Positions 1 through 64,000 of a stretch of DNA of 64,000 bases are shown one piece after another. The position numbers and the translations under genes are program-made. The stretch lies in NCBI RefSeq assembly GCF_900106535.1, contig NZ_FNOH01000002.1, positions 620,001-684,000 on the forward strand, written 5' to 3'. This DNA comes from Myxococcus xanthus (GTDB lineage Bacteria > Myxococcota > Myxococcia > Myxococcales > Myxococcaceae). Below the pieces are notes generated by a model. That model ran no database searches and was not told where the DNA came from. It saw nothing but the letters and a program-made list of their open reading frames with translations. The stretch's first letter is position 1, and every line of letters starts with the position of its first letter.

Positions 1-2434
1 CCGGCGTCACCTCCACGGAGAGCTGCGCGCGCGGCGCCACGTACACCCGCCCCTGCGCGCCCTCCCAGTACGTCATCGCCCAGCCCTCGAAGTCCTCGGG
101 CAGCTTGAAGCGGACCGAGCGCGTCGCCTTGTCCACCTTCTCTTCCATTCGTTGGTTGCCCGCCTGGAGCACCAGGGTGCCGGGCAGCGGGCCCTCGAAC
201 TGGGGGCCGCGCATCAGCTCGATGCGGACCTCCTCGCCGCCGCGCGCCAGCACCGGCGTGGCGCGCAGGCGCGTAGGTGGCACCTCCGCCGGACGCAGCA
301 CCAGCTTCGTTTCGCCCACGACCTCACCGCCCTGCGTGCCGCTCACCTTCAGCTCGTAGCCCAGGAAGGTGGTGGCCTGGGCGACGTCCTGGTGCTCCAT
401 TCCGGCGGATGGATGGGCGGTGAGGTACGCCACGCCCAGGGCATTCTCCGTCCGCGCCGATTCTGGCAGCCGGACGCGCGCGAAGCGCTCCTGGACGCAA
501 GGCAGGGCTGACGCGGCCAGCGAGCCCGACTGCTTCGGCAGCGTCACCCAGGTCAGCGACTCCAGGCCTCGCTTCCCCAGCCGCCAGCTCAAGGCCGCAG
601 ACAACGGGGCTTCCATGCCCAGGTCCCGAGGCAGACACGTGCGCGCATCACGGGCCGCGTCGGCCAGAGCCGCCACCAGCGATTCAGGCGCGCCATAGGC
701 CGACTCCACCTCCACGGCCAACTCCGGCAGACCCGGGTCCATGACGCTCAGGCCCACGTGGAGGACCCGCTCTCGCCCAGCGGGCAGCGTGCGTGAGCGC
801 AGCACGGAGGCCACGCAGGTGGGCAATGAGCTCGCCCCTGTCGCCACGTCCAGCACCGCGCCCGAAGCGCTCACGCGCAGGCCGAGCTCGACGTCAATCT
901 CTCCCTGCTCGCTCGCTACGAAGCGCGCACAGGGCTCGAGCGCGGGCAACGCCTTCTCCAACGCGAGCAGATCCTCGAGCGAGGCCTCCCTCCCTGGCGC
1001 CAGCAGGTTGCGCGTCTGCCCCAGCCGCACCGTGGGCTCGGGCAGCGGCGGACGCACGGGCATGGGCGGCACCACGACGTTGACGGGAGGTCCGGGGTCG
1101 AGCTGGAAGACGGCCACGCCGTCCTCGTCCGTCATCGCGCGCACGCCTTCGTCCCGCGGATCCCAGGCGCGCTTCACCGTCAACTCCGTGCCCGGCAGCA
1201 CCTGCCCCGCGGCCGTCGTCGCGCGCACGTAGACGCGGTTGTTGAAGCCCGGCGCCAGTCCGCCCTCCACCTCCGTCACCGCCGACACCTGCAGCGCGTC
1301 CTCGGACAGCAGCAGCGACACGCCGCCTTCGATGCGGTCTCCCGCCGCGTCCCGCGCCACCAAACGCGCCACCAGTTGGGCCTGTCCGCGCAGGTCCATG
1401 GGCACACGTGGCAGCGACAGGCGGAAGCGCCCCGCGGCGTCCGTGCGCGCACGATTTGGCAGGCCTCCCGCCTGCCACTCCGTGGGCGCGGGCCAGTCAC
1501 CGTGGATGTCCCACGTCAGGCCCACCTCGATGTCGGCCACCGGCGCGCCCGAGGCATACGTCACCTGCCCATCCACCACCGGCACCTCGTCCACGCGCCA
1601 GAAGGGCCGGGCGCTGCGCGCCTCCACGCGGAAGCGCGGCAGGGTGAAGGGCTTCACCTCGAAGGACGCCGAGGCCTGCGCCCCGCCGCTCACCCAGCTC
1701 ACCGTCCAGCTTCCTTGCGGCGCGCCCCGGTCCAGCGGGAAGCGCCCGGCCACCACACCCCAGGGCCCGGCCGGCGCGCGCTCCTCCAGCACCACTTCGC
1801 CGGTGGAATCCCGCACCACCCACGTCCCCGGCCGCCCATCCAACGGCGCCAGGTCCTTGGCCCTCAGCACCACCGCGCGGAAGAGGACCTCGTGGCCCGG
1901 CTCGTACAGGGGCCGGTCCGTCAGCACATGCGCCAGGGCATTGGCATACAGCGGCAGCGGCGCATCCACGGTGTCCGTACCCAGCGGCGAGGTGACGCGG
2001 GCCCGGAGCTGGTAGTCACCGTCCGGTACCTCCGGCAGCACAACGCGGGCCGACAGCCCCCGGTCGTCCGTGGTGCGCGTCCACTCCGTCCCTTTCGACA
2101 GCGGAAGCGGCGTCTCCTTCCCCTCCCCGTCCACCAGGAACACGGCGGCCGTGCCCTTTGTCACCAGGGCCTTCATCATCTGGCCGGATTCCGGGTGCGG
2201 CGCCAGCGCATGCGTCACGACCACCACCTGCCCCGTGTCGCCACGCGCCAGGCCGGAGCCATGGACCTCCACCACCTGGCGGAACTGTCCGTCCGGACAG
2301 CTCGGCACCTTCACTCCTCGCAGGACCCAGGCGGAAAGGCAGACGTCCCAGGAGGCAAAGGCTACCGCGCCCCCCACGAGCAACGCAGCCAGTCCTCCCC
2401 CCAGCAGCCGGCGGCGCCGGAAGCGGATTGTCAT
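1..2434 (-). CDS. alpha-2-macroglobulin-like protein (MG2 domain), 3' part outside window
   Basis: The minus strand is open from the left edge to an ATG at 2434, preceded by a GGGGAGA ribosome site; about 811 codons are visible. The N-terminus is Arg-rich followed by a hydrophobic stretch (LLGGGLAALLVGGAVAF), a signal peptide or membrane anchor. Tandem beta-rich macroglobulin-type segments follow, including the MG2-like stretch YANALAHVLTDRPLYEPGHE around residues 150-170. Bacterial alpha-2-macroglobulins are periplasmic or lipid-anchored protease traps; the bait and thioester regions would lie beyond the edge, so this role is inferred. It diverges from the gene at 2536. No homologue was checked. 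Confidence 0.8.
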   Translation of the reverse strand, partial: MTIRFRRRRLLGGGLAALLVGGAVAFASWDVCLSAWVLRGVKVPSCPDGQFRQVVEVHGSGLARGDTGQVVVVTHALAPHPESGQMMKALVTKGTAAVFLVDGEGKETPLPLSKGTEWTRTTDDRGLSARVVLPEVPDGDYQLRARVTSPLGTDTVDAPLPLYANALAHVLTDRPLYEPGHEVLFRAVVLRAKDLAPLDGRPGTWVVRDSTGEVVLEERAPAGPWGVVAGRFPLDRGAPQGSWTVSWVSGGAQASASFEVKPFTLPRFRVEARSARPFWRVDEVPVVDGQVTYASGAPVADIEVGLTWDIHGDWPAPTEWQAGGLPNRARTDAAGRFRLSLPRVPMDLRGQAQLVARLVARDAAGDRIEGGVSLLLSEDALQVSAVTEVEGGLAPGFNNRVYVRATTAAGQVLPGTELTVKRAWDPRDEGVRAMTDEDGVAVFQLDPGPPVNVVVPPMPVRPPLPEPTVRLGQTRNLLAPGREASLEDLLALEKALPALEPCARFVASEQGEIDVELGLRVSASGAVLDVATGASSLPTCVASVLRSRTLPAGRERVLHVGLSVMDPGLPELAVEVESAYGAPESLVAALADAARDARTCLPRDLGMEAPLSAALSWRLGKRGLESLTWVTLPKQSGSLAASALPCVQERFARVRLPESARTENALGVAYLTAHPSAGMEHQDVAQATTFLGYELKVSGTQGGEVVGETKLVLRPAEVPPTRLRATPVLARGGEEVRIELMRGPQFEGPLPGTLVLQAGNQRMEEKVDKATRSVRFKLPEDFEGWAMTYWEGAQGRVYVAPRAQLSVEVTP

Positions 2435-2535
2435 CGGTTCTCCCCTTCCCTCCACTCTATGCCGGGAAGCCGAGGCCCTGACGAGGCCCCCCGTTCTTCG
2501 CGTGGCTCAAGACGGTGCGCTAGGGTCGCCGCTCC

Positions 2536-3729
2536 TTGCCAGCGCCCAAGCCCAAATCCCGCCTGCCCCAGGACGCGCTTCCCGTGCGCCTGGAATCGCT
2601 CCTGGAAGCACTGACCGACCGGCATCTGGCGGACCGGCTGGAGCGCGTGCACCGCGCGGCGGCGGTGGCCATCGACCGGCTGGGGCACCTGAGCATCGCG
2701 AAGTACGAGCCCACGTCGGTGGAAGCGGACGGCGGCGCGGACCTGTCGCTGTGGGAGACGATGGCGCCGGCCATTGGCGACACACTGGTGGGCGTCAACC
2801 AGCTCATCAGCGCCGTCCACCAGGAGTTCCCGCCCCCCACGCGCCCGGTCGGGCTCGGCGACGGTGGCTGGGCCCCGCCGCCGGCCAGCTCGGATGAGCG
2901 CCTTGCGCAGGAGGTGGAGGCGGTGCTGCACGCCATCGCGGACCGGCTGGCCCGGCGTGTGGCGGAGCTGGGACAGCAGATGCGCCGCCCGGAGGTGGTG
3001 AGCGACCGCTGGACGCTGATGGCCGAGCTGCAGTCCTTCCGCGCCGACTTCCGCGTGCGCATCGGCGACCTCGTGTACCTCACCGCCTCGGCCTTCGCCG
3101 ACGTGCGCCGCGAAGAGGTGGTGCCCGGCTACGCCCACCAGCTGGGCGCACGGGCGGCGCTGCGCGCGGCGGCGGCGGACCTGCGCCGCTCCCTGCAAGG
3201 CCGGCTGGAGCGCGCGGCGAAGGCGGAGGCCCGCGCGCGCCCCTCGCTGGCACGGCAGGTGGCGGAGAGCCTGTCCGCCTTCGTATCCCTTCCCGCGTCA
3301 GTGGCGCTGCGCACGCCGCAGAAGCACCAGGTGCTGGAGCTGCGCGCACGGCTGCTGGACACGGCCACCCAGTCGGAGCTGGCGCCGGACGCGCTGCCAG
3401 AGCTGGTGGAGCCCTACCTCACGACGTTGGATGAGCAGATGGAGGAGGTGACGCGCACCTGGCTCGTCGTCCATGACCGCGCGATGTGGGCCACCTGCGG
3501 CATGAAGCTGGAACAGGCGGACATGCACCTCACGCTGGGCTCACGAGGCGCGGAGCGCGTGCTGGCGGAGGCGGTGGAGGCGGCGGGCGCGCTCCAGGGC
3601 CGCTCGGCGCCCTTCGACGCCTTCCTGCGCAAGGCGAGGCAGGAGGCGGGCGACGGACTGGACGAGGCAGGAGCGCGGGAGCTGCTCGGCCGGTTTCGGG
3701 AGCGGCTCGCGGCCCTGCCCTTCAGTTGA
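2536..3729 (+). CDS. conserved hypothetical helical protein, 397 aa
   Basis: I do not recognise a family. The in-frame stop at 2521-2523 leaves the TTG at 2536 as the first available start; no strong ribosome site precedes it, so a later start is possible. The product is rich in Ala, Arg, Leu and Glu, predicted almost wholly alpha-helical, without signal peptide or membrane segment, and carries WETMAPAIGD and the VHDRAMWATCGMKL segment near residue 310. High third-position GC throughout supports real coding. It is transcribed away from the macroglobulin-like gene, sharing a roughly 100-bp divergent spacer. Confidence 0.7.
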   Translation: MPAPKPKSRLPQDALPVRLESLLEALTDRHLADRLERVHRAAAVAIDRLGHLSIAKYEPTSVEADGGADLSLWETMAPAIGDTLVGVNQLISAVHQEFPPPTRPVGLGDGGWAPPPASSDERLAQEVEAVLHAIADRLARRVAELGQQMRRPEVVSDRWTLMAELQSFRADFRVRIGDLVYLTASAFADVRREEVVPGYAHQLGARAALRAAAADLRRSLQGRLERAAKAEARARPSLARQVAESLSAFVSLPASVALRTPQKHQVLELRARLLDTATQSELAPDALPELVEPYLTTLDEQMEEVTRTWLVVHDRAMWATCGMKLEQADMHLTLGSRGAERVLAEAVEAAGALQGRSAPFDAFLRKARQEAGDGLDEAGARELLGRFRERLAALPFS

Positions 3730-3736
3730 AGCGGGA

Positions 3737-4030
3737 TTACGGCTTGGTGCCTTCGGCCTTCGCGCCCTCGGGCAGCGCGGGCGACTCGGGCTTCGGCGGG
3801 AGGATGCGCAGCTCGCCGTAGCGCGCGGCCAGCGACTCCGACGTCATCTCCTCCTGCCACTGCTTGGGGTTGGTGTTCCAGCCGTAGTCGGCCGGCACCT
3901 TGCCGCCGCCCTGGCTGGCGTAGCCAATCATGTCCGGGAACTGCTTGGACCAACGGCCCGCGGGGTCCGGCTCCTTGGTGATGAGCTGGCGGTTGGGACG
4001 GTGAAGGAAGGGCTTGGGTGCGTCACTCAT
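3737..4030 (-). CDS. small conserved hypothetical protein, 97 aa
   Basis: The protein is soluble and rich in Pro, Lys and Trp, with WSKQFPDMIGYASQGGGKVP in the middle and a low-complexity Pro/Glu/Lys C-terminus. There is no signal peptide, Cys pair or membrane segment. The ATG at 4030 gives a compact frame that converges with the 397-aa gene, leaving only 7 bp between the stop codons. Function unknown. Confidence 0.55.
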   Translation of the reverse strand: MSDAPKPFLHRPNRQLITKEPDPAGRWSKQFPDMIGYASQGGGKVPADYGWNTNPKQWQEEMTSESLAARYGELRILPPKPESPALPEGAKAEGTKP

Positions 4031-4084
4031 GGCCCGTAGCCTCTCCGAAAGCAGCCCGCGAGGGTAGAGGGAAGACGCGGAGCC

Positions 4085-4315
4085 TCAGGCCGCCCGGCGG
4101 GTCCGCTTGCGGCGCCCGGTGCTCACCGGCGGCAGCACGCGGGGGCCCATTTCGAACACCGCGGCGAAGAAGCGGGCCTGGGCCTCGCTGCCATACCGGT
4201 ATCGACGCACGGCCCCGGCCCACGTCTCCACCTCCACACCCCAGCCTCGCCGGTCATGGAGGAGCTCCACCCGCAGCACCCCACCCATGCCGCCACCGTC
4301 ACCCTGTGCATCCAT
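4085..4315 (-). CDS. small basic hypothetical protein, 76 aa
   Basis: The ATG at 4315 starts a 76-residue frame containing GWGVEVETWAGAVRRYRYG and ending in a basic tail (RRKRTRRAA). The upstream reading frame stays open but becomes low-complexity, so this inner Met is preferred; an AAGAG-like ribosome site is weak. It reads like a small beta-sheet protein with an Arg-rich tail that could bind nucleic acid, which is inference only. Function unknown. Confidence 0.4.
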   Translation of the reverse strand: MDAQGDGGGMGGVLRVELLHDRRGWGVEVETWAGAVRRYRYGSEAQARFFAAVFEMGPRVLPPVSTGRRKRTRRAA

Positions 4316-4513
4316 GCCCCGGGCTCTTGAAATCCCCGTGCCAGGGCGCACACGCGACATCACCGGGTTGCGGTGTCGGCCACCCACCAAAGCGCGGCGG
4401 GCCCGTAAGGAATGCAGGAGGGCTCGGCCGCCCGCCTGCCCGCCAGGCCATGCCCGACCGGGGGACACCGCAGGTCGCCTTGTGCCCCGCGATTCCTGCG
4501 TTAACTCAGAGGC

Positions 4514-4723
4514 ATGACTCAATTCGAGAGCAACACCGGCGAGCGGTTCGCCGAATTCGTCCTCCCCGACGGCTGCGTGCTCTGCGGTGGAGAGGTGACT
4601 GTGCGTGCCTCTCAGGCGGGTGCGCACAGCTATTGCCCGCGGTGCCACTGGCTGTCCAAGCCCAGCATGCGCGTGCGCGACAACGGCGTGGAGCTGTCCT
4701 TCGCCACCACCGTGCTCGCCTGA
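4514..4723 (+). CDS. small zinc-ribbon-like protein, 69 aa
   Basis: The frame encodes two Cys pairs, CVLC (residues 21-24) and CPRC (41-44), spaced as in a single zinc ribbon. No membrane segment or signal peptide is present. The start ATG lies 14 bp after a run of non-coding sequence and no clear ribosome site is visible. Such proteins bind one zinc ion and may act as adaptors in protein or nucleic-acid contacts. The four-Cys arrangement argues that the small frame is real. Confidence 0.6.
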   Translation: MTQFESNTGERFAEFVLPDGCVLCGGEVTVRASQAGAHSYCPRCHWLSKPSMRVRDNGVELSFATTVLA

Positions 4724-4735
4724 GCACGCGCCGCC

Positions 4736-5332
4736 TCACGGCGGCAACATCGTCTCCGACAGCAATAGCGCCAGCAGGGTCGCCCTCTCGCCCTGCCCGA
4801 GGCGCAGCACTTCCTCGGGCAGGGACAGGGAGACGGGGCCCGGCTGGAGCGTCGTCCCAGGCTGGCAGGTGCGCCAGCCCGAATACCCTTCTCCCGTCAC
4901 GGACAGCGTGTAGTTGCATCCGCCCATGGCGCCAGCGATGGCGAAGGGCGCGATGACGAGGCTCGACGGCTGGCTGGCGAAGTTTCCCTCCAGACGCAGG
5001 CCCGGCTCTGGCGTCCTTTCGAGGACGCGGAGGTCGACGGTGCCCTCCCCCACGCGTCCGAGCAGGTTTCCGCTGGCCCAGCCGACATCCACGTCACTGC
5101 CACGCACCTGTCCCACCAGCGCGGCGCCGCGCTGACGCAGCTCGACGCCGGGCCCCCGCACGACGCCGCCCTCCTCCAGGGACAGCGCCACCGACTGAGA
5201 GCCCGCTTCGAGCCGCAGCGGTCCTCCCTGTCCGGTGACGGAGACCTGTGCCCGCGAGGAGGGCGCGAGCGTCAGACACAACACGCCCAGGATTCCGATG
5301 ACACCTCGTGGCCCTGTTTCGCTCCGTGACAC
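4736..5332 (-). CDS. secreted hypothetical protein, 198 aa
   Basis: An N-terminal signal peptide (GVIGILGVLCLTLAPSSRAQ, cleavage expected after RAQ) is followed by a beta-rich, Gly/Ser/Val-rich domain in which LRLEAGSQSVALSL and LRQRGAALVG look like short strands. Two Cys in the mature part (GGCNYTL and WRTCQPG) could form a disulphide. It is probably exported to the periplasm or beyond. I do not recognise a family. It converges with the zinc-ribbon gene. Confidence 0.6.
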   Translation of the reverse strand: MSRSETGPRGVIGILGVLCLTLAPSSRAQVSVTGQGGPLRLEAGSQSVALSLEEGGVVRGPGVELRQRGAALVGQVRGSDVDVGWASGNLLGRVGEGTVDLRVLERTPEPGLRLEGNFASQPSSLVIAPFAIAGAMGGCNYTLSVTGEGYSGWRTCQPGTTLQPGPVSLSLPEEVLRLGQGERATLLALLLSETMLPP

Positions 5333-5462
5333 ATGACACCTGCTTTCGGCGGGTCCTCTGCCCGAAGGTGAGGCTCCGCCGAAGCCGTGGCAGGGCCCGT
5401 GGACCTGGCGCGCTCACGCCGGGACTCGAAAGGTCCCGGGAAGCGAGCGCAGGGTCCGTGGC

Positions 5463-6317
5463 TCAGTGGCCGCCGTATGTACCGCTCGCGGCGGGCACCG
5501 CTTCGGGCTCGCACTCGCGCCTGCGCTCGGATTCATCCCAGGCGCGGCCGTCCTCGTAGCCCCACTCGTCGACGTCCACCTGGTAGCTGACCTGCGACAA
5601 CAGCCGGCCCCGGCACAGCTGCGAGTCCCAGTTGCCCTCCGCCAGCGAGCTGTTGGCGCGGGAGAGCAGCTCGCGCATCACCCACTCCGGGACGATGTCG
5701 CGGTCCGCGGGGTACGCGAAGCGGAAGAACATCAGGTGCGCGAGCAGCACCTCCCAGTACCGGTCGAAGCGCGCCAGCAGCCGCGGCCAGTCGAACGTGC
5801 GCCCCGTCTTCAGGAGCAAGTGCGTGAGCTCGTGCCCGTCGAAGCGCTCTCGCTCCAGGACGAAGGCCTTGCTCCAATAGATTTCCTCCGCCGGAGGCAC
5901 ATTGCACGCGCAGTTCAGCAGCCGGGCACGGACCGCGTGCTCGAACCAGCCGTCGTCAACGACGGTGATGCCGTTGCCGGACGCGAAGATGAGGTCGACG
6001 AGGAAGTCGTCCCAGAAGGCCTTGTGCAGCCAGCCGTGGACATTGCTCTGTGTGCTCCAGCCATTGCGCGCGAGCACTTCCAATGCGCGGTCCGCGTCGT
6101 CCTTGCGGATGAACAGGTCCAGGTCCTTCGTGTCGCGATAGATGCCCGTGTAGTGGGCGAACGCGTAGGCGCCGCCGACCAGGAACGGGATTCGCGCGTC
6201 AGACAACAATTGGATGGCATAGGCCCGTGCGCCCAGCTCGGCGACCGGCCGCCGAACCTCCATCCGCCGTGGGTCTCCCCCGGGCGCGCCCGAGGCCTTC
6301 GGTGGTTGCTCAGCCAT
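5463..6317 (-). CDS. nucleotidyltransferase-fold protein (DUF6036/MNT-like), 284 aa
   Basis: Residues about 45-70 carry FLVGGAYAFAHYTGIYRDTKDLDLFI, the GG...D-x-D core of the nucleotidyltransferase superfamily used by MNT antitoxins and aminoglycoside nucleotidyltransferases; only GG48-49 and DLD66-68 are essential here. A conserved Trp/Asp/Phe-rich region follows (HKAFWDDFLVDLIF) and an Asp/Glu-rich tail ends the protein. No HEPN partner is adjacent, so a toxin-antitoxin role is not supported. The start ATG at 6317 is the first in frame; Met19 is an alternative. Confidence 0.7.
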   Translation of the reverse strand: MAEQPPKASGAPGGDPRRMEVRRPVAELGARAYAIQLLSDARIPFLVGGAYAFAHYTGIYRDTKDLDLFIRKDDADRALEVLARNGWSTQSNVHGWLHKAFWDDFLVDLIFASGNGITVVDDGWFEHAVRARLLNCACNVPPAEEIYWSKAFVLERERFDGHELTHLLLKTGRTFDWPRLLARFDRYWEVLLAHLMFFRFAYPADRDIVPEWVMRELLSRANSSLAEGNWDSQLCRGRLLSQVSYQVDVDEWGYEDGRAWDESERRRECEPEAVPAASGTYGGH

Positions 6318-6394
6318 GCGCCAAAAATAGGAGCGCGATGCCGGGACGACAGCGGTCCGGCCGCGTGGCAGGCCGCAGGACAGGCGGGCGTGCG

Positions 6395-7300
6395 TCAGCG
6401 CGCCAGCATCAACATCAGCGGCGCCGTCGCGAAGGACAGCGGAACGCCCACTCCCACCATCAACACCGCCAGGTCCGGGTCCAGGTCATGCTCGGCCGCG
6501 AGGATGGCCGCGCTCACCATGGGCCCCATGGCCGACTGCAGCAGCGTGGCCTGCACCACCGTGGGCGCCAGCCCTGGCAGGGCCAGCAGCCCCGCGGCCG
6601 TCAGCGCCGGCACCAGCAACAGCTTGTACGACAGCCCCAGGGCCACCGCGGGCAGCCGGGGCTTGATGCCCGACAGGCGCAGTTGCAGGCCAATGGCGAA
6701 CAGCGCCAGCGGCGTCAGCAGCGAGCCCAGCCGCTCCAGCACTCCGTCCAGCCAGACGGGATAGGCCCATGGCCGCGTCGCCAACGCCACCACCAGCGCC
6801 AGGAACGCGGGAAAGGTGGCCACTTTGCGTGCGAGTTGGCGCAGGGACAGCGGCGTGTCCGCGCCCGCCCGGGCCGCCGCCACCGTGGCCAGCGAGGACA
6901 GCACCAGGAAGGAGCCGAGCTGATCCACCACCACCGCCACCGGCAGGCCCTTGGCACCCAGCAGCGCCTCTGCCATGGGCAGCCCCACGAAAGCGGTGTT
7001 GCCCAGCCCCGCCGTCAGCACCAACGCCATGATGGACGGCTTCGACAGCCCCAGCCGGGGCCCCAGCAGCCGGAAGAACGGCCCCGCGCCCAGGTAGTAG
7101 AGCCACGGCACCGAGGCGGCGACCAGGAGCTCCGGCACGAACACCAACTGGTGCATGGCCCGCAGCACCAGCGCGGGCAGCGCCACGTACAGCACGAAGG
7201 TGTTGAACGCCCCGGCGGAGCCCTCCGGGAACTTCCCACTGTGCCGGGCCAGGACGCCCAGCACCATACACGCCCCCAACAGCCCGATGACGTTCCCCAT
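6395..7300 (-). CDS. AEC-family (auxin efflux carrier) transporter, 301 aa
   Basis: The product is almost wholly hydrophobic, with about ten membrane-spanning stretches in two five-helix halves, the layout of the auxin efflux carrier family (bile/arsenite/riboflavin transporter superfamily). The central TAGLGNTAFVGLPMAEALLG matches the conserved N-terminal half-end of these carriers, with its Gly-Asn-Thr break. Members export organic anions such as malate; the substrate here is unknown. The ATG at 7300 lies 48 bp beyond a terminator belonging to the upstream metallopeptidase, so it is likely transcribed on its own. Confidence 0.85.
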   Translation of the reverse strand: MGNVIGLLGACMVLGVLARHSGKFPEGSAGAFNTFVLYVALPALVLRAMHQLVFVPELLVAASVPWLYYLGAGPFFRLLGPRLGLSKPSIMALVLTAGLGNTAFVGLPMAEALLGAKGLPVAVVVDQLGSFLVLSSLATVAAARAGADTPLSLRQLARKVATFPAFLALVVALATRPWAYPVWLDGVLERLGSLLTPLALFAIGLQLRLSGIKPRLPAVALGLSYKLLLVPALTAAGLLALPGLAPTVVQATLLQSAMGPMVSAAILAAEHDLDPDLAVLMVGVGVPLSFATAPLMLMLAR

Positions 7301-7347
7301 GGCGGGCGCAGCGTCTCAGCCCGCCGCGTCGGACTCCAGCGACATGC

Positions 7348-7390
7348 GGAAAAAGAAACGGGCGGCCTTCCCGTGAAGGAAGACCGCCCG
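7348..7390 (-). terminator. rho-independent terminator of the metzincin gene
   Basis: On the minus strand GGGCGGTCTTCC (7389-7378) pairs with GGGAAGGCCGCCC across a five-base TTCAC loop, with one G-T wobble, and is followed by GTTTCTTTTT. It lies about 30 bp downstream of the metallopeptidase stop codon at 7417. Confidence 0.8.
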
Positions 7391-7416
7391 TCGTTCACTT
7401 CACGTCGAAGCCTGGA

Positions 7417-8901
7417 CTACGGCTTGGTGTAGTTGATGGCCAGGTTGAACGTACCGGACGAGTAGCCACGCACCATGATGTACGCGGTGGTCTGGCCCGC
7501 GGGCACGGCGATGTCGCACGTCTCGGAAGCGCCGGCGAGGTACGGACGGCAGTTGTACGCGCTCGTGGTGGGGGCCGCGCCAAAGCGGACGTAGAGGTCC
7601 GGGTCACCCGAGCCCGTCATCACGACCTTGAAGTTGGTGCCGGCCTTCACGCTGAAGGGGCCGTAGTTCTGGCTGCCACCCGAGGTCACGGAACCAGAGC
7701 GCGTCTCGCTCGTGGGCGTGCCGCTACCACCGCCCAGGGGCGCGAGGTAGTTGATGGTCAGGCTGAAGCTGGCGGCCGAGTAGCCACGCACCATGATGTA
7801 CGCGCTGGTCTCGCCTTCCGGGACCTCGAGCTCGCAGGTCTCGTTGGCGCCGGCGAGGTACGGACGGCAGGTGTACGCGGTCGTGGTGGGAGCCGCGCCA
7901 AAGCGGACGTAGAGGTCCGGGTCACCCGAGCCCGTCCCCGTCATCACGACCTTGAAGGTCGAGCGGGGAACGACGGTGAAGGGACCGTAGTTGACGTTCG
8001 CGTTCGCGCCGACAGAGCCCGTGCGGGTCTCCGTGGTGGGCACACCTTCCGGGGGCGGCGGGGGCGGCGGGGGCGGCTCACCGTTCGGCGTGCCATAGAG
8101 CGCCTGGATGCCCTGGACGTCCTTCGTGGTCAGCACGAGGTCACCCGTCTGCGTGCCGTTGCAGTGCGGGTAGTGCATGACGGACGCGCTGTCGTAGGTC
8201 GTCAGCACGCCCCAGTTGCTGTCCTCGAAGCACTGGCCGCCGGCCTCGGGACGGGTGTGCTCGTGACGGAAGCCAAGCACGTGGCCCAGCTCGTGGCGCG
8301 TCACGCCCGCCAGCGTCCAGACGCCCATGGGGCCGAAGGCGCTGTTGTCGAAGAGGACGTTGCGGCTGGAGCGCGCGTCACCCGGGAAGAACGCGCGGGC
8401 GATGTACTGGCCATTCACGTTGATGGGGCGCACGTCGAACAGCACGTTGTTGTTGGAGGCGGTGCAGTTGGAGTCCTGCGCGCTCACGTGGACGAACTTC
8501 ACGTGGCCGGCGGCCTCCCACGCGCCCGTCGCGCTGGCCATGGCGTTGACCACCGCCTGGTAGTTGCTACCGAAGGTGGTGCTCACACAGTAGGTGAGGT
8601 TCAGCTTCTGCGTGTCGTTCCACTTCGCGTCCGCCCCGCCCACGCGGTGGACGATGAGCTGCCCGTTCTTGACGTTGTTGTCATAGAACTCGCGCAGGTG
8701 CTTCTCGGTCGCGAACGTCGTGTCACCGTCAGCGATGAAGATGCCCGTGTCGGGCTCCTGGTACACGAGAGAGAGGAACTCCTCCCACGACATCCCCTGA
8801 CCGAGCGTCTCCTCGGAGGCGGGGGTGGTGCCATCGCTACCGCCGCAACCGGCGAGCAGCGCCAGGCCCGTGAGGGCGCCGACGAACTTGGACTGTGACA
8901 T
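7417..8901 (-). CDS. secreted zinc metallopeptidase (HExxHxxGxxH, M57-like) with two PPC domains, lipoprotein, 494 aa
   Basis: The lipobox LLAGC puts the lipidated Cys at residue 19. The zinc motif HELGHVLGFRH (203-213) and the Met-turn SVMHYP near 242 define a metzincin-type protease, like the dual-action HEIGH peptidases (M57) known in myxobacteria. A nine-Pro linker near 277 leads to two tandem PPC (pre-peptidase C-terminal) domains, each holding a GDPDLYVRFGAAPTT strand. PPC domains usually aid secretion or are removed on maturation. ATG 8901 is preferred because AAGGA lies five bases upstream; an in-frame ATG at 8907 overlaps that site. A sigma-54-like promoter lies just upstream. Confidence 0.85.
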   Translation of the reverse strand: MSQSKFVGALTGLALLAGCGGSDGTTPASEETLGQGMSWEEFLSLVYQEPDTGIFIADGDTTFATEKHLREFYDNNVKNGQLIVHRVGGADAKWNDTQKLNLTYCVSTTFGSNYQAVVNAMASATGAWEAAGHVKFVHVSAQDSNCTASNNNVLFDVRPINVNGQYIARAFFPGDARSSRNVLFDNSAFGPMGVWTLAGVTRHELGHVLGFRHEHTRPEAGGQCFEDSNWGVLTTYDSASVMHYPHCNGTQTGDLVLTTKDVQGIQALYGTPNGEPPPPPPPPPEGVPTTETRTGSVGANANVNYGPFTVVPRSTFKVVMTGTGSGDPDLYVRFGAAPTTTAYTCRPYLAGANETCELEVPEGETSAYIMVRGYSAASFSLTINYLAPLGGGSGTPTSETRSGSVTSGGSQNYGPFSVKAGTNFKVVMTGSGDPDLYVRFGAAPTTSAYNCRPYLAGASETCDIAVPAGQTTAYIMVRGYSSGTFNLAINYTKP

Positions 8902-8939
8902 GGACATCCTTGTTGGGATGAGTGGTTCGCAGCCGATTA

Positions 8940-8955
8940 AGCAGCCGCCATGCCA
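8940..8955 (-). promoter_or_regulatory. sigma-54 (RpoN)-type -24/-12 promoter
   Basis: Read on the minus strand this is TGGCATGGCGGCTGCT. It has GG and GC separated by exactly 10 bases, close to the TGGCAC-N5-TTGCA consensus. It would start transcription near 8930, about 30 bases before the ATG at 8901. This is a match by eye, not a scored motif search. Confidence 0.55.
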
Positions 8956-9063
8956 GCATCCAAGCCATCGCCGTCATTCAGGATTTCTGATGGCTCCCCG
9001 CTCAACGCGGTGTACCGGGACTCCAAGACCCCTCGGCCATTCGTAAACAGGCCTTACACTTCA

Positions 9064-9140
9064 TCCTGAAACGACAGTGCTTCTAAGGGTTTGCCCATAG
9101 AAGAACAGCCGACTGAAATTCAGACAGGCCGTCCTGAAAC
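9064..9140. repeat. two direct copies of TCCTGAAAC, possible activator sites
   Basis: TCCTGAAAC occurs at 9064-9072 and again at 9132-9140, 68 bp apart, roughly 110 and 180 bp upstream of the sigma-54-like promoter. Bacterial enhancer-binding proteins bind at such distances. No other gene lies between the copies. Whether a protein binds them is inference. Confidence 0.35.
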
Positions 9141-9204
9141 AAGACACCCTTCGCCGGCCACCCATATTCTTTTGTCCTAAAAAAAGACGATGTCAGCGGA
9201 AATC

Positions 9205-11046
9205 CTACAGCCCCACCAGGCTCTCCGGACGATTCAGGCCGCGGGCACGGCCCAGCGGCTGGAGGATGTCCTGCGGCGGCGCGTCCGCGGTGAGCAGGAG
9301 CGCGCGCACGGCGGTCTCCACCACGTCCTCGGCACCGGGGCGGACCATGCCGCGGCGGGCATCCTCCACGCGCTTGCCGCGGTAGGCGTCGAAGCGCTCC
9401 TTCACGCGGCGGGCAACGTCGGACACCGCCTTGTCGCCCACCTCCACGCGCAGCTCCAATTCGTTGCGCAGTTGCACCGGGTCCGCGAGCACGCCGTACC
9501 GGTCATAGCCCTTGTGCGCCGTGTCCTCGTGCATCACCGCGTAGTCCTGCGTGTTGGGCGCGGGCACCTGCTGCTCCTTGATGAGGTCCCGCATCACCGC
9601 GGTGACGGAGGCCGTCACGGTGAGCCGGTGGAGCTGCACGTCGAACACGAAGTCCGAATACATGGGCTCCTCCACGGTGATGGGCTCGCGGAAGGTGGCG
9701 TCGCGGTGGCGCTGCACCTGCGTGCGCTGCCCCTCGGACTTGTCCAGCGCCTCCTCCAGCGCCTTCTCCTTCTGCAGGGACGCGGCGGCCTTGGCCACCA
9801 GCAGCACCTCCTCGGCGACGCACGCCTTGTTGTCGCAGCGTGAGGGGTTGCACTCGCTGGGGAACTGCCCCGGCCCGCTGACCTCGCGGGCGGCCTCGCC
9901 GCAATCCTGCAGGGCCTCGCGGCACTGGCGGCGCTCCCGCTCGCGGCAGCGCTCCGCGGCCACGCGCACCATGGACAGCTCCGCCTGCATGCGCAGGTAC
10001 TCCCGCAGCGCGGCGGCCTGCTTGCGCTCCACATCCTCCAGGGTGCGCTCGGCCTTCAGGAGCTGGGTCTCGAAGCCGCTGCGGCGCGGGTTGGGCACGG
10101 AGCGATTTCCGGCGAGGTAGCGCTGCGTGCGCTGAGACTCCTCCACCACTTGGAGCGGCAGCACCCGCTCCAGTGACAAATCCAGCGTCACGCCTTCGCG
10201 GCCCGCCGGGGCCTCCGTCACCACGCGCAGGGGCAGTTGCGTGGGCAGCCTCGCCGCCAGCCGGCCGGCCGCCAGCCGCTGCGCCACGTCCGGCGCTCCG
10301 GCCCGGTCCTCCACCGGCGAGGCCACCACCAGGAAGGCCACCTCGTCACGCAGCTTCTGGCGCACGGCCTCGGCCCGCTCCCGCGCCGCGGTGGCGCCCA
10401 CGCGCTCCTGGTCCGCGCGGACGTAGGCCACCAGCGCGTTGCCCAGCTTGCCGGCCTTCTCCAGGCCCTCACCCGTGCCGAACCAACGCCGCGCCCAGGC
10501 CACCTGCACGCCGTCCACGCCCCGCTTGGCGGCCGCGTGGTCCGGCGCCACCGACAGCACCGCGTCGAACTCCGTGCGCGCGTCCTGCAATCGTTCCGCC
10601 TTCAACGCCACGTTGCCCGCCGCCACGCGCGCATCCAGGGTGGCGCCAAGCAGCTCCCGCGCCGAAACGTTGTCCGCGTTGAGTTCCAGCGCGCGCACCA
10701 GGCGCTTCATCGCGCCATCCAGGTCCCCGGAGGCATGCACGGCGCGCGCACCCTCCAGCACCACCTCGCTCCAGGCCTGGCGCACCTTGCCCAGCTTCAC
10801 CTTGACCTCGGAGGCCTCCGGGTCCGCCGCCAGCGCGCGCAGATAGGCCGCCTCCGCCTCCGCCCACTTCTGCTCCTGGCTGGCGGCGTCTCCCTCCTTC
10901 ACCGCACGGGAGAAGGCGGAACAGCCGGACAGTGCAAGCACCAGGGCCAGGGCCAGGGCCCCCAACCAGGGGTGGGACGAAGAAGGAGGGGGGCGGGGGC
11001 TTCGGGCAGACGCGTTCACACCTGCATCTTCGAGGAAAGCCCCCAT
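9205..11046 (-). CDS. large TPR-like outer lipoprotein of unknown function, 613 aa
   Basis: A long N-terminal hydrophobic run ends in the lipobox ALSGC, so the protein is probably lipidated and anchored to a membrane. Residues about 45-180 form TPR-like helical repeats (AEAEAAYLRALAADPEASEV, then QDARTEFDAVLSVAPDHAAA). The C-terminal half is helical and Arg/Glu-rich with Cys clusters (ERCRERERRQCREALQDC, ECNPSRCDNKACV) that could form disulphides. ATG 11046 is one choice, with a GGAG about nine bases upstream; GTG 11097 and ATG 11085 are also in frame. Function unknown; a structural or assembly role is only inferred. Confidence 0.75.
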   Translation of the reverse strand: MGAFLEDAGVNASARSPRPPPSSSHPWLGALALALVLALSGCSAFSRAVKEGDAASQEQKWAEAEAAYLRALAADPEASEVKVKLGKVRQAWSEVVLEGARAVHASGDLDGAMKRLVRALELNADNVSARELLGATLDARVAAGNVALKAERLQDARTEFDAVLSVAPDHAAAKRGVDGVQVAWARRWFGTGEGLEKAGKLGNALVAYVRADQERVGATAARERAEAVRQKLRDEVAFLVVASPVEDRAGAPDVAQRLAAGRLAARLPTQLPLRVVTEAPAGREGVTLDLSLERVLPLQVVEESQRTQRYLAGNRSVPNPRRSGFETQLLKAERTLEDVERKQAAALREYLRMQAELSMVRVAAERCRERERRQCREALQDCGEAAREVSGPGQFPSECNPSRCDNKACVAEEVLLVAKAAASLQKEKALEEALDKSEGQRTQVQRHRDATFREPITVEEPMYSDFVFDVQLHRLTVTASVTAVMRDLIKEQQVPAPNTQDYAVMHEDTAHKGYDRYGVLADPVQLRNELELRVEVGDKAVSDVARRVKERFDAYRGKRVEDARRGMVRPGAEDVVETAVRALLLTADAPPQDILQPLGRARGLNRPESLVGL

Positions 11047-11372
11047 CGGGTGAAGACTCCGGACGTCCTCTTGGTCGTCCCCCATCCCGGCAGGCACCCC
11101 TCCCCCGAAGGTCTGCCATTGCCAGCCAACCCCACGCTCCCGCCAAGAGCCCTCACCCCCCGTTACAGCGACAATGTATGTCTTCTTTTCAACGGCCTTG
11201 AATTCTTGCGCTGCGGGCTACTCTGCCCCAGAATGAGTCCCAAACACCCCACCCCTGGCAAACTTCGCCAGAATTTACAGTCCGGTTGCGATGATTTGCC
11301 CTGACTGTATATATTGACTCATTCATCGCCCTCCCGCCGCATTCCCAACCGGAGCACTCTGGACCCTCCCCC
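11047..11372. other. 326-bp divergent intergenic region
   Basis: This spacer separates the large lipoprotein gene (minus) from the DUF4388 gene (plus) and holds the putative promoter at 11286-11313. No small frame with a ribosome site and no repeat is evident. It is AT-richer toward the DUF4388 gene. The alternative lipoprotein starts at 11085 and 11097 would shorten it. Confidence 0.4.
11286..11313 (+). promoter_or_regulatory. possible sigma-70 promoter of the DUF4388 gene
   Basis: TTGCGA (11286-11291) and TATATA (11308-11313) are 16 bases apart and point toward the ATG at 11373, about 60 bases downstream. It is a by-eye call in an AT-rich patch of a GC-rich genome. Confidence 0.35.
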
Positions 11373-12239
11373 ATGGAATCTGTCGCCCGCTCCCAGACTT
11401 CATCGCCTCGCCAAGTCGTACGGACCGTGCTTCATGAGGCCCTGGAGAGCAAACTCGGTGGGGAGGTCGTGGTCCGGTCCACCTCCGTGTCCGGACGGAT
11501 CTTCGTGGTGGCGCGGAAGGTGGCCTGGGCGGTCCTCAACGGGCCGGGGGCGCTCAACTTCTCTTCGGTGCTCATCCGGGAGCGGGTGGTCAGCCGCGAG
11601 GACGTCGAGCAGGTGGTGGCGGAGTGCCGGCAGAGCGGGGGCAACTTCTGCGAGACGCTGGTGACGTGGGGCCTGGTTCCCCGGGACACCATGCGAGACC
11701 TGCTGCGCCGCCACATGTCGGAGCAGTTGGAGGCCTTGCTGTCGCTGACGGACGCCCAGGCCATGTTCGTTCCGCAGCCGCGCACCTACTCCAGCCAACT
11801 GACGTATGGCCTGGATGAGCTGATTTCCACTGTCGCGAAGCCACCCACCCACCCGCTGGTAGAAAGCGAAGTCATGGCGAACGTGAAGCAGTCCCTGGAA
11901 GAGACGCTGAAAATCGAGGGGGCCTTCGCGGCCTGTCTGGCGGACTCGAAGAGCGGCATGTGCCTGGGCAGCGTTGGCGGCAGCCCCGCCTTCAACATCG
12001 AGACGGCGGCGGCGGCCAACACCGAGGTCGTGCGCGCCAAGACGAAGGCCATGAGCATGCTGGGCATCAAGGACCGCATCGAGGACATCCTCATCACGCT
12101 CGGCGAGCAGTACCACCTCATCCGCCCGCTGACGGGCAAGGAGGGCCTGTTCCTGTACGTGGCCCTGCACCGCGCCAGCGCCAACCTGGCGATGGCCCGC
12201 TACAAGCTGTCCGAGGTCGAGAAGTCGCTTCAGGTGTGA
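11373..12239 (+). CDS. DUF4388 (PATAN-like) + roadblock/LC7-like protein, 288 aa
   Basis: The N-terminal two thirds resemble the DUF4388/PATAN module found in myxobacterial and cyanobacterial regulators (GRIFVVARKVAWAVLNGPGAL, then a helical part ending near residue 165). The C-terminal part from about 170 has the alternating helix-strand pattern of a roadblock/LC7 domain (ACLADSKSGMCLGSVGG, then LITLGEQYHLIRPL). Roadblock proteins bind and regulate small Ras-like GTPases such as MglA in Myxococcus, so a polarity or motility role is plausible but unproven. No MglA gene is adjacent. No signal peptide. Confidence 0.7.
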   Translation: MESVARSQTSSPRQVVRTVLHEALESKLGGEVVVRSTSVSGRIFVVARKVAWAVLNGPGALNFSSVLIRERVVSREDVEQVVAECRQSGGNFCETLVTWGLVPRDTMRDLLRRHMSEQLEALLSLTDAQAMFVPQPRTYSSQLTYGLDELISTVAKPPTHPLVESEVMANVKQSLEETLKIEGAFAACLADSKSGMCLGSVGGSPAFNIETAAAANTEVVRAKTKAMSMLGIKDRIEDILITLGEQYHLIRPLTGKEGLFLYVALHRASANLAMARYKLSEVEKSLQV

Positions 12240-12483
12240 GCCGTCCCCCAGGTGGATGAGCGCCCGCCCGCCAGCCGGGCGGCGCGCCCCACCCCGCCTC
12301 GGACGCGCCCAGGTGGATGCGCGTCAGGGCCCCGCCTCGTTAGAGAGTGCAGCCCCTTCCTGTTGGCACCCATGAAGTCCGTGCGACCGCACGGCGCGGG
12401 TGGCCCCGGACGCGCCGGGAATGACGCGGCGCAATGGCAGGTAGAGGAATGACACGTCCCACGAGGGGGGCAAGAGAGGCACC

Positions 12484-12720
12484 ATGTCCTGTCCACAGCC
12501 ACGACCCACCGAGTTCCGCCTTCCGCTGCGGGCCGAGTCCTTCTCCATCGACGAGCACCGCAACGTGCACTGCCGCTTCTACGGCGGCTGCATCGACGTC
12601 GCGGTGAAGAAGGACTGGGATAGCTTCACCTGCGCCAAGTGCCCTCTGTTCCACGAGGACCAGGCCCCGGGCGCCAGCGCGTACGCCTTCAACCAGCCCG
12701 CGGATCCGGGCCGGCCCTAG
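12484..12720 (+). CDS. small Cys-containing protein, 78 aa
   Basis: A conserved core HCRFYGGCIDVAVKK and a second Cys pair CAKC near residue 54 suggest one metal site formed by four Cys. The frame starts at an ATG eight bases after GGGGGG and AGAGG ribosome-like runs. It is soluble, with no membrane segment. I do not recognise a family; the spacing CxxxxxC...CxxC is consistent with a small zinc finger. Confidence 0.6.
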   Translation: MSCPQPRPTEFRLPLRAESFSIDEHRNVHCRFYGGCIDVAVKKDWDSFTCAKCPLFHEDQAPGASAYAFNQPADPGRP

Positions 12721-12909
12721 CGGTCATCCGCGGACAGGCCCCGGCGGTGCGCGCTTCCATGGGACGAGGGAGCGCCCCACCGCCGGAGCCACTGTTGACC
12801 AGCCCACGCGAAGCCGGGACTCCTGGAGGGAGTAGGCATGCGGGGCTCCTGACGCCAGCTTGGGCCCAACCTGCACGGGCGACTCCTCCGCCTGAAGGGA
12901 GAGGCCCCC

Positions 12910-13770
12910 ATGCTGCGCCAGCTCCTGCTCTCCGACTTCCGTTCCGAGGGCCCCGCCGCCGGACATGGCTGGCCGCTGGTGCAGCACACGTTTCCCACCG
13001 TGCAGCTCGCGCCCCTGGCCGCCGGGCGCGGGGGCCGCGTGCTCCACCTGGACGCTTCCGAATGGAACGCGCCAGCCTTCGACCCCATCGCCTGGGACGC
13101 TCGCGTCTTCGAAGCGGCGGAGAGCACCGAATGGCTGTCCTTGCATCTGGACGGCGCGAGCTGTGAGGCGCTCGTCGTGGCCGCGCTGGAAATCCTCACC
13201 CGCTACCAATGTCTGGTGCGGCGCCGCAACGCGGCCTCGGCCACACCGCTCTTCAGCCGGCTGCTGGCGCGGTACCGCTCGCTGCATGATTTAGAGCAGC
13301 CCCGGGTGCGCGCGGAGTTCCACCGCGCGGTGGATGCCTGGCAATGGACGCTCCGGCTGCGGCCAGATGTGGACCTTCCGCCGCAGGCCGCGGCCTTCTT
13401 CCATGAAGGGGAACAACCCACGACGCCGCTTCACGCCGACCGCGCGGTGCGGGTGTTGGAGGAGGCCGGCGCGGATGACGTCACCTGCCGGCGCGTGCGG
13501 GAGTTGCTGACGCGCGACGCGCGCACCGCCAACGCGCGGGACGTGTCCCTGCTGGACACCGCGGACGCGCTGTCGTTCTTCTGCCGGGAGTCCTCCGCCT
13601 GGTTCCGCGAGGCCCCGCCCGAGCACCGCCGCCGTCAGGTGGCCCGGATGCTCGCGCGGCTGCGGCCCGAACATCTGCGCTGGTTGGGACACATGCGCTT
13701 GGCGCCGGCCGTGCGCGGACAGCTCGAGGTCCTGGTGGCCGCCCACTTCCCGGTGGACGGCACGGCCTGA
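12910..13770 (+). CDS. conserved hypothetical protein, 286 aa
   Basis: The protein is soluble, helical and Arg-rich, without signal peptide. The C-terminal half carries VRVLEEAGADDVTCRRVREL and LLDTADALSFFCRES, which loosely recall helical HD-type folds (DUF4202-like), but the diagnostic His-Asp pair is absent, so I do not assign that family. The ATG at 12910 follows GGGAG with suitable spacing. It is read in the same direction as the small Cys protein upstream. Confidence 0.6.
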   Translation: MLRQLLLSDFRSEGPAAGHGWPLVQHTFPTVQLAPLAAGRGGRVLHLDASEWNAPAFDPIAWDARVFEAAESTEWLSLHLDGASCEALVVAALEILTRYQCLVRRRNAASATPLFSRLLARYRSLHDLEQPRVRAEFHRAVDAWQWTLRLRPDVDLPPQAAAFFHEGEQPTTPLHADRAVRVLEEAGADDVTCRRVRELLTRDARTANARDVSLLDTADALSFFCRESSAWFREAPPEHRRRQVARMLARLRPEHLRWLGHMRLAPAVRGQLEVLVAAHFPVDGTA

Positions 13771-13799
13771 GCTGGACGGCACGCGCGCGGCCTCCCACG

Positions 13800-14006
13800 C
13801 TACGCATGAGCGGTCTGGTCCGGTGGGCAAGCAAAGGCGTTGTCGTTCATCGTGACGTCGCCCGTGATGCCAGCGGCCTGCTGTCGCTCGGTAATCTCGC
13901 GCAGGTTGCGCTCCTGCTTGTGCCCCATGGCTCCGCCCAGAATCACGCCCATGATGAGGACGGAGAAGATGACGACTCCCAGGATGGTGGCGCCAAGGAT
14001 TTCCAT
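13800..14006 (-). CDS. small single-pass membrane protein, 68 aa
   Basis: From ATG 14006, preceded by GAGGG, the product opens with one hydrophobic span (LGATILGVVIFSVLIMGVIL, residues 3-22) and then a polar, charged tail (HKQERNLREITERQQ). It is a small inner-membrane protein with its tail probably in the cytoplasm. A longer in-frame upstream extension exists but is Cys/Arg-rich shadow sequence, so the inner ATG is chosen. No family recognised. Confidence 0.5.
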   Translation of the reverse strand: MEILGATILGVVIFSVLIMGVILGGAMGHKQERNLREITERQQAAGITGDVTMNDNAFACPPDQTAHA

Positions 14007-14157
14007 GAGCTGACCCTCGCTTGCTGGGGCCGCGCGCCACGGAGGCGAGCACGGCCACTTTGTCTTCACCCTGGAAAGGTGTGTCGTCCCTCCCTTCACG
14101 GCGCTGCTTCCCCGACCGTCCGTGGCAGGGACGTCCGCCCTCCCGGCAGACAGGCGG

Positions 14158-14394
14158 CTAACGCGAGAGCATGTCTGGTTTCTCGAAGCGAGGCAGACAC
14201 AGCCGGAAGCGCGTGCCCTCTTCCGGGTAGCCGCCGCCCAGCCGGGTGCACGTGAAGTCCAACAAGTCATTGCTCATCCGCGCCATCCGGTCCGCGGAGA
14301 CGGAGATTCGGTTGACGGAGATGGCCTGCAACGGGCTGCGCAGGTCATGCCCGAGGACGCCCAGGAACTGCTCGCGGAACACCACCGTCTGCCG
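14158..14394 (-). pseudogene. histidine-kinase remnant (HisKA fragment)
   Basis: On the minus strand the sequence reads FREQFLGVLGHDLRSPLQAI, the phospho-acceptor helix of a sensor kinase with the H-D-L-R-S-P box. It then jumps to SADRMARMSNDLLDFT and on to GGYPEEGTRFRLCLPR, which is the last strand of a kinase ATPase domain. The long middle of HisKA and nearly all of the HATPase_c N, G1 and G2 boxes are missing, so two internal deletions are needed to explain it. The frame is still open from 14493, but no convincing start is present. It is very unlikely to be functional. Confidence 0.65.
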
Positions 14395-14493
14395 CGGGGA
14401 TGCCCTCGAAGAGCAACTGCAAGGCGTCCACGCCAGGGAGGCGGGCGCCCCGGCGTCCCGTGTCAATGCCCCACGGCCGCAGATGCCTGTCAT

Positions 14494-15004
14494 GACACGG
14501 ACAAATCAGACATCCCCTTCGCCTGCCATGGAAAACACTTCCAGCAGCCTCTCACGCAAAGGCATCAAACTCGGGAATCATGGCACGCAGCCAACACAGC
14601 CTGTCACCGCGATATAATGAGAGACGACGGAGGACGTTGGCATCGGCGTCCGCCCACTGTACGCGGAGCGGCTGGGAATGGGCAGGCGAGCAAGCGGGCC
14701 CTCTTCGCCTCGACCGCACGGCCACCCTCCGGCCAGGGAACGAGCAACTCCCACATGGCGGGTTCGGGGGAGGGACACCACCTTCCGCAAGCGGATATCG
14801 CCTGAGAGGGATAGGCCGCGTGAGGAGCGTGACACCCCCATGTGGAGCCCATCTCCCCGTCGAGTTCGTCCCGCGCCGTGGCGCGTGCGGGGGGGTACGC
14901 GCGCATCCGCGCGGCCCCTGGCGGCCCCGCCGGCGACGTCCCGTCCCCTGGACACACACGCACCGCCGCGCCCCTATCGGGGACGGCCGCATGGCGTGTC
15001 CTCC
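14494..15004. other. about 510-bp region with no recognised gene
   Basis: Reading frames here on both strands are Arg/Pro-rich shadows without ribosome sites. A TATAAT hexamer at 14613-14618 is the only promoter-like signal, with no matching -35 element at the right spacing. I see no repeat, RNA gene or homologous gene. Confidence 0.3.
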
Positions 15005-15313
15005 ATGGCCTGTGGACTGTCGCTCACCGCATTGGGCGGCGCCGGCATCCAGGTGCTGGGCCCTTCCTGTCTGGAGCGGCTGCGTCGGCGGAAGCGGGGG
15101 CTCCATCGCTGGTGGCACCGCTCCCAGGAGCCGCTGATGGAGTCCATGGAGACGGCCCTGACCATGGCGCTGCTCGGCGTGTCCGTCCTGCCACTGGTGG
15201 GTGACGACAATCCACCGGAGGAGTGGACCGCCCGGCCCGACGCGGTGCGCGACATCCGGGACGACGCTCCGGACGACGACCTCGATTTCGAGTCTGCCTT
15301 CGCGTCCTACTAA
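15005..15313 (+). CDS. small acidic-tailed protein, 102 aa, start uncertain
   Basis: From ATG 15005 the product has a weakly hydrophobic N-terminus, an Arg-rich stretch (LERLRRRKRGLHRWWHRS), a second hydrophobic segment (MALLGVSVLPLVG) and an acidic tail (DDAPDDDLDFESAF). It may be a small membrane-associated protein. The frame is open upstream to 14840, where GAGGAG precedes an ATG, but that part is Pro/Arg-rich and does not look coding. No family recognised. It ends 21 bp before the dehydrogenase start. Confidence 0.4.
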   Translation: MACGLSLTALGGAGIQVLGPSCLERLRRRKRGLHRWWHRSQEPLMESMETALTMALLGVSVLPLVGDDNPPEEWTARPDAVRDIRDDAPDDDLDFESAFASY

Positions 15314-15334
15314 CGCGCCTGTTAACACCGGGGC

Positions 15335-17143
15335 ATGACGACCGCGCCCCGCCCCAATCCGCTGCTGTCGGACCGCGACGTGGACTTCCAGCTCTACGAG
15401 GTGCTGGATGCCACGTCGCTGTGTGCCCTGCCCGCGTTCGCGGAGCACTCCCGCGACACCTTCACCCTGCTGCTGGACAGCACGCGTCGCTTCGCGCGCG
15501 AGGTGCTCTACCCCACCTACCGCGACATGGACGCCCAGCCCCCGTCCTTCCGCGACGGGCGCGTCCACGTCCACCCGCTGATGCGCGAGCTGTACCCGCG
15601 TCTGGTGGAGCTGGGCCTGCTCACCGCCACGCGCCCGCCCGACGTCGGCGGACAGCAACTGCCGCTCACCGTGCACGCGGTATCCACCGCCTACCTCATG
15701 GCGGCCAACCTGAGCGTCTACGCCTGGCTGGGCCTGACGCTGGGCGCGGCGCACCTGCTGGAGGTGTTCGGCACGCCGGAGGTGAAGGCGACCTTCATGG
15801 AACCGATGTACCGGGGCGAATGGACGGGCACCATGGCCCTCACCGAGCCGCAGGCGGGCAGCAGCCTCGCGGACGTGCGGACCCGGGCGACGCCCGCGCC
15901 GGACGGCACCTGGCGCATCCAGGGTTCGAAAATCTTCATCAGCGGCGCGGACCAGGACTTCAACGAGAACGTGGTGCACCTGACGCTGGCGCGCATCGAA
16001 GGCGCGGAGGGCGGCACGCGGGGCATCTCCCTCTTCGCGGTGCCCTCTCGGCGGCCGGAGGGCGGCACGCTGGTGGACAACGACGTTCGCGTGGCGGGCG
16101 TCATCCACAAGATTGGCTGGAAGGGCATCCCCAGCCTGGCTCTCAACTATGGCGAGTCGGGTGACTGCCACGGTTGGCTGGTGGGGCCCCCCGGACGGGG
16201 CCTGGCGTGCATGTTCCAGATGATGAACGAGGCGCGCATCATGGTGGGCATGAACGGGGTGGCCACCGCGACGGTGGCGTACCACGAGGCCGTGGCCTAC
16301 GCGCGTGAGCGCCCCCAGGGCCGGCCCACTGGCGTGCGCGACGCCACGCGGCCGCAGACGCCCATCATCGAACACGCGGATGTGCGGCGGATGTTGCTGC
16401 GGCAAAAGGCCATCGTCGAAGGGGGCCTGTCGTTGCTGCTCGCCGCGTCGTACCAGGCGGACCTCGCGGGCCATGGCCAGGACGAAGCCACGCGCCAGCG
16501 CGCGGGCCTGCTGGTGGACCTGCTGACGCCCGTGGCGAAGTCGTTCCCCGCCGAGCGCGGCTTCGAGGCCAATGCGCTCGCGGTGCAGGTGCATGGGGGC
16601 TACGGCTACTCCAGCGAGTACCTGCCCGAGGCCTGGTTGAGAGACCAGAAGCTCAACAGCATCCACGAGGGAACCACCGGCATCCAGGGCCTGGATTTAC
16701 TGGGGCGCAAGGTGGTGGCTGGAGGCGGCGCGGCGCTCCAGTCCTTCGCGGAGGAAGTGGGCACCACGGTGGCGCGAGCACGCGCGGCGGGCGTGACGCC
16801 AGAGTGGGGCGAAGCGCTCGAACAGGCCCTTGCGGAGACCACCACCGTGGTGACGGAGCTGGGCGCGCGTGGCATGTCCGGCGAGGTCGAGTTGATGCTG
16901 CGGCACAGCGCGGACTTCCTGGAGCTGTTCAGCGTGCTCGCGGTGGCCTGGCGCTGGCTGGCCCAGGCCGCGGCGGCGAAGGAGGCGCTGGAGCGCGGCG
17001 ACCCGGACGCCGACTTCTACGAGGGCAAGCTGGCCGCGGCGCAGTACTGGTTCGCGGTGGAGCTGCCCCGAGTGCCACTGCTCGCCCGGCTGTGCCGGAC
17101 AGGAGAGGATTCCTACGCGCGCATGCGCCCGGAATGGTTCTGA
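15335..17143 (+). CDS. acyl-CoA dehydrogenase, DmdC-like, 602 aa
   Basis: At about 600 residues it belongs with the long acyl-CoA dehydrogenases that carry a C-terminal extension, like DmdC-type 3-methylthiopropanoyl-CoA dehydrogenases. Key parts are [17 protein letters not shown] (FAD-site loop near 165-181), the SKIFISG strand near 198-204, [21 protein letters not shown] around 415, and the [15 protein letters not shown]-type end of the catalytic region, where Glu of HEGTTGIQ is the usual base. It oxidises an acyl-CoA to the enoyl-CoA with FAD; the true substrate cannot be read from sequence. No beta-oxidation partner is adjacent. Confidence 0.88.
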
Positions 17144-17200
17144 GACGACGCCCCCGACGATTCTCCTGCATGAATCGTTGGAGCTCGTAAGATGTAAAGC

Positions 17201-18010
17201 GTGACTGTTTCTTTCCACCTGTGCCAGCCCGGTGGAGGCGCGTCGTGCGGAGCCTGCTGCGGCCTCTACAACTTCCGGGACCACTCCCGCCTGGCCGTGG
17301 CGGAGCAGCTCTCCATGCAGACGGAGCGGCTGCGCCGCGTGCCCTGGGAAGCCTCGGCGTGGCACGAAGCCGCCCGTGAGTTGCTGGCGGCTCGGCGCGC
17401 CGAGCCCATGTTCTCCGCCGTGCGGGTGTGTCCGCTGCTGGGCTTCGTGGACAACGAGCGCAAGCAGGTAGGCTGCCTGGCCCACCCACTGGTGACGGGC
17501 GGCACGGACCTGCGGGACTGCGGCGTGTACCGCTCGTCCGTCTGTGAGACGTTCACCTGCCCCTCGTTCGGTTGGCTGACGGACGCCCAGGCGAAGCTGG
17601 TGCAGGTCGCCTGCGCGGACTGGTACCTGTACGGGCTGGTCATCACCGACGTGGAGTTCGTCCGCGGCTGCCTGCGCCTGTTGGAGTGGGAGCTGGCCGG
17701 GCCCGCGCGTCCGGAAGTGCTGATGGAGCAGCCGGAGGCGCTCGCCGCGATACGGCGGATGTTCGCCCTGAAGGAGACGGCGCCGCGACGGGGAACGAAT
17801 GCCACGGTGTTCGGCCGCTTCAACCGGGACGCCGATGGCGAGCCCGTGCCGCGCACCGTGGACTACGTGAAGCTGGGCGTGCGCGCGTCGCCGGAAGACG
17901 ACGTGGTGCTGTGCCTGGGCTATGCGCCGAAGGACGCCACGGAGTTGATGGGCGCACGCGAACTGGTGCGCTCGCACGTGAAGGCCGTGGCCCGCGCGCT
18001 GGCGGCGTGA
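17201..18010 (+). CDS. cysteine-cluster protein, YkgJ-like, 269 aa
   Basis: The N-terminus holds C8 and the CGACC cluster at residues 16-20, typical of YkgJ/Fe-S-cluster-type Cys proteins. More Cys recur in the middle (VCPLLGF, VGCLAHP, DCGVYRSSVCETFTC), enough for a metal or Fe-S site. No membrane segment is present. The start is a GTG at 17201. I do not know the substrate; these proteins are often annotated only as Fe-S or zinc binding. It follows the dehydrogenase by 57 bp and could be in the same operon. Confidence 0.65.
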   Translation: MTVSFHLCQPGGGASCGACCGLYNFRDHSRLAVAEQLSMQTERLRRVPWEASAWHEAARELLAARRAEPMFSAVRVCPLLGFVDNERKQVGCLAHPLVTGGTDLRDCGVYRSSVCETFTCPSFGWLTDAQAKLVQVACADWYLYGLVITDVEFVRGCLRLLEWELAGPARPEVLMEQPEALAAIRRMFALKETAPRRGTNATVFGRFNRDADGEPVPRTVDYVKLGVRASPEDDVVLCLGYAPKDATELMGARELVRSHVKAVARALAA

Positions 18011-18126
18011 CGAGTGTCCAACCGTCATCGCGGATTTCCAACGCACGGCTCCCACCGAGGGGCCGGCGCACACCGTTTGCATTGGAAGCCGCGAAACGGA
18101 ACGCGTGGGAACTCGAGGGGCACAGG

Positions 18127-18852
18127 ATGGGAAGAGGATGGGCGTGGGTGGGAATGCTGGGACTCTTCGCGTTGACGACGGGCTGCCGTGAGCGGGAGCC
18201 TCGGGCGGCGGTGGTCACGCCCAGCGGCGTGGAAGCGGACATGACGGCCAGGGCCATTGAACGCGAGCCCGTGTTGGCGGTGAACAGTTCAACAGAGCCC
18301 GCCGCGCTCCAGCCCTCGATGGCGATGCATGAACGGGCGCCCCGGATGAACACCCCGACGCGAGCGCCCACGGCCCTGAGCGACACGTCCGTGGCTCCGC
18401 TGGAGGGCGCACCCGTGCGCGGCGCCCCGGATCCGATGGCGGAGTCCTCCGCGCCGTGGACGCAGCCGCAGGTGCCCCCGAGCCGGGTGATGATTGGCTC
18501 CGAGGCGGTCCAGGCCCGGGAGGATGAGGACTGGTACCTGGGCGCGGCGCGCGCGGCGCAGGACGCGACGGTGGAGACGGGCCAGGGCGGCTCGGGCAAT
18601 ACGCCCCTGGAGGACGTCATCATCGCCTCCAGCTCCGTGAACGGGCGCGTCACGAAGGTGAAGCAGAACACCCTCATCGTGAAGGACCGGGAGGGCAGCG
18701 TCTACGAGTTGGAGCTGGACCCACGCAGCCGTGGCCTGCGGCAGGGGCGGAAGGTGCCGCTGCGTCAGCTGCGGGAAGGCACGCCGGTGCGTGCGCAATT
18801 CGTCCTCATGGGTGGCCGCACCGTCGCGCGCGACGTGCAGATCCACCGCTGA
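18127..18852 (+). CDS. lipoprotein with C-terminal OB-like domain, 241 aa
   Basis: The lipobox LTTGC puts the lipidated Cys at residue 20. A Pro/Ala/Ser/Met-rich linker (about 25-165) is followed by a compact beta domain (NGRVTKVKQNTLIVKDREG, then VRAQFVLMGGRTVARDVQI) like DUF5666/OB-fold modules. It is probably attached to a membrane facing the periplasm. A longer upstream frame is a shadow of the Cys-cluster gene, so ATG 18127 is chosen. Confidence 0.7.
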   Translation: MGRGWAWVGMLGLFALTTGCREREPRAAVVTPSGVEADMTARAIEREPVLAVNSSTEPAALQPSMAMHERAPRMNTPTRAPTALSDTSVAPLEGAPVRGAPDPMAESSAPWTQPQVPPSRVMIGSEAVQAREDEDWYLGAARAAQDATVETGQGGSGNTPLEDVIIASSSVNGRVTKVKQNTLIVKDREGSVYELELDPRSRGLRQGRKVPLRQLREGTPVRAQFVLMGGRTVARDVQIHR

Positions 18853-19022
18853 GACAAGCCCGCGCCGTGGTAGGGCCTGCCCACAGGGAGGCCCTACCCG
18901 GCGTCATCACCGCCTGAAGCCCGTTCGCTCGTCCGCACACCGGGCAAGCGCAAGAGCCCATGGCTTTCGCCAGCGCCGCGCGCCTCCTGAGATATCGGGG
19001 CCCAAGCCTCGGAGGCGAGCGC

Positions 19023-20381
19023 ATGCAGGAGCCCATTCCACCGCGGTCCCACACGTCCGGCTGGCGCCGTGCGTGGCGCGGCCTGTGGGTGACACTCACT
19101 GCGAAGCCCACCTGGACGCAGGCGCCCCGCCGCGACTCGGGCCCCGGTGCCCACGAGACAGCCGATGTGCGACCGCCCTCAGCGGGGTCCCCATACCGTG
19201 GCCGCGCATGGCTGGGCATGCTGGTGGCACTGGGTTCGATGACTGCATGCGCGCCGCGCGGAGCGGGCTCGGCCCAGCCGTCCATTCCACCACCGCCCCG
19301 GCTCTCCGCGTCTCAGGTCGCGAAGCTGATGCCGCCGCAGCTCCAGGACCGCGAGGGCTGGGCGCGCGACGTGCTGGCCGCGCTGGAGGTGGAGGAGATT
19401 GCCCCGTCACCGCCCGCGGTGTGCTCGGTGCTGGCCGTCATCGAACAGGAGTCCGGCTACAAGGTCGACCCGGCTGTCGCGGGGCTTCCGAAGATGGTCC
19501 GCACGCGCCTGGAGGAGCACGCGAACAAGCTGGGCCCCCTGGGCCGCAAGGTCCTGGCGTCGGTGCTGGAAGGGCGGGCGAAGGGGAGCAAGAAGACGTT
19601 CGACGAACGGCTGCGCGCGCTGCGCACCGAGCGCGACCTGGACCGGCTCTTCCGCGACATGCTCGCGTACTACGAGAACGAATTCCCGAGCGCCTTCAAG
19701 GTCGTGGACTTCGCCAGCGGCGTCTTCGCTTCGGGGAACCTGCACGAGTTCAATCCCGTCACCACCGCCGGCTCCATGCAGGTGAGCGTGCGCTATGCGA
19801 TGCAGAAGGCGGGCGAGGACGCGGACCCGGCCGAGGTGCGCGAGTCGATGTACACCCGCGCGGGCGGCGTGCGCTACGGCACCGCGCGGCTGCTGGGTTA
19901 CGAGGCCGCATACCCCGAGCCCCTCTTCCGCTTCGCGGACTACAACGCGGGCGTCTATGCCTCCCGCAACGCCGCGCTCCAGTCACAGGTGAGCCGTCTC
20001 ACCGGCCACCCCCTGGCGCCCGACGGAGACCTCCAGCTCTACGACAAGCAGGGGCAGCCGCGCAGCGAGGACAGCAAGTCGCTGCTGGCGCTGCTCGCCT
20101 TCCGTCAGCGCTTCGCCCCGGAGGAGCTCAGCGAGCGTCAGGTGCGCCGCGACGTGCGCAAGGAGAAGGAGCCGGACTTCGAATCCACCGACACGTTCCG
20201 CGCGGTGAAACGTGTCTACCAGCGGGAAACGGGCGAATCGCCGTCCTACGCCCAGCTTCCCCGGGTGACGCTCCAGAGCCCGAAGCTGAAGCGGGAGCTG
20301 ACCACCGCGTGGTTCGCGCGCTCGGTGGACCAGCGCTTCCAGAAGTGCATGACCCGCTACCGCGCGCTGACGGCGAAGTAG
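19023..20381 (+). CDS. DUF1615-family lipoprotein, lysozyme-like fold, 452 aa
   Basis: The region after the Pro-rich linker (GWARDVLAALEVEEIAPSPPAV, VLAVIEQESGYKVDPAVAGL) matches the DUF1615 family, whose EQES segment and overall plan resemble lytic transglycosylases. The Glu of EQESGY is the likely catalytic residue by analogy. A lipobox-like GSMTAC lies about 70 residues in. ATG 19023 follows GGAGG; GTG 19167 would give a shorter, more typical lipoprotein signal. A role in peptidoglycan turnover is inferred, not shown. Confidence 0.75.
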   Translation: MQEPIPPRSHTSGWRRAWRGLWVTLTAKPTWTQAPRRDSGPGAHETADVRPPSAGSPYRGRAWLGMLVALGSMTACAPRGAGSAQPSIPPPPRLSASQVAKLMPPQLQDREGWARDVLAALEVEEIAPSPPAVCSVLAVIEQESGYKVDPAVAGLPKMVRTRLEEHANKLGPLGRKVLASVLEGRAKGSKKTFDERLRALRTERDLDRLFRDMLAYYENEFPSAFKVVDFASGVFASGNLHEFNPVTTAGSMQVSVRYAMQKAGEDADPAEVRESMYTRAGGVRYGTARLLGYEAAYPEPLFRFADYNAGVYASRNAALQSQVSRLTGHPLAPDGDLQLYDKQGQPRSEDSKSLLALLAFRQRFAPEELSERQVRRDVRKEKEPDFESTDTFRAVKRVYQRETGESPSYAQLPRVTLQSPKLKRELTTAWFARSVDQRFQKCMTRYRALTAK

Positions 20382-20407
20382 CGGGCCCCGGATTCAGCGA
20401 CCACGCC

Positions 20408-22024
20408 TCACGGGGTGGTGAAGAACGAGCTGAGAGTGTCCGCGCGCGCCTGAGGCAACCGGTCCACGGTGCTGAACGGGAAGCGCTCCATCTCGTAGTG
20501 CGGAGCATCCACGGCCGAGACACGCAGGTAGTAGATGCCCTCTGGCGCCAGCGTCCCGGGCGGCAGACGCACCTGGGTGACCGAGCCGGGCACGTTCACG
20601 GTGCCATGCAGCACCGTGGTACGGAAGTCCTCCCGGAACCGGTAGATGGCAATCCGGTAGGCGGCGGGTGACCCCACCGTGGGAGGCAGCCACGCGATGA
20701 CGGGACTCGCGGAGCCCACCTCACGGGAATCACTGGCGGGCAGACCGTCAATGGTCAGCTCACGAGGCGGAGACACGCGCGGCAGGATGGGTCCTGCGAC
20801 GAGGCTATCCAGTCGCTCGTAGGTATACATGCTGCCGGATAGGTAGAGCCGGAGCCCGGAGCCCCCCGGCACCTCCGCTTGGACGCGGAATGAGTACTGC
20901 GCTCCGCCCACCATCTCCCACGAGGATGGGAACGGGTTTCCGTACGACAAGCGCCGGGTGAAGTCGAACGAAGTGCCCCGCGGCAACGTCAGGGAGAGCG
21001 CCTCCCCCGAGTACCCCACCCAGCCGTCGCTCAGGCCGTGGGCCGCGGGCATGACGAAGAAGGAGGGGTAGCTGGCCGTGGCGAGCGGGTGCACCGCGTG
21101 TACGTACCGGGTGAAGTCCGGCAGGCGCCACTCGATGGGGAACTCCGTCATCGGCACGGAGCGCATGACGCCCGTCAACGGCATGGGGGTGATGCCATCC
21201 GGGACGAAGTCGAACGCCCCCATCTCCACGCTGCGCACCAGGGCCGAATATGCCAGCGGGGTCCCGTCCGGCAGCGTCCCCGCGTCCATCTGGCCGTGCT
21301 GGCTCACGTATAGACGGTCTCCCCGGTCAGCCTCGAAGACAGGCAGCGAATAGCCGCTGCTCACCAACACCTCGGCGTTGTTGCTGAGCAGGTGCGTCTG
21401 TCCTTCAAGCACCTCGTCGAAGACATTCACGCCGCCATAGAGGTCCACCTGTGCGGACGCGACCTGCAGGCTCGAGCCCGGCTGCGTCACGCCTCCGTAG
21501 GGCACCCATGGCGCCAGGTTGACGAGGTTCACCTGGACGGGCGACCAGAACAAATCACTGAAGACCGTATCGGGACGGCCCAGCCGGTTGCTGCCAATGT
21601 CGACAGCGCGCGCGGACGTGACGACGAAGCTGTTGCCCGTTCGCAGGTAGTACGCACCGGACGGGATGCCCGTAAAGCGCCAACCTTCCGGAGACGCCGA
21701 GCCCGACACGACGCTGAACGTGTTCCCGGAGGGAACGTAGATTTCAGGAGGATTCGCGGAGAGGTCTTCCTGGCGCTCCGCGACCCCCACCGCCGTGTGG
21801 AAGCGCGTGGTCTGCGTCACAAACACCACGTCGTCGGAATCGCCGGGCTCACTGATGTCGGACCGCGGCTCGTCCGTGCCCGTTCCGTCGCCCGAGGGAC
21901 GGTCCTCACTCACGGGCGACTGTCCGTCGCCGAAGTCCGAAGCGGAACCCGGTTCGCCACCCGCACAGCCAAGCCACGCAGCACAGGTGGGCACCAGCAG
22001 CAGCGACCAGTGACGCAAACGCAT
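20408..22024 (-). CDS. secreted lipoprotein of unknown function, 538 aa
   Basis: The lipobox AWLGC gives a lipidated Cys at residue 20. The rest is Ser/Gly/Pro/Val-rich and beta-strand-rich, with a Ser/Asp/Glu spacer near 30-65 typical of outer-surface lipoproteins. Segments such as SPVIAWLPPTVGSPAAYRIA near residue 450 look like fibronectin-III-type strands. No catalytic motif is seen. It converges with the DUF1615 gene (27 bp between stops) and is followed by no clear terminator. Confidence 0.65.
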   Translation of the reverse strand: MRLRHWSLLLVPTCAAWLGCAGGEPGSASDFGDGQSPVSEDRPSGDGTGTDEPRSDISEPGDSDDVVFVTQTTRFHTAVGVAERQEDLSANPPEIYVPSGNTFSVVSGSASPEGWRFTGIPSGAYYLRTGNSFVVTSARAVDIGSNRLGRPDTVFSDLFWSPVQVNLVNLAPWVPYGGVTQPGSSLQVASAQVDLYGGVNVFDEVLEGQTHLLSNNAEVLVSSGYSLPVFEADRGDRLYVSQHGQMDAGTLPDGTPLAYSALVRSVEMGAFDFVPDGITPMPLTGVMRSVPMTEFPIEWRLPDFTRYVHAVHPLATASYPSFFVMPAAHGLSDGWVGYSGEALSLTLPRGTSFDFTRRLSYGNPFPSSWEMVGGAQYSFRVQAEVPGGSGLRLYLSGSMYTYERLDSLVAGPILPRVSPPRELTIDGLPASDSREVGSASPVIAWLPPTVGSPAAYRIAIYRFREDFRTTVLHGTVNVPGSVTQVRLPPGTLAPEGIYYLRVSAVDAPHYEMERFPFSTVDRLPQARADTLSSFFTTP

Positions 22025-22179
22025 ATGACCCCCATCGAGGATGAAGCGCCGAGCACCCTACCGAGGGCCTCTGACATCTCCTGCTGGGCGGCCAGATGGG
22101 CTGCGTTCGGGACAGAGGATTCCGCCCCGAAGGCACCGCCGGCCCGACAACCTCCAGGTCCGGCGGTGCGCGGCGAGTC

Positions 22180-23640
22180 TCAGCGCTTCGCGGGCGGCGC
22201 GAAGTGCTTGTCGGAAATCTTCATCTCCGTGACGGTGCCGTACTTGCGAGCCGCCTCACGGATGTCCGACGCCTTGCCGATGAGGACGAAGGTGAGGTCC
22301 TCCGGCGCGGGGAGCTTGCGCTGGATGATGCCGTGCACGCCCTCGCGGGTCGTGGCGGAGACGGCGCTGGCGAAACCATCCACGTCGCTGGCATCCAGGC
22401 CATAGAAGGCCAGCTCCGACAGCTTGCCGGCCACCTGCGTCCCGGTCTCCAGCGTGGGCGGGAACTGCCCCAGCACATACGACTTCGCGGAGGCGAGCAT
22501 GGCGTCATCCATGCCGGACTTCCGGTAGCCGGCGAGCGTCTCCAGCGCCAGGTCGATGGCGCGGCCGGTGGACTCCGTCTTCGTGTACGAGGCGATGATG
22601 ACGGGCCCCGGACGCGTGTGACGGATGAACACGGAGTTGGCGCCGTAGCTGAGGCCGGACTTCACGCGCAGCTCCGTGTTGAGCAGCGAGGTGAAGCGTC
22701 CACCGAACACCGTCTCCGCGACCCGCACCGAGGCCCGGTCCGGGTCATCGCGGGAGATACCGGTGTTGCCAATCCAGAAGTACGTCTGGGTGGCGTCCGG
22801 CTTGTCCACCAGCAGCACGCGCCGGCCCTTGGAGGCGGCGGTGGCGGGCACGGTGGGCGCGGGCGTGGCGGCGCGCGCCCAGCCGCCGAGCGAGGACTCC
22901 AGCTTCTTCGCGAGCGCCTTCGCGTCGAAGTCACCCACCACGGACAGGACGAGCCGGTCCGCGCCCAGGTGGTTCTTCGCGTACGCGAGCACGTCCTCGC
23001 GGGACAGGCCGGGCAGCGACGCCTCGCTGCCGTTGACAGGCGTGCCATACGGGTGCCCGGCGAAATGGAAGGCCTGGAAGTACGCGCCAATCAGCATGCG
23101 CGGGTCGCCATCCTTCGCGGCGGCGATCTCAGAGGCCTTGCGCGCGCGGACCTTCTCCAGCTCCTTCGCGTCGAAGCGCGGGCGCGTGAGCATGTCGGTG
23201 AGCAGCTCCACCATCAGCCCGGTGTCGCGCGACATGAACTGGCCGCTGATGACCAGGGCCTCCAGGTTGGCGGCCACCTGCAGCTCGCCGCCCACGCCGT
23301 CCACGGCCTCGGCGAACTGGCGCGCGTCACGGCCGCCGGCACCCTTCTGCAGCAGCTCACCGGTGAGCGCGGCCAGGCCTTCCTTGCCAGCGGGGTCACC
23401 CAGGGCGCCGCCGCGCACCCACGCACTGAACGAGACGAGCGGCAGCTCCTTGCGCTCCACGAGCTGGAGCTTCGCGCCGTTCTTCAGCGTGACGGTGGTG
23501 GCCTTGGGGAGCGTCACGCCCTGCTGCGCCGGAGCCGCCGTGGCGGGCTTCGGAGCAGCGGCGGAGCCCTGGGCCGCGGCGGGGACGGAGGACAGCAGCA
23601 GCGTGGTGAACGCGGCCTTCCAGGAGAGGGGGGCGCTCAT
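22180..23640 (-). CDS. M16-family peptidase, inactive-type subunit, 486 aa
   Basis: It has a signal peptide ([12 protein letters not shown]) and the M16 fold ([23 protein letters not shown], then [14 protein letters not shown] in the second half), but the zinc motif HxxEH is replaced by LTGEL. It is therefore the non-catalytic partner of an M16 pair, like the alpha subunit of mitochondrial processing peptidase. The ATG overlaps the stop of the active subunit by four bases (ATGA), so the two are translationally coupled and probably form a heterodimer in the periplasm. Confidence 0.85.
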
Positions 23641-25046
23641 CGCGAGGCCTCCTTGCGGGAGTCGGGGGTGGCGGCCTGCGCGTCGGCGGGCACGAGCCAA
23701 CCAACGGTGCGGCGCTGCGAGTTGAAGATGCGCGCGGCGACCTTGCGGACGTCGTCACGCGTCACGCGCTCATAGCGGTCGGGCGCGTCGAAGAGCTGGC
23801 GGTAGTCACCGCGGAACGTCTCCGCGGCGCCCAGCGCGCGGCCGCGGCCGTTGTTGGTCTCCAGGCTGCGCCAGAACTGGGACAGGGTGATGTTGCGCGC
23901 CTTCTTGAGCTCGGCGTCGCTGACGCCGTCCTTGACGACGCGGGCCAGCTCCTCAGTGAGCAGGCCTTCCACCTTGGCGACGTCAGCACCGGGCGGCAAG
24001 TCCGCGTAGACCCAGACGAGCGAGGGGTCGAAGCCCGGGCTGAAGTGGGTGTTGACGCGGAGGGCGGCGCGCTCCTCCTCGACGAGGCGGCGGTGCAGCC
24101 GCGAGGAGTCGCCGTTGGTGAGGATGCTCAGGAGCAACGTGAGCGCTTCCACGTCCGCGTCCTTGCCGGAGATGCCGTGGTAGGCCAGTTGGATGAGCGG
24201 GGCCTGGGCCTGCTTCTTCACGACGATGCGGCGCTCTCCCTGCTGCTCGGGCTCCTTGGTGCGGACGGGCTCCGGCGCGGGCTGGGAGGGGATGGGCTCC
24301 AGGTACTTCTCCGCGAGCGCGAAGATTTCCGCGGGCGTCACGGCGCCGGTGAAGATGAGCGTGGCGTTGTTGGGCGCGTAGTACGTCTTGTAGTAGCGCT
24401 GGAGGTCCTCGATGCGCCACGACTCGATGTCGGACGGCCACCCGATGACGGGGAACTGGTACGGGTGCGCCACGAAGGCGGTGGCCTGCACCTGCTCCAT
24501 CAGGGCGCCCATGTTGTCGTTGTCGATGGCGGAGCGGCGCTCCGAGTACACGACGCCGCGCTCGGACTCGGTGACCTTGGGGTCGATGGCCAGGTGCTGG
24601 AGCCGGTCGGCCTCGAGGTCGAAGATGACGTCGAGCGCGGAGCGCGGGAACCAGTCCATGTAGACGGTGACGTCCTCGGAGGTGAAGGCGTTGTTGGCGC
24701 CGCCGTTGGCCTCCATGACGCGGTCGAACTCACCGGGGCCGTACTTCTTCGCACCGTTGAACATCATGTGCTCGAAGAAGTGGGACAGGCCGGTGATGCC
24801 GGGGTACTCGTTCCGGCTGCCGACGCGGAACCAGTTGTAGAGGACGACATTGGGAATGTCGTGGTCGGGCCAGACGATGACCTTGAGCCCGTTCTTGAGG
24901 GTGCGGGACTCGATGCCGGCGCCGAGCTTGGGCGCGGCGGACACGGCGGACTTCGCCACCGGCTTGCCGCCCTGCGTCTGCGCACAGGCCACGGGGCCGG
25001 CGAGCAGGGCCAGACACGAGGTCCAGAGTAACGACTGACGGAACAT
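23637..25046 (-). CDS. M16-family zinc peptidase, active subunit, 469 aa
   Basis: The HFFEH motif at residues 89-93 (HxxEH, inverted zinc motif of M16 peptidases such as insulysin and pitrilysin) lies in [20 protein letters not shown]; the third ligand Glu is in [10 protein letters not shown] downstream. A lipobox LAGPVAC puts a lipidated Cys near residue 21, or this is a plain signal peptide. ATG 25046 follows GGAGC with good spacing, while the upstream in-frame extension to 25091 lacks one. It degrades peptides in the periplasm, forming a dimer with the overlapping partner gene. Confidence 0.9.
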
Positions 25047-25107
25047 CCGTGCTCCTGTCGGAAGAGCGCCCGGGAACGGGCGGCGGCGCACGATATTCCA
25101 GTTGCCA

Positions 25108-25130
25108 CCCTCCTGGGTTGACCAGGAGGG
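25108..25130 (-). terminator. hairpin after the 181-aa gene
   Basis: CCCTCCTGG (25108-25116) pairs with CCAGGAGGG (25122-25130) across a five-base loop, just downstream of the stop codon at 25147. No T-run follows, so it is a weak or factor-assisted terminator. Confidence 0.5.
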
Positions 25131-25146
25131 CGGATGACGCGGCGAC

Positions 25147-25692
25147 TCAGGCGCCGAGCACTTCGCGGAGCACTTCCTGGAAGTAGTTGATGCTGCCCGT
25201 GTGCGTCTGGAAGTGCCTGGCGGACTGGTGGAGGCGCTGGATGACGGCCTCGAACTCCGCCTGACTGACGTCGCGCAGGGACATGTAGAGGCGGACGGCG
25301 CCCTGGAGGTGCGAGAAGAGCGGGTTGCGGTCGGTGCCGTCGGGGCGGCGCAGGAGGTGGCGGTAGAGCCGCTCGAATTCCTGGTCCGTCTCGGTGTTGC
25401 GCACGGCGCGGCAGTAGCCGGCGGCGGTGGCCTCGATGAGGAGGAAGAAGGGCTGGTACTCCGGCGGCGGCGCCTTGGCGAAGCTGGGGGGCTTCACGTC
25501 GCCCACGAAGAGCTGGGAGATGGGCTTGAGCGTTACATAGGCCAGCTGCTCGCCCGCGCGAATCTGGACGCGCTCCCCCACCGGACGCACGTGCTTGCCG
25601 TCCTCGTCCCACTCCACCGCCACGTACAGGCGCTCGGGCTGGTCCACCTTCACGCCCGCCTTCTCGAGCTCCGCCACTGCGTTCGCGTCCAT
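25147..25692 (-). CDS. conserved hypothetical protein, 181 aa
   Basis: The ATG at 25692 follows GGAGGAACGAAACGAG. The N-terminal part is charged and beta-rich (VEWDEDGKHVRPVGERVQI), the rest helical (LQGAVRLYMSLRDVSQAEF). No signal peptide or membrane span. I do not recognise a family. It sits upstream of the M16 pair on the same strand, and divergent from the PLD-like gene at 25895. Confidence 0.55.
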   Translation of the reverse strand: MDANAVAELEKAGVKVDQPERLYVAVEWDEDGKHVRPVGERVQIRAGEQLAYVTLKPISQLFVGDVKPPSFAKAPPPEYQPFFLLIEATAAGYCRAVRNTETDQEFERLYRHLLRRPDGTDRNPLFSHLQGAVRLYMSLRDVSQAEFEAVIQRLHQSARHFQTHTGSINYFQEVLREVLGA

Positions 25693-25894
25693 CTCGTTTC
25701 GTTCCTCCGGCTCCCTCTCTACCCTGCTCCGGGCAGCCCGTGCACCCGGCATCGTGGGGCAACGTCGGGAAGGAGGAGAAACGAGGGTGCCTTTCTCGCG
25801 CCCTGGAATTACTGGTATGCCAAGGAACTCCAAGAGCATCTGCGGCCACTGGTCTCCAGCCGCTGTGCGTCACCCCTGAGTCCCTGCCCCACCC

Positions 25895-26638
25895 ATGTTC
25901 GAGAACTTCTTTCGCTCACGCGATGCCGATGCGCTTGAGGTCTTGGGAAAAGTCGACACGGTCCGCCGACTTCACGGCCTCATCGATGAAGCCCAAAAGC
26001 ATGTCACGCTGATCAGTCCCTACGTCAGCATCGAGAAACTGCGAGACATTGAGCGCAAGATTCGTCAAGCCCTCGAACGGGAGGTGGCCGTGACCCTGGT
26101 CATCCGCGAGGGTGACGAGAGCACACGGGGCCCCTCACAGCAAGGCGTGGAACTCCTGGTCAGCCTCATGCAAGCGGGCATGCGCCTGTTCGTCGTCAGG
26201 GACCTGCACGCCAAGCTCTACTACTCCGAACGCCACGCTCTCATCACGTCGCTCAACCTCATTGAGTCTTCCTTCAACAACAGCATTGAAGTCGGCATCT
26301 GCATCTCAGCCGGTCGCGCCGAGTACGTGAGAATCAGCGACTTCATCGAGAGCGAAATCACCCCACACCGAAAGGAAGTCCCCTTCAAGCCGGCCACCGA
26401 GCCGCGTCGCAGGAGCGCCACGCCCGTCCCCCGGCACGCCACGCAGGGATTCTGCATCCGCTGCCGCGACGCAATCGGCTTCAACCCGGAGAGGCCCTAC
26501 TGCGACAGCGACTTCAACGTCTGGCGCCGATACAGCGACCCCACCTACGAAGACAACCATTGCCACCATTGCGGCATGGACTTCGCCGCCAGCAAGAACA
26601 AGCCCCTGTGCCGTAAGTGCTACGGAATGCTCAGGTAG
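25895..26638 (+). CDS. PLD-like protein with C-terminal Cys-rich zinc ribbons, 247 aa
   Basis: Residues about 15-150 form a phospholipase-D-like domain: HAK at 105-107 (HxK of the HKD motif), with Glu112 where Asp is expected and TSLN at 118-121 as the second part. The C-terminal part carries C187, C190, C203, C223, C226, C239 and C242, arranged as one or two zinc ribbons (CIRC...HCHHC...LCRKC). PLD-fold proteins include nucleases and DNA-binding endonucleases. Base composition is visibly AT-richer than the neighbours. It is followed after 13 bp by the giant fusion gene, so the two are probably co-transcribed. Confidence 0.75.
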   Translation: MFENFFRSRDADALEVLGKVDTVRRLHGLIDEAQKHVTLISPYVSIEKLRDIERKIRQALEREVAVTLVIREGDESTRGPSQQGVELLVSLMQAGMRLFVVRDLHAKLYYSERHALITSLNLIESSFNNSIEVGICISAGRAEYVRISDFIESEITPHRKEVPFKPATEPRRRSATPVPRHATQGFCIRCRDAIGFNPERPYCDSDFNVWRRYSDPTYEDNHCHHCGMDFAASKNKPLCRKCYGMLR

Positions 26639-26651
26639 CCTTCAGCGCCCC

Positions 26652-29600
26652 GTGACGATGAGCTCCCCGTTCCTGTCAGTCCCTGAATCGCAGTGGGTCG
26701 CGGCCAACACGTTCGCTTTCGCCATCCGGGATGGCTTCCCGGTGAGCCCGGGACATACGCTGGTGATTCCCCGGCGGCAGGTCGCGACCTGGTTCGACGC
26801 CTCGACCGAGGAACAGCGCGCCATCTTCGAGCTGGTGGACGAGGTGAAACGCGGGCTGGATGGCGAGCTGCATCCAGACGGGTACAACATCGGCATCAAC
26901 GTGGGCGCGGCGGCCGGCCAGACGGTGCTCCACCTGCATGTGCACGTCATCCCTCGCTTCCAGGGTGACATGGACGACCCTCGCGGCGGAGTCCGGCACG
27001 TCATTCCAGGCAAAGGCAACTACCTCGCCGGGCGAAACAAGCCCCTGGCCACGGGAGGCCTCGGCGACCCGTTCCTGCACCACCTGGAGCCGCTGTTCGC
27101 GGATGCGGTGGAGATTTCGGTCCTGGCGGCCTTCGTGCAAGACAGCGGACTGGAGCTGCTGCGCGAGTCCGTGGAAGCCGCGCTCACCCGGGGGGCGACG
27201 GTTCGCATCCTCACGGGTGACTATCTGGCCATCACCCAGGCGGATGCACTTCGACGGCTGCTCGACTGGATGGAAGAGGACGCCGCGCTCCAGGCGGAGC
27301 CAGGCCGTGGCCGTTTTGAAGCGCGTGTCGTGGAGGTGGAGAAGCTCCAACTCACGTCATTCCACCCGAAGTCCTGGCGCTTCCTTGGCACCGGGCTCGC
27401 GGTGGCCTACGTCGGCTCGAGCAACATCTCGCGCGCCGCCTTGAAGACGGGCGTCGAATGGAACCTGCGCGTCGAGCGGGACCGGGACCCGCAGGCCTGG
27501 AACGAGGTGGTGGATGCATTCGAGGGCTGGTGGAGCCGGGCCTCCCCCTTGGACGCAAATTGGGTCGAGCAATACGCTCGCCGCGCACCAGCGGCCCGAC
27601 TGCGCCTCCCGGCAGGTGAGACGGAACCAGAAGCCCCCTTGCCCCGTCGCGAGCCACACAGCCTGCAGCGTCAGGCGCTCGGTGCGCTCGCGCGTGGCCG
27701 GCGCGAGGGACGGCAACGCGCACTGGTCGTCCTCGCGACGGGCCTGGGGAAGACCCTGCTCGCGGCGCTCGACGTGGAACAGTTCAACCAGGAACGGGGA
27801 CGGGCGAGCCGCGTGCTGTTCCTCGCGCACCGGGAAGAGCTCCTCGTCCAGGCAGCGGAGACGTTCCGTCGTCAGCAGCACCACCTCCGATTCGGCTGGT
27901 ACGTGGGGCAACGCGCGCAGCTCGTGGGCGACGTGGTCTTCGCCTCGGTGCAGAAGCTCTCGCGGCCAGAAGACCTTCACGCGCTCCGCCTCGCGGCCGC
28001 GTTCGACTACGTCATCGTGGACGAGGTCCACCACGCCACGGCGGCGAGCTACCGGTCCATCCTCGCCTGCGTGGAGCCCGCATTCATTCTCGGGCTCACG
28101 GCGACACCGGAGCGCGCTGACGAGGGCGATGTGCTCGGCCTCTTCGATGACCACCTCGCCTGGCGCTCGGACCTTGGAGAAGGCATCCAGGAGGGACTGC
28201 TCGCACCGTTCGAGTACTTCGGGCTCAAGGACACCGTGCCCTACGAGAACATCCCCTGGAAGAGCCGCCGCTTCGACGTGGCGCTGCTGACCCAGGCGGT
28301 TGAGACGGAAGCACGTATGCGGACACTGTGGCGTGCGTGGCAGAAGCATCCCGCAAGCCGCACGCTCGTGTTCTGCTGCTCCATCTCCCATGCCCACTTC
28401 GTCCAACAATGGCTGGGAGGCCAGGGGATTCGCGCCGTGGCTGTCCACGCCGGGGCTGGCTCAGCGGACCGCGCCCAGTCGCTGCGCCAGCTCGCGAATG
28501 GCACGCTGGATGCCATCTGCGCAGTGGACCTGTTCAACGAAGGCGTCGACGTCCCGAGCATCGACCGCGTGGTGATGCTGCGCCCCACGGAGTCCCCCGT
28601 CGTTTTCCTCCAGCAGCTCGGGCGAGGGCTGCGAAAGGCCAAGGGAAAAGAGCGGGTCATCCTCATCGACTTCGTCGGGAATCACCGGCTGTTTCTCGAC
28701 CGGCTCCGAACCCTGCTGGCCGTGGGTAAGCCTCCGGTCTCCCTGCGTGACTTTCTCACCTCGGACCGGCAACCCGCGCTGCCTGCTGGCTGCACCGTGG
28801 AAGTGGAGCTCGAAGCCAAGGAGATGCTCCGGCACTTCCTCTCCGGAGGGGGGCAGGAGGTCGAGCGTGTCTACCGCGAGCTGCGCGATGCACGGGGACT
28901 GCGGCCCACCATCGGAGAACTCTACCGTCGTGGGTATTCACCCGCGACGCTGCGCAAGGCGCACCCGGGGTGGTTCGATTTCGTGAGGTCGGAGGGCGAC
29001 CTGACGGACGGCGAGGCTCGGACCCTCGACAAAGGCCGCGACTGGTTCAAGGAGCTCGAGCTCGCGAACATGAGCCAGTGCTTCCAGATGGTCGTACTGG
29101 AAGCGCTGCTCGAAGCCGATGCCCTGGAACAGGGGCTGCCGCTGCCCGAGCTTGCCCGGCGATGCCTGGCCATTCTCCAACGCTCCCCCGAGTTGCTCCG
29201 GGACCTCGAAGCAGTCAAGGCCCTGGGCGACCCACGGCTCCCGAATCCCGCCCGGTTCCTCACGTACTGGAAGTCGAACCCCATAGAGGCGTGGACGAAG
29301 GGCGGGAAGTGGTTCCGCGTCGAGGAAGAGCGGTTCATCCCTCGCCTTCCCATGGCCCCATCGACCCAGAAGTCCTTCGAGGCGATGACTCGCGAGCTGG
29401 TGGACTACCGGCTCGCACAGTATCGGCGCCGCCAACAGGCGCAGGCGCAGGACTCCGCCTTTGATGCGAGGGTCATCTCGAACAGCCGGGGCCCCATCCT
29501 CAAGCTCCCGGAGCGGAGTGCGCGCTCGGACCTGCCCCTGGGAACGACAGCGGTCCGGCTCGACGATGGAGCGCGCTGGCATTTCGACTTCGTGAAGATT

Positions 29601-30494
29601 GCCGTCAACGTCGCGCGACCCGATGGCGCGAAACAGAATCAACTGCCGGACCTCTTGCGCCAATGGTTTGGCCCCACCGCGGGAATGCCGGGCACGGCCT
29701 TTCGCGTCCGGTTCACGCTCGGCCCTGACGGGTGGAGCGCGGCCCCGGTTCAGGCCGAGCCGAGCCCCCTCGCGCCATGGGGGACACTGGTCGCATTTCC
29801 CAGCCTGCGCGCGGCCGCGGGCGCCGTGGAGCACCCCATCTCAATCGACCAGGCTCCGGAAGCGGCGAGGGTCCGCCTTCCGAGCCGAGTGCAAGGCGAA
29901 GGGCTGTTCGCGGTGCGCGCGTCTGGTGATTCCATGGACGGAGGCGCGCACCCCATCCGCGATGGTGACTGGCTGGTGATGCGCGACGCGAAAGCCGCGG
30001 GGGCGGGGCGCCTGGATGGGAGGGTGGCCCTCGTCCAGGTCCCCGACCCAATCACAGGCTTCCGCTACCAGGTGAAGCGGCTCGTCCGGCAAGACGGGCA
30101 CTGGCTGCTCCGCTCCGACAATCCCCTGCGTGAGTCCTTCCAGGCTGGTGAAGCGACCTCCCCCGTCGCCCTGGTCGTCGAGGTCATTCCACCCGAACGG
30201 CTGGCACCTCCTCTGGGCACGACGCTCACGGAGGAGCAGCTCAGCTCCCACTTCGGATTGAGCACGGCGCCCAGAACGGGGCGCCATGAAGGCCACCTGT
30301 TCCTGTTCATCAAGGACGCGCAAGCCTTCACCTCACCCGGCCGCCTGGCGCTGCGCGTCCCAGACCACCACCCCAGTGAAACAGCCTTCGTGTTCACACA
30401 GGAGACCGCGTCCGGTGACTGGACCTACCAGGGAGCCGCTGTCTGGCGAGACGATGAAGACCGGTGGGCCCTGGAGCTCCCCAGGTCCGGGTGA
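26652..30494 (+). CDS. HIT + PLD-like + SF2 helicase + S24-type fusion protein, 1280 aa
   Basis: Four modules are visible. (1) HIT domain 1-125, with HLHVHVIPR at 94-102 (middle His96 nucleophile by analogy). (2) PLD-like region about 140-300, with H238 and K240 (HPK) and GSSN at 255-258. (3) SF2 helicase about 330-700: ATGLGKT (362-368, Walker A), DEVH (457-460), TATP (483-486), QLGRGLRK (655-662, motif VI). (4) S24/LexA-type domain about 1050-1180, with GDSM (Ser1094) and Lys1142. The first start is GTG 26652, followed by ATG at 26658; no strong ribosome site. PLD-helicase proteins of this kind are often annotated as DUF3427 helicases. The HIT and S24 domains on one polypeptide are unusual. 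Confidence 0.85.
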   Translation: MTMSSPFLSVPESQWVAANTFAFAIRDGFPVSPGHTLVIPRRQVATWFDASTEEQRAIFELVDEVKRGLDGELHPDGYNIGINVGAAAGQTVLHLHVHVIPRFQGDMDDPRGGVRHVIPGKGNYLAGRNKPLATGGLGDPFLHHLEPLFADAVEISVLAAFVQDSGLELLRESVEAALTRGATVRILTGDYLAITQADALRRLLDWMEEDAALQAEPGRGRFEARVVEVEKLQLTSFHPKSWRFLGTGLAVAYVGSSNISRAALKTGVEWNLRVERDRDPQAWNEVVDAFEGWWSRASPLDANWVEQYARRAPAARLRLPAGETEPEAPLPRREPHSLQRQALGALARGRREGRQRALVVLATGLGKTLLAALDVEQFNQERGRASRVLFLAHREELLVQAAETFRRQQHHLRFGWYVGQRAQLVGDVVFASVQKLSRPEDLHALRLAAAFDYVIVDEVHHATAASYRSILACVEPAFILGLTATPERADEGDVLGLFDDHLAWRSDLGEGIQEGLLAPFEYFGLKDTVPYENIPWKSRRFDVALLTQAVETEARMRTLWRAWQKHPASRTLVFCCSISHAHFVQQWLGGQGIRAVAVHAGAGSADRAQSLRQLANGTLDAICAVDLFNEGVDVPSIDRVVMLRPTESPVVFLQQLGRGLRKAKGKERVILIDFVGNHRLFLDRLRTLLAVGKPPVSLRDFLTSDRQPALPAGCTVEVELEAKEMLRHFLSGGGQEVERVYRELRDARGLRPTIGELYRRGYSPATLRKAHPGWFDFVRSEGDLTDGEARTLDKGRDWFKELELANMSQCFQMVVLEALLEADALEQGLPLPELARRCLAILQRSPELLRDLEAVKALGDPRLPNPARFLTYWKSNPIEAWTKGGKWFRVEEERFIPRLPMAPSTQKSFEAMTRELVDYRLAQYRRRQQAQAQDSAFDARVISNSRGPILKLPERSARSDLPLGTTAVRLDDGARWHFDFVKIAVNVARPDGAKQNQLPDLLRQWFGPTAGMPGTAFRVRFTLGPDGWSAAPVQAEPSPLAPWGTLVAFPSLRAAAGAVEHPISIDQAPEAARVRLPSRVQGEGLFAVRASGDSMDGGAHPIRDGDWLVMRDAKAAGAGRLDGRVALVQVPDPITGFRYQVKRLVRQDGHWLLRSDNPLRESFQAGEATSPVALVVEVIPPERLAPPLGTTLTEEQLSSHFGLSTAPRTGRHEGHLFLFIKDAQAFTSPGRLALRVPDHHPSETAFVFTQETASGDWTYQGAAVWRDDEDRWALELPRSG

Positions 30495-30805
30495 GCCTCC
30501 GTCCAAGCGCGGGGGGCCGCCGAGGGTACGCCCCATCACGCACCTCCAGCCGCGCCGAAGCGCAGCAGCGCCAGCGATTCCCGGGCCCCGCGTCCGTGTC
30601 CCGCTCGATGGGGACGACGAAGCGAGAACAAGAGGACTCGCGGCTGCCCAGCAGCCCGGGAAGGGCAGCGCGTAGAGGCTCAGAGTTCCGACAGGCGATT
30701 CTCCACGGGCGCGCCCGTCAGCGGGACGCGCGGGCCCGCGTATTGGGCGCCGGAAACGACAAAGGCCTCTGGACTTTGGGTCCAGAGGCCTTCATCTCCG
30801 CTAAG
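30495..30805. other. 311-bp region between the fusion gene and tRNA-Phe
   Basis: It holds the tRNA terminator (30762-30792) and no clear gene. The 3' end of the tRNA was compared by eye with the stretch left of 25895 for an attachment-site duplication and none was found. A 26-codon minus-strand frame ending at 30680 could be a gene tail but is too short to claim. Confidence 0.4.
30756..30792 (-). terminator. rho-independent terminator of tRNA-Phe
   Basis: AAGGCCTCTGGAC (30762-30774) and GTCCAGAGGCCTT (30780-30792) form a perfect 13-bp stem with a five-base loop. Read on the minus strand it follows the tRNA 3' end by 13 bases and is followed by TGTCGTTT. Confidence 0.85.
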
Positions 30806-30878
30806 TGCCCAGGGGCGGAATCGAACCACCGACACGGGGATTTTCAATCCCCTGCTCTACCGACTGAGCTACCTGGGC
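30806..30878 (-). tRNA. tRNA-Phe (GAA)
   Basis: The 73-base cloverleaf reads GCCCAGG...CCTGGGC at the acceptor stem, with AGCTCAGTCGGTAGAGC as D arm, an anticodon stem GGGGA/TCCCC with loop TTGAAAA (anticodon GAA at 30843-30845 complement) and the T arm GGTTCGATTCC. The discriminator base is A and CCA is not encoded. The 3' end faces the HIT-PLD-helicase gene, a common placing for mobile elements. Confidence 0.97.
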
Positions 30879-30966
30879 GTAAGAGGCACCGCGCGGAACG
30901 GCGCCTTCATAGCGAGCCCCTCCCTCCTCCGTCAACAGCATTCTCCGCCACCTGGGCAGGCAGGCG

Positions 30967-31761
30967 TCAGGCCGCCAGGGACATCGCCTCCCCGTCCCAG
31001 GACGTGAGACCGGCCGTCAGCCTGTGGCGCAGCTTCACCCGCAGGCCCTGTTCGATCTGCCGGATACGCACCGCCGTCACCCCGAAGCGGCGTGCCAGCA
31101 GCTCCGCGCTCACCCCATCCTCCGCAAGCATCCGCTCTTCCACCAGCGCACGCTCCCGGGCATCCAGCTCCGGCCAGGCCGCGTCCACGCTCGCCCGGAG
31201 CCGCCGCGCCCACTTCGCCCGGTCCACCTGGTCCTCCTGCGAGTCGGCATCCGCCATCAGCCCCTCCAGCCGCGTGGCCTCCGAGTCCGGAGACACCGGC
31301 GCGTCCAGCGACACGTCCCGCGACAGCGCCTCCATGGCGAGGGCCACCTCGTCCTCCCGCTTCCCCAAGGCCTCGGCGAGGCGCTTCTCCACCTCCGGGT
31401 GACCCTCCCCCCACCGGGCCTCCAGCCGCGACCGCTCCCTCCGGAGCTGGAACACCACCCACGGCGCCCGGCCGCCCGCCATGCTCCAGTTGCGGCCCAC
31501 GTAGGCGCGGATGCGCGCACGGATCCACTGGCTGGCATAGGCCGCGAACGGCACCCCGCGTTCCTCGAAACGTCCCGCGGCTTCCATCAACCCAACGTTG
31601 CCTTCCGCCACCAGCTCTTCCATCGACAGGCCGGTCCACCGGTACTTCCACGCCAACCGCCGCACCAACTTCAGGTGCTCACGGACGCGCGCTTCAGCGA
31701 CCTCAGCCGGAACCACGAGCTCAGGGGATTCAAAGGACACGTTCAGGTTGATGGCTTCCAT
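30967..31761 (-). CDS. RpoH-like alternative sigma factor, 264 aa
   Basis: The region-2 core at about 40-93 (SMEELVAEGNVGLMEAAGRF, then the QWIRARIRAYVGRNWSM segment) matches the RpoH/sigma-32 branch, including RNWS. Region 4 is at about 205-258 (ALVEERMLAEDGVSAELLARRFGVT, then VRIRQIEQGL), the helix-turn-helix that reads the -35 element. GGAGGAGGT lies just before ATG 31761, an ideal ribosome site. Myxococcus uses several such sigma factors (SigB/SigC type) in development or stress; which one this is cannot be told here. It is divergent from the NhaR-like gene. Confidence 0.85.
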   Translation of the reverse strand: MEAINLNVSFESPELVVPAEVAEARVREHLKLVRRLAWKYRWTGLSMEELVAEGNVGLMEAAGRFEERGVPFAAYASQWIRARIRAYVGRNWSMAGGRAPWVVFQLRRERSRLEARWGEGHPEVEKRLAEALGKREDEVALAMEALSRDVSLDAPVSPDSEATRLEGLMADADSQEDQVDRAKWARRLRASVDAAWPELDARERALVEERMLAEDGVSAELLARRFGVTAVRIRQIEQGLRVKLRHRLTAGLTSWDGEAMSLAA

Positions 31762-31872
31762 GGACCTCCTCCGGTTGGGCGCGCCCACACGGCGGCGCGA
31801 CGCAGAGGAAATTAAAGGCCGGGGCTCTATAAGAAAATTAGGTAGTTTAACGACAACACTTCGACTATCTCT
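31762..31872. promoter_or_regulatory. AT-rich divergent spacer, sigma factor / NhaR-like gene
   Basis: This 111-bp spacer is far AT-richer than its surroundings and must hold both start sites. TATAGA near 31827-31832 on the minus strand is a plausible -10 for the sigma gene. No strong -35 at normal spacing was seen. Confidence 0.35.
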
Positions 31873-32778
31873 ATGGATATGAGCTGGCTCAACTACCATC
31901 ACCTCCTGTACTTCTGGACGGTTGCGAGGGCGGGCAGCATCGCCAAGGCAGGCGAGGAGCTGCACCTGGCGCAGCCCACCATCAGCAGCCAGCTCAAGCT
32001 CCTGGAGGAGTCGCTGGGCCACAAGCTGTTCGAGCGCCAGGGCCGCAAGCTGGTGCTCACCGACGTGGGCCGCACAGTGATGCGCTATGCGGACGAGATC
32101 TTCCGCCTGGGGAACGAGCTGAAGAACGTCGTCTCCGGCTTGCCGCCCGGGCAGCAACTGCGGCTCAACGTCGGTGTGCTCGACGTCATCCCCAAGCTGG
32201 TGGCCGAACAGCTCCTCAAACCCGCGCTCGAAGCAGGCCCGTCGCTGCGCATCATCTGCCGCGAAGGGCCCTTGCCGCAGCTGCTTGCCTCGCTGGCCCT
32301 GCATGAACTGGACGTGGTGCTCGCGGATGCGCCCAGTTCGGAGCCGGTGAGCGTGCGCTCGTTCAATCACTTGCTCGGCAAGTGCGGCGTGTCCTTCTTC
32401 GCGGCGGGGAAGCTGGTCGAACTCAGGGAGAACTTCCCTCAGTCGCTGGATGGCGCGCCCGTGCTGCTGCCGTCAGTCGAGTCCTCCGCGCGCCGCTCCA
32501 TGGACCTGTGGTTCGAGCGCAAGGGCCTGCGCCCCGTCATCGCGGGTGACTTCGATGACAGCGCGCTGCTCCAGGCCTTTGGCCAGCGCGGGCACGGGGT
32601 CTTCGCCATGCCCAGCGCCATCGAGGCCGAGGTGGAGCGTCAGTTCAACTGCTCCGTCATCGGGCGCACCGACGAAATCGAGACCTGCTTCTACGCCATC
32701 ACTGTCGAGCGGAAGATTCGCCACCCCGCTGTCGTCACCATCGCCGAGGCGGCGCGCTCGCACATCTTCGGCGAGTGA
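31873..32778 (+). CDS. nhaR: LysR-family regulator, NhaR-like, 301 aa
   Basis: The N-terminus WLNYHHLLYFWTVARAGSI and the HTH helix QPTISSQLKLLEE are hallmarks of the NhaR branch of LysR regulators, which activates sodium/proton antiporter genes in Escherichia coli. The C-terminal effector domain is complete (301 residues, normal length). ATG 31873 or ATG 31879 could start it. No antiporter gene is adjacent, so targets are unknown. The gene before it is an RpoH-like sigma factor on the other strand, and an amidohydrolase remnant follows on the opposite strand. Confidence 0.75.
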   Translation: MDMSWLNYHHLLYFWTVARAGSIAKAGEELHLAQPTISSQLKLLEESLGHKLFERQGRKLVLTDVGRTVMRYADEIFRLGNELKNVVSGLPPGQQLRLNVGVLDVIPKLVAEQLLKPALEAGPSLRIICREGPLPQLLASLALHELDVVLADAPSSEPVSVRSFNHLLGKCGVSFFAAGKLVELRENFPQSLDGAPVLLPSVESSARRSMDLWFERKGLRPVIAGDFDDSALLQAFGQRGHGVFAMPSAIEAEVERQFNCSVIGRTDEIETCFYAITVERKIRHPAVVTIAEAARSHIFGE

Positions 32779-32794
32779 GCCCAAGGCGCCGCGC

Positions 32795-33171
32795 TCAGGC
32801 CCGAGGTGGCGCGCGGTACACCTCCGTGCCCGCGACCACGGTGGCGAGGACCTGCGCCTTCACCAACGCCGAGGCGAGCGCCTCCAGCGGCTCTTCCGAC
32901 AGGGCCACGAAGTCGGCGTCCATCCCCGGAGCCAGCCTGCCGCGCCGGGCGTCGTCGAAGGACGCCCAGGCGCGTGCGCGTCCACGAGGCCCGGCACCAC
33001 GGTGGCGGCCCCCAGGTCCACCCGGCGCGCAGTCGGGCCCGCGGCGGCCTCCGCTTCTTCGCGAGTCCCCACGGCCAGCAGCCGCCCATCCCGCACCGCC
33101 AGCGCTTGGGCCCGTGGCCGCGCCGCATCCAACGTCCAGACCCGCTCCGCCAGGTAGACTGGCGCCTGCAC
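32795..33171 (-). pseudogene. truncated YtcJ-like amidohydrolase
   Basis: The ATG at 33171 opens a typical amidohydrolase start (VYLAERVWTLDAARPRAQAL, GRLLAVGTREEA, ATVVPGLVDAHA), then the frame breaks and the same strand in another frame gives the C-terminal strand of the family (ASFDDARRGRLAPGMDADFV, ending with GTEVYRAPPRA and a stop at 32795). About 1.2 kb of the catalytic barrel, including the metal-binding His residues, is missing. This is a clean internal-deletion pseudogene. It cannot make an active enzyme. Confidence 0.75.
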
Positions 33172-33272
33172 CGTGACTCCTTCCGCGTGCCGCTTCGGAC
33201 GCGAACTGTGCGGGAGTCAGGATGCGCTGTCACTGTCACACGTGTGGCGACGAATACCGTCCGGGCGGCGGA

Positions 33273-33491
33273 CTACTCCGCCGGCGTCTCCTGCGTCTCC
33301 GGTGTGCCCGCGTCGGTCTCCGGCAGGGGCGTCGCGGGGCCCGCGGGGGTATCCGGCACGGTCTGCACAGGCTCGCGAATCTGGTCCGGGCCCGTCAGGG
33401 GCTGACGGTCCTCCGTTCCTTCGGGCTGCGTGGTCTTGCAAGCGGGCGCAGCAACTGCCACGCCCAGGGCAATGAGAACGGCACGACGCAT
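33273..33491 (-). CDS. small Pro/Thr-rich lipoprotein, 72 aa
   Basis: ATG 33491 is preceded by AAGGAGG. The signal peptide ends in the lipobox VAAPAC, so Cys18 is lipidated. The mature part is a disordered, Pro/Thr/Glu-rich tail. Such tiny lipoproteins are common in myxobacteria; function unknown. Confidence 0.65.
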   Translation of the reverse strand: MRRAVLIALGVAVAAPACKTTQPEGTEDRQPLTGPDQIREPVQTVPDTPAGPATPLPETDAGTPETQETPAE

Positions 33492-33704
33492 GTAGCCTCC
33501 TTCTCGAGTTGCGGACGGCCCCCAGGGAGCGTGCCCTCCATCGACAATCTGTCGACGACAGCGAACGTCCACCAGCGGATGCCCGAGCACACCTTCGAGC
33601 GCCTGCCCCCGATCCCGGACAGCAGCCCGGCAGCCACGCGGCGCGGATGATGCTGCTTCCCATGCGCACCGTTGCCTGGAGCGTTCACCTGGGAGGCCGA
33701 GGCC

Positions 33705-35015
33705 ATGCTGGACGTCGTGGACATCGGCAAGCGTTCGCTTGCCACCTATCGCGGGATTGCTCCCGACGAAATCCTCGACGAACTGCACTGGCTCTCCGAG
33801 GACTTGCGCGGCGCCCGGTGCATGCACCTGAGCTCCACGCCCTACGGCGGCGGCGTCTCCGAAATCCTCCGCTCCCTGGTCCCGCTCTACAACGACCTGG
33901 GCATCGTCACGGACTGGAAGCTCATCCACGGCGACGACACCTTCTTCCAGGTCACCAAGCGCATCCACAACGGCCTGCAAGGCGCTCCCGGCGAACTCAC
34001 CGAGCGCGAGAAGGCCACCTACCTGGCCAACGCCCAGCTCAATGCCCACCGGCTGGTCACGAATTCGGAGAACTACGACTTCGTCTTCGTCCACGACCCG
34101 CAGCCCGCCGTGCTCGCGGCGCTGAGTCCTCATCTCGATGCGCGCTGGATATGGCGTTGCCACATCGACACCTCGCACCCCAACCCGACCTTCTGGGACT
34201 TCCTGTCGCCCTACCTGCACGCCTACGACGCCGCCATCTTCACCATGCGGGAGTTCATTCCACCGCAACTCCCCATCTCCGACGTCCGCATCTACCCGCC
34301 CGCCATCGACCCGCTCAGTCCCAAGAATCACCCCCTGCCGGAGGCCCTCGCGCGCGACGTGTTGGAGTGGATTGGCATCCGCACCCACCGGCCGCTCGTC
34401 ACCCAGGTCAGCCGCTTCGACCGCTGGAAGGACCCGCTCGGCGTCGTCCGCGCCTACCAGCGCGTGCGTCCCCACGTCCCCGACCTCCAGCTCGCGCTCG
34501 CGGGGTCACTCGCCATGGACGACCCGGAGGGCTGGGACGTGTACGAGGAGCTCCGCGCCGCCACCGCGGGCGACAGCCTCATCCACATCCTCACCAACCT
34601 GGTGGGCGTGGGGAACATCGAGGTCAACGCGCTTCAGGCCGTCTCCGATGTCGTCGTCCAGAAGTCCCTGCGCGAGGGCTTCGGGCTCGTCGTCGCGGAG
34701 ACGCTGTGGAAGAGCACGCCCGTCGTCGGTGGCCGCGTGGGCGGCATTCCCATGCAACTGCCAGAGGGCACTGGCGGAGCCCTCGTGGACACCGTGGAGG
34801 AATGCGCCGAGGCCATGCTCCACCTGCTCCGCCGTCCCGACGAGGCCCACCTGTTGGGCGCGCGCGGACACGAGCACGTGCGCCAGCACCTCCTCATGCC
34901 CCGGCTGCTCGTGGACCACCTGCGACTGCTCAAGCACCTGGCGGCCGTGCGCCCCCTGCCGCCTCGCGGCATCGTCCCCGTTTCCTTCAACCCGGCCAGC
35001 CTCCAGGGGGTGTGA
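33705..35015 (+). CDS. trehalose-synthase-type glycosyltransferase (GT4), 436 aa
   Basis: It carries the GT4/GT-B layout: N-terminal HLSSTPYGGGVSEILRS (donor/acceptor half), the middle VHDPQPAVLAALSP strand, and the C-terminal sugar-nucleotide part QKSLREGFGLVVAETLWKST with the E-x7-E motif. This fits TreT-like trehalose glycosyltransferases, which join a nucleotide-glucose to glucose. ATG 33705 follows GGGAGG; a longer upstream frame lacks a better site. It is followed at once by the NfeD and slipin genes (1-bp gap), so the three form an operon. Trehalose is a stress protectant, which suits a sigma-factor region, but the link is inference. Confidence 0.8.
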   Translation: MLDVVDIGKRSLATYRGIAPDEILDELHWLSEDLRGARCMHLSSTPYGGGVSEILRSLVPLYNDLGIVTDWKLIHGDDTFFQVTKRIHNGLQGAPGELTEREKATYLANAQLNAHRLVTNSENYDFVFVHDPQPAVLAALSPHLDARWIWRCHIDTSHPNPTFWDFLSPYLHAYDAAIFTMREFIPPQLPISDVRIYPPAIDPLSPKNHPLPEALARDVLEWIGIRTHRPLVTQVSRFDRWKDPLGVVRAYQRVRPHVPDLQLALAGSLAMDDPEGWDVYEELRAATAGDSLIHILTNLVGVGNIEVNALQAVSDVVVQKSLREGFGLVVAETLWKSTPVVGGRVGGIPMQLPEGTGGALVDTVEECAEAMLHLLRRPDEAHLLGARGHEHVRQHLLMPRLLVDHLRLLKHLAAVRPLPPRGIVPVSFNPASLQGV

Positions 35016-35016
35016 G

Positions 35017-36372
35017 ATGCACCAACGGGCACGCTGGCGACTCGCGGCCCCCGCACTCCTGTGTGTCCTCATGGCGGGGCTGCTCGCGTCCGCGGCCAAT
35101 GCCCCCACGAGGAACGGCCAGCCCACCGTGGCTCGCTGCGACCTGGAGGGCGTGGTCGACGCCGGCACCGGCGGCTACCTGTCCGACTGCGTGGCACGCG
35201 CCACGGCCGCGGGACATGACGCGTTGCTCGTGCGGCTGGACACCCCCGGTGGGTCGCTGGAGGCCACGCGCCACATCGTCCGGGCCTTCCTCGCGTCACC
35301 TGTCCCGGTGCTCGTCTGGGTCGGCCCCTCCGGCGCGCACGCGGGCAGCGCGGGCGTCTTCATCGCGCTGGCATCCAACGTCGCGGCCATGGCGCCGGGC
35401 ACGAACATCGGGGCCGCGCATCCGGTCGTGGGCCCCTCCGGCCAGTCCCCAGAAGCCGTGGGCGGGGAGCAAATGGCTCGCAAGGTGGAGAACGACGCCG
35501 TCGCGTTCGCGGAGAGCATCGCCCAGCAGCGGGGCCGCAATGTGCAGTGGGCCGCCTCCGCCGTGCGAGACAGCGTCAGCGTGTCCGCGGACGACGCGCG
35601 GGCACTGCGCGTGGTGGAATACGTGACGCCCACCGAGGCGGACTTCCTCGCGCAGGCGGACGGACGGCAGGTGACGGTGGCGGGTGGCGAATCCGTGCGG
35701 CTCTCCACCCGGGATGCGCACATCGTCACGATGGAGCCCACGCTGTCCCAGCGCACCGTGCACGCGCTCGCCAATCCCGCCATCGTCTACCTGCTGTTCC
35801 TGGTGGCCGGGCTGGGGCTGGTGGTGGAGCTGTCACATCCAGGCGCCATCGCCCCGGGGCTCATCGGCGTGGTGGCGCTGGTCCTGGCGTTGGTGGCGTC
35901 CTCCGCGCTGCCGGTTCGCGCGGGCGCAGTGCTGCTGATGATGGCGGGCGTGGCCCTCATCGTCGCGGAGCTGTTCGTCACCAGTGGGCTGCTCGGCGCC
36001 GTGGGCGTGGTGCTGCTGGGCCTGGGCGGACTGTTCCTCGTGGACCGCTTCAACCCGGAGTGGTTCGTGGACCGCTCCTTTCAAGTGTCGTGGACGTGGC
36101 TGGTGCCCACCACCGTGGCACTGGGAGGTGCGGCGGCTTACGTCGTCTACCGGAGCGCGCAGACGCGGCGGCTCCCCCAGCGAGGTGGCGACCTGGGGCT
36201 CGTGGGAGAGCGAGGCACCGCCCTGGCCCCGGTGACACCGGAGAGCGGCGAGGTGTTCGTTCATGGAGAGCGCTGGCGCGCCACGTCCACCGCTCCCATC
36301 CGCTCCGGCGCACACGTCGTGGTGCGGGGCATGGAAGGACTCACCCTCTTCGTCGACGAGGTACCGACCTGA
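35017..36372 (+). CDS. nfeD: NfeD-type membrane serine protease, 451 aa
   Basis: After a signal peptide ([16 protein letters not shown]) comes a ClpP-like protease domain with Ser111 in [11 protein letters not shown] and Lys156 in [10 protein letters not shown], the Ser-Lys pair of STOPP-type proteases. About four membrane spans follow (290-385) and a soluble OB-type NfeD domain ends the protein. NfeD1b proteases partner slipins of the SPFH family. The stop overlaps the slipin start by one base, so the pair is translationally coupled. Confidence 0.88.
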
Positions 36373-37211
36373 TGCAACTGACTGGACTGTTCGGAGTGTT
36401 CATCCCCGTCGCCATCCTGTTCCTGCTCTTCCTGTCGGGGGTGCGAATCGTCAACGAGTACCAGAACGGCGTGGTGTTCCGGCTCGGGCGCTTCGTGGGC
36501 CTCAAACGCGCGGGCTTCCGCTGGCTCATCCCCTTCGTCGAGCGCATGGTCATCATCGACCTGCGCATCGTGGCCCGGGACGTGCCTCCACAGGACGTCA
36601 TCACCCGGGACAACGTCAGCGTGAAGGTCAACGCCGTCGTCTACTTCCGCGTCATCCACGCCGACAAGGCCGTGCTCCAGGTGGAGGACTACCTCTATGC
36701 CACCAGCCAGCTCGCCCAGACGACGCTGCGCTCCATCCTGGGCCAGGTGGAGCTGGACCAGCTCCTCTCCGAGCGGGAGCGCATCAACCACGAGATTCAG
36801 CAGGTGCTCGATGCACGCACCGACCCGTGGGGCGTCAAGGTGTCCAACGTGGAGGTGAAGCACATCGACCTGCCCGCGGAGATGCAGCGGGCCATCGCGC
36901 GGCAGGCCGAGGCTGAGCGCGAGCGCCGCGCGAAAATCATCGCCGCCGAGGGCGAACACCAGGCCGCCGAGAAGCTCTCCATGGCCGCCAAGGTCCTCGG
37001 CCGCTACCCGGCCACCCTCCAGCTCCGCTACCTCCAGACGCTGGTGGAAATCACCACCGGTGGCAATCACACCATCCTGCCCATCCCGCTAGACCTGCTG
37101 CGCACGCTCAGCGGCGTGAAAGCCCACATGGAGCGGGCCGACGATGGACATGAAGACCGGCGATACACCGAGGATGAGGAAGAGGGCCCTCCCGCGGGCG
37201 GCCTGTCCTGA
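36372..37211 (+). CDS. slipin / SPFH-family membrane protein, 279 aa
   Basis: An N-terminal membrane anchor ([21 protein letters not shown]) leads into an SPFH (stomatin/prohibitin) domain: [20 protein letters not shown], the [20 protein letters not shown] core, and a helical [20 protein letters not shown] region that oligomerises. It forms large rings in the membrane and is the usual substrate/partner of the NfeD protease upstream. Start ATG 36372 overlaps the NfeD stop as TGATG. Confidence 0.9.
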
Positions 37212-37218
37212 CAGCCGC

Positions 37219-37482
37219 TAGTCGAAGAGCTCCTGCCGCTCCAGCTTGATGGCCCGCCGGCTCAGCCGCAGCGACGCCAGGACGAGCAGCGCCGTCGCGC
37301 CCACCGAGAAGGACTCCACCGGCAGGGCCTCGGGCAACTGCGTCTGCCGCTTCGTCAGGTACAGCAGCGACGTCATCACGAAGGCCAGCAGCGCCGTGTA
37401 GGTAAAGGCAATCGCCCCGGGCGAGGATGGCGACCTCCTGGCGCAGCACCGCGCGCCGGGTGTCAGGACTCGGCAGCAGCAC
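37219..37482 (-). pseudogene. frameshifted DUF2721-like membrane-protein remnant
   Basis: From GTG 37482 the frame reads LLPSPDTRRAVLRQEVAILAR and is then lost, but shifting one base in the CCCGGGG run at 37411-37417 restores AIAFTYTALLAFVMTSLLYL and, further on, SLRLSRRAIKLERQELFD up to the stop at 37219. Together these match the second half of DUF2721 membrane proteins. The first half is absent and an in-frame TAG lies upstream. A sequencing error in the run cannot be excluded. Confidence 0.5.
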
Positions 37483-37588
37483 TGTCGAGATGCCGCTGAG
37501 CGGAGGTCCCTCGCGCTCTGGCCCCTGCTACTGCCAATTCACCAGTGGCAACTTGACACCAACCATGTCGAGTCCTACTGTCTGAACC

Positions 37589-38086
37589 GTGAGCACGCCG
37601 AAGACACAGAGCGAATGGAAGCTGACGGAGCTGGCCGAGGCGGTGGGCGTCTCGCCGCGGACGGTGCGCTACTACGTCCAACGCGGCCTGCTTCCCGCGC
37701 CCCCCTTCCGGGGACCCGACACCGTGTACGGGGAAGAGCACCTGGTGCGGCTCAAGGCCATCCGCGTCCTGCAGGCGCGGTTCCTTCCCCTGGATGCCAT
37801 CCAGGCGGAGTTGCAGCGCTTGAGCCTCGATGAGCTGCGCCAGCTCGCCGACTCGGACGCGACACCCACGCCCCCGGTGCACGCGCAGCCGCTACCGGGA
37901 CCGGCCCCGGTGGCGCCACCGCACGCGCCTCGAAGACCGGCCACGGGCCTGAATCGTTACGAGCGCTGGGAGCTGCTCCCAGGGCTGGAGCTGCACGTCT
38001 CGGAAGCAGCGGACACGAAGACCCGGGCGCTCGCGGAACGCGTTCGCGCCCTCATCGCGGAGTTCCAGGAAAGGGAGAAGCCATGA
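37589..38086 (+). CDS. MerR-family regulator, 165 aa
   Basis: The N-terminus has the MerR wHTH pattern (LTELAEAVGVSPRTVRYYVQ, then RGLLPAPPFRGPDTVY). A Pro-rich linker and a short C-terminal dimerisation segment follow; the Cys residues that bind metals in MerR are absent. The start is a GTG at 37589. The stop overlaps the VIT/vWA gene start (ATGA), so it most likely controls that gene. Confidence 0.85.
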   Translation: MSTPKTQSEWKLTELAEAVGVSPRTVRYYVQRGLLPAPPFRGPDTVYGEEHLVRLKAIRVLQARFLPLDAIQAELQRLSLDELRQLADSDATPTPPVHAQPLPGPAPVAPPHAPRRPATGLNRYERWELLPGLELHVSEAADTKTRALAERVRALIAEFQEREKP

Positions 38087-40665
38087 CCATCGAAAAGGCA
38101 GGGCTGTACACGCGCAACGGCACGCAGGTCCCCCTGCAAGGTGTCGAAGTCACGGGCGAGCTCCTCGGCGGCCACGCGCGCGTCCGCGTTCGCCAGCGCT
38201 ACCGCAACGAGGAGTACCAGCCGGTGGAGGCCATCTACACCTTCCCCCTTCCCTCGGATGCCACGCTGTCCGCCTTCTCCATGACGTGCGCCGGGCGGCG
38301 CATCGAAGGCGTGGTGCGAGAGCGTGAAGAGGCCTTCCGCACCTACGACGACGCCGTCACGGCCGGCCATGGCGCCGCGCTGCTCGACGAGGAGCGCCGC
38401 AACGTCTTCACCGCCCAGGTGGGCAACCTGCTGCCCTATGAGGAGACCGTGGTGGAGGTGGAGTTCCTCCAGGCCGTCACCGCCGAGGAAGGCAGCGTGC
38501 GCTGGATGCTCCCCACGCTGGTGGCGCCTCGCTACATCCCCGGCGCGACCACGGGCGACCGCACCGGCCACGGCAGTGAAGAGCCCACGGCCCAGGTGCC
38601 GGACGCGGACCGCATCACCCCGCCCGTGGGTAACGTGCACTACGGCCTGCGCATGGACCTGCTCGTGGACCTGGGCCGCGAGGTGGTGGTGGAGAGCCCG
38701 TCCCACGCCATCACCACCACCCGGGAGGAAGGCACCCGCGTGCGCGTCGGCTTCTCGCGCGGCGAGGTGTCCCTGGACCGCGACCTGGTGCTGAGCCTGC
38801 GCAGCCCGGACAGCAGCGCGGTGTTCACGCCGCTCGTCACGCACCGCAAGGGCGAGGGAGGCCCGGGCACCTTCGCGCTCACCGTGGTGCCGGACCTGCT
38901 GGCCCTGGCCTCCGCGCCGCCCAAGCAGGAGGTGGTGTTCGTCGTGGACGTCTCCGGCTCCATGGCCGGTGAGAGCCTGCCCCAGGCCCAGGCCGCGCTC
39001 CGGCTGTGCCTGCGCCACCTGCGCGAGGGCGACCGGTTCAACGTCATCGCGTTCGAGAATCGCTTCCAGTCGTTCCAGCCCGAGCCTGTGCCCTTCACGC
39101 AGCGCACGCTCGAAGAGGCGGACCGCTGGGTGGCCGCGCTGAACGCGGATGGCGGCACGGAGCTGCTCGCGCCCATGCGCGCCGCAGTGCAGGCGGCGCC
39201 CGACGGCGTCATCGTCCTGCTCACGGACGGACAGGTGGGGAACGAGGCGGAGATTCTGCGCGCCGTGCTCGAGGCGCGGAAGACTGCGCGGGTGTACTCG
39301 TTCGGCATCGGCACCAACGTCAGCGACGTGCTGCTACGGGACATGGCGAAGCAGACGGGCGGTGACGTGGAGTTCATCCACCCGGGCGAGCGCATCGACG
39401 ACAAGGTCGTGGCGCAGTTCTCCCGTGCGCTGGCACCGCGTGTCACCGAGCTGGAAGTCCACTTTGATGGCGTGGAGTGCGCGGAGCTGGCGCCCGCCGA
39501 GCTACCGCCCCTGGTGGATGGCGTGCCCTGGACGCTGCTGGGCCGCTATGCCTCGCCCGGGACGGGCACGGTGACGCTGCGGGGGCGGTCGGGACAGGAG
39601 CCCTTCTCGCTTACCGTCCGCGTGGACCTGCCCGCGGTGTCGGACCGGCCGGCGGTGGAGAAGTTGTGGGCCGCCGAGCGCATCCGGGGCTGGGAGGCCG
39701 CCCAGCTCGTCGGACGCCGCGCGGAGTCCATGAAACAGCGCATCGTCGAACTGGCCGTCGCGCACCAGATTGTCACCCGGTACACCTCGTTCGTGGTGGT
39801 GGAGGAGCGCAAGGGCGACCGGCGGAACTCGGGACAGGCGAAGACGCGCGTCATCCCCGTGGACGCCCCCGCGGGGTGGGCCATGTTCGGCGCGCAGAAG
39901 GAGGAGGACGCCGCGCTCGGTGGCGCCGTCCCCCGTCGCGGACGGATGGCCGCGCGTGGCGCCATGCCGCCCCCGTCGGCCGCCGCACCGGCCCCTGGGG
40001 CTCGTCCGCTGATTCAAGTGCGGCGCATCACCCCGCCCGGGCGCGCGCCCGCGCAGAGCGCGCCCTCCATGGATGCCGATGGCGGCACCACGGACTGGAT
40101 GATCATGAGGAGCGAGCGGCGTGAGCAGGGCAAGGCCGACGCCATGAAGAAGAAGCGCCAAAAGGGAGGAATCCTCTCCAACTTCTTCGGCGGCGGTCAG
40201 TCTCCAGATTCGCTGAAGGAGGCAGAGCTCGAGGAATCCGACGCGTACCGCGACGAGGCTCCGGCCGCCGAGGGCGGTGTCGACACGGGCGCGGAGAGCC
40301 TGCTGTCCCGGCAGCTCGCCAACGGGCTCTGGGAAGGCACCGGCGAGGGTTCCGAGCCCGTGCGACAAGCGCGTGCCACGGCGCTGGCCTTGCTGACGCT
40401 GCTGCGCGAGGGCATCACCAGCAGCCATCCGCTGCATGGTGCGCAGGTGAAGAAGGCGGTGGAGGCCCTGCTGTCCCTGGCCGCCAGCCTGAGCGGCGAT
40501 GCACAGGTGGCGGAGCTGGCGCTGGGCGTGGCGTGGCTGGCCGCGGCGGGACCGCGCACCCGGGGCCGCATCGAGCAGGCCGCGAAGCCGCTCGCCGGGC
40601 TCAACGGCCGGCTGGGCAACGAGGTGGCCCTGCGCGAGCACGTCGACACGCTGGCCGCGCGCTGA
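38083..40665 (+). CDS. VIT and von Willebrand A domain protein, 860 aa
   Basis: Residues about 1-130 form a VIT (inter-alpha-trypsin) domain (RQRYRNEEYQPVEAIYTFPL, with the DDAVTAGHGAALL-type segment). A vWA domain follows, with the MIDAS DVSGS at 289-293 and a second conserved Asp in LLTDGQVGN. The C-terminal third has Lys/Gly-rich (KKKRQKGG), Pro-rich and helical parts. No signal peptide is evident, so it is probably cytoplasmic. vWA/VIT proteins hold metal-dependent protein contacts in complexes; the partner is unknown. Its ATG overlaps the MerR stop. Confidence 0.88.
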   Translation: MTIEKAGLYTRNGTQVPLQGVEVTGELLGGHARVRVRQRYRNEEYQPVEAIYTFPLPSDATLSAFSMTCAGRRIEGVVREREEAFRTYDDAVTAGHGAALLDEERRNVFTAQVGNLLPYEETVVEVEFLQAVTAEEGSVRWMLPTLVAPRYIPGATTGDRTGHGSEEPTAQVPDADRITPPVGNVHYGLRMDLLVDLGREVVVESPSHAITTTREEGTRVRVGFSRGEVSLDRDLVLSLRSPDSSAVFTPLVTHRKGEGGPGTFALTVVPDLLALASAPPKQEVVFVVDVSGSMAGESLPQAQAALRLCLRHLREGDRFNVIAFENRFQSFQPEPVPFTQRTLEEADRWVAALNADGGTELLAPMRAAVQAAPDGVIVLLTDGQVGNEAEILRAVLEARKTARVYSFGIGTNVSDVLLRDMAKQTGGDVEFIHPGERIDDKVVAQFSRALAPRVTELEVHFDGVECAELAPAELPPLVDGVPWTLLGRYASPGTGTVTLRGRSGQEPFSLTVRVDLPAVSDRPAVEKLWAAERIRGWEAAQLVGRRAESMKQRIVELAVAHQIVTRYTSFVVVEERKGDRRNSGQAKTRVIPVDAPAGWAMFGAQKEEDAALGGAVPRRGRMAARGAMPPPSAAAPAPGARPLIQVRRITPPGRAPAQSAPSMDADGGTTDWMIMRSERREQGKADAMKKKRQKGGILSNFFGGGQSPDSLKEAELEESDAYRDEAPAAEGGVDTGAESLLSRQLANGLWEGTGEGSEPVRQARATALALLTLLREGITSSHPLHGAQVKKAVEALLSLAASLSGDAQVAELALGVAWLAAAGPRTRGRIEQAAKPLAGLNGRLGNEVALREHVDTLAAR

Positions 40666-40678
40666 CGCACCGCGAAAA

Positions 40679-40709
40679 GGCGGCGGCATGGCTGATACAT
40701 GCCGCCGCC
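40679..40709 (+). terminator. strong GC hairpin after the VIT/vWA gene
   Basis: GGCGGCGGCATG and CATGCCGCCGCC form a perfect 12-bp stem with a seven-base loop, 14 bp after the stop codon. There is no T-run on the plus strand; the T-run lies on the minus side, where no gene ends. It probably blocks read-through with help from other factors. Confidence 0.5.
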
Positions 40710-40735
40710 GCGCTTCGCATACAGTGACGGGCGCC

Positions 40736-41848
40736 ATGACGCTCGCCACGCTCATCCTGCTTGCCACGCTCTCCGCTCAGCCCTCGGAGGCTCCTCCCTC
40801 TTCCGAGGCCACGGCACCGGAGACAGTCACCGCGCCGCCCCTGGTGTCCACGCCCGATGCCTGTGCAGCGAGCTCCGAGGCGGATTACTCGGCGGGCTTC
40901 GATGCGCTCGTGAGCGGCAACGACGCGAAGGCGCTGGAGCTGTTCGAGCGAGTGCTCGCGGCCTGTCCACAGCACCCCTATGCCACCGAGCTGGCCCGGC
41001 TCTCCCGGACACGGCTCGCGCCTGGGGGTCGGCTGGCCACCGGCGCCGCGAGCGAGATGGGGCGAGAGCCTTACTCCAGCGCCGCGCGTGCCTCTCTCGT
41101 CGTGGTGCAGACGCTGCACGGGGTCGCACAAGGCATCCTCCTGTGCGCCATCGGAGATTGTAGCGGCCAGGGTTACGCCGCGGTGTCACTGCTGGGCGCC
41201 GGAGCGGGCGCCGCCAGTTCGCTGCTGCTCACCCGGGGCGGGGTGACGGACGGACAGGCCGCCGTCATCAACTCCGGCACCGTGTGGGGCTTCTGGTTCG
41301 GTATCGCGACGCTGCTCGCCTTCGACCTGGATGGTGACCATGCCATTGGCGCCGCCATCCTCGGCGGGGCGGGCTTCACCGGCGTGGGCGTTCTGCTGGC
41401 GCACCTGGTGAACCCCACCTCCGGACAGGTGTCCCTGGCCAACTCGGGTGGCCTCTGGGCGGGCGCGGTGACGGCGCTGTTCCTGGCGACTTCGGACAAC
41501 ACTGACTTGAAGCGTTTCTTCGCCGTCGAGCTGGGCGCCACGGCCGCAGGCATCCTGTCGATGGCCATCCTGTCGAAGTATGTGCCGGTGTCCCGAGGCC
41601 GCATGCTCCTCATCGACGCGGGCGGCATCCTCGGCGGGCTGGTGGGCGCGAGCGCCCTCTACCTCACCGCGGGCAATGACGCGGGAGACGCCATCCTCGT
41701 GGGCAGCGGCGTCGGTGTGCTGGGCGGACTGGCCCTCACCACGTACCTCACCCGGAACTTCGACCTCCCGGACGCGCCCCAGGTGGCGCTGGCACCGCTC
41801 ACCACGCCACGCGGGGGCACGGGCCTGTCGATGGTGGGCCGGTTCTAG
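40736..41848 (+). CDS. membrane protein with TPR-like N-terminus, 370 aa
   Basis: A signal-like N-terminus (LATLILLATLSAQ) is followed by one TPR-like repeat (YSAGFDALVSGNDAKALELFERVL) and about seven hydrophobic segments rich in Gly and Ala (GYAAVSLLGAGAGAASSLLL and others). Residue spacing fits a polytopic inner-membrane protein. I do not recognise a family. It follows the hairpin at 40679. Confidence 0.6.
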   Translation: MTLATLILLATLSAQPSEAPPSSEATAPETVTAPPLVSTPDACAASSEADYSAGFDALVSGNDAKALELFERVLAACPQHPYATELARLSRTRLAPGGRLATGAASEMGREPYSSAARASLVVVQTLHGVAQGILLCAIGDCSGQGYAAVSLLGAGAGAASSLLLTRGGVTDGQAAVINSGTVWGFWFGIATLLAFDLDGDHAIGAAILGGAGFTGVGVLLAHLVNPTSGQVSLANSGGLWAGAVTALFLATSDNTDLKRFFAVELGATAAGILSMAILSKYVPVSRGRMLLIDAGGILGGLVGASALYLTAGNDAGDAILVGSGVGVLGGLALTTYLTRNFDLPDAPQVALAPLTTPRGGTGLSMVGRF

Positions 41849-41854
41849 CCTCGG

Positions 41855-42682
41855 TCAGCGGCGGCGCAGGCCGTAGATGGACATGACAATCTGCTCGAAG
41901 GTGCGTGAGGGCAGCACGGTCTTCGCCACCACCGCCACGCGCTGCGCCAGTTGGGCCACCGGGTAGCGCACGTGAGGCGCTCCGCGCTCCATCACCTCCA
42001 GCACCTTCTTCGCCACGTCCTCGGCGGCGAGGCCGCCGCGTTCGCCGGACTCGATGGCCTTCAGCACGGCCTCGAAGCGCTCCCGATACGCGGAACCCGC
42101 GCCCGCCTTCGCGACACACACGCGGTTCTGGGTGAGCTGCGTCCGCACGTCTCCGGGCTGCACCAGCGTCGCCTCGATGCCGAACTCGGCCACCTCCTGG
42201 CGCAGCGCCTCGGTGAAGCCCTCCAGGGCGAACTTGCTGGCGCTGTAGAGCGACTGGAAGGGCAACCCCACCTGCCCGCCCAGGGAGCTGACCTGGATGA
42301 TGCGGCCGGCGCGCCGCTCGCGCATGGAAGGCAGCACCGCCTTGCACACGCGCAGCGCGCCCAGGAAGTTGGCGTCCAACTGCGCGCGCGCTTCCTCGAT
42401 AGAGGTGTCCTCGGCGGCGCCCGCGAGCGCATGACCCGCGTTGTTCACCACCACGTCGATGCGGCCCTCACGCGACAGCACCGTCGCCACGGCTCGCTGC
42501 ACGGAGTCGTCTTGGGTGACGTCCAGCTCCAGCATCCGGTAGCCCGGAGGCGCGGCCTCCACGGGACGGCGGCTGGTGCCGTAGACGATGTGGCCACGCG
42601 CGCTCAGCAGCTCCGCGCACGCCTTGCCGATGCCGGACGACGCACCGGTGATGAGAACGACACTTCCCTGCGAACCGGACAT
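41855..42682 (-). CDS. short-chain dehydrogenase/reductase, 275 aa
   Basis: It has the Rossmann motif TGASSGIG (residues 12-19), the NNAG strand near 89-92 and the catalytic YSASK with the upstream Ser, the classical SDR triad. It would reduce or oxidise an alcohol or ketone using NAD(P); substrate unknown. The ATG at 42682 is preceded by GGAGC. It is read toward the small TPR-membrane gene with 6 bp between the stops. Confidence 0.85.
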   Translation of the reverse strand: MSGSQGSVVLITGASSGIGKACAELLSARGHIVYGTSRRPVEAAPPGYRMLELDVTQDDSVQRAVATVLSREGRIDVVVNNAGHALAGAAEDTSIEEARAQLDANFLGALRVCKAVLPSMRERRAGRIIQVSSLGGQVGLPFQSLYSASKFALEGFTEALRQEVAEFGIEATLVQPGDVRTQLTQNRVCVAKAGAGSAYRERFEAVLKAIESGERGGLAAEDVAKKVLEVMERGAPHVRYPVAQLAQRVAVVAKTVLPSRTFEQIVMSIYGLRRR

Positions 42683-42778
42683 CCAGGCTCCGTGCGACAG
42701 TCTTCCTGGCGCACAAACCACGGGTGCACGAGGCCCGGCAAGAGCCTCTCACCCCGCGTCACGGGGGTACCCGGCGAC

Positions 42779-43069
42779 TCAGACCGTCTTGCTGCGCGCC
42801 TGAGCGGCGACCCCCGGCTGCGCATCCTCTCCGGAGATGACGACCTGGTGGCGCTGCACCTCGCGCACCATGAAGAAGGCGGCGGCGGACAACACGCCCA
42901 GGTCATCCAGCCAGCCGAGCACCGGGATGACGTCCGGCAGCGCGTCCACGGGCGACAGGAAGTAGACCACCGCCATCACGCCGGCGAGCTTCCGCCAGAG
43001 CGCTACGTGCGGGTCGCGCACGTACCGGAAGAAACGGCTCCCCATTCCACGAAGGCCTGCGATGTTCAT
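42779..43069 (-). CDS. YkvA/DUF1232 membrane protein, 96 aa
   Basis: The family signature YFLSPVDALPDVIPVLGWLD lies at about 35-54, with two hydrophobic helices. YkvA-type proteins are small inner-membrane proteins of unknown role. ATG 43069 follows GAGGTAGGC; a longer upstream frame does not have a better site. Confidence 0.8.
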   Translation of the reverse strand: MNIAGLRGMGSRFFRYVRDPHVALWRKLAGVMAVVYFLSPVDALPDVIPVLGWLDDLGVLSAAAFFMVREVQRHQVVISGEDAQPGVAAQARSKTV

Positions 43070-43158
43070 GCCTACCTCTACGCACGAGGGACCCGGGTGA
43101 TTGCGGCCTCGGCCCACACCCAGCGTACGCCGTCCGGCCGCCCGGAGGACAGCCAGGC

Positions 43159-44217
43159 TCAGTCCGGGATGTCCTCCAGCACCATCGCGCGGCCCACCAC
43201 CTCCAGCCTCGCCCGGTCACCCGCGCGCAGCGGCAGGTCCGGCGCGCCGCGCACGGTGAGCTCCAGGCCGTTGCACGCCACGGTGAACTCGGCGGAGGGG
43301 CCCTGGAACTCGCGCGCCAGCACCTCCGCTCGCAGCGCGCCGCCCAACGCGACGCCGTCCGTGTCCGGCACCAGTCGCATCGCCTCTGGCCGCAGCGACA
43401 GCAGCACGTTGCCCTTCGCTGGCGCGCCCGTCACCGGAAGGATGCCGAGCAGCGTCCGGGCGCCATTGCCGAAGCCCACGCCCGGCAGCAAGTTGGTGCC
43501 GCCCAGGAAGTACGCCACGAAGGCCGTGCGCGGCGTGGCGTAGACAGCCTCCGGCGTGCCCACCTGCTCCACCTGGCCCGCCCGCATCACCGCCAGGCGG
43601 TCCGCGAAGGCCATGGCCTCCTGCTGGTCATGCGTGACGAGCATCACCGTGGCCCCCAGCGACTTCAGCACCCGCCGCACCTCCATTCGCGTGGAGGCCC
43701 GCAGCGCGCTGTCCAGGCTGGAGAAGGGCTCATCCAGCAGCAGCACCCGCGGCCCGGGGGCCAGCGCGCGGGCCAGCGCCACGCGCTGCTGCTGCCCACC
43801 CGAGAGCGCGTGCGGCATGCGCGACTCGAAGCCCTCCAGGCCGAAGAGCTTCAGCATGTTGCTCGCGCGGGCGCGGGCTTCCTGGCGCGGCATCGCGGTG
43901 AGGCCGAAGGCCACGTTCTCCACCACGGACAGGTGCGGGAAGAGCGCGTAGTCCTGGAACACCATGCCCACGCTGCGCTGCTCGGACGGCACGAAGGCGC
44001 CAGGACTGGCCAGGGTGCGGCCGTCCAACGTGACGGTGCCGCTGTTGGGGCGCTCGAAGCCCGCTACCAGCCGCAGCGTCGTCGTCTTGCCACACCCCGA
44101 CGGGCCCAGCAGCGCCAACACTTCGCCGGGCTCCACCGCCAGGGACAAGCGGTCCACCGCGGCGGTACCGCTGGAGGAATAACGAAGGGTGACGTCGTCG
44201 AGCGAAAGCAGAGGCAT
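43159..44217 (-). CDS. fbpC: ferric-iron ABC transporter, ATP-binding protein, 352 aa
   Basis: Walker A GPSGCGKTT is at 38-46, the Q-loop in MVFQDYAL, the ABC signature LSGGQQQR, and Walker B VLLLDEPF with the D-loop SSLD. The C-terminal TOBE-like part (from about 240) regulates the CUT1/FbpC group. It powers iron uptake with the permease and binding protein encoded just upstream, which overlap or nearly abut in the order fbpA-fbpB-fbpC. No Fur box was looked for by matrix. Confidence 0.88.
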   Translation of the reverse strand: MPLLSLDDVTLRYSSSGTAAVDRLSLAVEPGEVLALLGPSGCGKTTTLRLVAGFERPNSGTVTLDGRTLASPGAFVPSEQRSVGMVFQDYALFPHLSVVENVAFGLTAMPRQEARARASNMLKLFGLEGFESRMPHALSGGQQQRVALARALAPGPRVLLLDEPFSSLDSALRASTRMEVRRVLKSLGATVMLVTHDQQEAMAFADRLAVMRAGQVEQVGTPEAVYATPRTAFVAYFLGGTNLLPGVGFGNGARTLLGILPVTGAPAKGNVLLSLRPEAMRLVPDTDGVALGGALRAEVLAREFQGPSAEFTVACNGLELTVRGAPDLPLRAGDRARLEVVGRAMVLEDIPD

Positions 44218-44265
44218 GGCGGGCGGCGCACCCTACCGCGTTCCCGGGGGCCCGGGCGCTTTGGC

Positions 44266-45831
44266 TTAACTCGGAGACGAGCCGCCCTCTTGCGACACCA
44301 ACAGCCCCACACCCAGCGTGGAGACGGCCATCAGCACCAGCGCCGGCAGCGCGGCCTCGGCGAAGCGGCCCTCGGCCGTGGCGCCCCAGACGCGCGTGGC
44401 GAGCGTCTCGAAGCCGATGGGCGCCAGCAGCAACGTGGCCGGAAGCTCCTTCATCGCCGTGAGGAAGACGAGCGCCGCGCCCGCCAGCAGCCCGGGCCGT
44501 AGCAGCGGCGCCGTCACCCGGCGCAGCACGCCGGACGGAGGCTGGCCCAGCGACGCCGCGGCCTCCGGCAGGTGCGGGTTGAGCTGAAGCAACGACGCCC
44601 GCACCACGCCCACCGCCTGCGGCAGGAAGCGCACCACGTAGGCCAGCACCAGCATGACCAGGGTGCCGTAGAGGAAGGGCACCGTCTGCACGCCCAGGAA
44701 GACGAGCGACAGCGCCAGCACGATGGGCGGCAGCGCATAACCCGCGTAGGACACGCGCTCCAGCGCCACCGTGAGGCGGCTCGGGTAGCGCACCGCGAGG
44801 AAGGCCAGCGGCAACGCGCCCACCACCGCCGCCACCGCGCCCAACATGGAAGCACTCACCGAGTTCCACGCGGGCCCCATCATCGGCCCCGACTCCACCG
44901 ACAGCCCTTGCACGCCCCAATAGACGAGCACGCCGACCGGGAGCCCCACGCCCACCGCCACCACCGCGCCGCACAAGAGCAGCGCCGGCACGCGCCAGCG
45001 GCCCAGTTGTACGAGCGAGGAAGCCCTGGCCGCGCCCTTCGCGCTGCGGTGGTAGCCCGCACGGCCGCGCAGCCACAACTCCAGGGCCAGCACGCCCACC
45101 GTCACGGACACCAACGCCAGGCCCAACAGCGCCGCGTAGCTGCGGTCGTACGCGCCCTCGTACTGCACGTAGATGGCGCGCGAGAAGGCGTCATACTGCA
45201 CCAGCGCAACCGCGCCGAAGTCGGAGAGGACATACAGCCCCACCAGCAGCGCGCCCGACGCGAAGGCAGGACGCAGCAGGGGCACGGTGATGCGGAAGAA
45301 GGCCCGGGCGGGTGTGAGTCCCAGGCTCCTCGCCCCCTCCAGCCACGCCGGGTCCTGAGACAGGAGCCCGGCGCGCAGCGCGAGGAAGAAGTACGGATAC
45401 GTCGACACCGTCAGCGCCAGCAGCGCTCCGGGAAAGCCATACACGGGTGGCACCGGAAGACCCCAGCGCGTCAGGGGTTCCTCCAGCGCGCCGCCCACGC
45501 CAAACGCCGCCAGCAGCACGTAGCCGCTGACGAACGTGGGCACCGCCAACGGCACACACAACAACACCGTCCACAGACGGCGCCCCGGCAGGTCCGTGCG
45601 CGCGGTGAGCCAGGCCAGCGGCAGCGACAGCAGTGCCGCGCAGCCCGTCACCGCCGCCGCGAGCCCCAACGTGCGGCCCAACAGGCCCCACGTCTTGTCT
45701 CGCAGCAGCAGGCCCCATGCGTCCGCATCCGCTTCCGCGGCGCGCACGCACAGGTATATCGCGGGAACCAGCGCCAGCGTGGCCATGGCCACGCCAGCCA
45801 CCCATAATCCCACCGGGGCACGACGAAGCAT
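44266..45831 (-). CDS. fbpB: ferric-iron ABC transporter, double-length permease, 521 aa
   Basis: About twelve membrane spans in two BPD (binding-protein-dependent) halves are visible; the first EAA-type loop is EGARSLGLTPARAFFRI near 180 and the second is EAAASLGQPPSGVLRRV near 430. This fused layout is typical of FbpB/SfuB-type iron permeases. The ATG at 45831 shares one base with the stop of the binding-protein gene, so they are coupled. Confidence 0.88.
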   Translation of the reverse strand: MLRRAPVGLWVAGVAMATLALVPAIYLCVRAAEADADAWGLLLRDKTWGLLGRTLGLAAAVTGCAALLSLPLAWLTARTDLPGRRLWTVLLCVPLAVPTFVSGYVLLAAFGVGGALEEPLTRWGLPVPPVYGFPGALLALTVSTYPYFFLALRAGLLSQDPAWLEGARSLGLTPARAFFRITVPLLRPAFASGALLVGLYVLSDFGAVALVQYDAFSRAIYVQYEGAYDRSYAALLGLALVSVTVGVLALELWLRGRAGYHRSAKGAARASSLVQLGRWRVPALLLCGAVVAVGVGLPVGVLVYWGVQGLSVESGPMMGPAWNSVSASMLGAVAAVVGALPLAFLAVRYPSRLTVALERVSYAGYALPPIVLALSLVFLGVQTVPFLYGTLVMLVLAYVVRFLPQAVGVVRASLLQLNPHLPEAAASLGQPPSGVLRRVTAPLLRPGLLAGAALVFLTAMKELPATLLLAPIGFETLATRVWGATAEGRFAEAALPALVLMAVSTLGVGLLVSQEGGSSPS

Positions 45832-46814
45832 CAGAGGACGCCAGTATCCTGGAGCAGCTTCACGGTGCCGCGCAGGTCATCCAGCCTGGACAGGTCCAGG
45901 TCGGGCGAGCCCACCTTGTCGAGCGCCGGCAGGCCCTCAGCCAGCTTCACGCCAGACACCAGCGGGAACTCGGACGTCTCCTGCGCGAAGTACGTCTGCG
46001 CGTCGGCGTCCAGCAGGTACGCGGCCAGCTTCTTCGCCGCGTCCGTGTTCTTCGAGCCCTTGAGGATGGCCACGCCCGCCACGTTCACCAGCGCGCCCGG
46101 GTCACCCGCCGCGACGAAGTAGTTGGCCACGGGCAGGTCCGCTTTGTTCTTCTTCGCGGAGTACAGGTAGTAGTGGTTCACGAAGCCCGCGTCGATTTCA
46201 CCGCGCCCCAGCGCCTCGATGATGGCGGAGTTGTTCTTGTAGACGCGCGGCGCGTTGGCCTGGACGCCCTTGAGCCACTGCGTCGCGGCCTCGTCGCCCT
46301 TGAGCAGCCGCAGCGCGGTGACGAAGGACTGGAACGAGGCGTTGGTGGGCGCCCAGCCCAGGCGGCCCTTCCACTTCGCATCCGTGAAGCCAAGGATGCT
46401 CTTGGGCAGCGTGTCCGCCTTCACCTTCTTCGTGTTGTAGGCCACCACGCGCGCCCGGCCGCTGGTGCCCACCCACACGCCCTGCGGCGAGCGGAAGCGC
46501 GCATCCACCTTGTCCAGCGTCTCCTTGGGCAGCACCTGAAGCTGACCCGCCTTCGCCAGCGCGCCGAGCGCCCCCGCGTCCTGCGCGAAGAACACGTCGG
46601 CGGGCGTCTTCGCCCCCTCCTCCAGCAACGTGGCCGCGAGCTGCGGCGTCTCGCCGTAGCGCACCTTCACCTCGACCCCCGTCTTCTCAGTGAACTTCTT
46701 GAGGAGCGGGCCCACGAGCTTCTCGTTGCGGCCGGAGTAGATGGTGAGCGTCTCCGCCGCGAGCGCGGGGGAGGCCAGGGTCAGGACCAGGGAGGCCAGG
46801 AGGAGTCGTACCAT
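45831..46814 (-). CDS. fbpA: periplasmic ferric-iron binding protein, 327 aa
   Basis: A signal peptide (LLLASLVLTLASPALAA) is followed by ETLTIYSGRNEKLVGPLLKK, the start of Fe(III)-binding FbpA/FutA proteins. The VNHYYLYSA segment near 215 holds the tyrosine pair that binds iron in this family. It hands iron to the FbpB/FbpC pair. ATG 46814 gives a normal length; the longer frame extending to 47300 is a shadow of the divergent gene. Confidence 0.9.
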   Translation of the reverse strand: MVRLLLASLVLTLASPALAAETLTIYSGRNEKLVGPLLKKFTEKTGVEVKVRYGETPQLAATLLEEGAKTPADVFFAQDAGALGALAKAGQLQVLPKETLDKVDARFRSPQGVWVGTSGRARVVAYNTKKVKADTLPKSILGFTDAKWKGRLGWAPTNASFQSFVTALRLLKGDEAATQWLKGVQANAPRVYKNNSAIIEALGRGEIDAGFVNHYYLYSAKKNKADLPVANYFVAAGDPGALVNVAGVAILKGSKNTDAAKKLAAYLLDADAQTYFAQETSEFPLVSGVKLAEGLPALDKVGSPDLDLSRLDDLRGTVKLLQDTGVL

Positions 46815-46959
46815 GAGCCGGCACCCTAACGGACGGCCTCCCCCGCTTCCACCGATTGCGCGCGGGCGCCCGGTGAAGCGCGAAACAGGTGACGACCGCG
46901 CTCCTTCGCTGCCCGGAGTAACCTCGTGGGCCGCAACCTCCCGCCACCGTGGAGACACC

Positions 46960-47574
46960 ATGCCGCGCCCGCTCGTCGCCGCCTGTGCCGCCGCCCTGCT
47001 CGCCGCGCCCTCCGCCCTCGCGCAGGCGCCTGCGTCCCCGAAACCACCCGTCTCCACACCCAACCCGATGAAGGACGCCGCCGAGCGAACCCGGAGCGCG
47101 CTCCAGCTCACACCCGCGCCCCGCCCCGAGGACGTGCGCTCCATCGATTCCCTCATCGCCGCGCTGTACGACGTCATCAGCGGCCCGGCGGGCCAGGCTC
47201 GCGACTGGCAGCGATTCCGCGCCCTCTTCCACCCGGGCGCGCAGATGATTCCCATCCGCCGCCCGAAGGACGGCAAGGGGCCTGCGGCCACGCCCTTCAC
47301 CCCGGATGACTATGCCACCTCCGCCTCGGTGGCCTTCGACAAACGGGGGTTCTTCGAGAAGGAGACGCGCCGACAGGTGTCTGGCTATGGCGACATGGTC
47401 CAGGTGCTGAGCGCGTATGAGACGCGTGAAACCGCGGACGGGCCGGTGATGACCACGGGCGTCAACAGCTTGCAGCTCGTCTTCGATGGCCGGCGCTGGT
47501 GGATTCTCAACATCGCCTGGACGGACGACAAGGCCGCGGGGGTTCCCGTGCCGAAGGACTTCACCCGGAAGTAG
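46960..47574 (+). CDS. secreted SnoaL/NTF2-like protein, 204 aa
   Basis: A signal peptide (LVAACAAALLAAPSALAQ) leads to a cystatin/NTF2-like fold: RDWQRFRALFHPGAQMIPI, GDMVQVLSAYETRE, and NSLQLVFDGRRWWILNIAW as the three strands. Related proteins are often annotated as SnoaL-like or nuclear transport factor 2-like. Function unknown. ATG 46960 follows GGAGA. It diverges from fbpA. Confidence 0.75.
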   Translation: MPRPLVAACAAALLAAPSALAQAPASPKPPVSTPNPMKDAAERTRSALQLTPAPRPEDVRSIDSLIAALYDVISGPAGQARDWQRFRALFHPGAQMIPIRRPKDGKGPAATPFTPDDYATSASVAFDKRGFFEKETRRQVSGYGDMVQVLSAYETRETADGPVMTTGVNSLQLVFDGRRWWILNIAWTDDKAAGVPVPKDFTRK

Positions 47575-47584
47575 AACGCGCGCC

Positions 47585-48421
47585 ATGGGTGACGCGTCCC
47601 TGCGCGATGTGCTGGTGGTGGGGAGCTACTGCCACGACCTGCTCCGGCATGGCCCCGGGCGGGAAACACATGCGCTCGGCGGGTCGGCGGCGTACATCGC
47701 GTCCGTCCTGGATGCGATGGGGCTGGAGTACGCGGTGGCCGCGGTGGCCGGCGAGGACTTCCGTTACGCGGACCAGGTCCGGCATCCGCCGCGCATCGTT
47801 CCGGGAACGCGCACCACGCAGTTCATCGCGGACTTCGAGGGAGAGGCACGGACGCTTCGCGTCAGCGCGAAGGCGGAGCCGATTCGCCCTGCGGACATCA
47901 CCGTGGACGCACGCGTGGCACTGGCGTGCGGGGTGGCGGGTGAGGTGCTGCCGGAGACGCTGCTCCATGTCTCTGAGCGGGCGCGGCATGTGCTGGCGGA
48001 TGCACAGGGGTTGATTCGGGCGCTCGATGATGACGGACGGGTGCTCAATCTCCGCCTGGAGGACACGCCTTTCGCGGGGCTGCTGGAGCGGCTTCGGGTG
48101 CTGAAGGCCAGCGAGGAAGAAGCCCGGGCAATGGACATCGAGCGGGTACGTCAGCGGACGTGCCTGGTGGTGACGCGTGGGGCGCGGGGCTGCACGGTGT
48201 TCACGGCGGATGCGCGCATCGACGTGCCCACGGTTGCGGTGGAGGAAGTGGATGCCACGGGCGCGGGGGACTGCTTCATCGCGGGCTTCACGCTGGGGTT
48301 GCTGCGAGGACTGCCGTTCGAACGCTGCGCCGCGCTGGCGAACTGGTTTGGCGCGCAGGCGGTGACGCAGGTGGGTGTGCCGAAGCTGGATGTCAGCCGG
48401 CTTCCAACGGAACTGCGATAA
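47585..48421 (+). CDS. PfkB-family sugar/nucleoside kinase, 278 aa
   Basis: The N-terminal GGSAAYIAS strand and the C-terminal signature DATGAGDCFIAGF, with Asp as the catalytic base and GAGD anion hole, place it in the PfkB/ribokinase family. It phosphorylates a sugar or nucleoside with ATP; the substrate is not clear. It starts 10 bp after the SnoaL-like stop, so they are probably co-transcribed. Confidence 0.85.
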   Translation: MGDASLRDVLVVGSYCHDLLRHGPGRETHALGGSAAYIASVLDAMGLEYAVAAVAGEDFRYADQVRHPPRIVPGTRTTQFIADFEGEARTLRVSAKAEPIRPADITVDARVALACGVAGEVLPETLLHVSERARHVLADAQGLIRALDDDGRVLNLRLEDTPFAGLLERLRVLKASEEEARAMDIERVRQRTCLVVTRGARGCTVFTADARIDVPTVAVEEVDATGAGDCFIAGFTLGLLRGLPFERCAALANWFGAQAVTQVGVPKLDVSRLPTELR

Positions 48422-48431
48422 GCAGCATTCA

Positions 48432-48845
48432 ATGAAAAGCCAGAACACTGTTACGCCCTTGGGATGTGTGCTCGTAAGCCTTGCCCTGGGATGTTCCAGT
48501 GGCGCGCACTCCACCGGGAGAAGAGGCGAACCGTACGCACTTGCTTCCTGCTCCGATTCCGTATCGTGCTGCCTTCAGCGATTCCCCGGCATGCCCGAAG
48601 CATGTGGACTTTCCGCTGCCGAGGCCGCTGTGCTCATGACCGGCGCCCAAGCAGTAACGAACACCGCATCGGTCGAGTGGGATGACTCACATAATGCAGC
48701 TCTCCCCGAGTGGAAGCGAACGTGCATTCGTGCCTATGGCGACTGCAAACAGGATGGCTGGAAGGGCCACTGTTACTCCTGCTTTCAACTGTGCGAGGGC
48801 CAACAGGAATGGCCCGGCGACAAATGCTATCCCGTGGGAAAATAG
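48432..48845 (+). CDS. Cys-rich lipoprotein, DUF2380/TIGR02269-like, 137 aa
   Basis: The lipobox ALGC gives a lipidated Cys near residue 21. The C-terminal half holds a conserved Cys/Trp pattern (EWKRTCIRAYGDCKQDGW, then CYSCFQLCEGQQEW) seen in myxobacterial paralogous lipoproteins; I believe this is the DUF2380/TIGR02269 type but could not check. GC content is visibly lower than the neighbours, hinting at transfer. ATG 48432 is preferred to the earlier in-frame Met, which overlaps the kinase gene. The DUSAM gene follows 3 bp later. Confidence 0.65.
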   Translation: MKSQNTVTPLGCVLVSLALGCSSGAHSTGRRGEPYALASCSDSVSCCLQRFPGMPEACGLSAAEAAVLMTGAQAVTNTASVEWDDSHNAALPEWKRTCIRAYGDCKQDGWKGHCYSCFQLCEGQQEWPGDKCYPVGK

Positions 48846-48848
48846 CGC

Positions 48849-49229
48849 ATGGCTGAAGAACTCGACTGGGACCCGATTCGCGCCCTTGCGCGCCGAGTGC
48901 TGCGCAATGGAGAGCCCCTGATGCTCACCATCGAAGTGCGGGAACTCCTGGCGCGAACTGCTCGTGAAGTGGGCCTCAGTCAAGCCGATGCGACTTCGGC
49001 TCTTGCGTCGGACACGAGCGCCCTGGAACTCCTCCGAGAGTGCTCGCGTCGCATCAGCGAAGGGTCCAGCCGGATGGTGAATGCACTTCACCGGATGTAC
49101 CAGCACAAGCGCGCGGGTGACCTCGACAGTGCCCGCCAGGAAATGCGGGACGTGTTGGCCGCCGAGGAGGTGCCGCACTACCGCGCCGTTGCGCAGGGCC
49201 AACTCAACCTGCTGGATGATGAGCCTTGA
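48849..49229 (+). CDS. DUSAM-domain (DUF2379) protein, 126 aa
   Basis: The whole length matches the DUSAM/DUF2379 pattern of myxobacterial proteins (GEPLMLTIEVRELLARTARE, then DSARQEMRDVLAAEEVPHYR at the end). It is soluble, helical and lacks a signal peptide. It lies 3 bp downstream of the lipoprotein gene, a layout typical of paired genes that act together. Function is not established; a toxin/immunity relation is one possibility. Confidence 0.8.
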   Translation: MAEELDWDPIRALARRVLRNGEPLMLTIEVRELLARTAREVGLSQADATSALASDTSALELLRECSRRISEGSSRMVNALHRMYQHKRAGDLDSARQEMRDVLAAEEVPHYRAVAQGQLNLLDDEP

Positions 49230-49235
49230 ATGACA

Positions 49236-49265
49236 ACGGGGACGCGACTTCCGCCGCGTCCCCGT
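49236..49265. terminator. bidirectional hairpin between DUSAM gene and gyrA
   Basis: ACGGGGACGCG (49236-49246) and CGCGTCCCCGT (49255-49265) form a perfect 11-bp stem. It sits between two converging stop codons (49229 and 49297). No T-run flanks it. Confidence 0.6.
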
Positions 49266-49296
49266 CAGTCAGCCTTCCGGCGATTCAACGAGCAAC

Positions 49297-52125
<2,829 letters not shown>

Positions 52126-52225
52126 GAGCTCTGGAAGTCTGCGGAGGGGCCCGCGAATGGGGGCCGCCATCCAGTGAGTGAGCGTTCGTAACCCCTGGAT
52201 TTCCCAGCGTCAACAGAGGAAACAA

Positions 52226-52239
52226 GGGGCTCTCGCCCC
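52226..52239 (-). terminator. GAGA-tetraloop hairpin upstream of gyrA
   Basis: GGGGC and GCCCC close a GAGA loop on the minus strand, followed by TTGTTTCC. It lies 55 bases past the TPR gene stop and about 100 bases before the gyrA ATG, so it may end the first transcript or attenuate the second. Confidence 0.4.
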
Positions 52240-52293
52240 GAACGGCGGGATGCCTGGAAGGGGCTCTTTTTTGAACGCTTGAGCGAGCCTTTT

Positions 52294-53073
52294 TCAGCCC
52301 TGCGGACGCAGGGGAGCAGCCAGGCGCTCCGCTTCGGCTCCCACCGGTCCTTCCGGGTCCCGTTTCTTTGCTTTTTCGAACGCGGCCAGGGCCCCTTCCC
52401 GGTCGCCCTTCAGCTTCAAGGCCACGCCCACGTTGAGGTGCGCGGAGGGAAAGTCACGGTCCATGGCCACGGCTTCCCGGAAGAGCACCAGCGCCTGGTC
52501 CACGTCGCCCGACAGCAAGGCCTCCTTGCCGGCCTGGACGCGCTTCTCCGCGTCATTCACGAGCTCCACCTGGAACACGCTGCCGCCCACCACGTTGGCG
52601 ACAAGCACGCGCAGGATGCCGCCCCAGTAGAACGTGAGCCCCTCCGCGGCCACCACGGCGGCCAGCGGCAGGTCCGGAAGCAGTTGCTTGCCCCGGAACT
52701 TGAAGCGCACCCGCGTGTAGCGGCCCTTGTTGGCCCAGTGGACCATCTCCCCCTGGAGCTTGCGCAGCCCTTCTTCCATGCGCTTGGGGTCGATTTCGAA
52801 GGGCAACACGCGGCCCGCGGTCTCACCGGACGGGAGTGCCTTGGGGCCCGGGCGTCCAGGGGTGGGCTCGTCGGCGAGGATGGGCTCAGCTTCCAGCACG
52901 GGGGGCCGAGGAACTTTGACGGCGGGCTCAAACACCGGCGCGCTGGCGCGACGGGGCGCGGCGCTCGTCCTCAAGGCGGCCTTCTTCGGGGCAGCGGCCT
53001 TCTTCGCCTTCGCCTTCGACGCGGCGGGCTTCTTCGCCTTCGACGGACGCTTCTGGGAAGTGCTCTTGGCCAT
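52294..53073 (-). CDS. TPR protein with Lys/Ala-rich N-terminus, 259 aa
   Basis: An N-terminal Lys/Ala/Pro-rich stretch (KKPAASKAKAKKAAAPKKAA), like a histone H1 tail, is followed by a beta domain (RVRFKFRGKQLLPDLPL) and one or two TPR repeats at the end (AHLNVGVALKLKGDREGALA). It is probably a DNA- or RNA-associated scaffold; no catalytic motif is present. ATG 53073 follows AAGGTG; the GTG two codons upstream is also possible. Confidence 0.6.
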   Translation of the reverse strand: MAKSTSQKRPSKAKKPAASKAKAKKAAAPKKAALRTSAAPRRASAPVFEPAVKVPRPPVLEAEPILADEPTPGRPGPKALPSGETAGRVLPFEIDPKRMEEGLRKLQGEMVHWANKGRYTRVRFKFRGKQLLPDLPLAAVVAAEGLTFYWGGILRVLVANVVGGSVFQVELVNDAEKRVQAGKEALLSGDVDQALVLFREAVAMDRDFPSAHLNVGVALKLKGDREGALAAFEKAKKRDPEGPVGAEAERLAAPLRPQG

Positions 53074-53240
53074 GGACACACCTTAAACGAGCCACGGCGA
53101 CAACGCTTGCATGGTGCCGCCCGATGGTGGGCTTCGCACGGTTCTTCGCACGCACGCCACACGACTTCACGCCGCGCGCGTCCCTTCCCACCGGGCGCGA
53201 GGGGATGATGGCGTTCCTTCCCGAAAGGACTGCTCCCCGC

Positions 53241-54581
53241 ATGACTCGCGTCCGGCACGCCCTGCTCTCCGCCCTGCTCCTCGCCACCCCCATCGCCAGC
53301 GCCGCGCCCGCCGACCCCATCGCGTCCCAGGACGACTGGCCCCGCCTCCGCAAGGAGCGCATCCAGAAACTGCTGCCCCAGGCCATGGCCCGCGCCAACG
53401 TGGACGCGTGGGTGGTCATCTGCCGGGAGAACGACAACGACCCGCTGGCCATCCACGTCGGGTGTGAGAACGCCGGAGGCACCGCCGCCTTCCTGTTCCT
53501 CAAGCAGGACGCGGCCGTGCGCGGCGTGGCCCTGTCACCGGAAGGCGAGGCCACCGCGCTCCGCGACGTGGCGCCGCTCGATGAGGTGGTGCCGCTGCCG
53601 CGCGGAACGAATCTCTACGCGCAGCTGGCCTCGCGGCTGGCGGCGGCGAAGCCGAAGCGCATCGCCGTCAATTCGTCCACGTCGGTGGCGGTGGCCGATG
53701 GCCTGTCCGCCACGCAGCGCGCCGCGCTGGAGAAGGCCCTGACGCCCGCGTTGCGCAAGAAGTTGGTGTCCTCCGAGGACCTCGTCTCCGAGTGGCTCTC
53801 CGTGAAGCTGCCCGAGGAGGTGGACATCCTCCGCAAGGCCGCCGCGCTGACGTCCCAGATGGAGATAGAGGCCTACCGCGCGGTAGTGCCGGGCAAGACG
53901 CGCGACGTGGATGTGGCCCGCTTCCTCCGCCAGCGCATGGCGGAACTGGGCGTGGGCGACGCCTGGGCGCCGGACCAGAACCCCAACGTCCAGAGCGGCC
54001 CCACGCGCGGGCACTCCCACGCCACCGAGCGCGTCATCCAGCCGGGTGACTTCATCCAGACGGACTTCGGCATCCGCGTGGGCGGCATGTGGGTGACGGA
54101 CATCCAGCGCTTCGCCTACGTGCTGGCGCCGGGCGAGACGCAGCCGCCCAAGGAGGCCCTGGAGAAGTGGGAGAAGGGCAAGAAAGGCAGCCGGATTGCA
54201 TTGGCCACCCTGAAACCCGGCGTGCGCGGCTGGGACGTGGACAAGGCCCAGCGCGACTGGATGCGGGAAGCCGGCTCCGCGCCCGTCATGTGGGGAACGG
54301 GGCACCCGGTGGGCTACTGGGCGCATGACGTGGGCCCGGCGCTCTCCGGCGCGCAGCAGGGCAAGCCCGCGGCGGGACAGGCGGCGCGCATCGTCCGGCC
54401 CGGGCAGGTCTTCGCCTTCGACGGGTTCTTCGCGTGGCCGGACGGCGGCGAGGGCGAGCAGCGCATCATCGCCGTGGAGGAGATGGCCGTCGTCACCGAA
54501 ACGGGTGCGGAATACCTCATCCCACCCCAGGAAGATTTGGTGCTCATCCCCTCCCCGGGTCCTTCCCGCCCCGTGCCGTGA
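53241..54581 (+). CDS. M24-family metallopeptidase-like protein, 446 aa
   Basis: A signal peptide (LLSALLLATPIASA) is followed by an N-terminal creatinase-like domain and a pita-bread fold. Metal ligands are Asp275 (TDFG), Asp287 (TDIQR), His355 (GTGHPVG) and Glu413/414 (AVEEMAV). The fourth Glu expected in the TIEPG position is replaced by Asp394 (FAFDGFF). Activity may be altered. Such proteins resemble aminopeptidase P/prolidase. ATG 53241 is preferred for the signal; 53205 is also in frame. Confidence 0.8.
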   Translation: MTRVRHALLSALLLATPIASAAPADPIASQDDWPRLRKERIQKLLPQAMARANVDAWVVICRENDNDPLAIHVGCENAGGTAAFLFLKQDAAVRGVALSPEGEATALRDVAPLDEVVPLPRGTNLYAQLASRLAAAKPKRIAVNSSTSVAVADGLSATQRAALEKALTPALRKKLVSSEDLVSEWLSVKLPEEVDILRKAAALTSQMEIEAYRAVVPGKTRDVDVARFLRQRMAELGVGDAWAPDQNPNVQSGPTRGHSHATERVIQPGDFIQTDFGIRVGGMWVTDIQRFAYVLAPGETQPPKEALEKWEKGKKGSRIALATLKPGVRGWDVDKAQRDWMREAGSAPVMWGTGHPVGYWAHDVGPALSGAQQGKPAAGQAARIVRPGQVFAFDGFFAWPDGGEGEQRIIAVEEMAVVTETGAEYLIPPQEDLVLIPSPGPSRPVP

Positions 54582-54654
54582 GACATGTCTCGCGTGACAA
54601 TCTCGTGGGAGAAGCTTGAGTAGGATGCGCTGAACCGCTCGCGGAGAGGGCCCG

Positions 54655-55020
54655 ATGCAGAACGTGCTGGTGATTGACGACGACGCCTTCGTGCTCTCGG
54701 TGGTGAGGGACATCCTCCAGAGCGCGGGCTACGGGGTCGTGGCGGTGCAGTCACCCGCGGAGGCGTTCAACCTGGACCTGTCCAGCGTCTCCGCCATCCT
54801 CTGCGACTACAACATGCCGGACATGAACGGCTCCGACGTGCTCACGGTGATGCGGGAGCTGAAGGACTGCCGGGTGCCGTTCATCTTCCTCACCGGACAC
54901 GAGGAGCTGGATGACCTCGTGTCCGTGGCCATCCGCTACGGCGCGGAGCTGCTGCCCAAGCCCATCCAGCCCGTGGAGCTGGTGCGGCTGCTCGTCAAAC
55001 AGCTCGCCTCCGCGGCCTGA
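54655..55020 (+). CDS. single-domain response regulator, 121 aa
   Basis: It consists of one CheY-like receiver domain: Asp8-10 acidic pocket, phospho-acceptor Asp51 in LCDYNMP, Thr80 and Lys102 (PKPIQP). No output domain is present, so it works by protein contact or as a phosphate sink. No kinase gene is next to it, and its partner is unknown. The ATG at 54655 has a GAGAGGG ribosome-like sequence upstream. Confidence 0.9.
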   Translation: MQNVLVIDDDAFVLSVVRDILQSAGYGVVAVQSPAEAFNLDLSSVSAILCDYNMPDMNGSDVLTVMRELKDCRVPFIFLTGHEELDDLVSVAIRYGAELLPKPIQPVELVRLLVKQLASAA

Positions 55021-55178
55021 GCGCGATGTGTCCACGCGCTGCGCCACAGATGACAATGGCTGCCCGGGTGCACCCAAGCCCCCTCGCTCGCTCCGCCTTG
55101 ATTGGATGAGAGAGAAAGACAAATGGTGACCGCATACCCTCACTCAGGGTAAAAATAGGATATCGGGAAAGGACTGCC

Positions 55179-55466
55179 ATGAAAGAGCCGTTTTGGACCC
55201 TGTACCTCACCCTGACAGTGCACGGACACCCTCCGGACATCTGGTACTACAACGTCAAGTTGCGGAACGAGGCCATCTACATCGGGACAAACGAGCACCA
55301 CATCACGGTGCTGGCGAACCATGGCGGATGGCACGTCACCATCAACCAAAGCCATGACGGTCAGGTCGCGGGCGGGTTCGACGACCTCGTGAACCTGCGA
55401 TGGGATGTCACACCGGAGATAGGTCGCGCGCTTGAGTGGATCCGACACCACCGCGTGAACATGTAG
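55179..55466 (+). CDS. small orphan protein, 95 aa
   Basis: It is aromatic- and His-rich (WYYNVKLRNEAIYIG, ITVLANHGGWHVTI) with a beta-strand pattern and no signal or membrane segment. GC content is clearly lower than average, hinting at recent transfer. AAAGGA precedes the ATG. A short inverted repeat (ACCCT/AGGGT) and AAAAATA lie just upstream. No family recognised. Confidence 0.5.
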   Translation: MKEPFWTLYLTLTVHGHPPDIWYYNVKLRNEAIYIGTNEHHITVLANHGGWHVTINQSHDGQVAGGFDDLVNLRWDVTPEIGRALEWIRHHRVNM

Positions 55467-55581
55467 AGCCCCGGCACTCGACGCGCTCTCGGTTCGCAGC
55501 CCTGACCGAACACCTGCTGAGCGCAAGGAGCGCCATGGCCTTCGCGGCTGGCGGCGGAGCCCTCCAGCGGCGGGCCTGCGC

Positions 55582-56394
55582 TCAACCGAGCACGGCCACC
55601 AACTGGCGGCACTGGGCCAGCAACTCACCCTCCTGGGTCCACAGCTGCTGGAAGTCCTCGGAGTAGCCCTCCGCCGCCTGCCGTGAGCGCCCCGTGCGCA
55701 GGAAGTGGGCGTCCTCGCGCAGGCCCGGGCGCGGCAGGTCGTGGAAGAAGTGCACGGTGAAGTCCACGCTGGCCGCCGCGTGGAAACCATCCACGCGCGA
55801 GAGCACCGACGGCGGATAGGCGTCCATCAACCCCACGCACAGCGGCGCGTCCAGCACCATGGGCTCACGCGGGCGAAGCCAACCGCCCGTCTCCGCCACG
55901 TCCGCGCCGGAGTACGGCGCCGAGCCCACGCAGAAGCGGTACTCGAAGAAGCTGCAGAAGGTGGGCATGGGCACGTCGTCCGGCACCACGGGGACGTCTT
56001 CCGGCGGCGGCACCACCGGGCGCTTCACGTCGAAGTACTCCGTCGCGCCGCCGCGCGAGGTGCCGAACGTGGCGGTGGCCACGCACAGCACACCCGCGGC
56101 GCTCTCGATGCGCGCCGTCGCGTGCGTGACGAGCCGCCCCGTCCGTTCGATGCGCGTCTGGATTTCCGCCTCCCCCTCCACCGCGGGCGCGCAGAAGTGC
56201 ACGGTGAGCGTGCGCACGGGACGGCCCGGCTGCTGGGCCTGCGCCAGGGTGTGCTCCAACGCGCGCAGCGTCGACCCCGCGACGATGCCGCCATAGGCGC
56301 CCTTGCCCTGGTACCAGGGCGCGGTGAAGCGGATGCCGTAGCGGTTGGGAGAGAGTGGCTCGGGGGTGGTGGCAGCGAGGAAGGCAGCGGTCAT
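55582..56394 (-). CDS. acyl-CoA thioesterase-like (double hotdog) protein, 270 aa
   Basis: The first hotdog repeat has KGAYGGIVAGSTLRALEHTL and VRTLTVHFCAPAVEG; the second, in the C-terminal half, has GFHAAASVDFTVHFFHDLP. This is the TesB-like layout that hydrolyses acyl-CoA to acid and CoA. The exact substrate is not predictable. The ATG at 56394 is the first in frame. It is transcribed toward the small orphan gene with no terminator seen. Confidence 0.75.
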   Translation of the reverse strand: MTAAFLAATTPEPLSPNRYGIRFTAPWYQGKGAYGGIVAGSTLRALEHTLAQAQQPGRPVRTLTVHFCAPAVEGEAEIQTRIERTGRLVTHATARIESAAGVLCVATATFGTSRGGATEYFDVKRPVVPPPEDVPVVPDDVPMPTFCSFFEYRFCVGSAPYSGADVAETGGWLRPREPMVLDAPLCVGLMDAYPPSVLSRVDGFHAAASVDFTVHFFHDLPRPGLREDAHFLRTGRSRQAAEGYSEDFQQLWTQEGELLAQCRQLVAVLG

Positions 56395-56462
56395 GTCGCG
56401 CCGCAGCGTATCAACGCGGCCCCGGTGTGTCCGGCCCGAGTCTCTCGCGGCTCGCCGCCCCT

Positions 56463-57140
56463 TCAGGCGGACAGGCGCCAGTCGATGGGCGGACGGCCGT
56501 GGGACTCCAGCGCCTCATTCACGGCGCTGAAGGGACGGCTGCCGAAGAAGCCATTGCTGGCCGACAGCGGCGAGGGGTGTGTGCCCTCGATGACGACGTG
56601 CCGCTTCGAATCGATGAGCTTCTTCTTCTTCTGCGCGTAGCGGCCCCACAGCAGGAACACCACCGGGTCGTCCTTGGCGCTCACCGCGCGAATGACGGCG
56701 TCCGTGAAGTCCTCCCAGCCGTGCCCCGCGTGGCTGTTGGGCTTCGCCTGCCGCACCGTCAGCACCGCGTTGAGCAGCAGCACACCCTGCCGGGCCCAGG
56801 GAATCAGAGAGCCGTCCTTCGGGCGGGGCACGCCCACGTCGCTCTCCAGCTCCTTGAACATGTTAACCAGCGAGGGCGGCGGCGCCACCCCCGGCTTCAC
56901 CGAGAAGGCCAGCCCATGCGCCTGTCCCGGCCCGTGGTAGGGGTCCTGGCCCAGCAGCAACACCCGCACGTCTTCATAGGGCGTGAGCCGGAAGGCGGAG
57001 AAGAGGTCCTCCTCCGACGGAAAGACGGTGGCCTCCCGCCGCTCCGCTTCGACGAAGCGCTCCAGCTCATGGAACGACGGCGACGCCAACGCCGCGCGCA
57101 GCTCCTGCTTCCAGTCTTCCGGCAGCCCTTCCGCGAGCAC
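56463..57140 (-). CDS. ung: uracil-DNA glycosylase, family 1, 225 aa
   Basis: Catalytic motif GQDPYHG at 64-70 (Asp66 activates water) and HPSPLS at 188-193 (His188) are both intact. The start is a GTG at 57140 with GGGAGG five bases upstream, which decides it over a longer upstream frame. Length matches the family (about 225). The enzyme removes uracil from DNA and starts base-excision repair. A thioesterase gene follows on the same strand. Confidence 0.95.
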   Translation of the reverse strand: MLAEGLPEDWKQELRAALASPSFHELERFVEAERREATVFPSEEDLFSAFRLTPYEDVRVLLLGQDPYHGPGQAHGLAFSVKPGVAPPPSLVNMFKELESDVGVPRPKDGSLIPWARQGVLLLNAVLTVRQAKPNSHAGHGWEDFTDAVIRAVSAKDDPVVFLLWGRYAQKKKKLIDSKRHVVIEGTHPSPLSASNGFFGSRPFSAVNEALESHGRPPIDWRLSA

Positions 57141-57320
57141 GAACGCCTCCCTTTTCCGACGGCGGCGGCATTGAAACACCGGGCATCGGGAGCGCCCACT
57201 GCTTTTCCGCCCGGCCACGCTGGAAACCGCCGGTGGGCGGCCCCTGCCCCAGAAAGCAGCCGGACAGGCGGGGCGGGTTCTTGGGCCCTGGGGCCAGAGC
57301 GCGCTAGCCTGGGTGGCGCC

Positions 57321-59117
57321 ATGACGATGTACACCGAGTCACTCCGCGCGTTCCTCAAGCCCGTCCTGCCCTACATGGATGACGAGGCCGTGTCGGAAAT
57401 CATGATCAACGGCCCGACCGACATCTGGATTGAGCGCAAGGGCCGGCTCACGAAAGTGGATGCATCGTTCACCGACGAAGGCCTGCTCGGCGCCGCGCGC
57501 AACATGGCCCAGTTCGTCGGCCGCATGCTCAACGAAGAGCGCCCCCGCCTGGACGCGCGCCTTCCGGATGGCAGCCGCATCCACGTGGTGATTCCGCCCA
57601 TCGCGCGCAAGGGCACCACCATCTCCATCCGCAAGTTCTTCAAGGAGAAGCTGACGGTCCAATCCTTGATGAAGTTCGGGTCGCTCACGCCGCAGATGGC
57701 GCGCCTCATCGAGGCCGGCATCGCCACCAAGCTCAACATGCTGGTGGCCGGCGGCACGGGCTCCGGCAAGACGACGCTGCTCAACATCGTGTCGTCGCTC
57801 ATCCCCGACGAGGAGCGCATCCTCACCATCGAGGACTCGGCCGAGCTCCAGCTCAACCAGTCCCACGTCGTGCCCTTCGAAAGCCGGCCGCCCGACAAGT
57901 TCGGCAAGGGCGCGGTGGACATGGGCGATTTGCTCCACTCCGCGCTGCGTCTGCGCCCCGACCGCATCGTCGTCGGTGAGGTGCGCGGCGGCGAGGCCTT
58001 CCACCTCATGCAGGCCATGAACACCGGCCACGGCGGCTCGCTGGCCACCACGCACGCCAACACGCCCACGGACACGCTGCGCCGCATCGAGTCGCTGTGC
58101 CTCATGTCCGGCGTGGAGCTGCCCATGGTGGCCGTGCGCGCCCAGGTGGCCAGCGCCATCAACTTCATCATCTGCTGCGAGCGCCTCCACGACGGCAGCC
58201 GCAAGACGATTGCCCTGTCGGAGGTGCTGCCCCTCAACGAGAAGGGCGACTACCGCACCCAGGACATCTTCGTCTTCACGCCCGTCACCAAGGACGAGGA
58301 CGACCACATCCTGGGCTACCACGCGCCCACCGGCATCATCCCCAACTTCGTCAGCAAGGCGCGCGCGTACGGCTTCCACGACCTGGACGAGTCCTTCTTC
58401 GACCCGGCCACCTACGGCCTGCCGCCGCCGCCCACCTTCCACGCGGGCGAGTCGTACTCGGTGCGCTGGGCCCCGTCCCTGAAGCACCGCGAGCAGGGAA
58501 GGCCAGACCCGGACCACTTCAAGCAGGAGTGGGCCGCCTTCGAGCAGCGCCTCAAGCAGGACGCCCGCGACGCGAAGGCCGGCAAGGCCGCCGCCGCGCC
58601 GCCTCCGCCTCCCGCGCCGGCCGTGCAGGTGCAGGTGCCCGCGAGTCACCCCACCCCGCCGCCCTCGGCGCGCGCCCGGCCGCCGGAGCCTCCGCCGGCC
58701 GTGAAGCCCGCAACGCCCGTGGCCCGGCCCGCCGCCGCCACGCCGCCGCGCCCGCCGCCCGCCATGGACGACGACGCGACGCCGCCGCCCACGCGCAACC
58801 CCTTCGCGGAGGCCCCCGAGGAGACGCGCACCGCCATCCCCACCGAGGCCAAGGTCGAGGTCTCCGAGGACCTGCTCGCGGAGGATGACGGCCCCAGCAC
58901 GGTGCCCCCGCGCCGGCCGCCGCCCTTCACCCCGCCTTCGCGGGCGCCCTCGCCCAACCTGGCCACCGGCGCACGGCCAGCCCTGGGCGCGCGCCGCCCC
59001 CCGCCGTCCCGCCCCGCGCCGGAGTCCGATGAAGACGACGACAGCACCCAGGGCTCGAATGGCGGCTCCGAGAAGACCCAGATTCGCCCGGCCCCGTCGG
59101 AGCGGCCCCGGCGCTGA
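57321..59117 (+). CDS. CpaF/TadA-like secretion ATPase with Pro-rich tail, 598 aa
   Basis: The ATPase core has Walker A GGTGSGKTT (144-152), the Glu of Walker B at 220 in VVGEVRGGEA and the His box GHGGSLATTHA (237-247), typical of CpaF/TadA/VirB11 ATPases. Residues about 420-598 are a Pro/Ala/Glu-rich, low-complexity tail not found in usual CpaF (about 400-450 residues). No Tad/Flp pilus genes are in the window, so the substrate is unknown. The ATG at 57321 lies 181 bp beyond the divergent ung start. Confidence 0.85.
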   Translation: MTMYTESLRAFLKPVLPYMDDEAVSEIMINGPTDIWIERKGRLTKVDASFTDEGLLGAARNMAQFVGRMLNEERPRLDARLPDGSRIHVVIPPIARKGTTISIRKFFKEKLTVQSLMKFGSLTPQMARLIEAGIATKLNMLVAGGTGSGKTTLLNIVSSLIPDEERILTIEDSAELQLNQSHVVPFESRPPDKFGKGAVDMGDLLHSALRLRPDRIVVGEVRGGEAFHLMQAMNTGHGGSLATTHANTPTDTLRRIESLCLMSGVELPMVAVRAQVASAINFIICCERLHDGSRKTIALSEVLPLNEKGDYRTQDIFVFTPVTKDEDDHILGYHAPTGIIPNFVSKARAYGFHDLDESFFDPATYGLPPPPTFHAGESYSVRWAPSLKHREQGRPDPDHFKQEWAAFEQRLKQDARDAKAGKAAAAPPPPPAPAVQVQVPASHPTPPPSARARPPEPPPAVKPATPVARPAAATPPRPPPAMDDDATPPPTRNPFAEAPEETRTAIPTEAKVEVSEDLLAEDDGPSTVPPRRPPPFTPPSRAPSPNLATGARPALGARRPPPSRPAPESDEDDDSTQGSNGGSEKTQIRPAPSERPRR

Positions 59118-59267
59118 AGCCATGTCCCGGCCCGGCGCGTCGGAAACGACCCCGGGCCGGTGGGGCGCCCTCCCACCACACGCGCTCCGCCCCGGCGGGT
59201 TTCACCCGAAGCACGAGCGGTGATTCCCGACCTTGCGAGGAGGTCCGGTCGGGGGGAAAGTGATTGG

Positions 59268-60179
59268 GTGTGGATCTCCCTCCTCGCCGCGCTCACCCTG
59301 GCCACCCAGGCACCCGCCGCGGCCCCCCCGCCGCCCCTGTCCGTCCTGGTCGCACCGCCTGACGCGGCGGGAGCTCCCTCCCACGTCGTCGAGTTCGCGC
59401 AGGAACACGTGGCCGAGCAGCTCCGGGCCCGTGGGCTGGTGGTGGTCCGTATCGAGGACATCACCCGCAAGCTGTCCGCGACCAAGCGCCGCCCGCTGCT
59501 GCGCTGCAACCGCACGGCGCCCTCCTGCATCCGTTCGTTGGGCGCCGCGGGGAAGACGGAGCTCGTCCTGGTGACGGAGCTGGGCCAACTGCTCAGCGGC
59601 TACCGCACGGGCGCGCGCATCTACACCGCCAACGACGGCGCGCTCGTCACCGAGCACCTCATCCCCGGCGTGAGTGAGGACCAGTTACTGGACTCGCTCA
59701 CCCAATCGATCGACGCGGTGCTGCCCGTGGCGCAGACGGCCTTGCGCGGCCCGCCGCCGGCGCCGCCCCAAGCCGAGCCGCCCCCACCGCCCGTGGCCGT
59801 GGTGGAGGCGAAGCCGCTGGCCCCGGAGCTGGAGCCCGAGCCCATCCGCCCGCTGCGCCGCTGGGCGTGGCTGCCCGCCGCGGGCGGTGTCGCCCTGGCC
59901 GGCGTGGGCACCGTCTTCTACCTGCAGGCGGGCGACAAGTACTCGCGGCTCGACAAGGGCGGCGCGCCGGACGCTCCGCTGGACAACGCGGATGGGCTCG
60001 CGTCGTCGGGCCGCCGGGCGCAGACGCTGAGCCGGGTGGCCATTGGGCTGGGCGCGGCGGGGCTCGTGGCGGGCGCGGTGATGTTCCTGCTGCCCGGTGA
60101 GCTGCCCGCGAAGGTACAGCCCTCCGCCGCCGTGGTCCCCGGTGGGGGCATGGTGGGCCTGTCCGGGACGTTGCCTTGA
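59268..60179 (+). CDS. TolB-N-like membrane protein, 303 aa
   Basis: A signal peptide (LLAALTLATQAPAAA) leads to a TolB-N-like segment (VSDQLRARGLVVVRI type, with LVTELGQLLSGYRTGARI). A Pro-rich linker and two C-terminal membrane helices (GGVALAGVGTVFYL and LGAAGLVAGAVMFLL) follow. The GTG at 59268 has a GGGGG run upstream; the GTG at 59220 is an alternative. The function is unknown. It lies in line with the kinase and the Gly-rich gene downstream. Confidence 0.55.
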   Translation: MWISLLAALTLATQAPAAAPPPPLSVLVAPPDAAGAPSHVVEFAQEHVAEQLRARGLVVVRIEDITRKLSATKRRPLLRCNRTAPSCIRSLGAAGKTELVLVTELGQLLSGYRTGARIYTANDGALVTEHLIPGVSEDQLLDSLTQSIDAVLPVAQTALRGPPPAPPQAEPPPPPVAVVEAKPLAPELEPEPIRPLRRWAWLPAAGGVALAGVGTVFYLQAGDKYSRLDKGGAPDAPLDNADGLASSGRRAQTLSRVAIGLGAAGLVAGAVMFLLPGELPAKVQPSAAVVPGGGMVGLSGTLP

Positions 60180-60193
60180 ATTCGAGGAGAGTC

Positions 60194-61855
60194 ATGCGGA
60201 AGACCAGGATGCTCGGCGCCACGGGTACGGCGCTCGTGGCGGCGCTCGGTGCGGGCGCTTGCTACGACTTCGACAGTGCCCGGCAGCGCTGCAGCGACGA
60301 GGGACGCTGCGAGCCCAACGTCGCCGCCTGTACGCCCGTCCCCGGCGAGGACCTTCCCGACGACGCCTTCGCCGATACCGACTGTGACGGCGTGGATGGC
60401 CAGGCGGACGCGGGGCTCTTCATCGACCCCATGGACGGGGATGACGACGCGGGCGTGGGCACCCGGCAGGCGCCGCTGCGCACCGTGGGCCGCGCGCTGG
60501 CGATGCTGCGCGAACTGGATGGCGGCCCGCGCCACCTGTTCCTCGCGGGCGGCGCCTACGACGAGGCGGACCTGGTGCTGGACGTCCCCGTCTCGCTGCA
60601 CGGCGGATATGCCGGACGCAGTGGCGGTTGGCGTCGCGCCGCGAACCGCGTGGCCATGTTCGACGCCGGCACGCTGGGGTTGACGGTGCAGGGACTCCAG
60701 GACGCCGGTGTGCTGATGGAGTACGTGCAGATCAGCGCCGCCACCGCGGCCGGCCCCGGTGAGCCCTCCATCGCCGTGCGCATGGTGGACTCCTCCGGGG
60801 TCCGTCTGCGTCACGTCACCCTGGCCGCGGGCGCGGGTGGCCAGGGCGCCCCCGGCGAGGCGGGGGACGCGGGCCTGGGCGGCCCGGACGGAGGTGAAGG
60901 AGGGGACGGCCTCAGCGGCTACTCCGATCCGGGACAGGGCGGGACGGCCCCCCCCATCACCTGCCCGGATGGCATCCAGCCCACGGGCGGCGCGGGGGTG
61001 ATTGGCAGCAGCGGCGGCAATCCAGGACGGGATGGCGGCACGGGTGGGCCCGGCGAAATGGGCGGCGCAGGCGGCGCGGGCGGCGAGGCACCGGACGCCG
61101 CGTGCTCCAGGTTCGAGTGCGTCTGCAACCCCTACCCCGGCGAGCGAGGCCAGGGCGGCGCGGAAGGAGGCCTCGGGACTCCGGGCGGCGGCGGCGCGGG
61201 CACGGGGGTGCTGCGCGACGGGACCTGGGTCGCCGGACAGCAAGGCGAGCCCGGCGGCGGCGGCACGGCGGGCTCCGGCGGTGGCGGCGGCGGGTCTGGC
61301 GGAAGCTGCAAACTCGAAAACACGATTGTCGCTGGCGGCGGCGGAAGTGGCGCGGGCGGCGCCGGCGGCTGTGGCGGTGAAGGCGGCCGCGGCGGCGGCG
61401 GTGGCGGCGCGTCCATCTCCCTGCTGCTCATCGGTTCCCAGGCGGCCATGGAGGAAGGCAGCGTGCTGCGCACGCTCGGCGGAGGCCCGGGTGGCGAGGG
61501 TGGCGAAGGCGGTACCGGAGGCCCCGGAGGCGAAGGCGGACACGGCGGCAACGGCGGCCAGGTCGTGCGGGACGGAGGCGTCGTCGACGGAGGCATCATC
61601 ATCCACCGGACGACCGGCGGTCCCGGCGGCGAGGGTGGTCCCGGCGGCGCGGGCGGCGCGGGCGGCGGAGGCGGTGGTGGTGGCGGTGGGCCCTCGGTGG
61701 GCGTGTGGTGTGGCCCGGGCGCGACGGTCCGCTACACGGATGGCGGCGTCACCTTCCAGGTCGGTCCGGGCGGTCCGGGCGGCGCCGGCCCCGGGCTCGA
61801 CGGGAGCACGGGCGAGCAACTGCCGGACTTCAACTGCGTCAGCGCCAACCCGTAG
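60194..61855 (+). CDS. Gly-rich surface lipoprotein with beta-helix-like N-terminus, 553 aa
   Basis: A signal peptide ends in ALGAGAC, so a lipidated Cys lies near residue 23. Residues 75-200 resemble a pectin-lyase-like beta helix (RTVGRALAMLREL, LFLAGGAYDEADLVL). From about 205 to 540 most residues are Gly in GG, GP, GE and GA steps, like collagen or Gly-rich adhesins. A perfect GAGGAGAG ribosome site precedes ATG 60194. It is probably exposed on the cell surface; function unknown. Low-complexity frames on the other strand are artefacts of this repeat. Confidence 0.75.
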   Translation: MRKTRMLGATGTALVAALGAGACYDFDSARQRCSDEGRCEPNVAACTPVPGEDLPDDAFADTDCDGVDGQADAGLFIDPMDGDDDAGVGTRQAPLRTVGRALAMLRELDGGPRHLFLAGGAYDEADLVLDVPVSLHGGYAGRSGGWRRAANRVAMFDAGTLGLTVQGLQDAGVLMEYVQISAATAAGPGEPSIAVRMVDSSGVRLRHVTLAAGAGGQGAPGEAGDAGLGGPDGGEGGDGLSGYSDPGQGGTAPPITCPDGIQPTGGAGVIGSSGGNPGRDGGTGGPGEMGGAGGAGGEAPDAACSRFECVCNPYPGERGQGGAEGGLGTPGGGGAGTGVLRDGTWVAGQQGEPGGGGTAGSGGGGGGSGGSCKLENTIVAGGGGSGAGGAGGCGGEGGRGGGGGGASISLLLIGSQAAMEEGSVLRTLGGGPGGEGGEGGTGGPGGEGGHGGNGGQVVRDGGVVDGGIIIHRTTGGPGGEGGPGGAGGAGGGGGGGGGGPSVGVWCGPGATVRYTDGGVTFQVGPGGPGGAGPGLDGSTGEQLPDFNCVSANP

Positions 61856-61987
61856 CGTCTGTTGTCCGACGTTGGGGTGCCTGCCCGGCGGGCGCTTGCG
61901 TGCTCCGCCTGACCGCCGGCTAGGCACTCCGGGCTGAAGCACATCGCCCCACCCGGGTCCTCCTGCTACGCTGCTTCCCGGTTTGAG

Positions 61988-63757
61988 ATGGCTTCCGAGT
62001 TGATCTGCGATACCTGCGGCCTGGCCGTACCTGCCGACACCACCGTGTGCCCACGCGATGGGACGGTGGTGCTGTCGTCGTTCGACGTGCCCCCGCGCGA
62101 GGAGCCGAACGTGGTGGTACAGGCCTCAGAGCCTCCCCCGCCCGCGGCCGTGCAGAGGGACCCGCTCATCGGCTTGAAGCTGGGCGAGTACGAGCTGCGC
62201 TCGCGCATCGGCGTGGGCGGCATGGGGCTGGTGTACGAGGGCATCCAGCCGCTCATCGGCAAGCGCGTGGCGGTGAAGGTGCTGCGTCCGGAGCTGGCCC
62301 ACTCCACCGAGCAGGTGGAGCGGCTGCTGGCGGAGGCCCGCGCCGTCAACGCCATCCGTCACCGGGGCATCATCGACATCTTCGGCTTCGGCCAGGTGCC
62401 GGACGGCCGGCAGTACATCGTCATGGAGTACCTGGAGGGCCAGGCGCTCGACGCGGTGCTGACGGAGAAGAACCGGCTTCCGGTGCAGGAGGCGCTGGCG
62501 CTGCTCGACGAGGTGCTGGCCGCGCTGGCCGCCGCGCATGGCGCGGGCGTGGTGCACCGCGACCTCAAGCCGAGCAACATCTTCCTGGTGCAGCAGCCGG
62601 ACGGCTCGCGCTACGTGAAGGTGCTGGACTTCGGGCTCGCCAAGCGAGGCCAGGGCCCCACCGGCCGCACCGCGCAGACGCGCACGGACATGGTGGTGGG
62701 CACGCCGGAGTACATGGCGCCGGAGCAGGCGCGCGGCCAGGAAGTGGGGCCGATGACGGACCTCTACGCCCTGGGTGTCGTCACCTTCGAAATCGTCACC
62801 GGCCGCCTGCCCTTCGTGGGCAGCTCGCCGGTGGACCTGCTGATGAAGCACGTGGAGGCGCGGCCGCCTCGCCCGTCGGAGTTCGTCTCCGATTTGCCGC
62901 CCGCGCTGGATGCCTTCATCTTGCAGATGCTCACCAAGGACCCGGAGACGCGCCCCAACTCCGCGGACGCGCTGCGGCAGCAGCTCCACAAGCTGCGCCG
63001 CACCCTGCGGGCCTCCACGCGCTCCAACCCCAGCGCGCTCGCGCCCGGCTTCGAGAAGGCCGCCGCGGTGGCGGAAGCGGACTCGCGCCGTCCCACCACG
63101 CCGGTGCCGGTGCCCCCGGAGCTGAACACCCCGCTGACCTCGCAGGAGCTGCGCGCCGCGGGCGTCCGCAGTCCGCTGCGCAAGCACCTGCCGCTGCTGG
63201 GTGCCGTGAGCTTCGCACTGCTGCTGCTCGCGGGCGCCGCCGCGGTCGTCATCCGCGGCGCGAAGGCCCCCGCGCTCGTGCCGCCGTCCATCATGCCGCA
63301 GCAAGCCGCGGCGCCGGAGCAGACCGCTGCGGTCACGCCGCAGCAAGCCGCGGCGCCGGAGCAGGCCGCGGCGGTCCCCTCGCCTCCCCCCGAGTCAGAG
63401 CAGGCCCCCGTGGAGGAAGTGCCGCTTCAGCCCCTGGTCGTCGCCGCCGTCGCGCCGGCTCCGCCGGACAGCGTGGAACGTCCGCCGCCGGCCCCGCGCG
63501 CCGAGGACACCCGAGTCGCGCCGCCCCGCCCCCTGAAAGCCTCCGCCCCCACGCTGGAGGACATCCTCCAGAGCATCAACCGGCTGGAGCGCCGGGTGGA
63601 CCGACTGGAGACGAGCGGGAAGATTGATGCCCCCAAGGCCAACGCCGCGCGCAACCTGCTGGCGAAGTACCGCGACGACGCGCGGGCCGACACCAGCGCC
63701 CACGCCCGCATCGACCTGCTCAAGAAGGTAACGGGCGTGGCGGGGATGATTCGCTGA
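61988..63757 (+). CDS. Hanks-type Ser/Thr protein kinase with zinc-ribbon N-terminus, 589 aa
   Basis: A short zinc-binding head (CDTC at 7-10, CPRDG at 21-25) precedes the kinase domain: G-loop GVGGMG at 75-80, Lys97, HRDLKPSN at 190-197, DFG at 214-216 and APE at 244-246, so all catalytic residues are present. A Pro/Ala-rich linker, a membrane helix near 401-423 and a C-terminal coiled coil follow. Such kinases are numerous in myxobacteria. The ATG at 61988 follows the Gly-rich gene by 132 bp. Confidence 0.92.
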   Translation: MASELICDTCGLAVPADTTVCPRDGTVVLSSFDVPPREEPNVVVQASEPPPPAAVQRDPLIGLKLGEYELRSRIGVGGMGLVYEGIQPLIGKRVAVKVLRPELAHSTEQVERLLAEARAVNAIRHRGIIDIFGFGQVPDGRQYIVMEYLEGQALDAVLTEKNRLPVQEALALLDEVLAALAAAHGAGVVHRDLKPSNIFLVQQPDGSRYVKVLDFGLAKRGQGPTGRTAQTRTDMVVGTPEYMAPEQARGQEVGPMTDLYALGVVTFEIVTGRLPFVGSSPVDLLMKHVEARPPRPSEFVSDLPPALDAFILQMLTKDPETRPNSADALRQQLHKLRRTLRASTRSNPSALAPGFEKAAAVAEADSRRPTTPVPVPPELNTPLTSQELRAAGVRSPLRKHLPLLGAVSFALLLLAGAAAVVIRGAKAPALVPPSIMPQQAAAPEQTAAVTPQQAAAPEQAAAVPSPPPESEQAPVEEVPLQPLVVAAVAPAPPDSVERPPPAPRAEDTRVAPPRPLKASAPTLEDILQSINRLERRVDRLETSGKIDAPKANAARNLLAKYRDDARADTSAHARIDLLKKVTGVAGMIR

Positions 63758-63769
63758 CCCGCGCCTGAC

Positions 63770-64000
63770 TCAGCGCGCGCAGGCCAGCGGCTGGGCCATG
63801 GCGTTGCGCGCGCGGTCCTCGCTCACCAACCGCCACGCCGCCAGGTCCTCCAGCAGCCGGTTGCGGTCCTGCCGGAGCACCGTGGGGTTCTTGCAAATCT
63901 TGATGCCGTAGTAGTCGGAGTACGGCGGCAGGGCCAGTTGCAGCTCGGCGAGCTCCTCCAGCTTCAACTCGCTCAGCTCACGGCCAAAGAGCGCCAGGGC
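63770..64000 (-). CDS. GT51-like peptidoglycan transglycosylase, 3' end only
   Basis: The minus strand reads open from the right edge to a stop at 63770. The segment LFGRELSELKLEELAELQLA, then PPYSDYYGIKICKNPTVLRQ, matches the end of the GT51 transglycosylase domain, where class A PBPs have the SELTLAEAALLAGLP-type motif. The protein lacks a transpeptidase domain after it, so it would be a monofunctional type. Its start lies outside the window. Confidence 0.6.
   Translation of the reverse strand, partial: ALALFGRELSELKLEELAELQLALPPYSDYYGIKICKNPTVLRQDRNRLLEDLAAWRLVSEDRARNAMAQPLACAR

Follow-up and report, generated by a model that had tools for sequence, protein, structure and literature searches.

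Gene 2 of the window (the whole 64,000-nucleotide stretch of Myxococcus xanthus DNA that we analyzed) probably encodes a restriction enzyme of the SauUSI kind that carries a predicted RecA-responsive self-cleavage switch, a HIT head, and an added B3-like domain. The analysis suggests a bacterial DNA defense enzyme that is wired directly to the DNA damage alarm. The open reading frame (ORF; 26652..30494, + strand, GTG start) specifies 1,280 amino acids (aa) in the order HIT, PLD, SF2 motor, coupler, B3-like, S24, and reduced SRA. It follows gene 1 on the same strand after a gap of 13 bp, and ORF calling found both frames open. Since the alignment of many gene 2 homologs begins only at residue 3, the true start may be the ATG at 26658.

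The catalytic motifs of the HIT, PLD, SF2, and S24 parts were found intact within the one chain. The PLD-like nuclease (27162..27533, +; residues 171 to 294) contains SFHPKSW (236 to 242, with H238 and K240) and GSSN (255 to 258, with S256 and N258); its match to PF13091 (PLDc_2; E 4.5e-5), taken alone, lies under the Pfam cutoff. The SF2 motor (27651..28634, +; residues 334 to 661) was recognized by Pfam as ResIII (334 to 488; E 3.8e-33) and Helicase_C (559 to 661; E 2.2e-14) and carries ATGLGKT (362 to 368), DEVH (457 to 460), TATP (483 to 486), and QLGRGLRK (655 to 662). A coupler-like region (28722..29441, +; residues 691 to 930), homologous across relatives, is situated between the motor and the readers, as in SauUSI (accessible part of PMC7913695). 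Motif conservation was assessed in 34 aligned sequences, including the window protein, from which 12 fragments and split or different chains had been removed beforehand; many of the rows are closely related. The PLD, Walker, and DEVH residues were conserved in 34/34 sequences and the HIT triad in all 30 rows with a recognized HIT head (30/30), so the motif set is not a product of chance. An earlier note on this DNA had described two genes 13 bp apart, the second coding for 1,280 aa with HIT, PLD, SF2, and S24 parts in one chain. Pfam and the motifs agree with this description, and the positions it gave for HLHVHVIPR, H238/K240, Ser1094, and Lys1142 were all correct, as were the GSSN and motor motifs that it named.

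The PADLOC mREase_IV profile matched gene 2 with an E value of 1.4e-91, spanning residues 149 to 726, and the SauUSI structure 7clg was matched by sequence (E 5.3e-72) over residues 224 to 778, including the SF2 motor. As judged from these sequence matches, gene 2 has the core of an ATP-dependent Type IV restriction enzyme of the SauUSI type. The earlier suggestion of a DNA-degrading, defense-type enzyme is thereby borne out, while the statement that it was not recognizable as a named defense system no longer holds for the core. The PLD nuclease, SF2 motor, coupler, and C-terminal SRA-fold domain of SauUSI recur in identical order, whereas the HIT, B3-like, and S24 parts are additions of gene 2. 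A second difference concerns the SRA domain of gene 2, which lacks the stretch bearing the equivalents of Asp858 and Trp868, described as SauUSI pocket residues in the accessible part of PMC7913695. By analogy, gene 2 would work like SauUSI, but because this stretch is absent, we do not class it as a 5mC-dependent enzyme; the methylcytosine dependence of SauUSI may not extend to it. A literature search of titles and abstract openings returned no HIT or S24 fusion to SauUSI, a weak absence with subscription papers mostly outside its reach.

The HIT domain (26688..26963, +; residues 13 to 104; PF01230, E 1e-23) contains the triad H94/H96/H98 within HLHVHVIPR (94 to 102). It resembles Ap4A phosphorylase and FHIT proteins, and the HxHxH triad is a FHIT/HINT-type feature. 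A role as a nucleotide-acting enzyme is as likely as the sensor role. The head looks decayed in relatives from Paracoccus and Rhodobacter, as judged by eye and from the triad columns, so HIT chemistry may not always be needed; Pfam found no HIT in relatives L074 or L076. Nucleotide hydrolases of another family accompany some SauUSI-like genes. In 3/11 annotated plasmid loci, the gene directly upstream belonged to the NUDIX family (Pfam E 1e-16 or better), and in the other eight (8/11) no NUDIX gene was directly upstream; the 11 loci were picked from the top of the list and are not a random sample. Searching the ORFs of the collected loci with a NUDIX query gave no match at E 1e-3. In Streptococcus, MutT homologs adjoin SauUSI homologs according to a figure legend of PMC7641849. 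The basis for a NUDIX companion is thus three plasmid records and this one legend. HIT-linked HNH proteins were considered and dropped, as the B3-like query found no match there.

A B3-like domain and a reduced SRA domain flank the S24 part. The B3-like domain (29445..29750, +; residues 932 to 1033) was assigned tentatively, at the fold level only, from an AF2 model. Among the structural matches listed (AF2 model, VIA), 17 of the 50 rows were B3 or B3-bearing DNA-binding domains (Z 5.8 to 7.2), and the R.NgoAVII B3 domain with cognate DNA (4rd5) aligned over 96 residues (Z 7.0; rmsd 3.0). At a Z value of about 7, a common arrangement may still arise by chance, and the weight of the modeled match comes from the 17 B3-type rows. 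By sequence, the domain matched nothing in Pfam or the PDB, and a profile of alignment A1 searched against PDB sequences found LexA as its best match (E 0.002) and left B3 unmatched. In R.NgoAVII and R.CglI, a DEAD-family ATPase drives a PLD nuclease that is likewise joined to a DNA-reading B3 domain; their ATPase is a separate protein, whereas motor and nuclease of gene 2 form one chain (accessible part of PMC4267653). Their system also includes a C5 methyltransferase (same part of PMC4267653), whereas in the window no genes other than genes 1 and 2 were called from the flank gene to tRNA-Phe. The reduced SRA (DUF3427) domain (30207..30482, +; residues 1186 to 1277) was identified by a fold match of its AF2 model to residues 803 to 942 of 7clg (Z 8.3; 92 aligned; rmsd 2.6). 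Pfam DUF3427 did not match the window protein and did match relatives L021 and L154. The pocket stretch YxDxF..W, absent from the window SRA, is kept in L021, L022, L154, L155, and L157 and is missing from the other S24-bearing rows of A1 that reach this region, L154 and L155 being the exceptions. The relatives form a series: HIT-PLD-SF2-B3-SRA in L021, L157, and L022 (there split over two frames); the same order with S24 inserted and the SRA intact in L154; and S24 with a reduced SRA in Myxococcus. Several gene 2 relatives carry C-terminal extensions, of which no convincing remnant was detected in the window (best E 0.05).

The S24 domain (LexA/UmuD/CI type) with its cleavage segment occupies 29781..30197 (+; residues 1044 to 1182). 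Pfam Peptidase_S24 (PF00717) matched residues 1055 to 1159 (E 2.3e-7), and the dyad motifs SGDSMDGG and YQVKRL place Ser1094 (codon 29931-29933) and Lys1142 (codon 30075-30077). The AF2 model aligned with RecA-bound lambda CI (8gmu) at Z 14.0 (117 aligned; rmsd 2.3), so the structural match that the earlier note had named as decisive for S24 was obtained; hypercleavable CI fragments containing the cleavage region gave Z 13.6, and all 11 Foldseek matches at E 0.001 or better were CI or LexA. A self-cleavage site is predicted at Ala1056-Gly1057 (29817..29822, +) within FPSLRAAAG, 37 residues before Ser1094. In known LexA/UmuD-type members, the site lies about 34 to 38 residues before the Ser. 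An A/C-G site was present in 30/31 rows spanning this position (C-G instead of A-G in three relatives), 34 to 37 residues ahead of the Ser in those 30; the one row without it, L148, is a different protein in which Ser and Lys are also gone. A1055, G1057, Ser1094, Met1095, G1097, and G1098 were found in 19/19 chosen rows, and the linker in between was variable. On fold, Ser-Lys dyad, and Ala-Gly site spacing, the gene 2 S24 is of the LexA/UmuD type. LexA, UmuD, and lambda CI are repressors or a polymerase subunit, whereas this S24 is located inside a restriction enzyme. The protease switch proposed in the earlier note is now the best reading, given this putative LexA-type cleavage site. In the host genome, RecA was matched three times (twice in full and once in part), and two S24 proteins besides gene 2 are encoded. 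No match to the SOS box consensus was found near 25840-25895, and the window held 7 such matches compared to about 22 expected; a promoter scan of the locus yielded nothing useful.

By analogy with SauUSI, the reader domains would locate target DNA, after which the SF2 motor would translocate and dimerized PLD domains would shred the DNA. The B3-like domain would serve as an added, second DNA reader. The HIT head probably hydrolyzes a nucleotide connected with infection or with the breakdown of DNA; the NUDIX genes near other SauUSI relatives may do likewise. RecA on single-stranded DNA would contact S24 and induce the predicted cut at Ala1056-Gly1057, and this cut would detach the S24-SRA tail, leaving the nuclease, the motor, and the B3-like domain as the body. 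We infer that the switch would act as a brake, by which RecA filaments that signal self-damage would shut restriction down; a brake is more likely than an arming step. Shielding the cell from the restriction enzyme that it encodes would be a possible purpose in common with EcoKI restriction alleviation. According to the accessible part of PMC11109961, EcoKI is removed by ClpXP and its alleviation is independent of the SOS response, whereas the control proposed for gene 2 is a built-in autoprotease.

In an arming switch, which we regard as rather unlikely, the S24-SRA tail would keep the enzyme inactive until RecA filaments formed during infection induced self-cleavage and released an active B3-guided nuclease for attack or cell death. 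The same S24 site, dyad, and fold fit this direction, and LexA-type cleavage usually activates a program. The reduction of the SRA also hints at a tail that has stopped functioning as a reader and may be a lid. However, the 1,094-aa body without the S24 core in genome G108 is an open frame, and a constantly armed body might be lethal. It is unlikely that S24 is a structural or dimerization domain that no longer cleaves, in which case gene 2 would be a standard Type IV enzyme of the SauUSI kind with ornamental additions. Some S24 folds are inert or only dimerize, the Pfam E value is modest (2.3e-7), and a dead S24 has been retained in another protein (L148). However, rows that cover Ser, Lys, and the A/C-G site retain all three, the one exception has lost all three, and a purely structural domain need not retain a dyad or a scissile bond. 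The predicted self-cleavage switch remains our preferred reading.

Gene 2 was present at full length in 15/27 Myxococcus genus genomes and in these 15, as far as the contigs reach, always at one tRNA-Phe defense hotspot, ordered M16 peptidases, flank gene, cargo, tRNA-Phe, and sigma factor. The left flank gene (25147..25839, -; 230 aa) was matched in 27/27 genus genomes and forms the hotspot border in most; in four genomes (G022, G009, G026, and G020), gene 2 instead occupies the space on the far side, from the flank gene to M16. The right border is tRNA-Phe (30805..30878, -), whose side matches in 27/27 genus genomes. Between gene 2 and the tRNA, a DpdE-like helicase gene persists as a frameshifted remnant (30586..30748, -), which the G015 protein, used as a tblastn query, matched as three pieces in three frames (E 2e-13); the gene is whole in relatives at the same hotspot. 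The stretch 30568-30739, considered as a dispersed repeat, was rejected as such and belongs to this remnant. PADLOC left 14 of 20 hotspot cargo proteins without a match at 1e-5. Decayed copies of gene 2 were observed in G012 and G141, and in G108 the gene is interrupted, past about residue 1077, by an insertion that contains a 479-aa ORF; the G108 body may be unexpressed, and its break is not at the predicted site. A scan of genome contigs with gene 2 returned 3 loci, all Myxococcus. The B3-S24-SRA part had matches in 35/195 phylum genomes, some on the B3-like part only; against the plasmid collection it matched only a LexA, and the full cassette was not found there. No locus covering 80% of gene 2 was found in the plasmid and phage searches. 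The genome searches scored only the top candidates from an initial screen, mostly 10 or 11 per genome for gene 2 and its parts, and the absences carry no more weight than that.

Gene 1 (25895..26638, +) encodes 247 aa with a PLD fold, one HxK motif (H105-K107), and a Cys-rich, double zinc ribbon-like tail. As the earlier note had it, gene 1 is richer in AT (GC content of 60.3%, compared to 67.5% for gene 2) and its tail holds seven Cys residues (187, 190, 203, 223, 226, 239, and 242), in addition to C136. Pfam matched PLDc_2 (E 6.8e-11) and, weakly and under the cutoff, a double zinc ribbon (E 0.0027). H105, K107, N121, C190, C203, C223, C226, C239, and C242 were invariant in a nine-row alignment. 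PDB sequences gave nothing below E 0.4, and the N-terminal part of the AF2 model (pLDDT 80) matched PLD nucleases such as Nuc (1byr; Z 15.6; 143 aligned; rmsd 2.7). An assignment to DISARM DrmC was rejected (41.1 bits versus a curated cutoff of 133; best PADLOC DrmC E 8e-9), as was DISARM at the locus, where no third gene is present between the flank gene and tRNA-Phe. In the scanned cargo of other genomes, DrmD matched only the G021 DpdE-like protein, far more weakly than DpdE did.

That genes 1 and 2 make up a single defense system, with the PLD-zinc-ribbon protein as an indispensable member, is quite improbable. The 13-bp gap on one strand would fit such a unit, and the genes adjoin in G000, G001, G018, and G023 (4/15 genus genomes with gene 2), with a homologous pair in G162 that is convergent and a few bases apart. 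However, 11/15 gene 2 genomes in the genus lack an adjoining gene 1, among them G015 at the tRNA-Phe hotspot; G017, at that hotspot, has a gene 1 homolog (64%) but lacks gene 2; and defense hotspots put unrelated genes side by side. The two-gene module of the earlier note is therefore not supported as a conserved unit, and gene 1 is a separable neighbor rather than an obligate part of the gene 2 system; a loose functional link is possible given the G162 pair. Nor is the pair a fixed core set devoid of defense neighbors, with gene 2 in 15/27 genomes, the pair in 4/15, and defense neighbors at the locus in relatives. That gene 2 is a DNA repair or remodeling factor (RadD- or Ap4A metabolism-like) without restriction is very improbable: the motor also matches a RadD profile (E 8.8e-28) and the HIT part is Ap4A phosphorylase- and FHIT-like, but the mREase_IV and SauUSI matches are stronger and share the domain order, and presence is patchy, with decayed copies (G012 and G141) and a defense hotspot.

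DNA-shredding restriction enzymes must spare their host. Through a LexA-type autoprotease within the same chain, RecA filaments would be linked to the restriction enzyme directly and posttranslationally, in contrast to EcoKI, whose alleviation depends on ClpXP. Why SauUSI-like enzymes keep nucleotide hydrolases nearby is a question raised by the HIT head and by the NUDIX neighbors of some other relatives. Gene 2 also suggests that S24-tailed defense proteins form a wider class. A UvrD-type helicase protein has a similar S24 tail, with G732 and Ser769 37 residues apart (its first residues look nuclease-like by eye), and a Pseudoalteromonas PLD-SF2 protein has an S24 tail with a Cys-Gly site at a spacing of 36 residues. 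We tentatively consider, as a reading with somewhat less than an even chance, that S24 is a portable RecA-coupled switch that was attached several times to unrelated defense effectors (HIT-PLD-SF2-B3 enzymes, PLD-SF2 enzymes, and the UvrD-type helicase protein, with a dead form in a phosphorylase-kinase protein), so that single-stranded DNA signals would tune immunity directly, with no need for transcription. If true, this would constitute an unrecognized control layer of bacterial immunity.

The two genes examined here, gene 1 (25895-26638, +, 247 aa) and gene 2 (26652-30494, +, 1280 aa), are separated by 13 bp and share a strand. The motif positions previously listed for gene 2 were all correct on re-inspection of the sequence, and the lower GC content of gene 1 was borne out (60.3% versus 67.5%). 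Residues 149 to 726 of gene 2 matched the PADLOC model mREase_IV (E 1.4e-91), and residues 224 to 778 matched the structure of SauUSI, a Type IV restriction enzyme of Staphylococcus aureus (PDB 7clg; E 5.3e-72). SauUSI is described as consisting of a PLD nuclease (1-191), an ATPase (221-617), a coupler (618-805) and a target reader with an SRA fold (806-953), and as shredding DNA between targets by ATP-driven translocation (PMC7913695). Gene 2 has the same domain order from about residue 136 onward and, judged by sequence, its core is SauUSI-like. Compared with this known kind of enzyme, gene 2 additionally carries a HIT head (residues 13-104, E 1e-23), a putative second reader and, as an insertion, an S24 domain of the LexA type; a literature search of partial coverage found no published description of an S24 or HIT fusion to a SauUSI-type enzyme. 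Gene 2 was also matched in three named Myxococcus records, those of M. xanthus AM003 (95%), M. vastator (92%) and Myxococcus sp. CA023 (97%). The observations of the earlier note stood, and its interpretation was supported in part: the protease switch gained support, but the core resembles that of a named enzyme, SauUSI, and gene 1 proved separable from gene 2. Of the 15 genus genomes with gene 2, 4 have gene 1 beside it, and at the same hotspot one genome (G015) carries gene 2 alone and another (G017) a gene 1 relative alone. Given a single convergent pair in G162, the two genes may still be loosely linked. The modeled PLD half of gene 1 (model pLDDT 80) matched PLD nucleases, namely Nuc (1byr; Z 15.6, 143 residues aligned, rmsd 2.7) and SauUSI (Z 15.9, 156 aligned, rmsd 3.4).

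The C-terminal part of gene 2 (residues 929-1280) was modeled with AlphaFold2 from a 25-sequence alignment (mean pLDDT 89.5) and compared with solved structures. Residues 1044 to 1182 of the model matched RecA-bound lambda repressor (8gmu; Z 14.0, 117 aligned, rmsd 2.3) as well as LexA and UmuD, while residues 1186 to 1277 matched the SRA reader of SauUSI (7clg 803-942; Z 8.3, 92 aligned, rmsd 2.6). For residues 932 to 1033, B3 DNA-binding domains made up 17 of the 50 matches listed (Z 5.8-7.2), among them DNA-bound R.NgoAVII (4rd5; Z 7.0, 96 aligned, rmsd 3.0). At fold level, a B3-like assignment therefore has support of middling strength. R.NgoAVII and R.CglI are reported to be PLD-B3 nucleases that act together with a DEAD-family ATPase (PMC4267653). 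The S24 part of gene 2 appears to be a functional autoprotease. Among 34 aligned S24 rows, many of which are close relatives, so that the counts overstate independence, an Ala-Gly or Cys-Gly site precedes the Ser in 30 of the 31 rows spanning it, at a distance of 34 to 37 residues (37 in the window protein). The Ser is kept in 33 of the 34 rows, that of L153 stemming from a rearranged piece, and the Lys is found at column 1142 or the next column in 31. The only row without the site, L148, lacks Ser and Lys too; the other two rows without the Lys are L152, at a contig end, and the rearranged L153. In 19 chosen rows, A1055, G1057, F1086, R1089, G1092, S1094, M1095, G1097 and G1098 were invariant (19/19), and positions 1059 to 1067 were variable.

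Relatives of gene 2 form a series that suggests a possible order of assembly of the chain. A HIT-PLD-SF2-B3-SRA chain without S24 was found in G034 (L021; by Pfam, with B3 from the alignment), in G162 (L157) and, divided between two frames, in G037 (L022). In G186 (L154), the SRA is intact and S24 has been inserted ahead of it, after B3 (Pfam matches to HIT, S24 and DUF3427, in agreement with the alignment), and a piece from G185 (L155) aligns with the same C-terminal order. The window protein and the remaining S24-bearing rows of the family alignment have a reduced SRA that has lost the stretch matching SauUSI Asp858 and Trp868, residues named in PMC7913695; the stretch was traced via the SauUSI alignment of L021 and the family alignment. 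Therefore, dependence of the window protein on 5-methylcytosine should not be assumed. Several relatives (L006, L008, L019, L020, L141 and L144-L147) carry conserved extensions of 130 to 300 residues (YLEGTP..STRWIDT) after the reduced SRA, which are absent from the window protein; Pfam scans of L006, L019 and L145 gave no match in the extension.

S24 modules also occur in other proteins, which supports the protease switch suggested in the earlier note and makes it wider than one gene; for gene 2 itself, the joint retention of the Ala/Cys-Gly site, Ser and Lys argues for such a switch. A plasmid of Pseudoalteromonas sp. CuT4-3 encodes a PLD-SF2 enzyme ending in S24 (L079:3977-6928); its Cys-Gly site precedes the Ser by 36 residues, and it gave no HIT or DUF3427 match. 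This gene lies near an ABC-three-component system. An 859-aa UvrD-type helicase protein (L192:2815-5394 in G117, with a relative in L193 of G118) has S24 at its C terminus (E 3e-13) and shares with the window protein an RAAAG site that precedes the Ser by 37 residues. The 1100-aa protein of L148 (1831-5130, G143) joins a nucleoside-phosphorylase domain and a PD-T4-6-like protein kinase (PADLOC) to a B3-like domain, a catalytically dead S24, a reduced SRA and a further extension; the reader cassette is portable and here sits on another effector. A 520-aa protein of G107 (L194:1265-2827) joins a TIR domain to an SRA/DUF3427 domain (Pfam E 4e-36 and 2e-23) and is possibly a modified-base-sensing TIR effector.

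Full-length gene 2 was found in 15 of the 27 genus genomes and, as far as contigs show, always (15/15) in an interval ending at tRNA-Phe; the contig of G004 shows the tRNA side only, and in G018 the left flank gene and the tRNA side were observed and the M16 peptidase genes beyond were not. Both borders of this hotspot were matched in all 27 genomes, and in G010 and G016 it is nearly empty (<150 bp from flank gene to tRNA). Six of 20 scanned cargo proteins from other genomes matched defense models at 1e-5 or better (DpdE, DpdC, DpdA, DpdB, a Gabija/DRT-like helicase and PDC-M26A), and 14 matched none. Of 22 hotspot loci, 9 contain a DpdE-like protein or relative (partial or short in two of them) and 3 contain DpdA. 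In the window, the stretch from gene 2 to tRNA-Phe retains what is left of a DpdE-like helicase gene, disrupted by frameshifts (30586-30748, E 2e-13); a whole DpdE-like gene occupies this position in G021 and, together with gene 2, in G015. In G007, G008, G013 and G014, gene 2 adjoins a PDC-M26A gene and a DUF2357-PD-(D/E)XK gene. Gene 2 identity tracks flank-gene identity (Spearman 0.85, 14 genomes), a pattern compatible with a gene that was inherited inside the genus and lost repeatedly. Decayed pieces of gene 2 were found in G012 and, outside the genus, in G141. The G012 hotspot, which contains a HIT piece of gene 2, also holds a diverged tRNA-Phe-like copy (83%; G012:C47:265882-265956) about 0.8 kb from the real tRNA-Phe, perhaps the trace of an integration event there.

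The HIT triad is intact in all 30 rows with a HIT head. Free-standing close relatives of this head adjoin HNH-nuclease-type genes in Aromatoleum, Polaromonas, Hymenobacter, G030, G051 and Persicobacter; the neighbor in Persicobacter shares 67% identity with the HNH protein of Hymenobacter. These recurrent neighborhoods (L080:6004-7376, L081:5974-7441, L077:2984-4369, L084:4975-6363, L034:9128-10707 and L026:12-1573) include a nearby SauUSI-like gene in L077 and L034. The records examined from Jeotgalibacillus, Pontibacillus and Rhizobium showed no HNH-type neighbor, and the Paraburkholderia record carries no annotation. A NUDIX gene (Pfam) lies directly upstream of the SauUSI-like gene in 3 of 11 annotated plasmid loci examined (Hymenobacter canadensis, Lactiplantibacillus and Latilactobacillus) and not in the other 8, and MutT homologs adjoin SauUSI homologs in Streptococcus according to a figure legend (PMC7641849). 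Nucleotide hydrolases thus recur as companions.

Computation showed the order of the domains, the conservation of the catalytic residues and of a scissile-type site, the fold matches and the hotspot. Building on these, we propose that B3 and/or SRA would read the target DNA, that ATP would drive DNA shredding and that RecA would trigger a cut at Ala1056-Gly1057, which could act as a brake on restriction. Self-cleavage may instead arm the enzyme; in G108, an insertion has removed the S24 core from the gene 2 body, which persists as an open frame of 1094 aa, a weak hint for a brake. We favor the brake, by analogy with EcoKI restriction alleviation; however, the latter proceeds via ClpXP, in the cited paper independently of the SOS response (PMC11109961), whereas the gene 2 enzyme would rely on a built-in, RecA-triggered self-cut.
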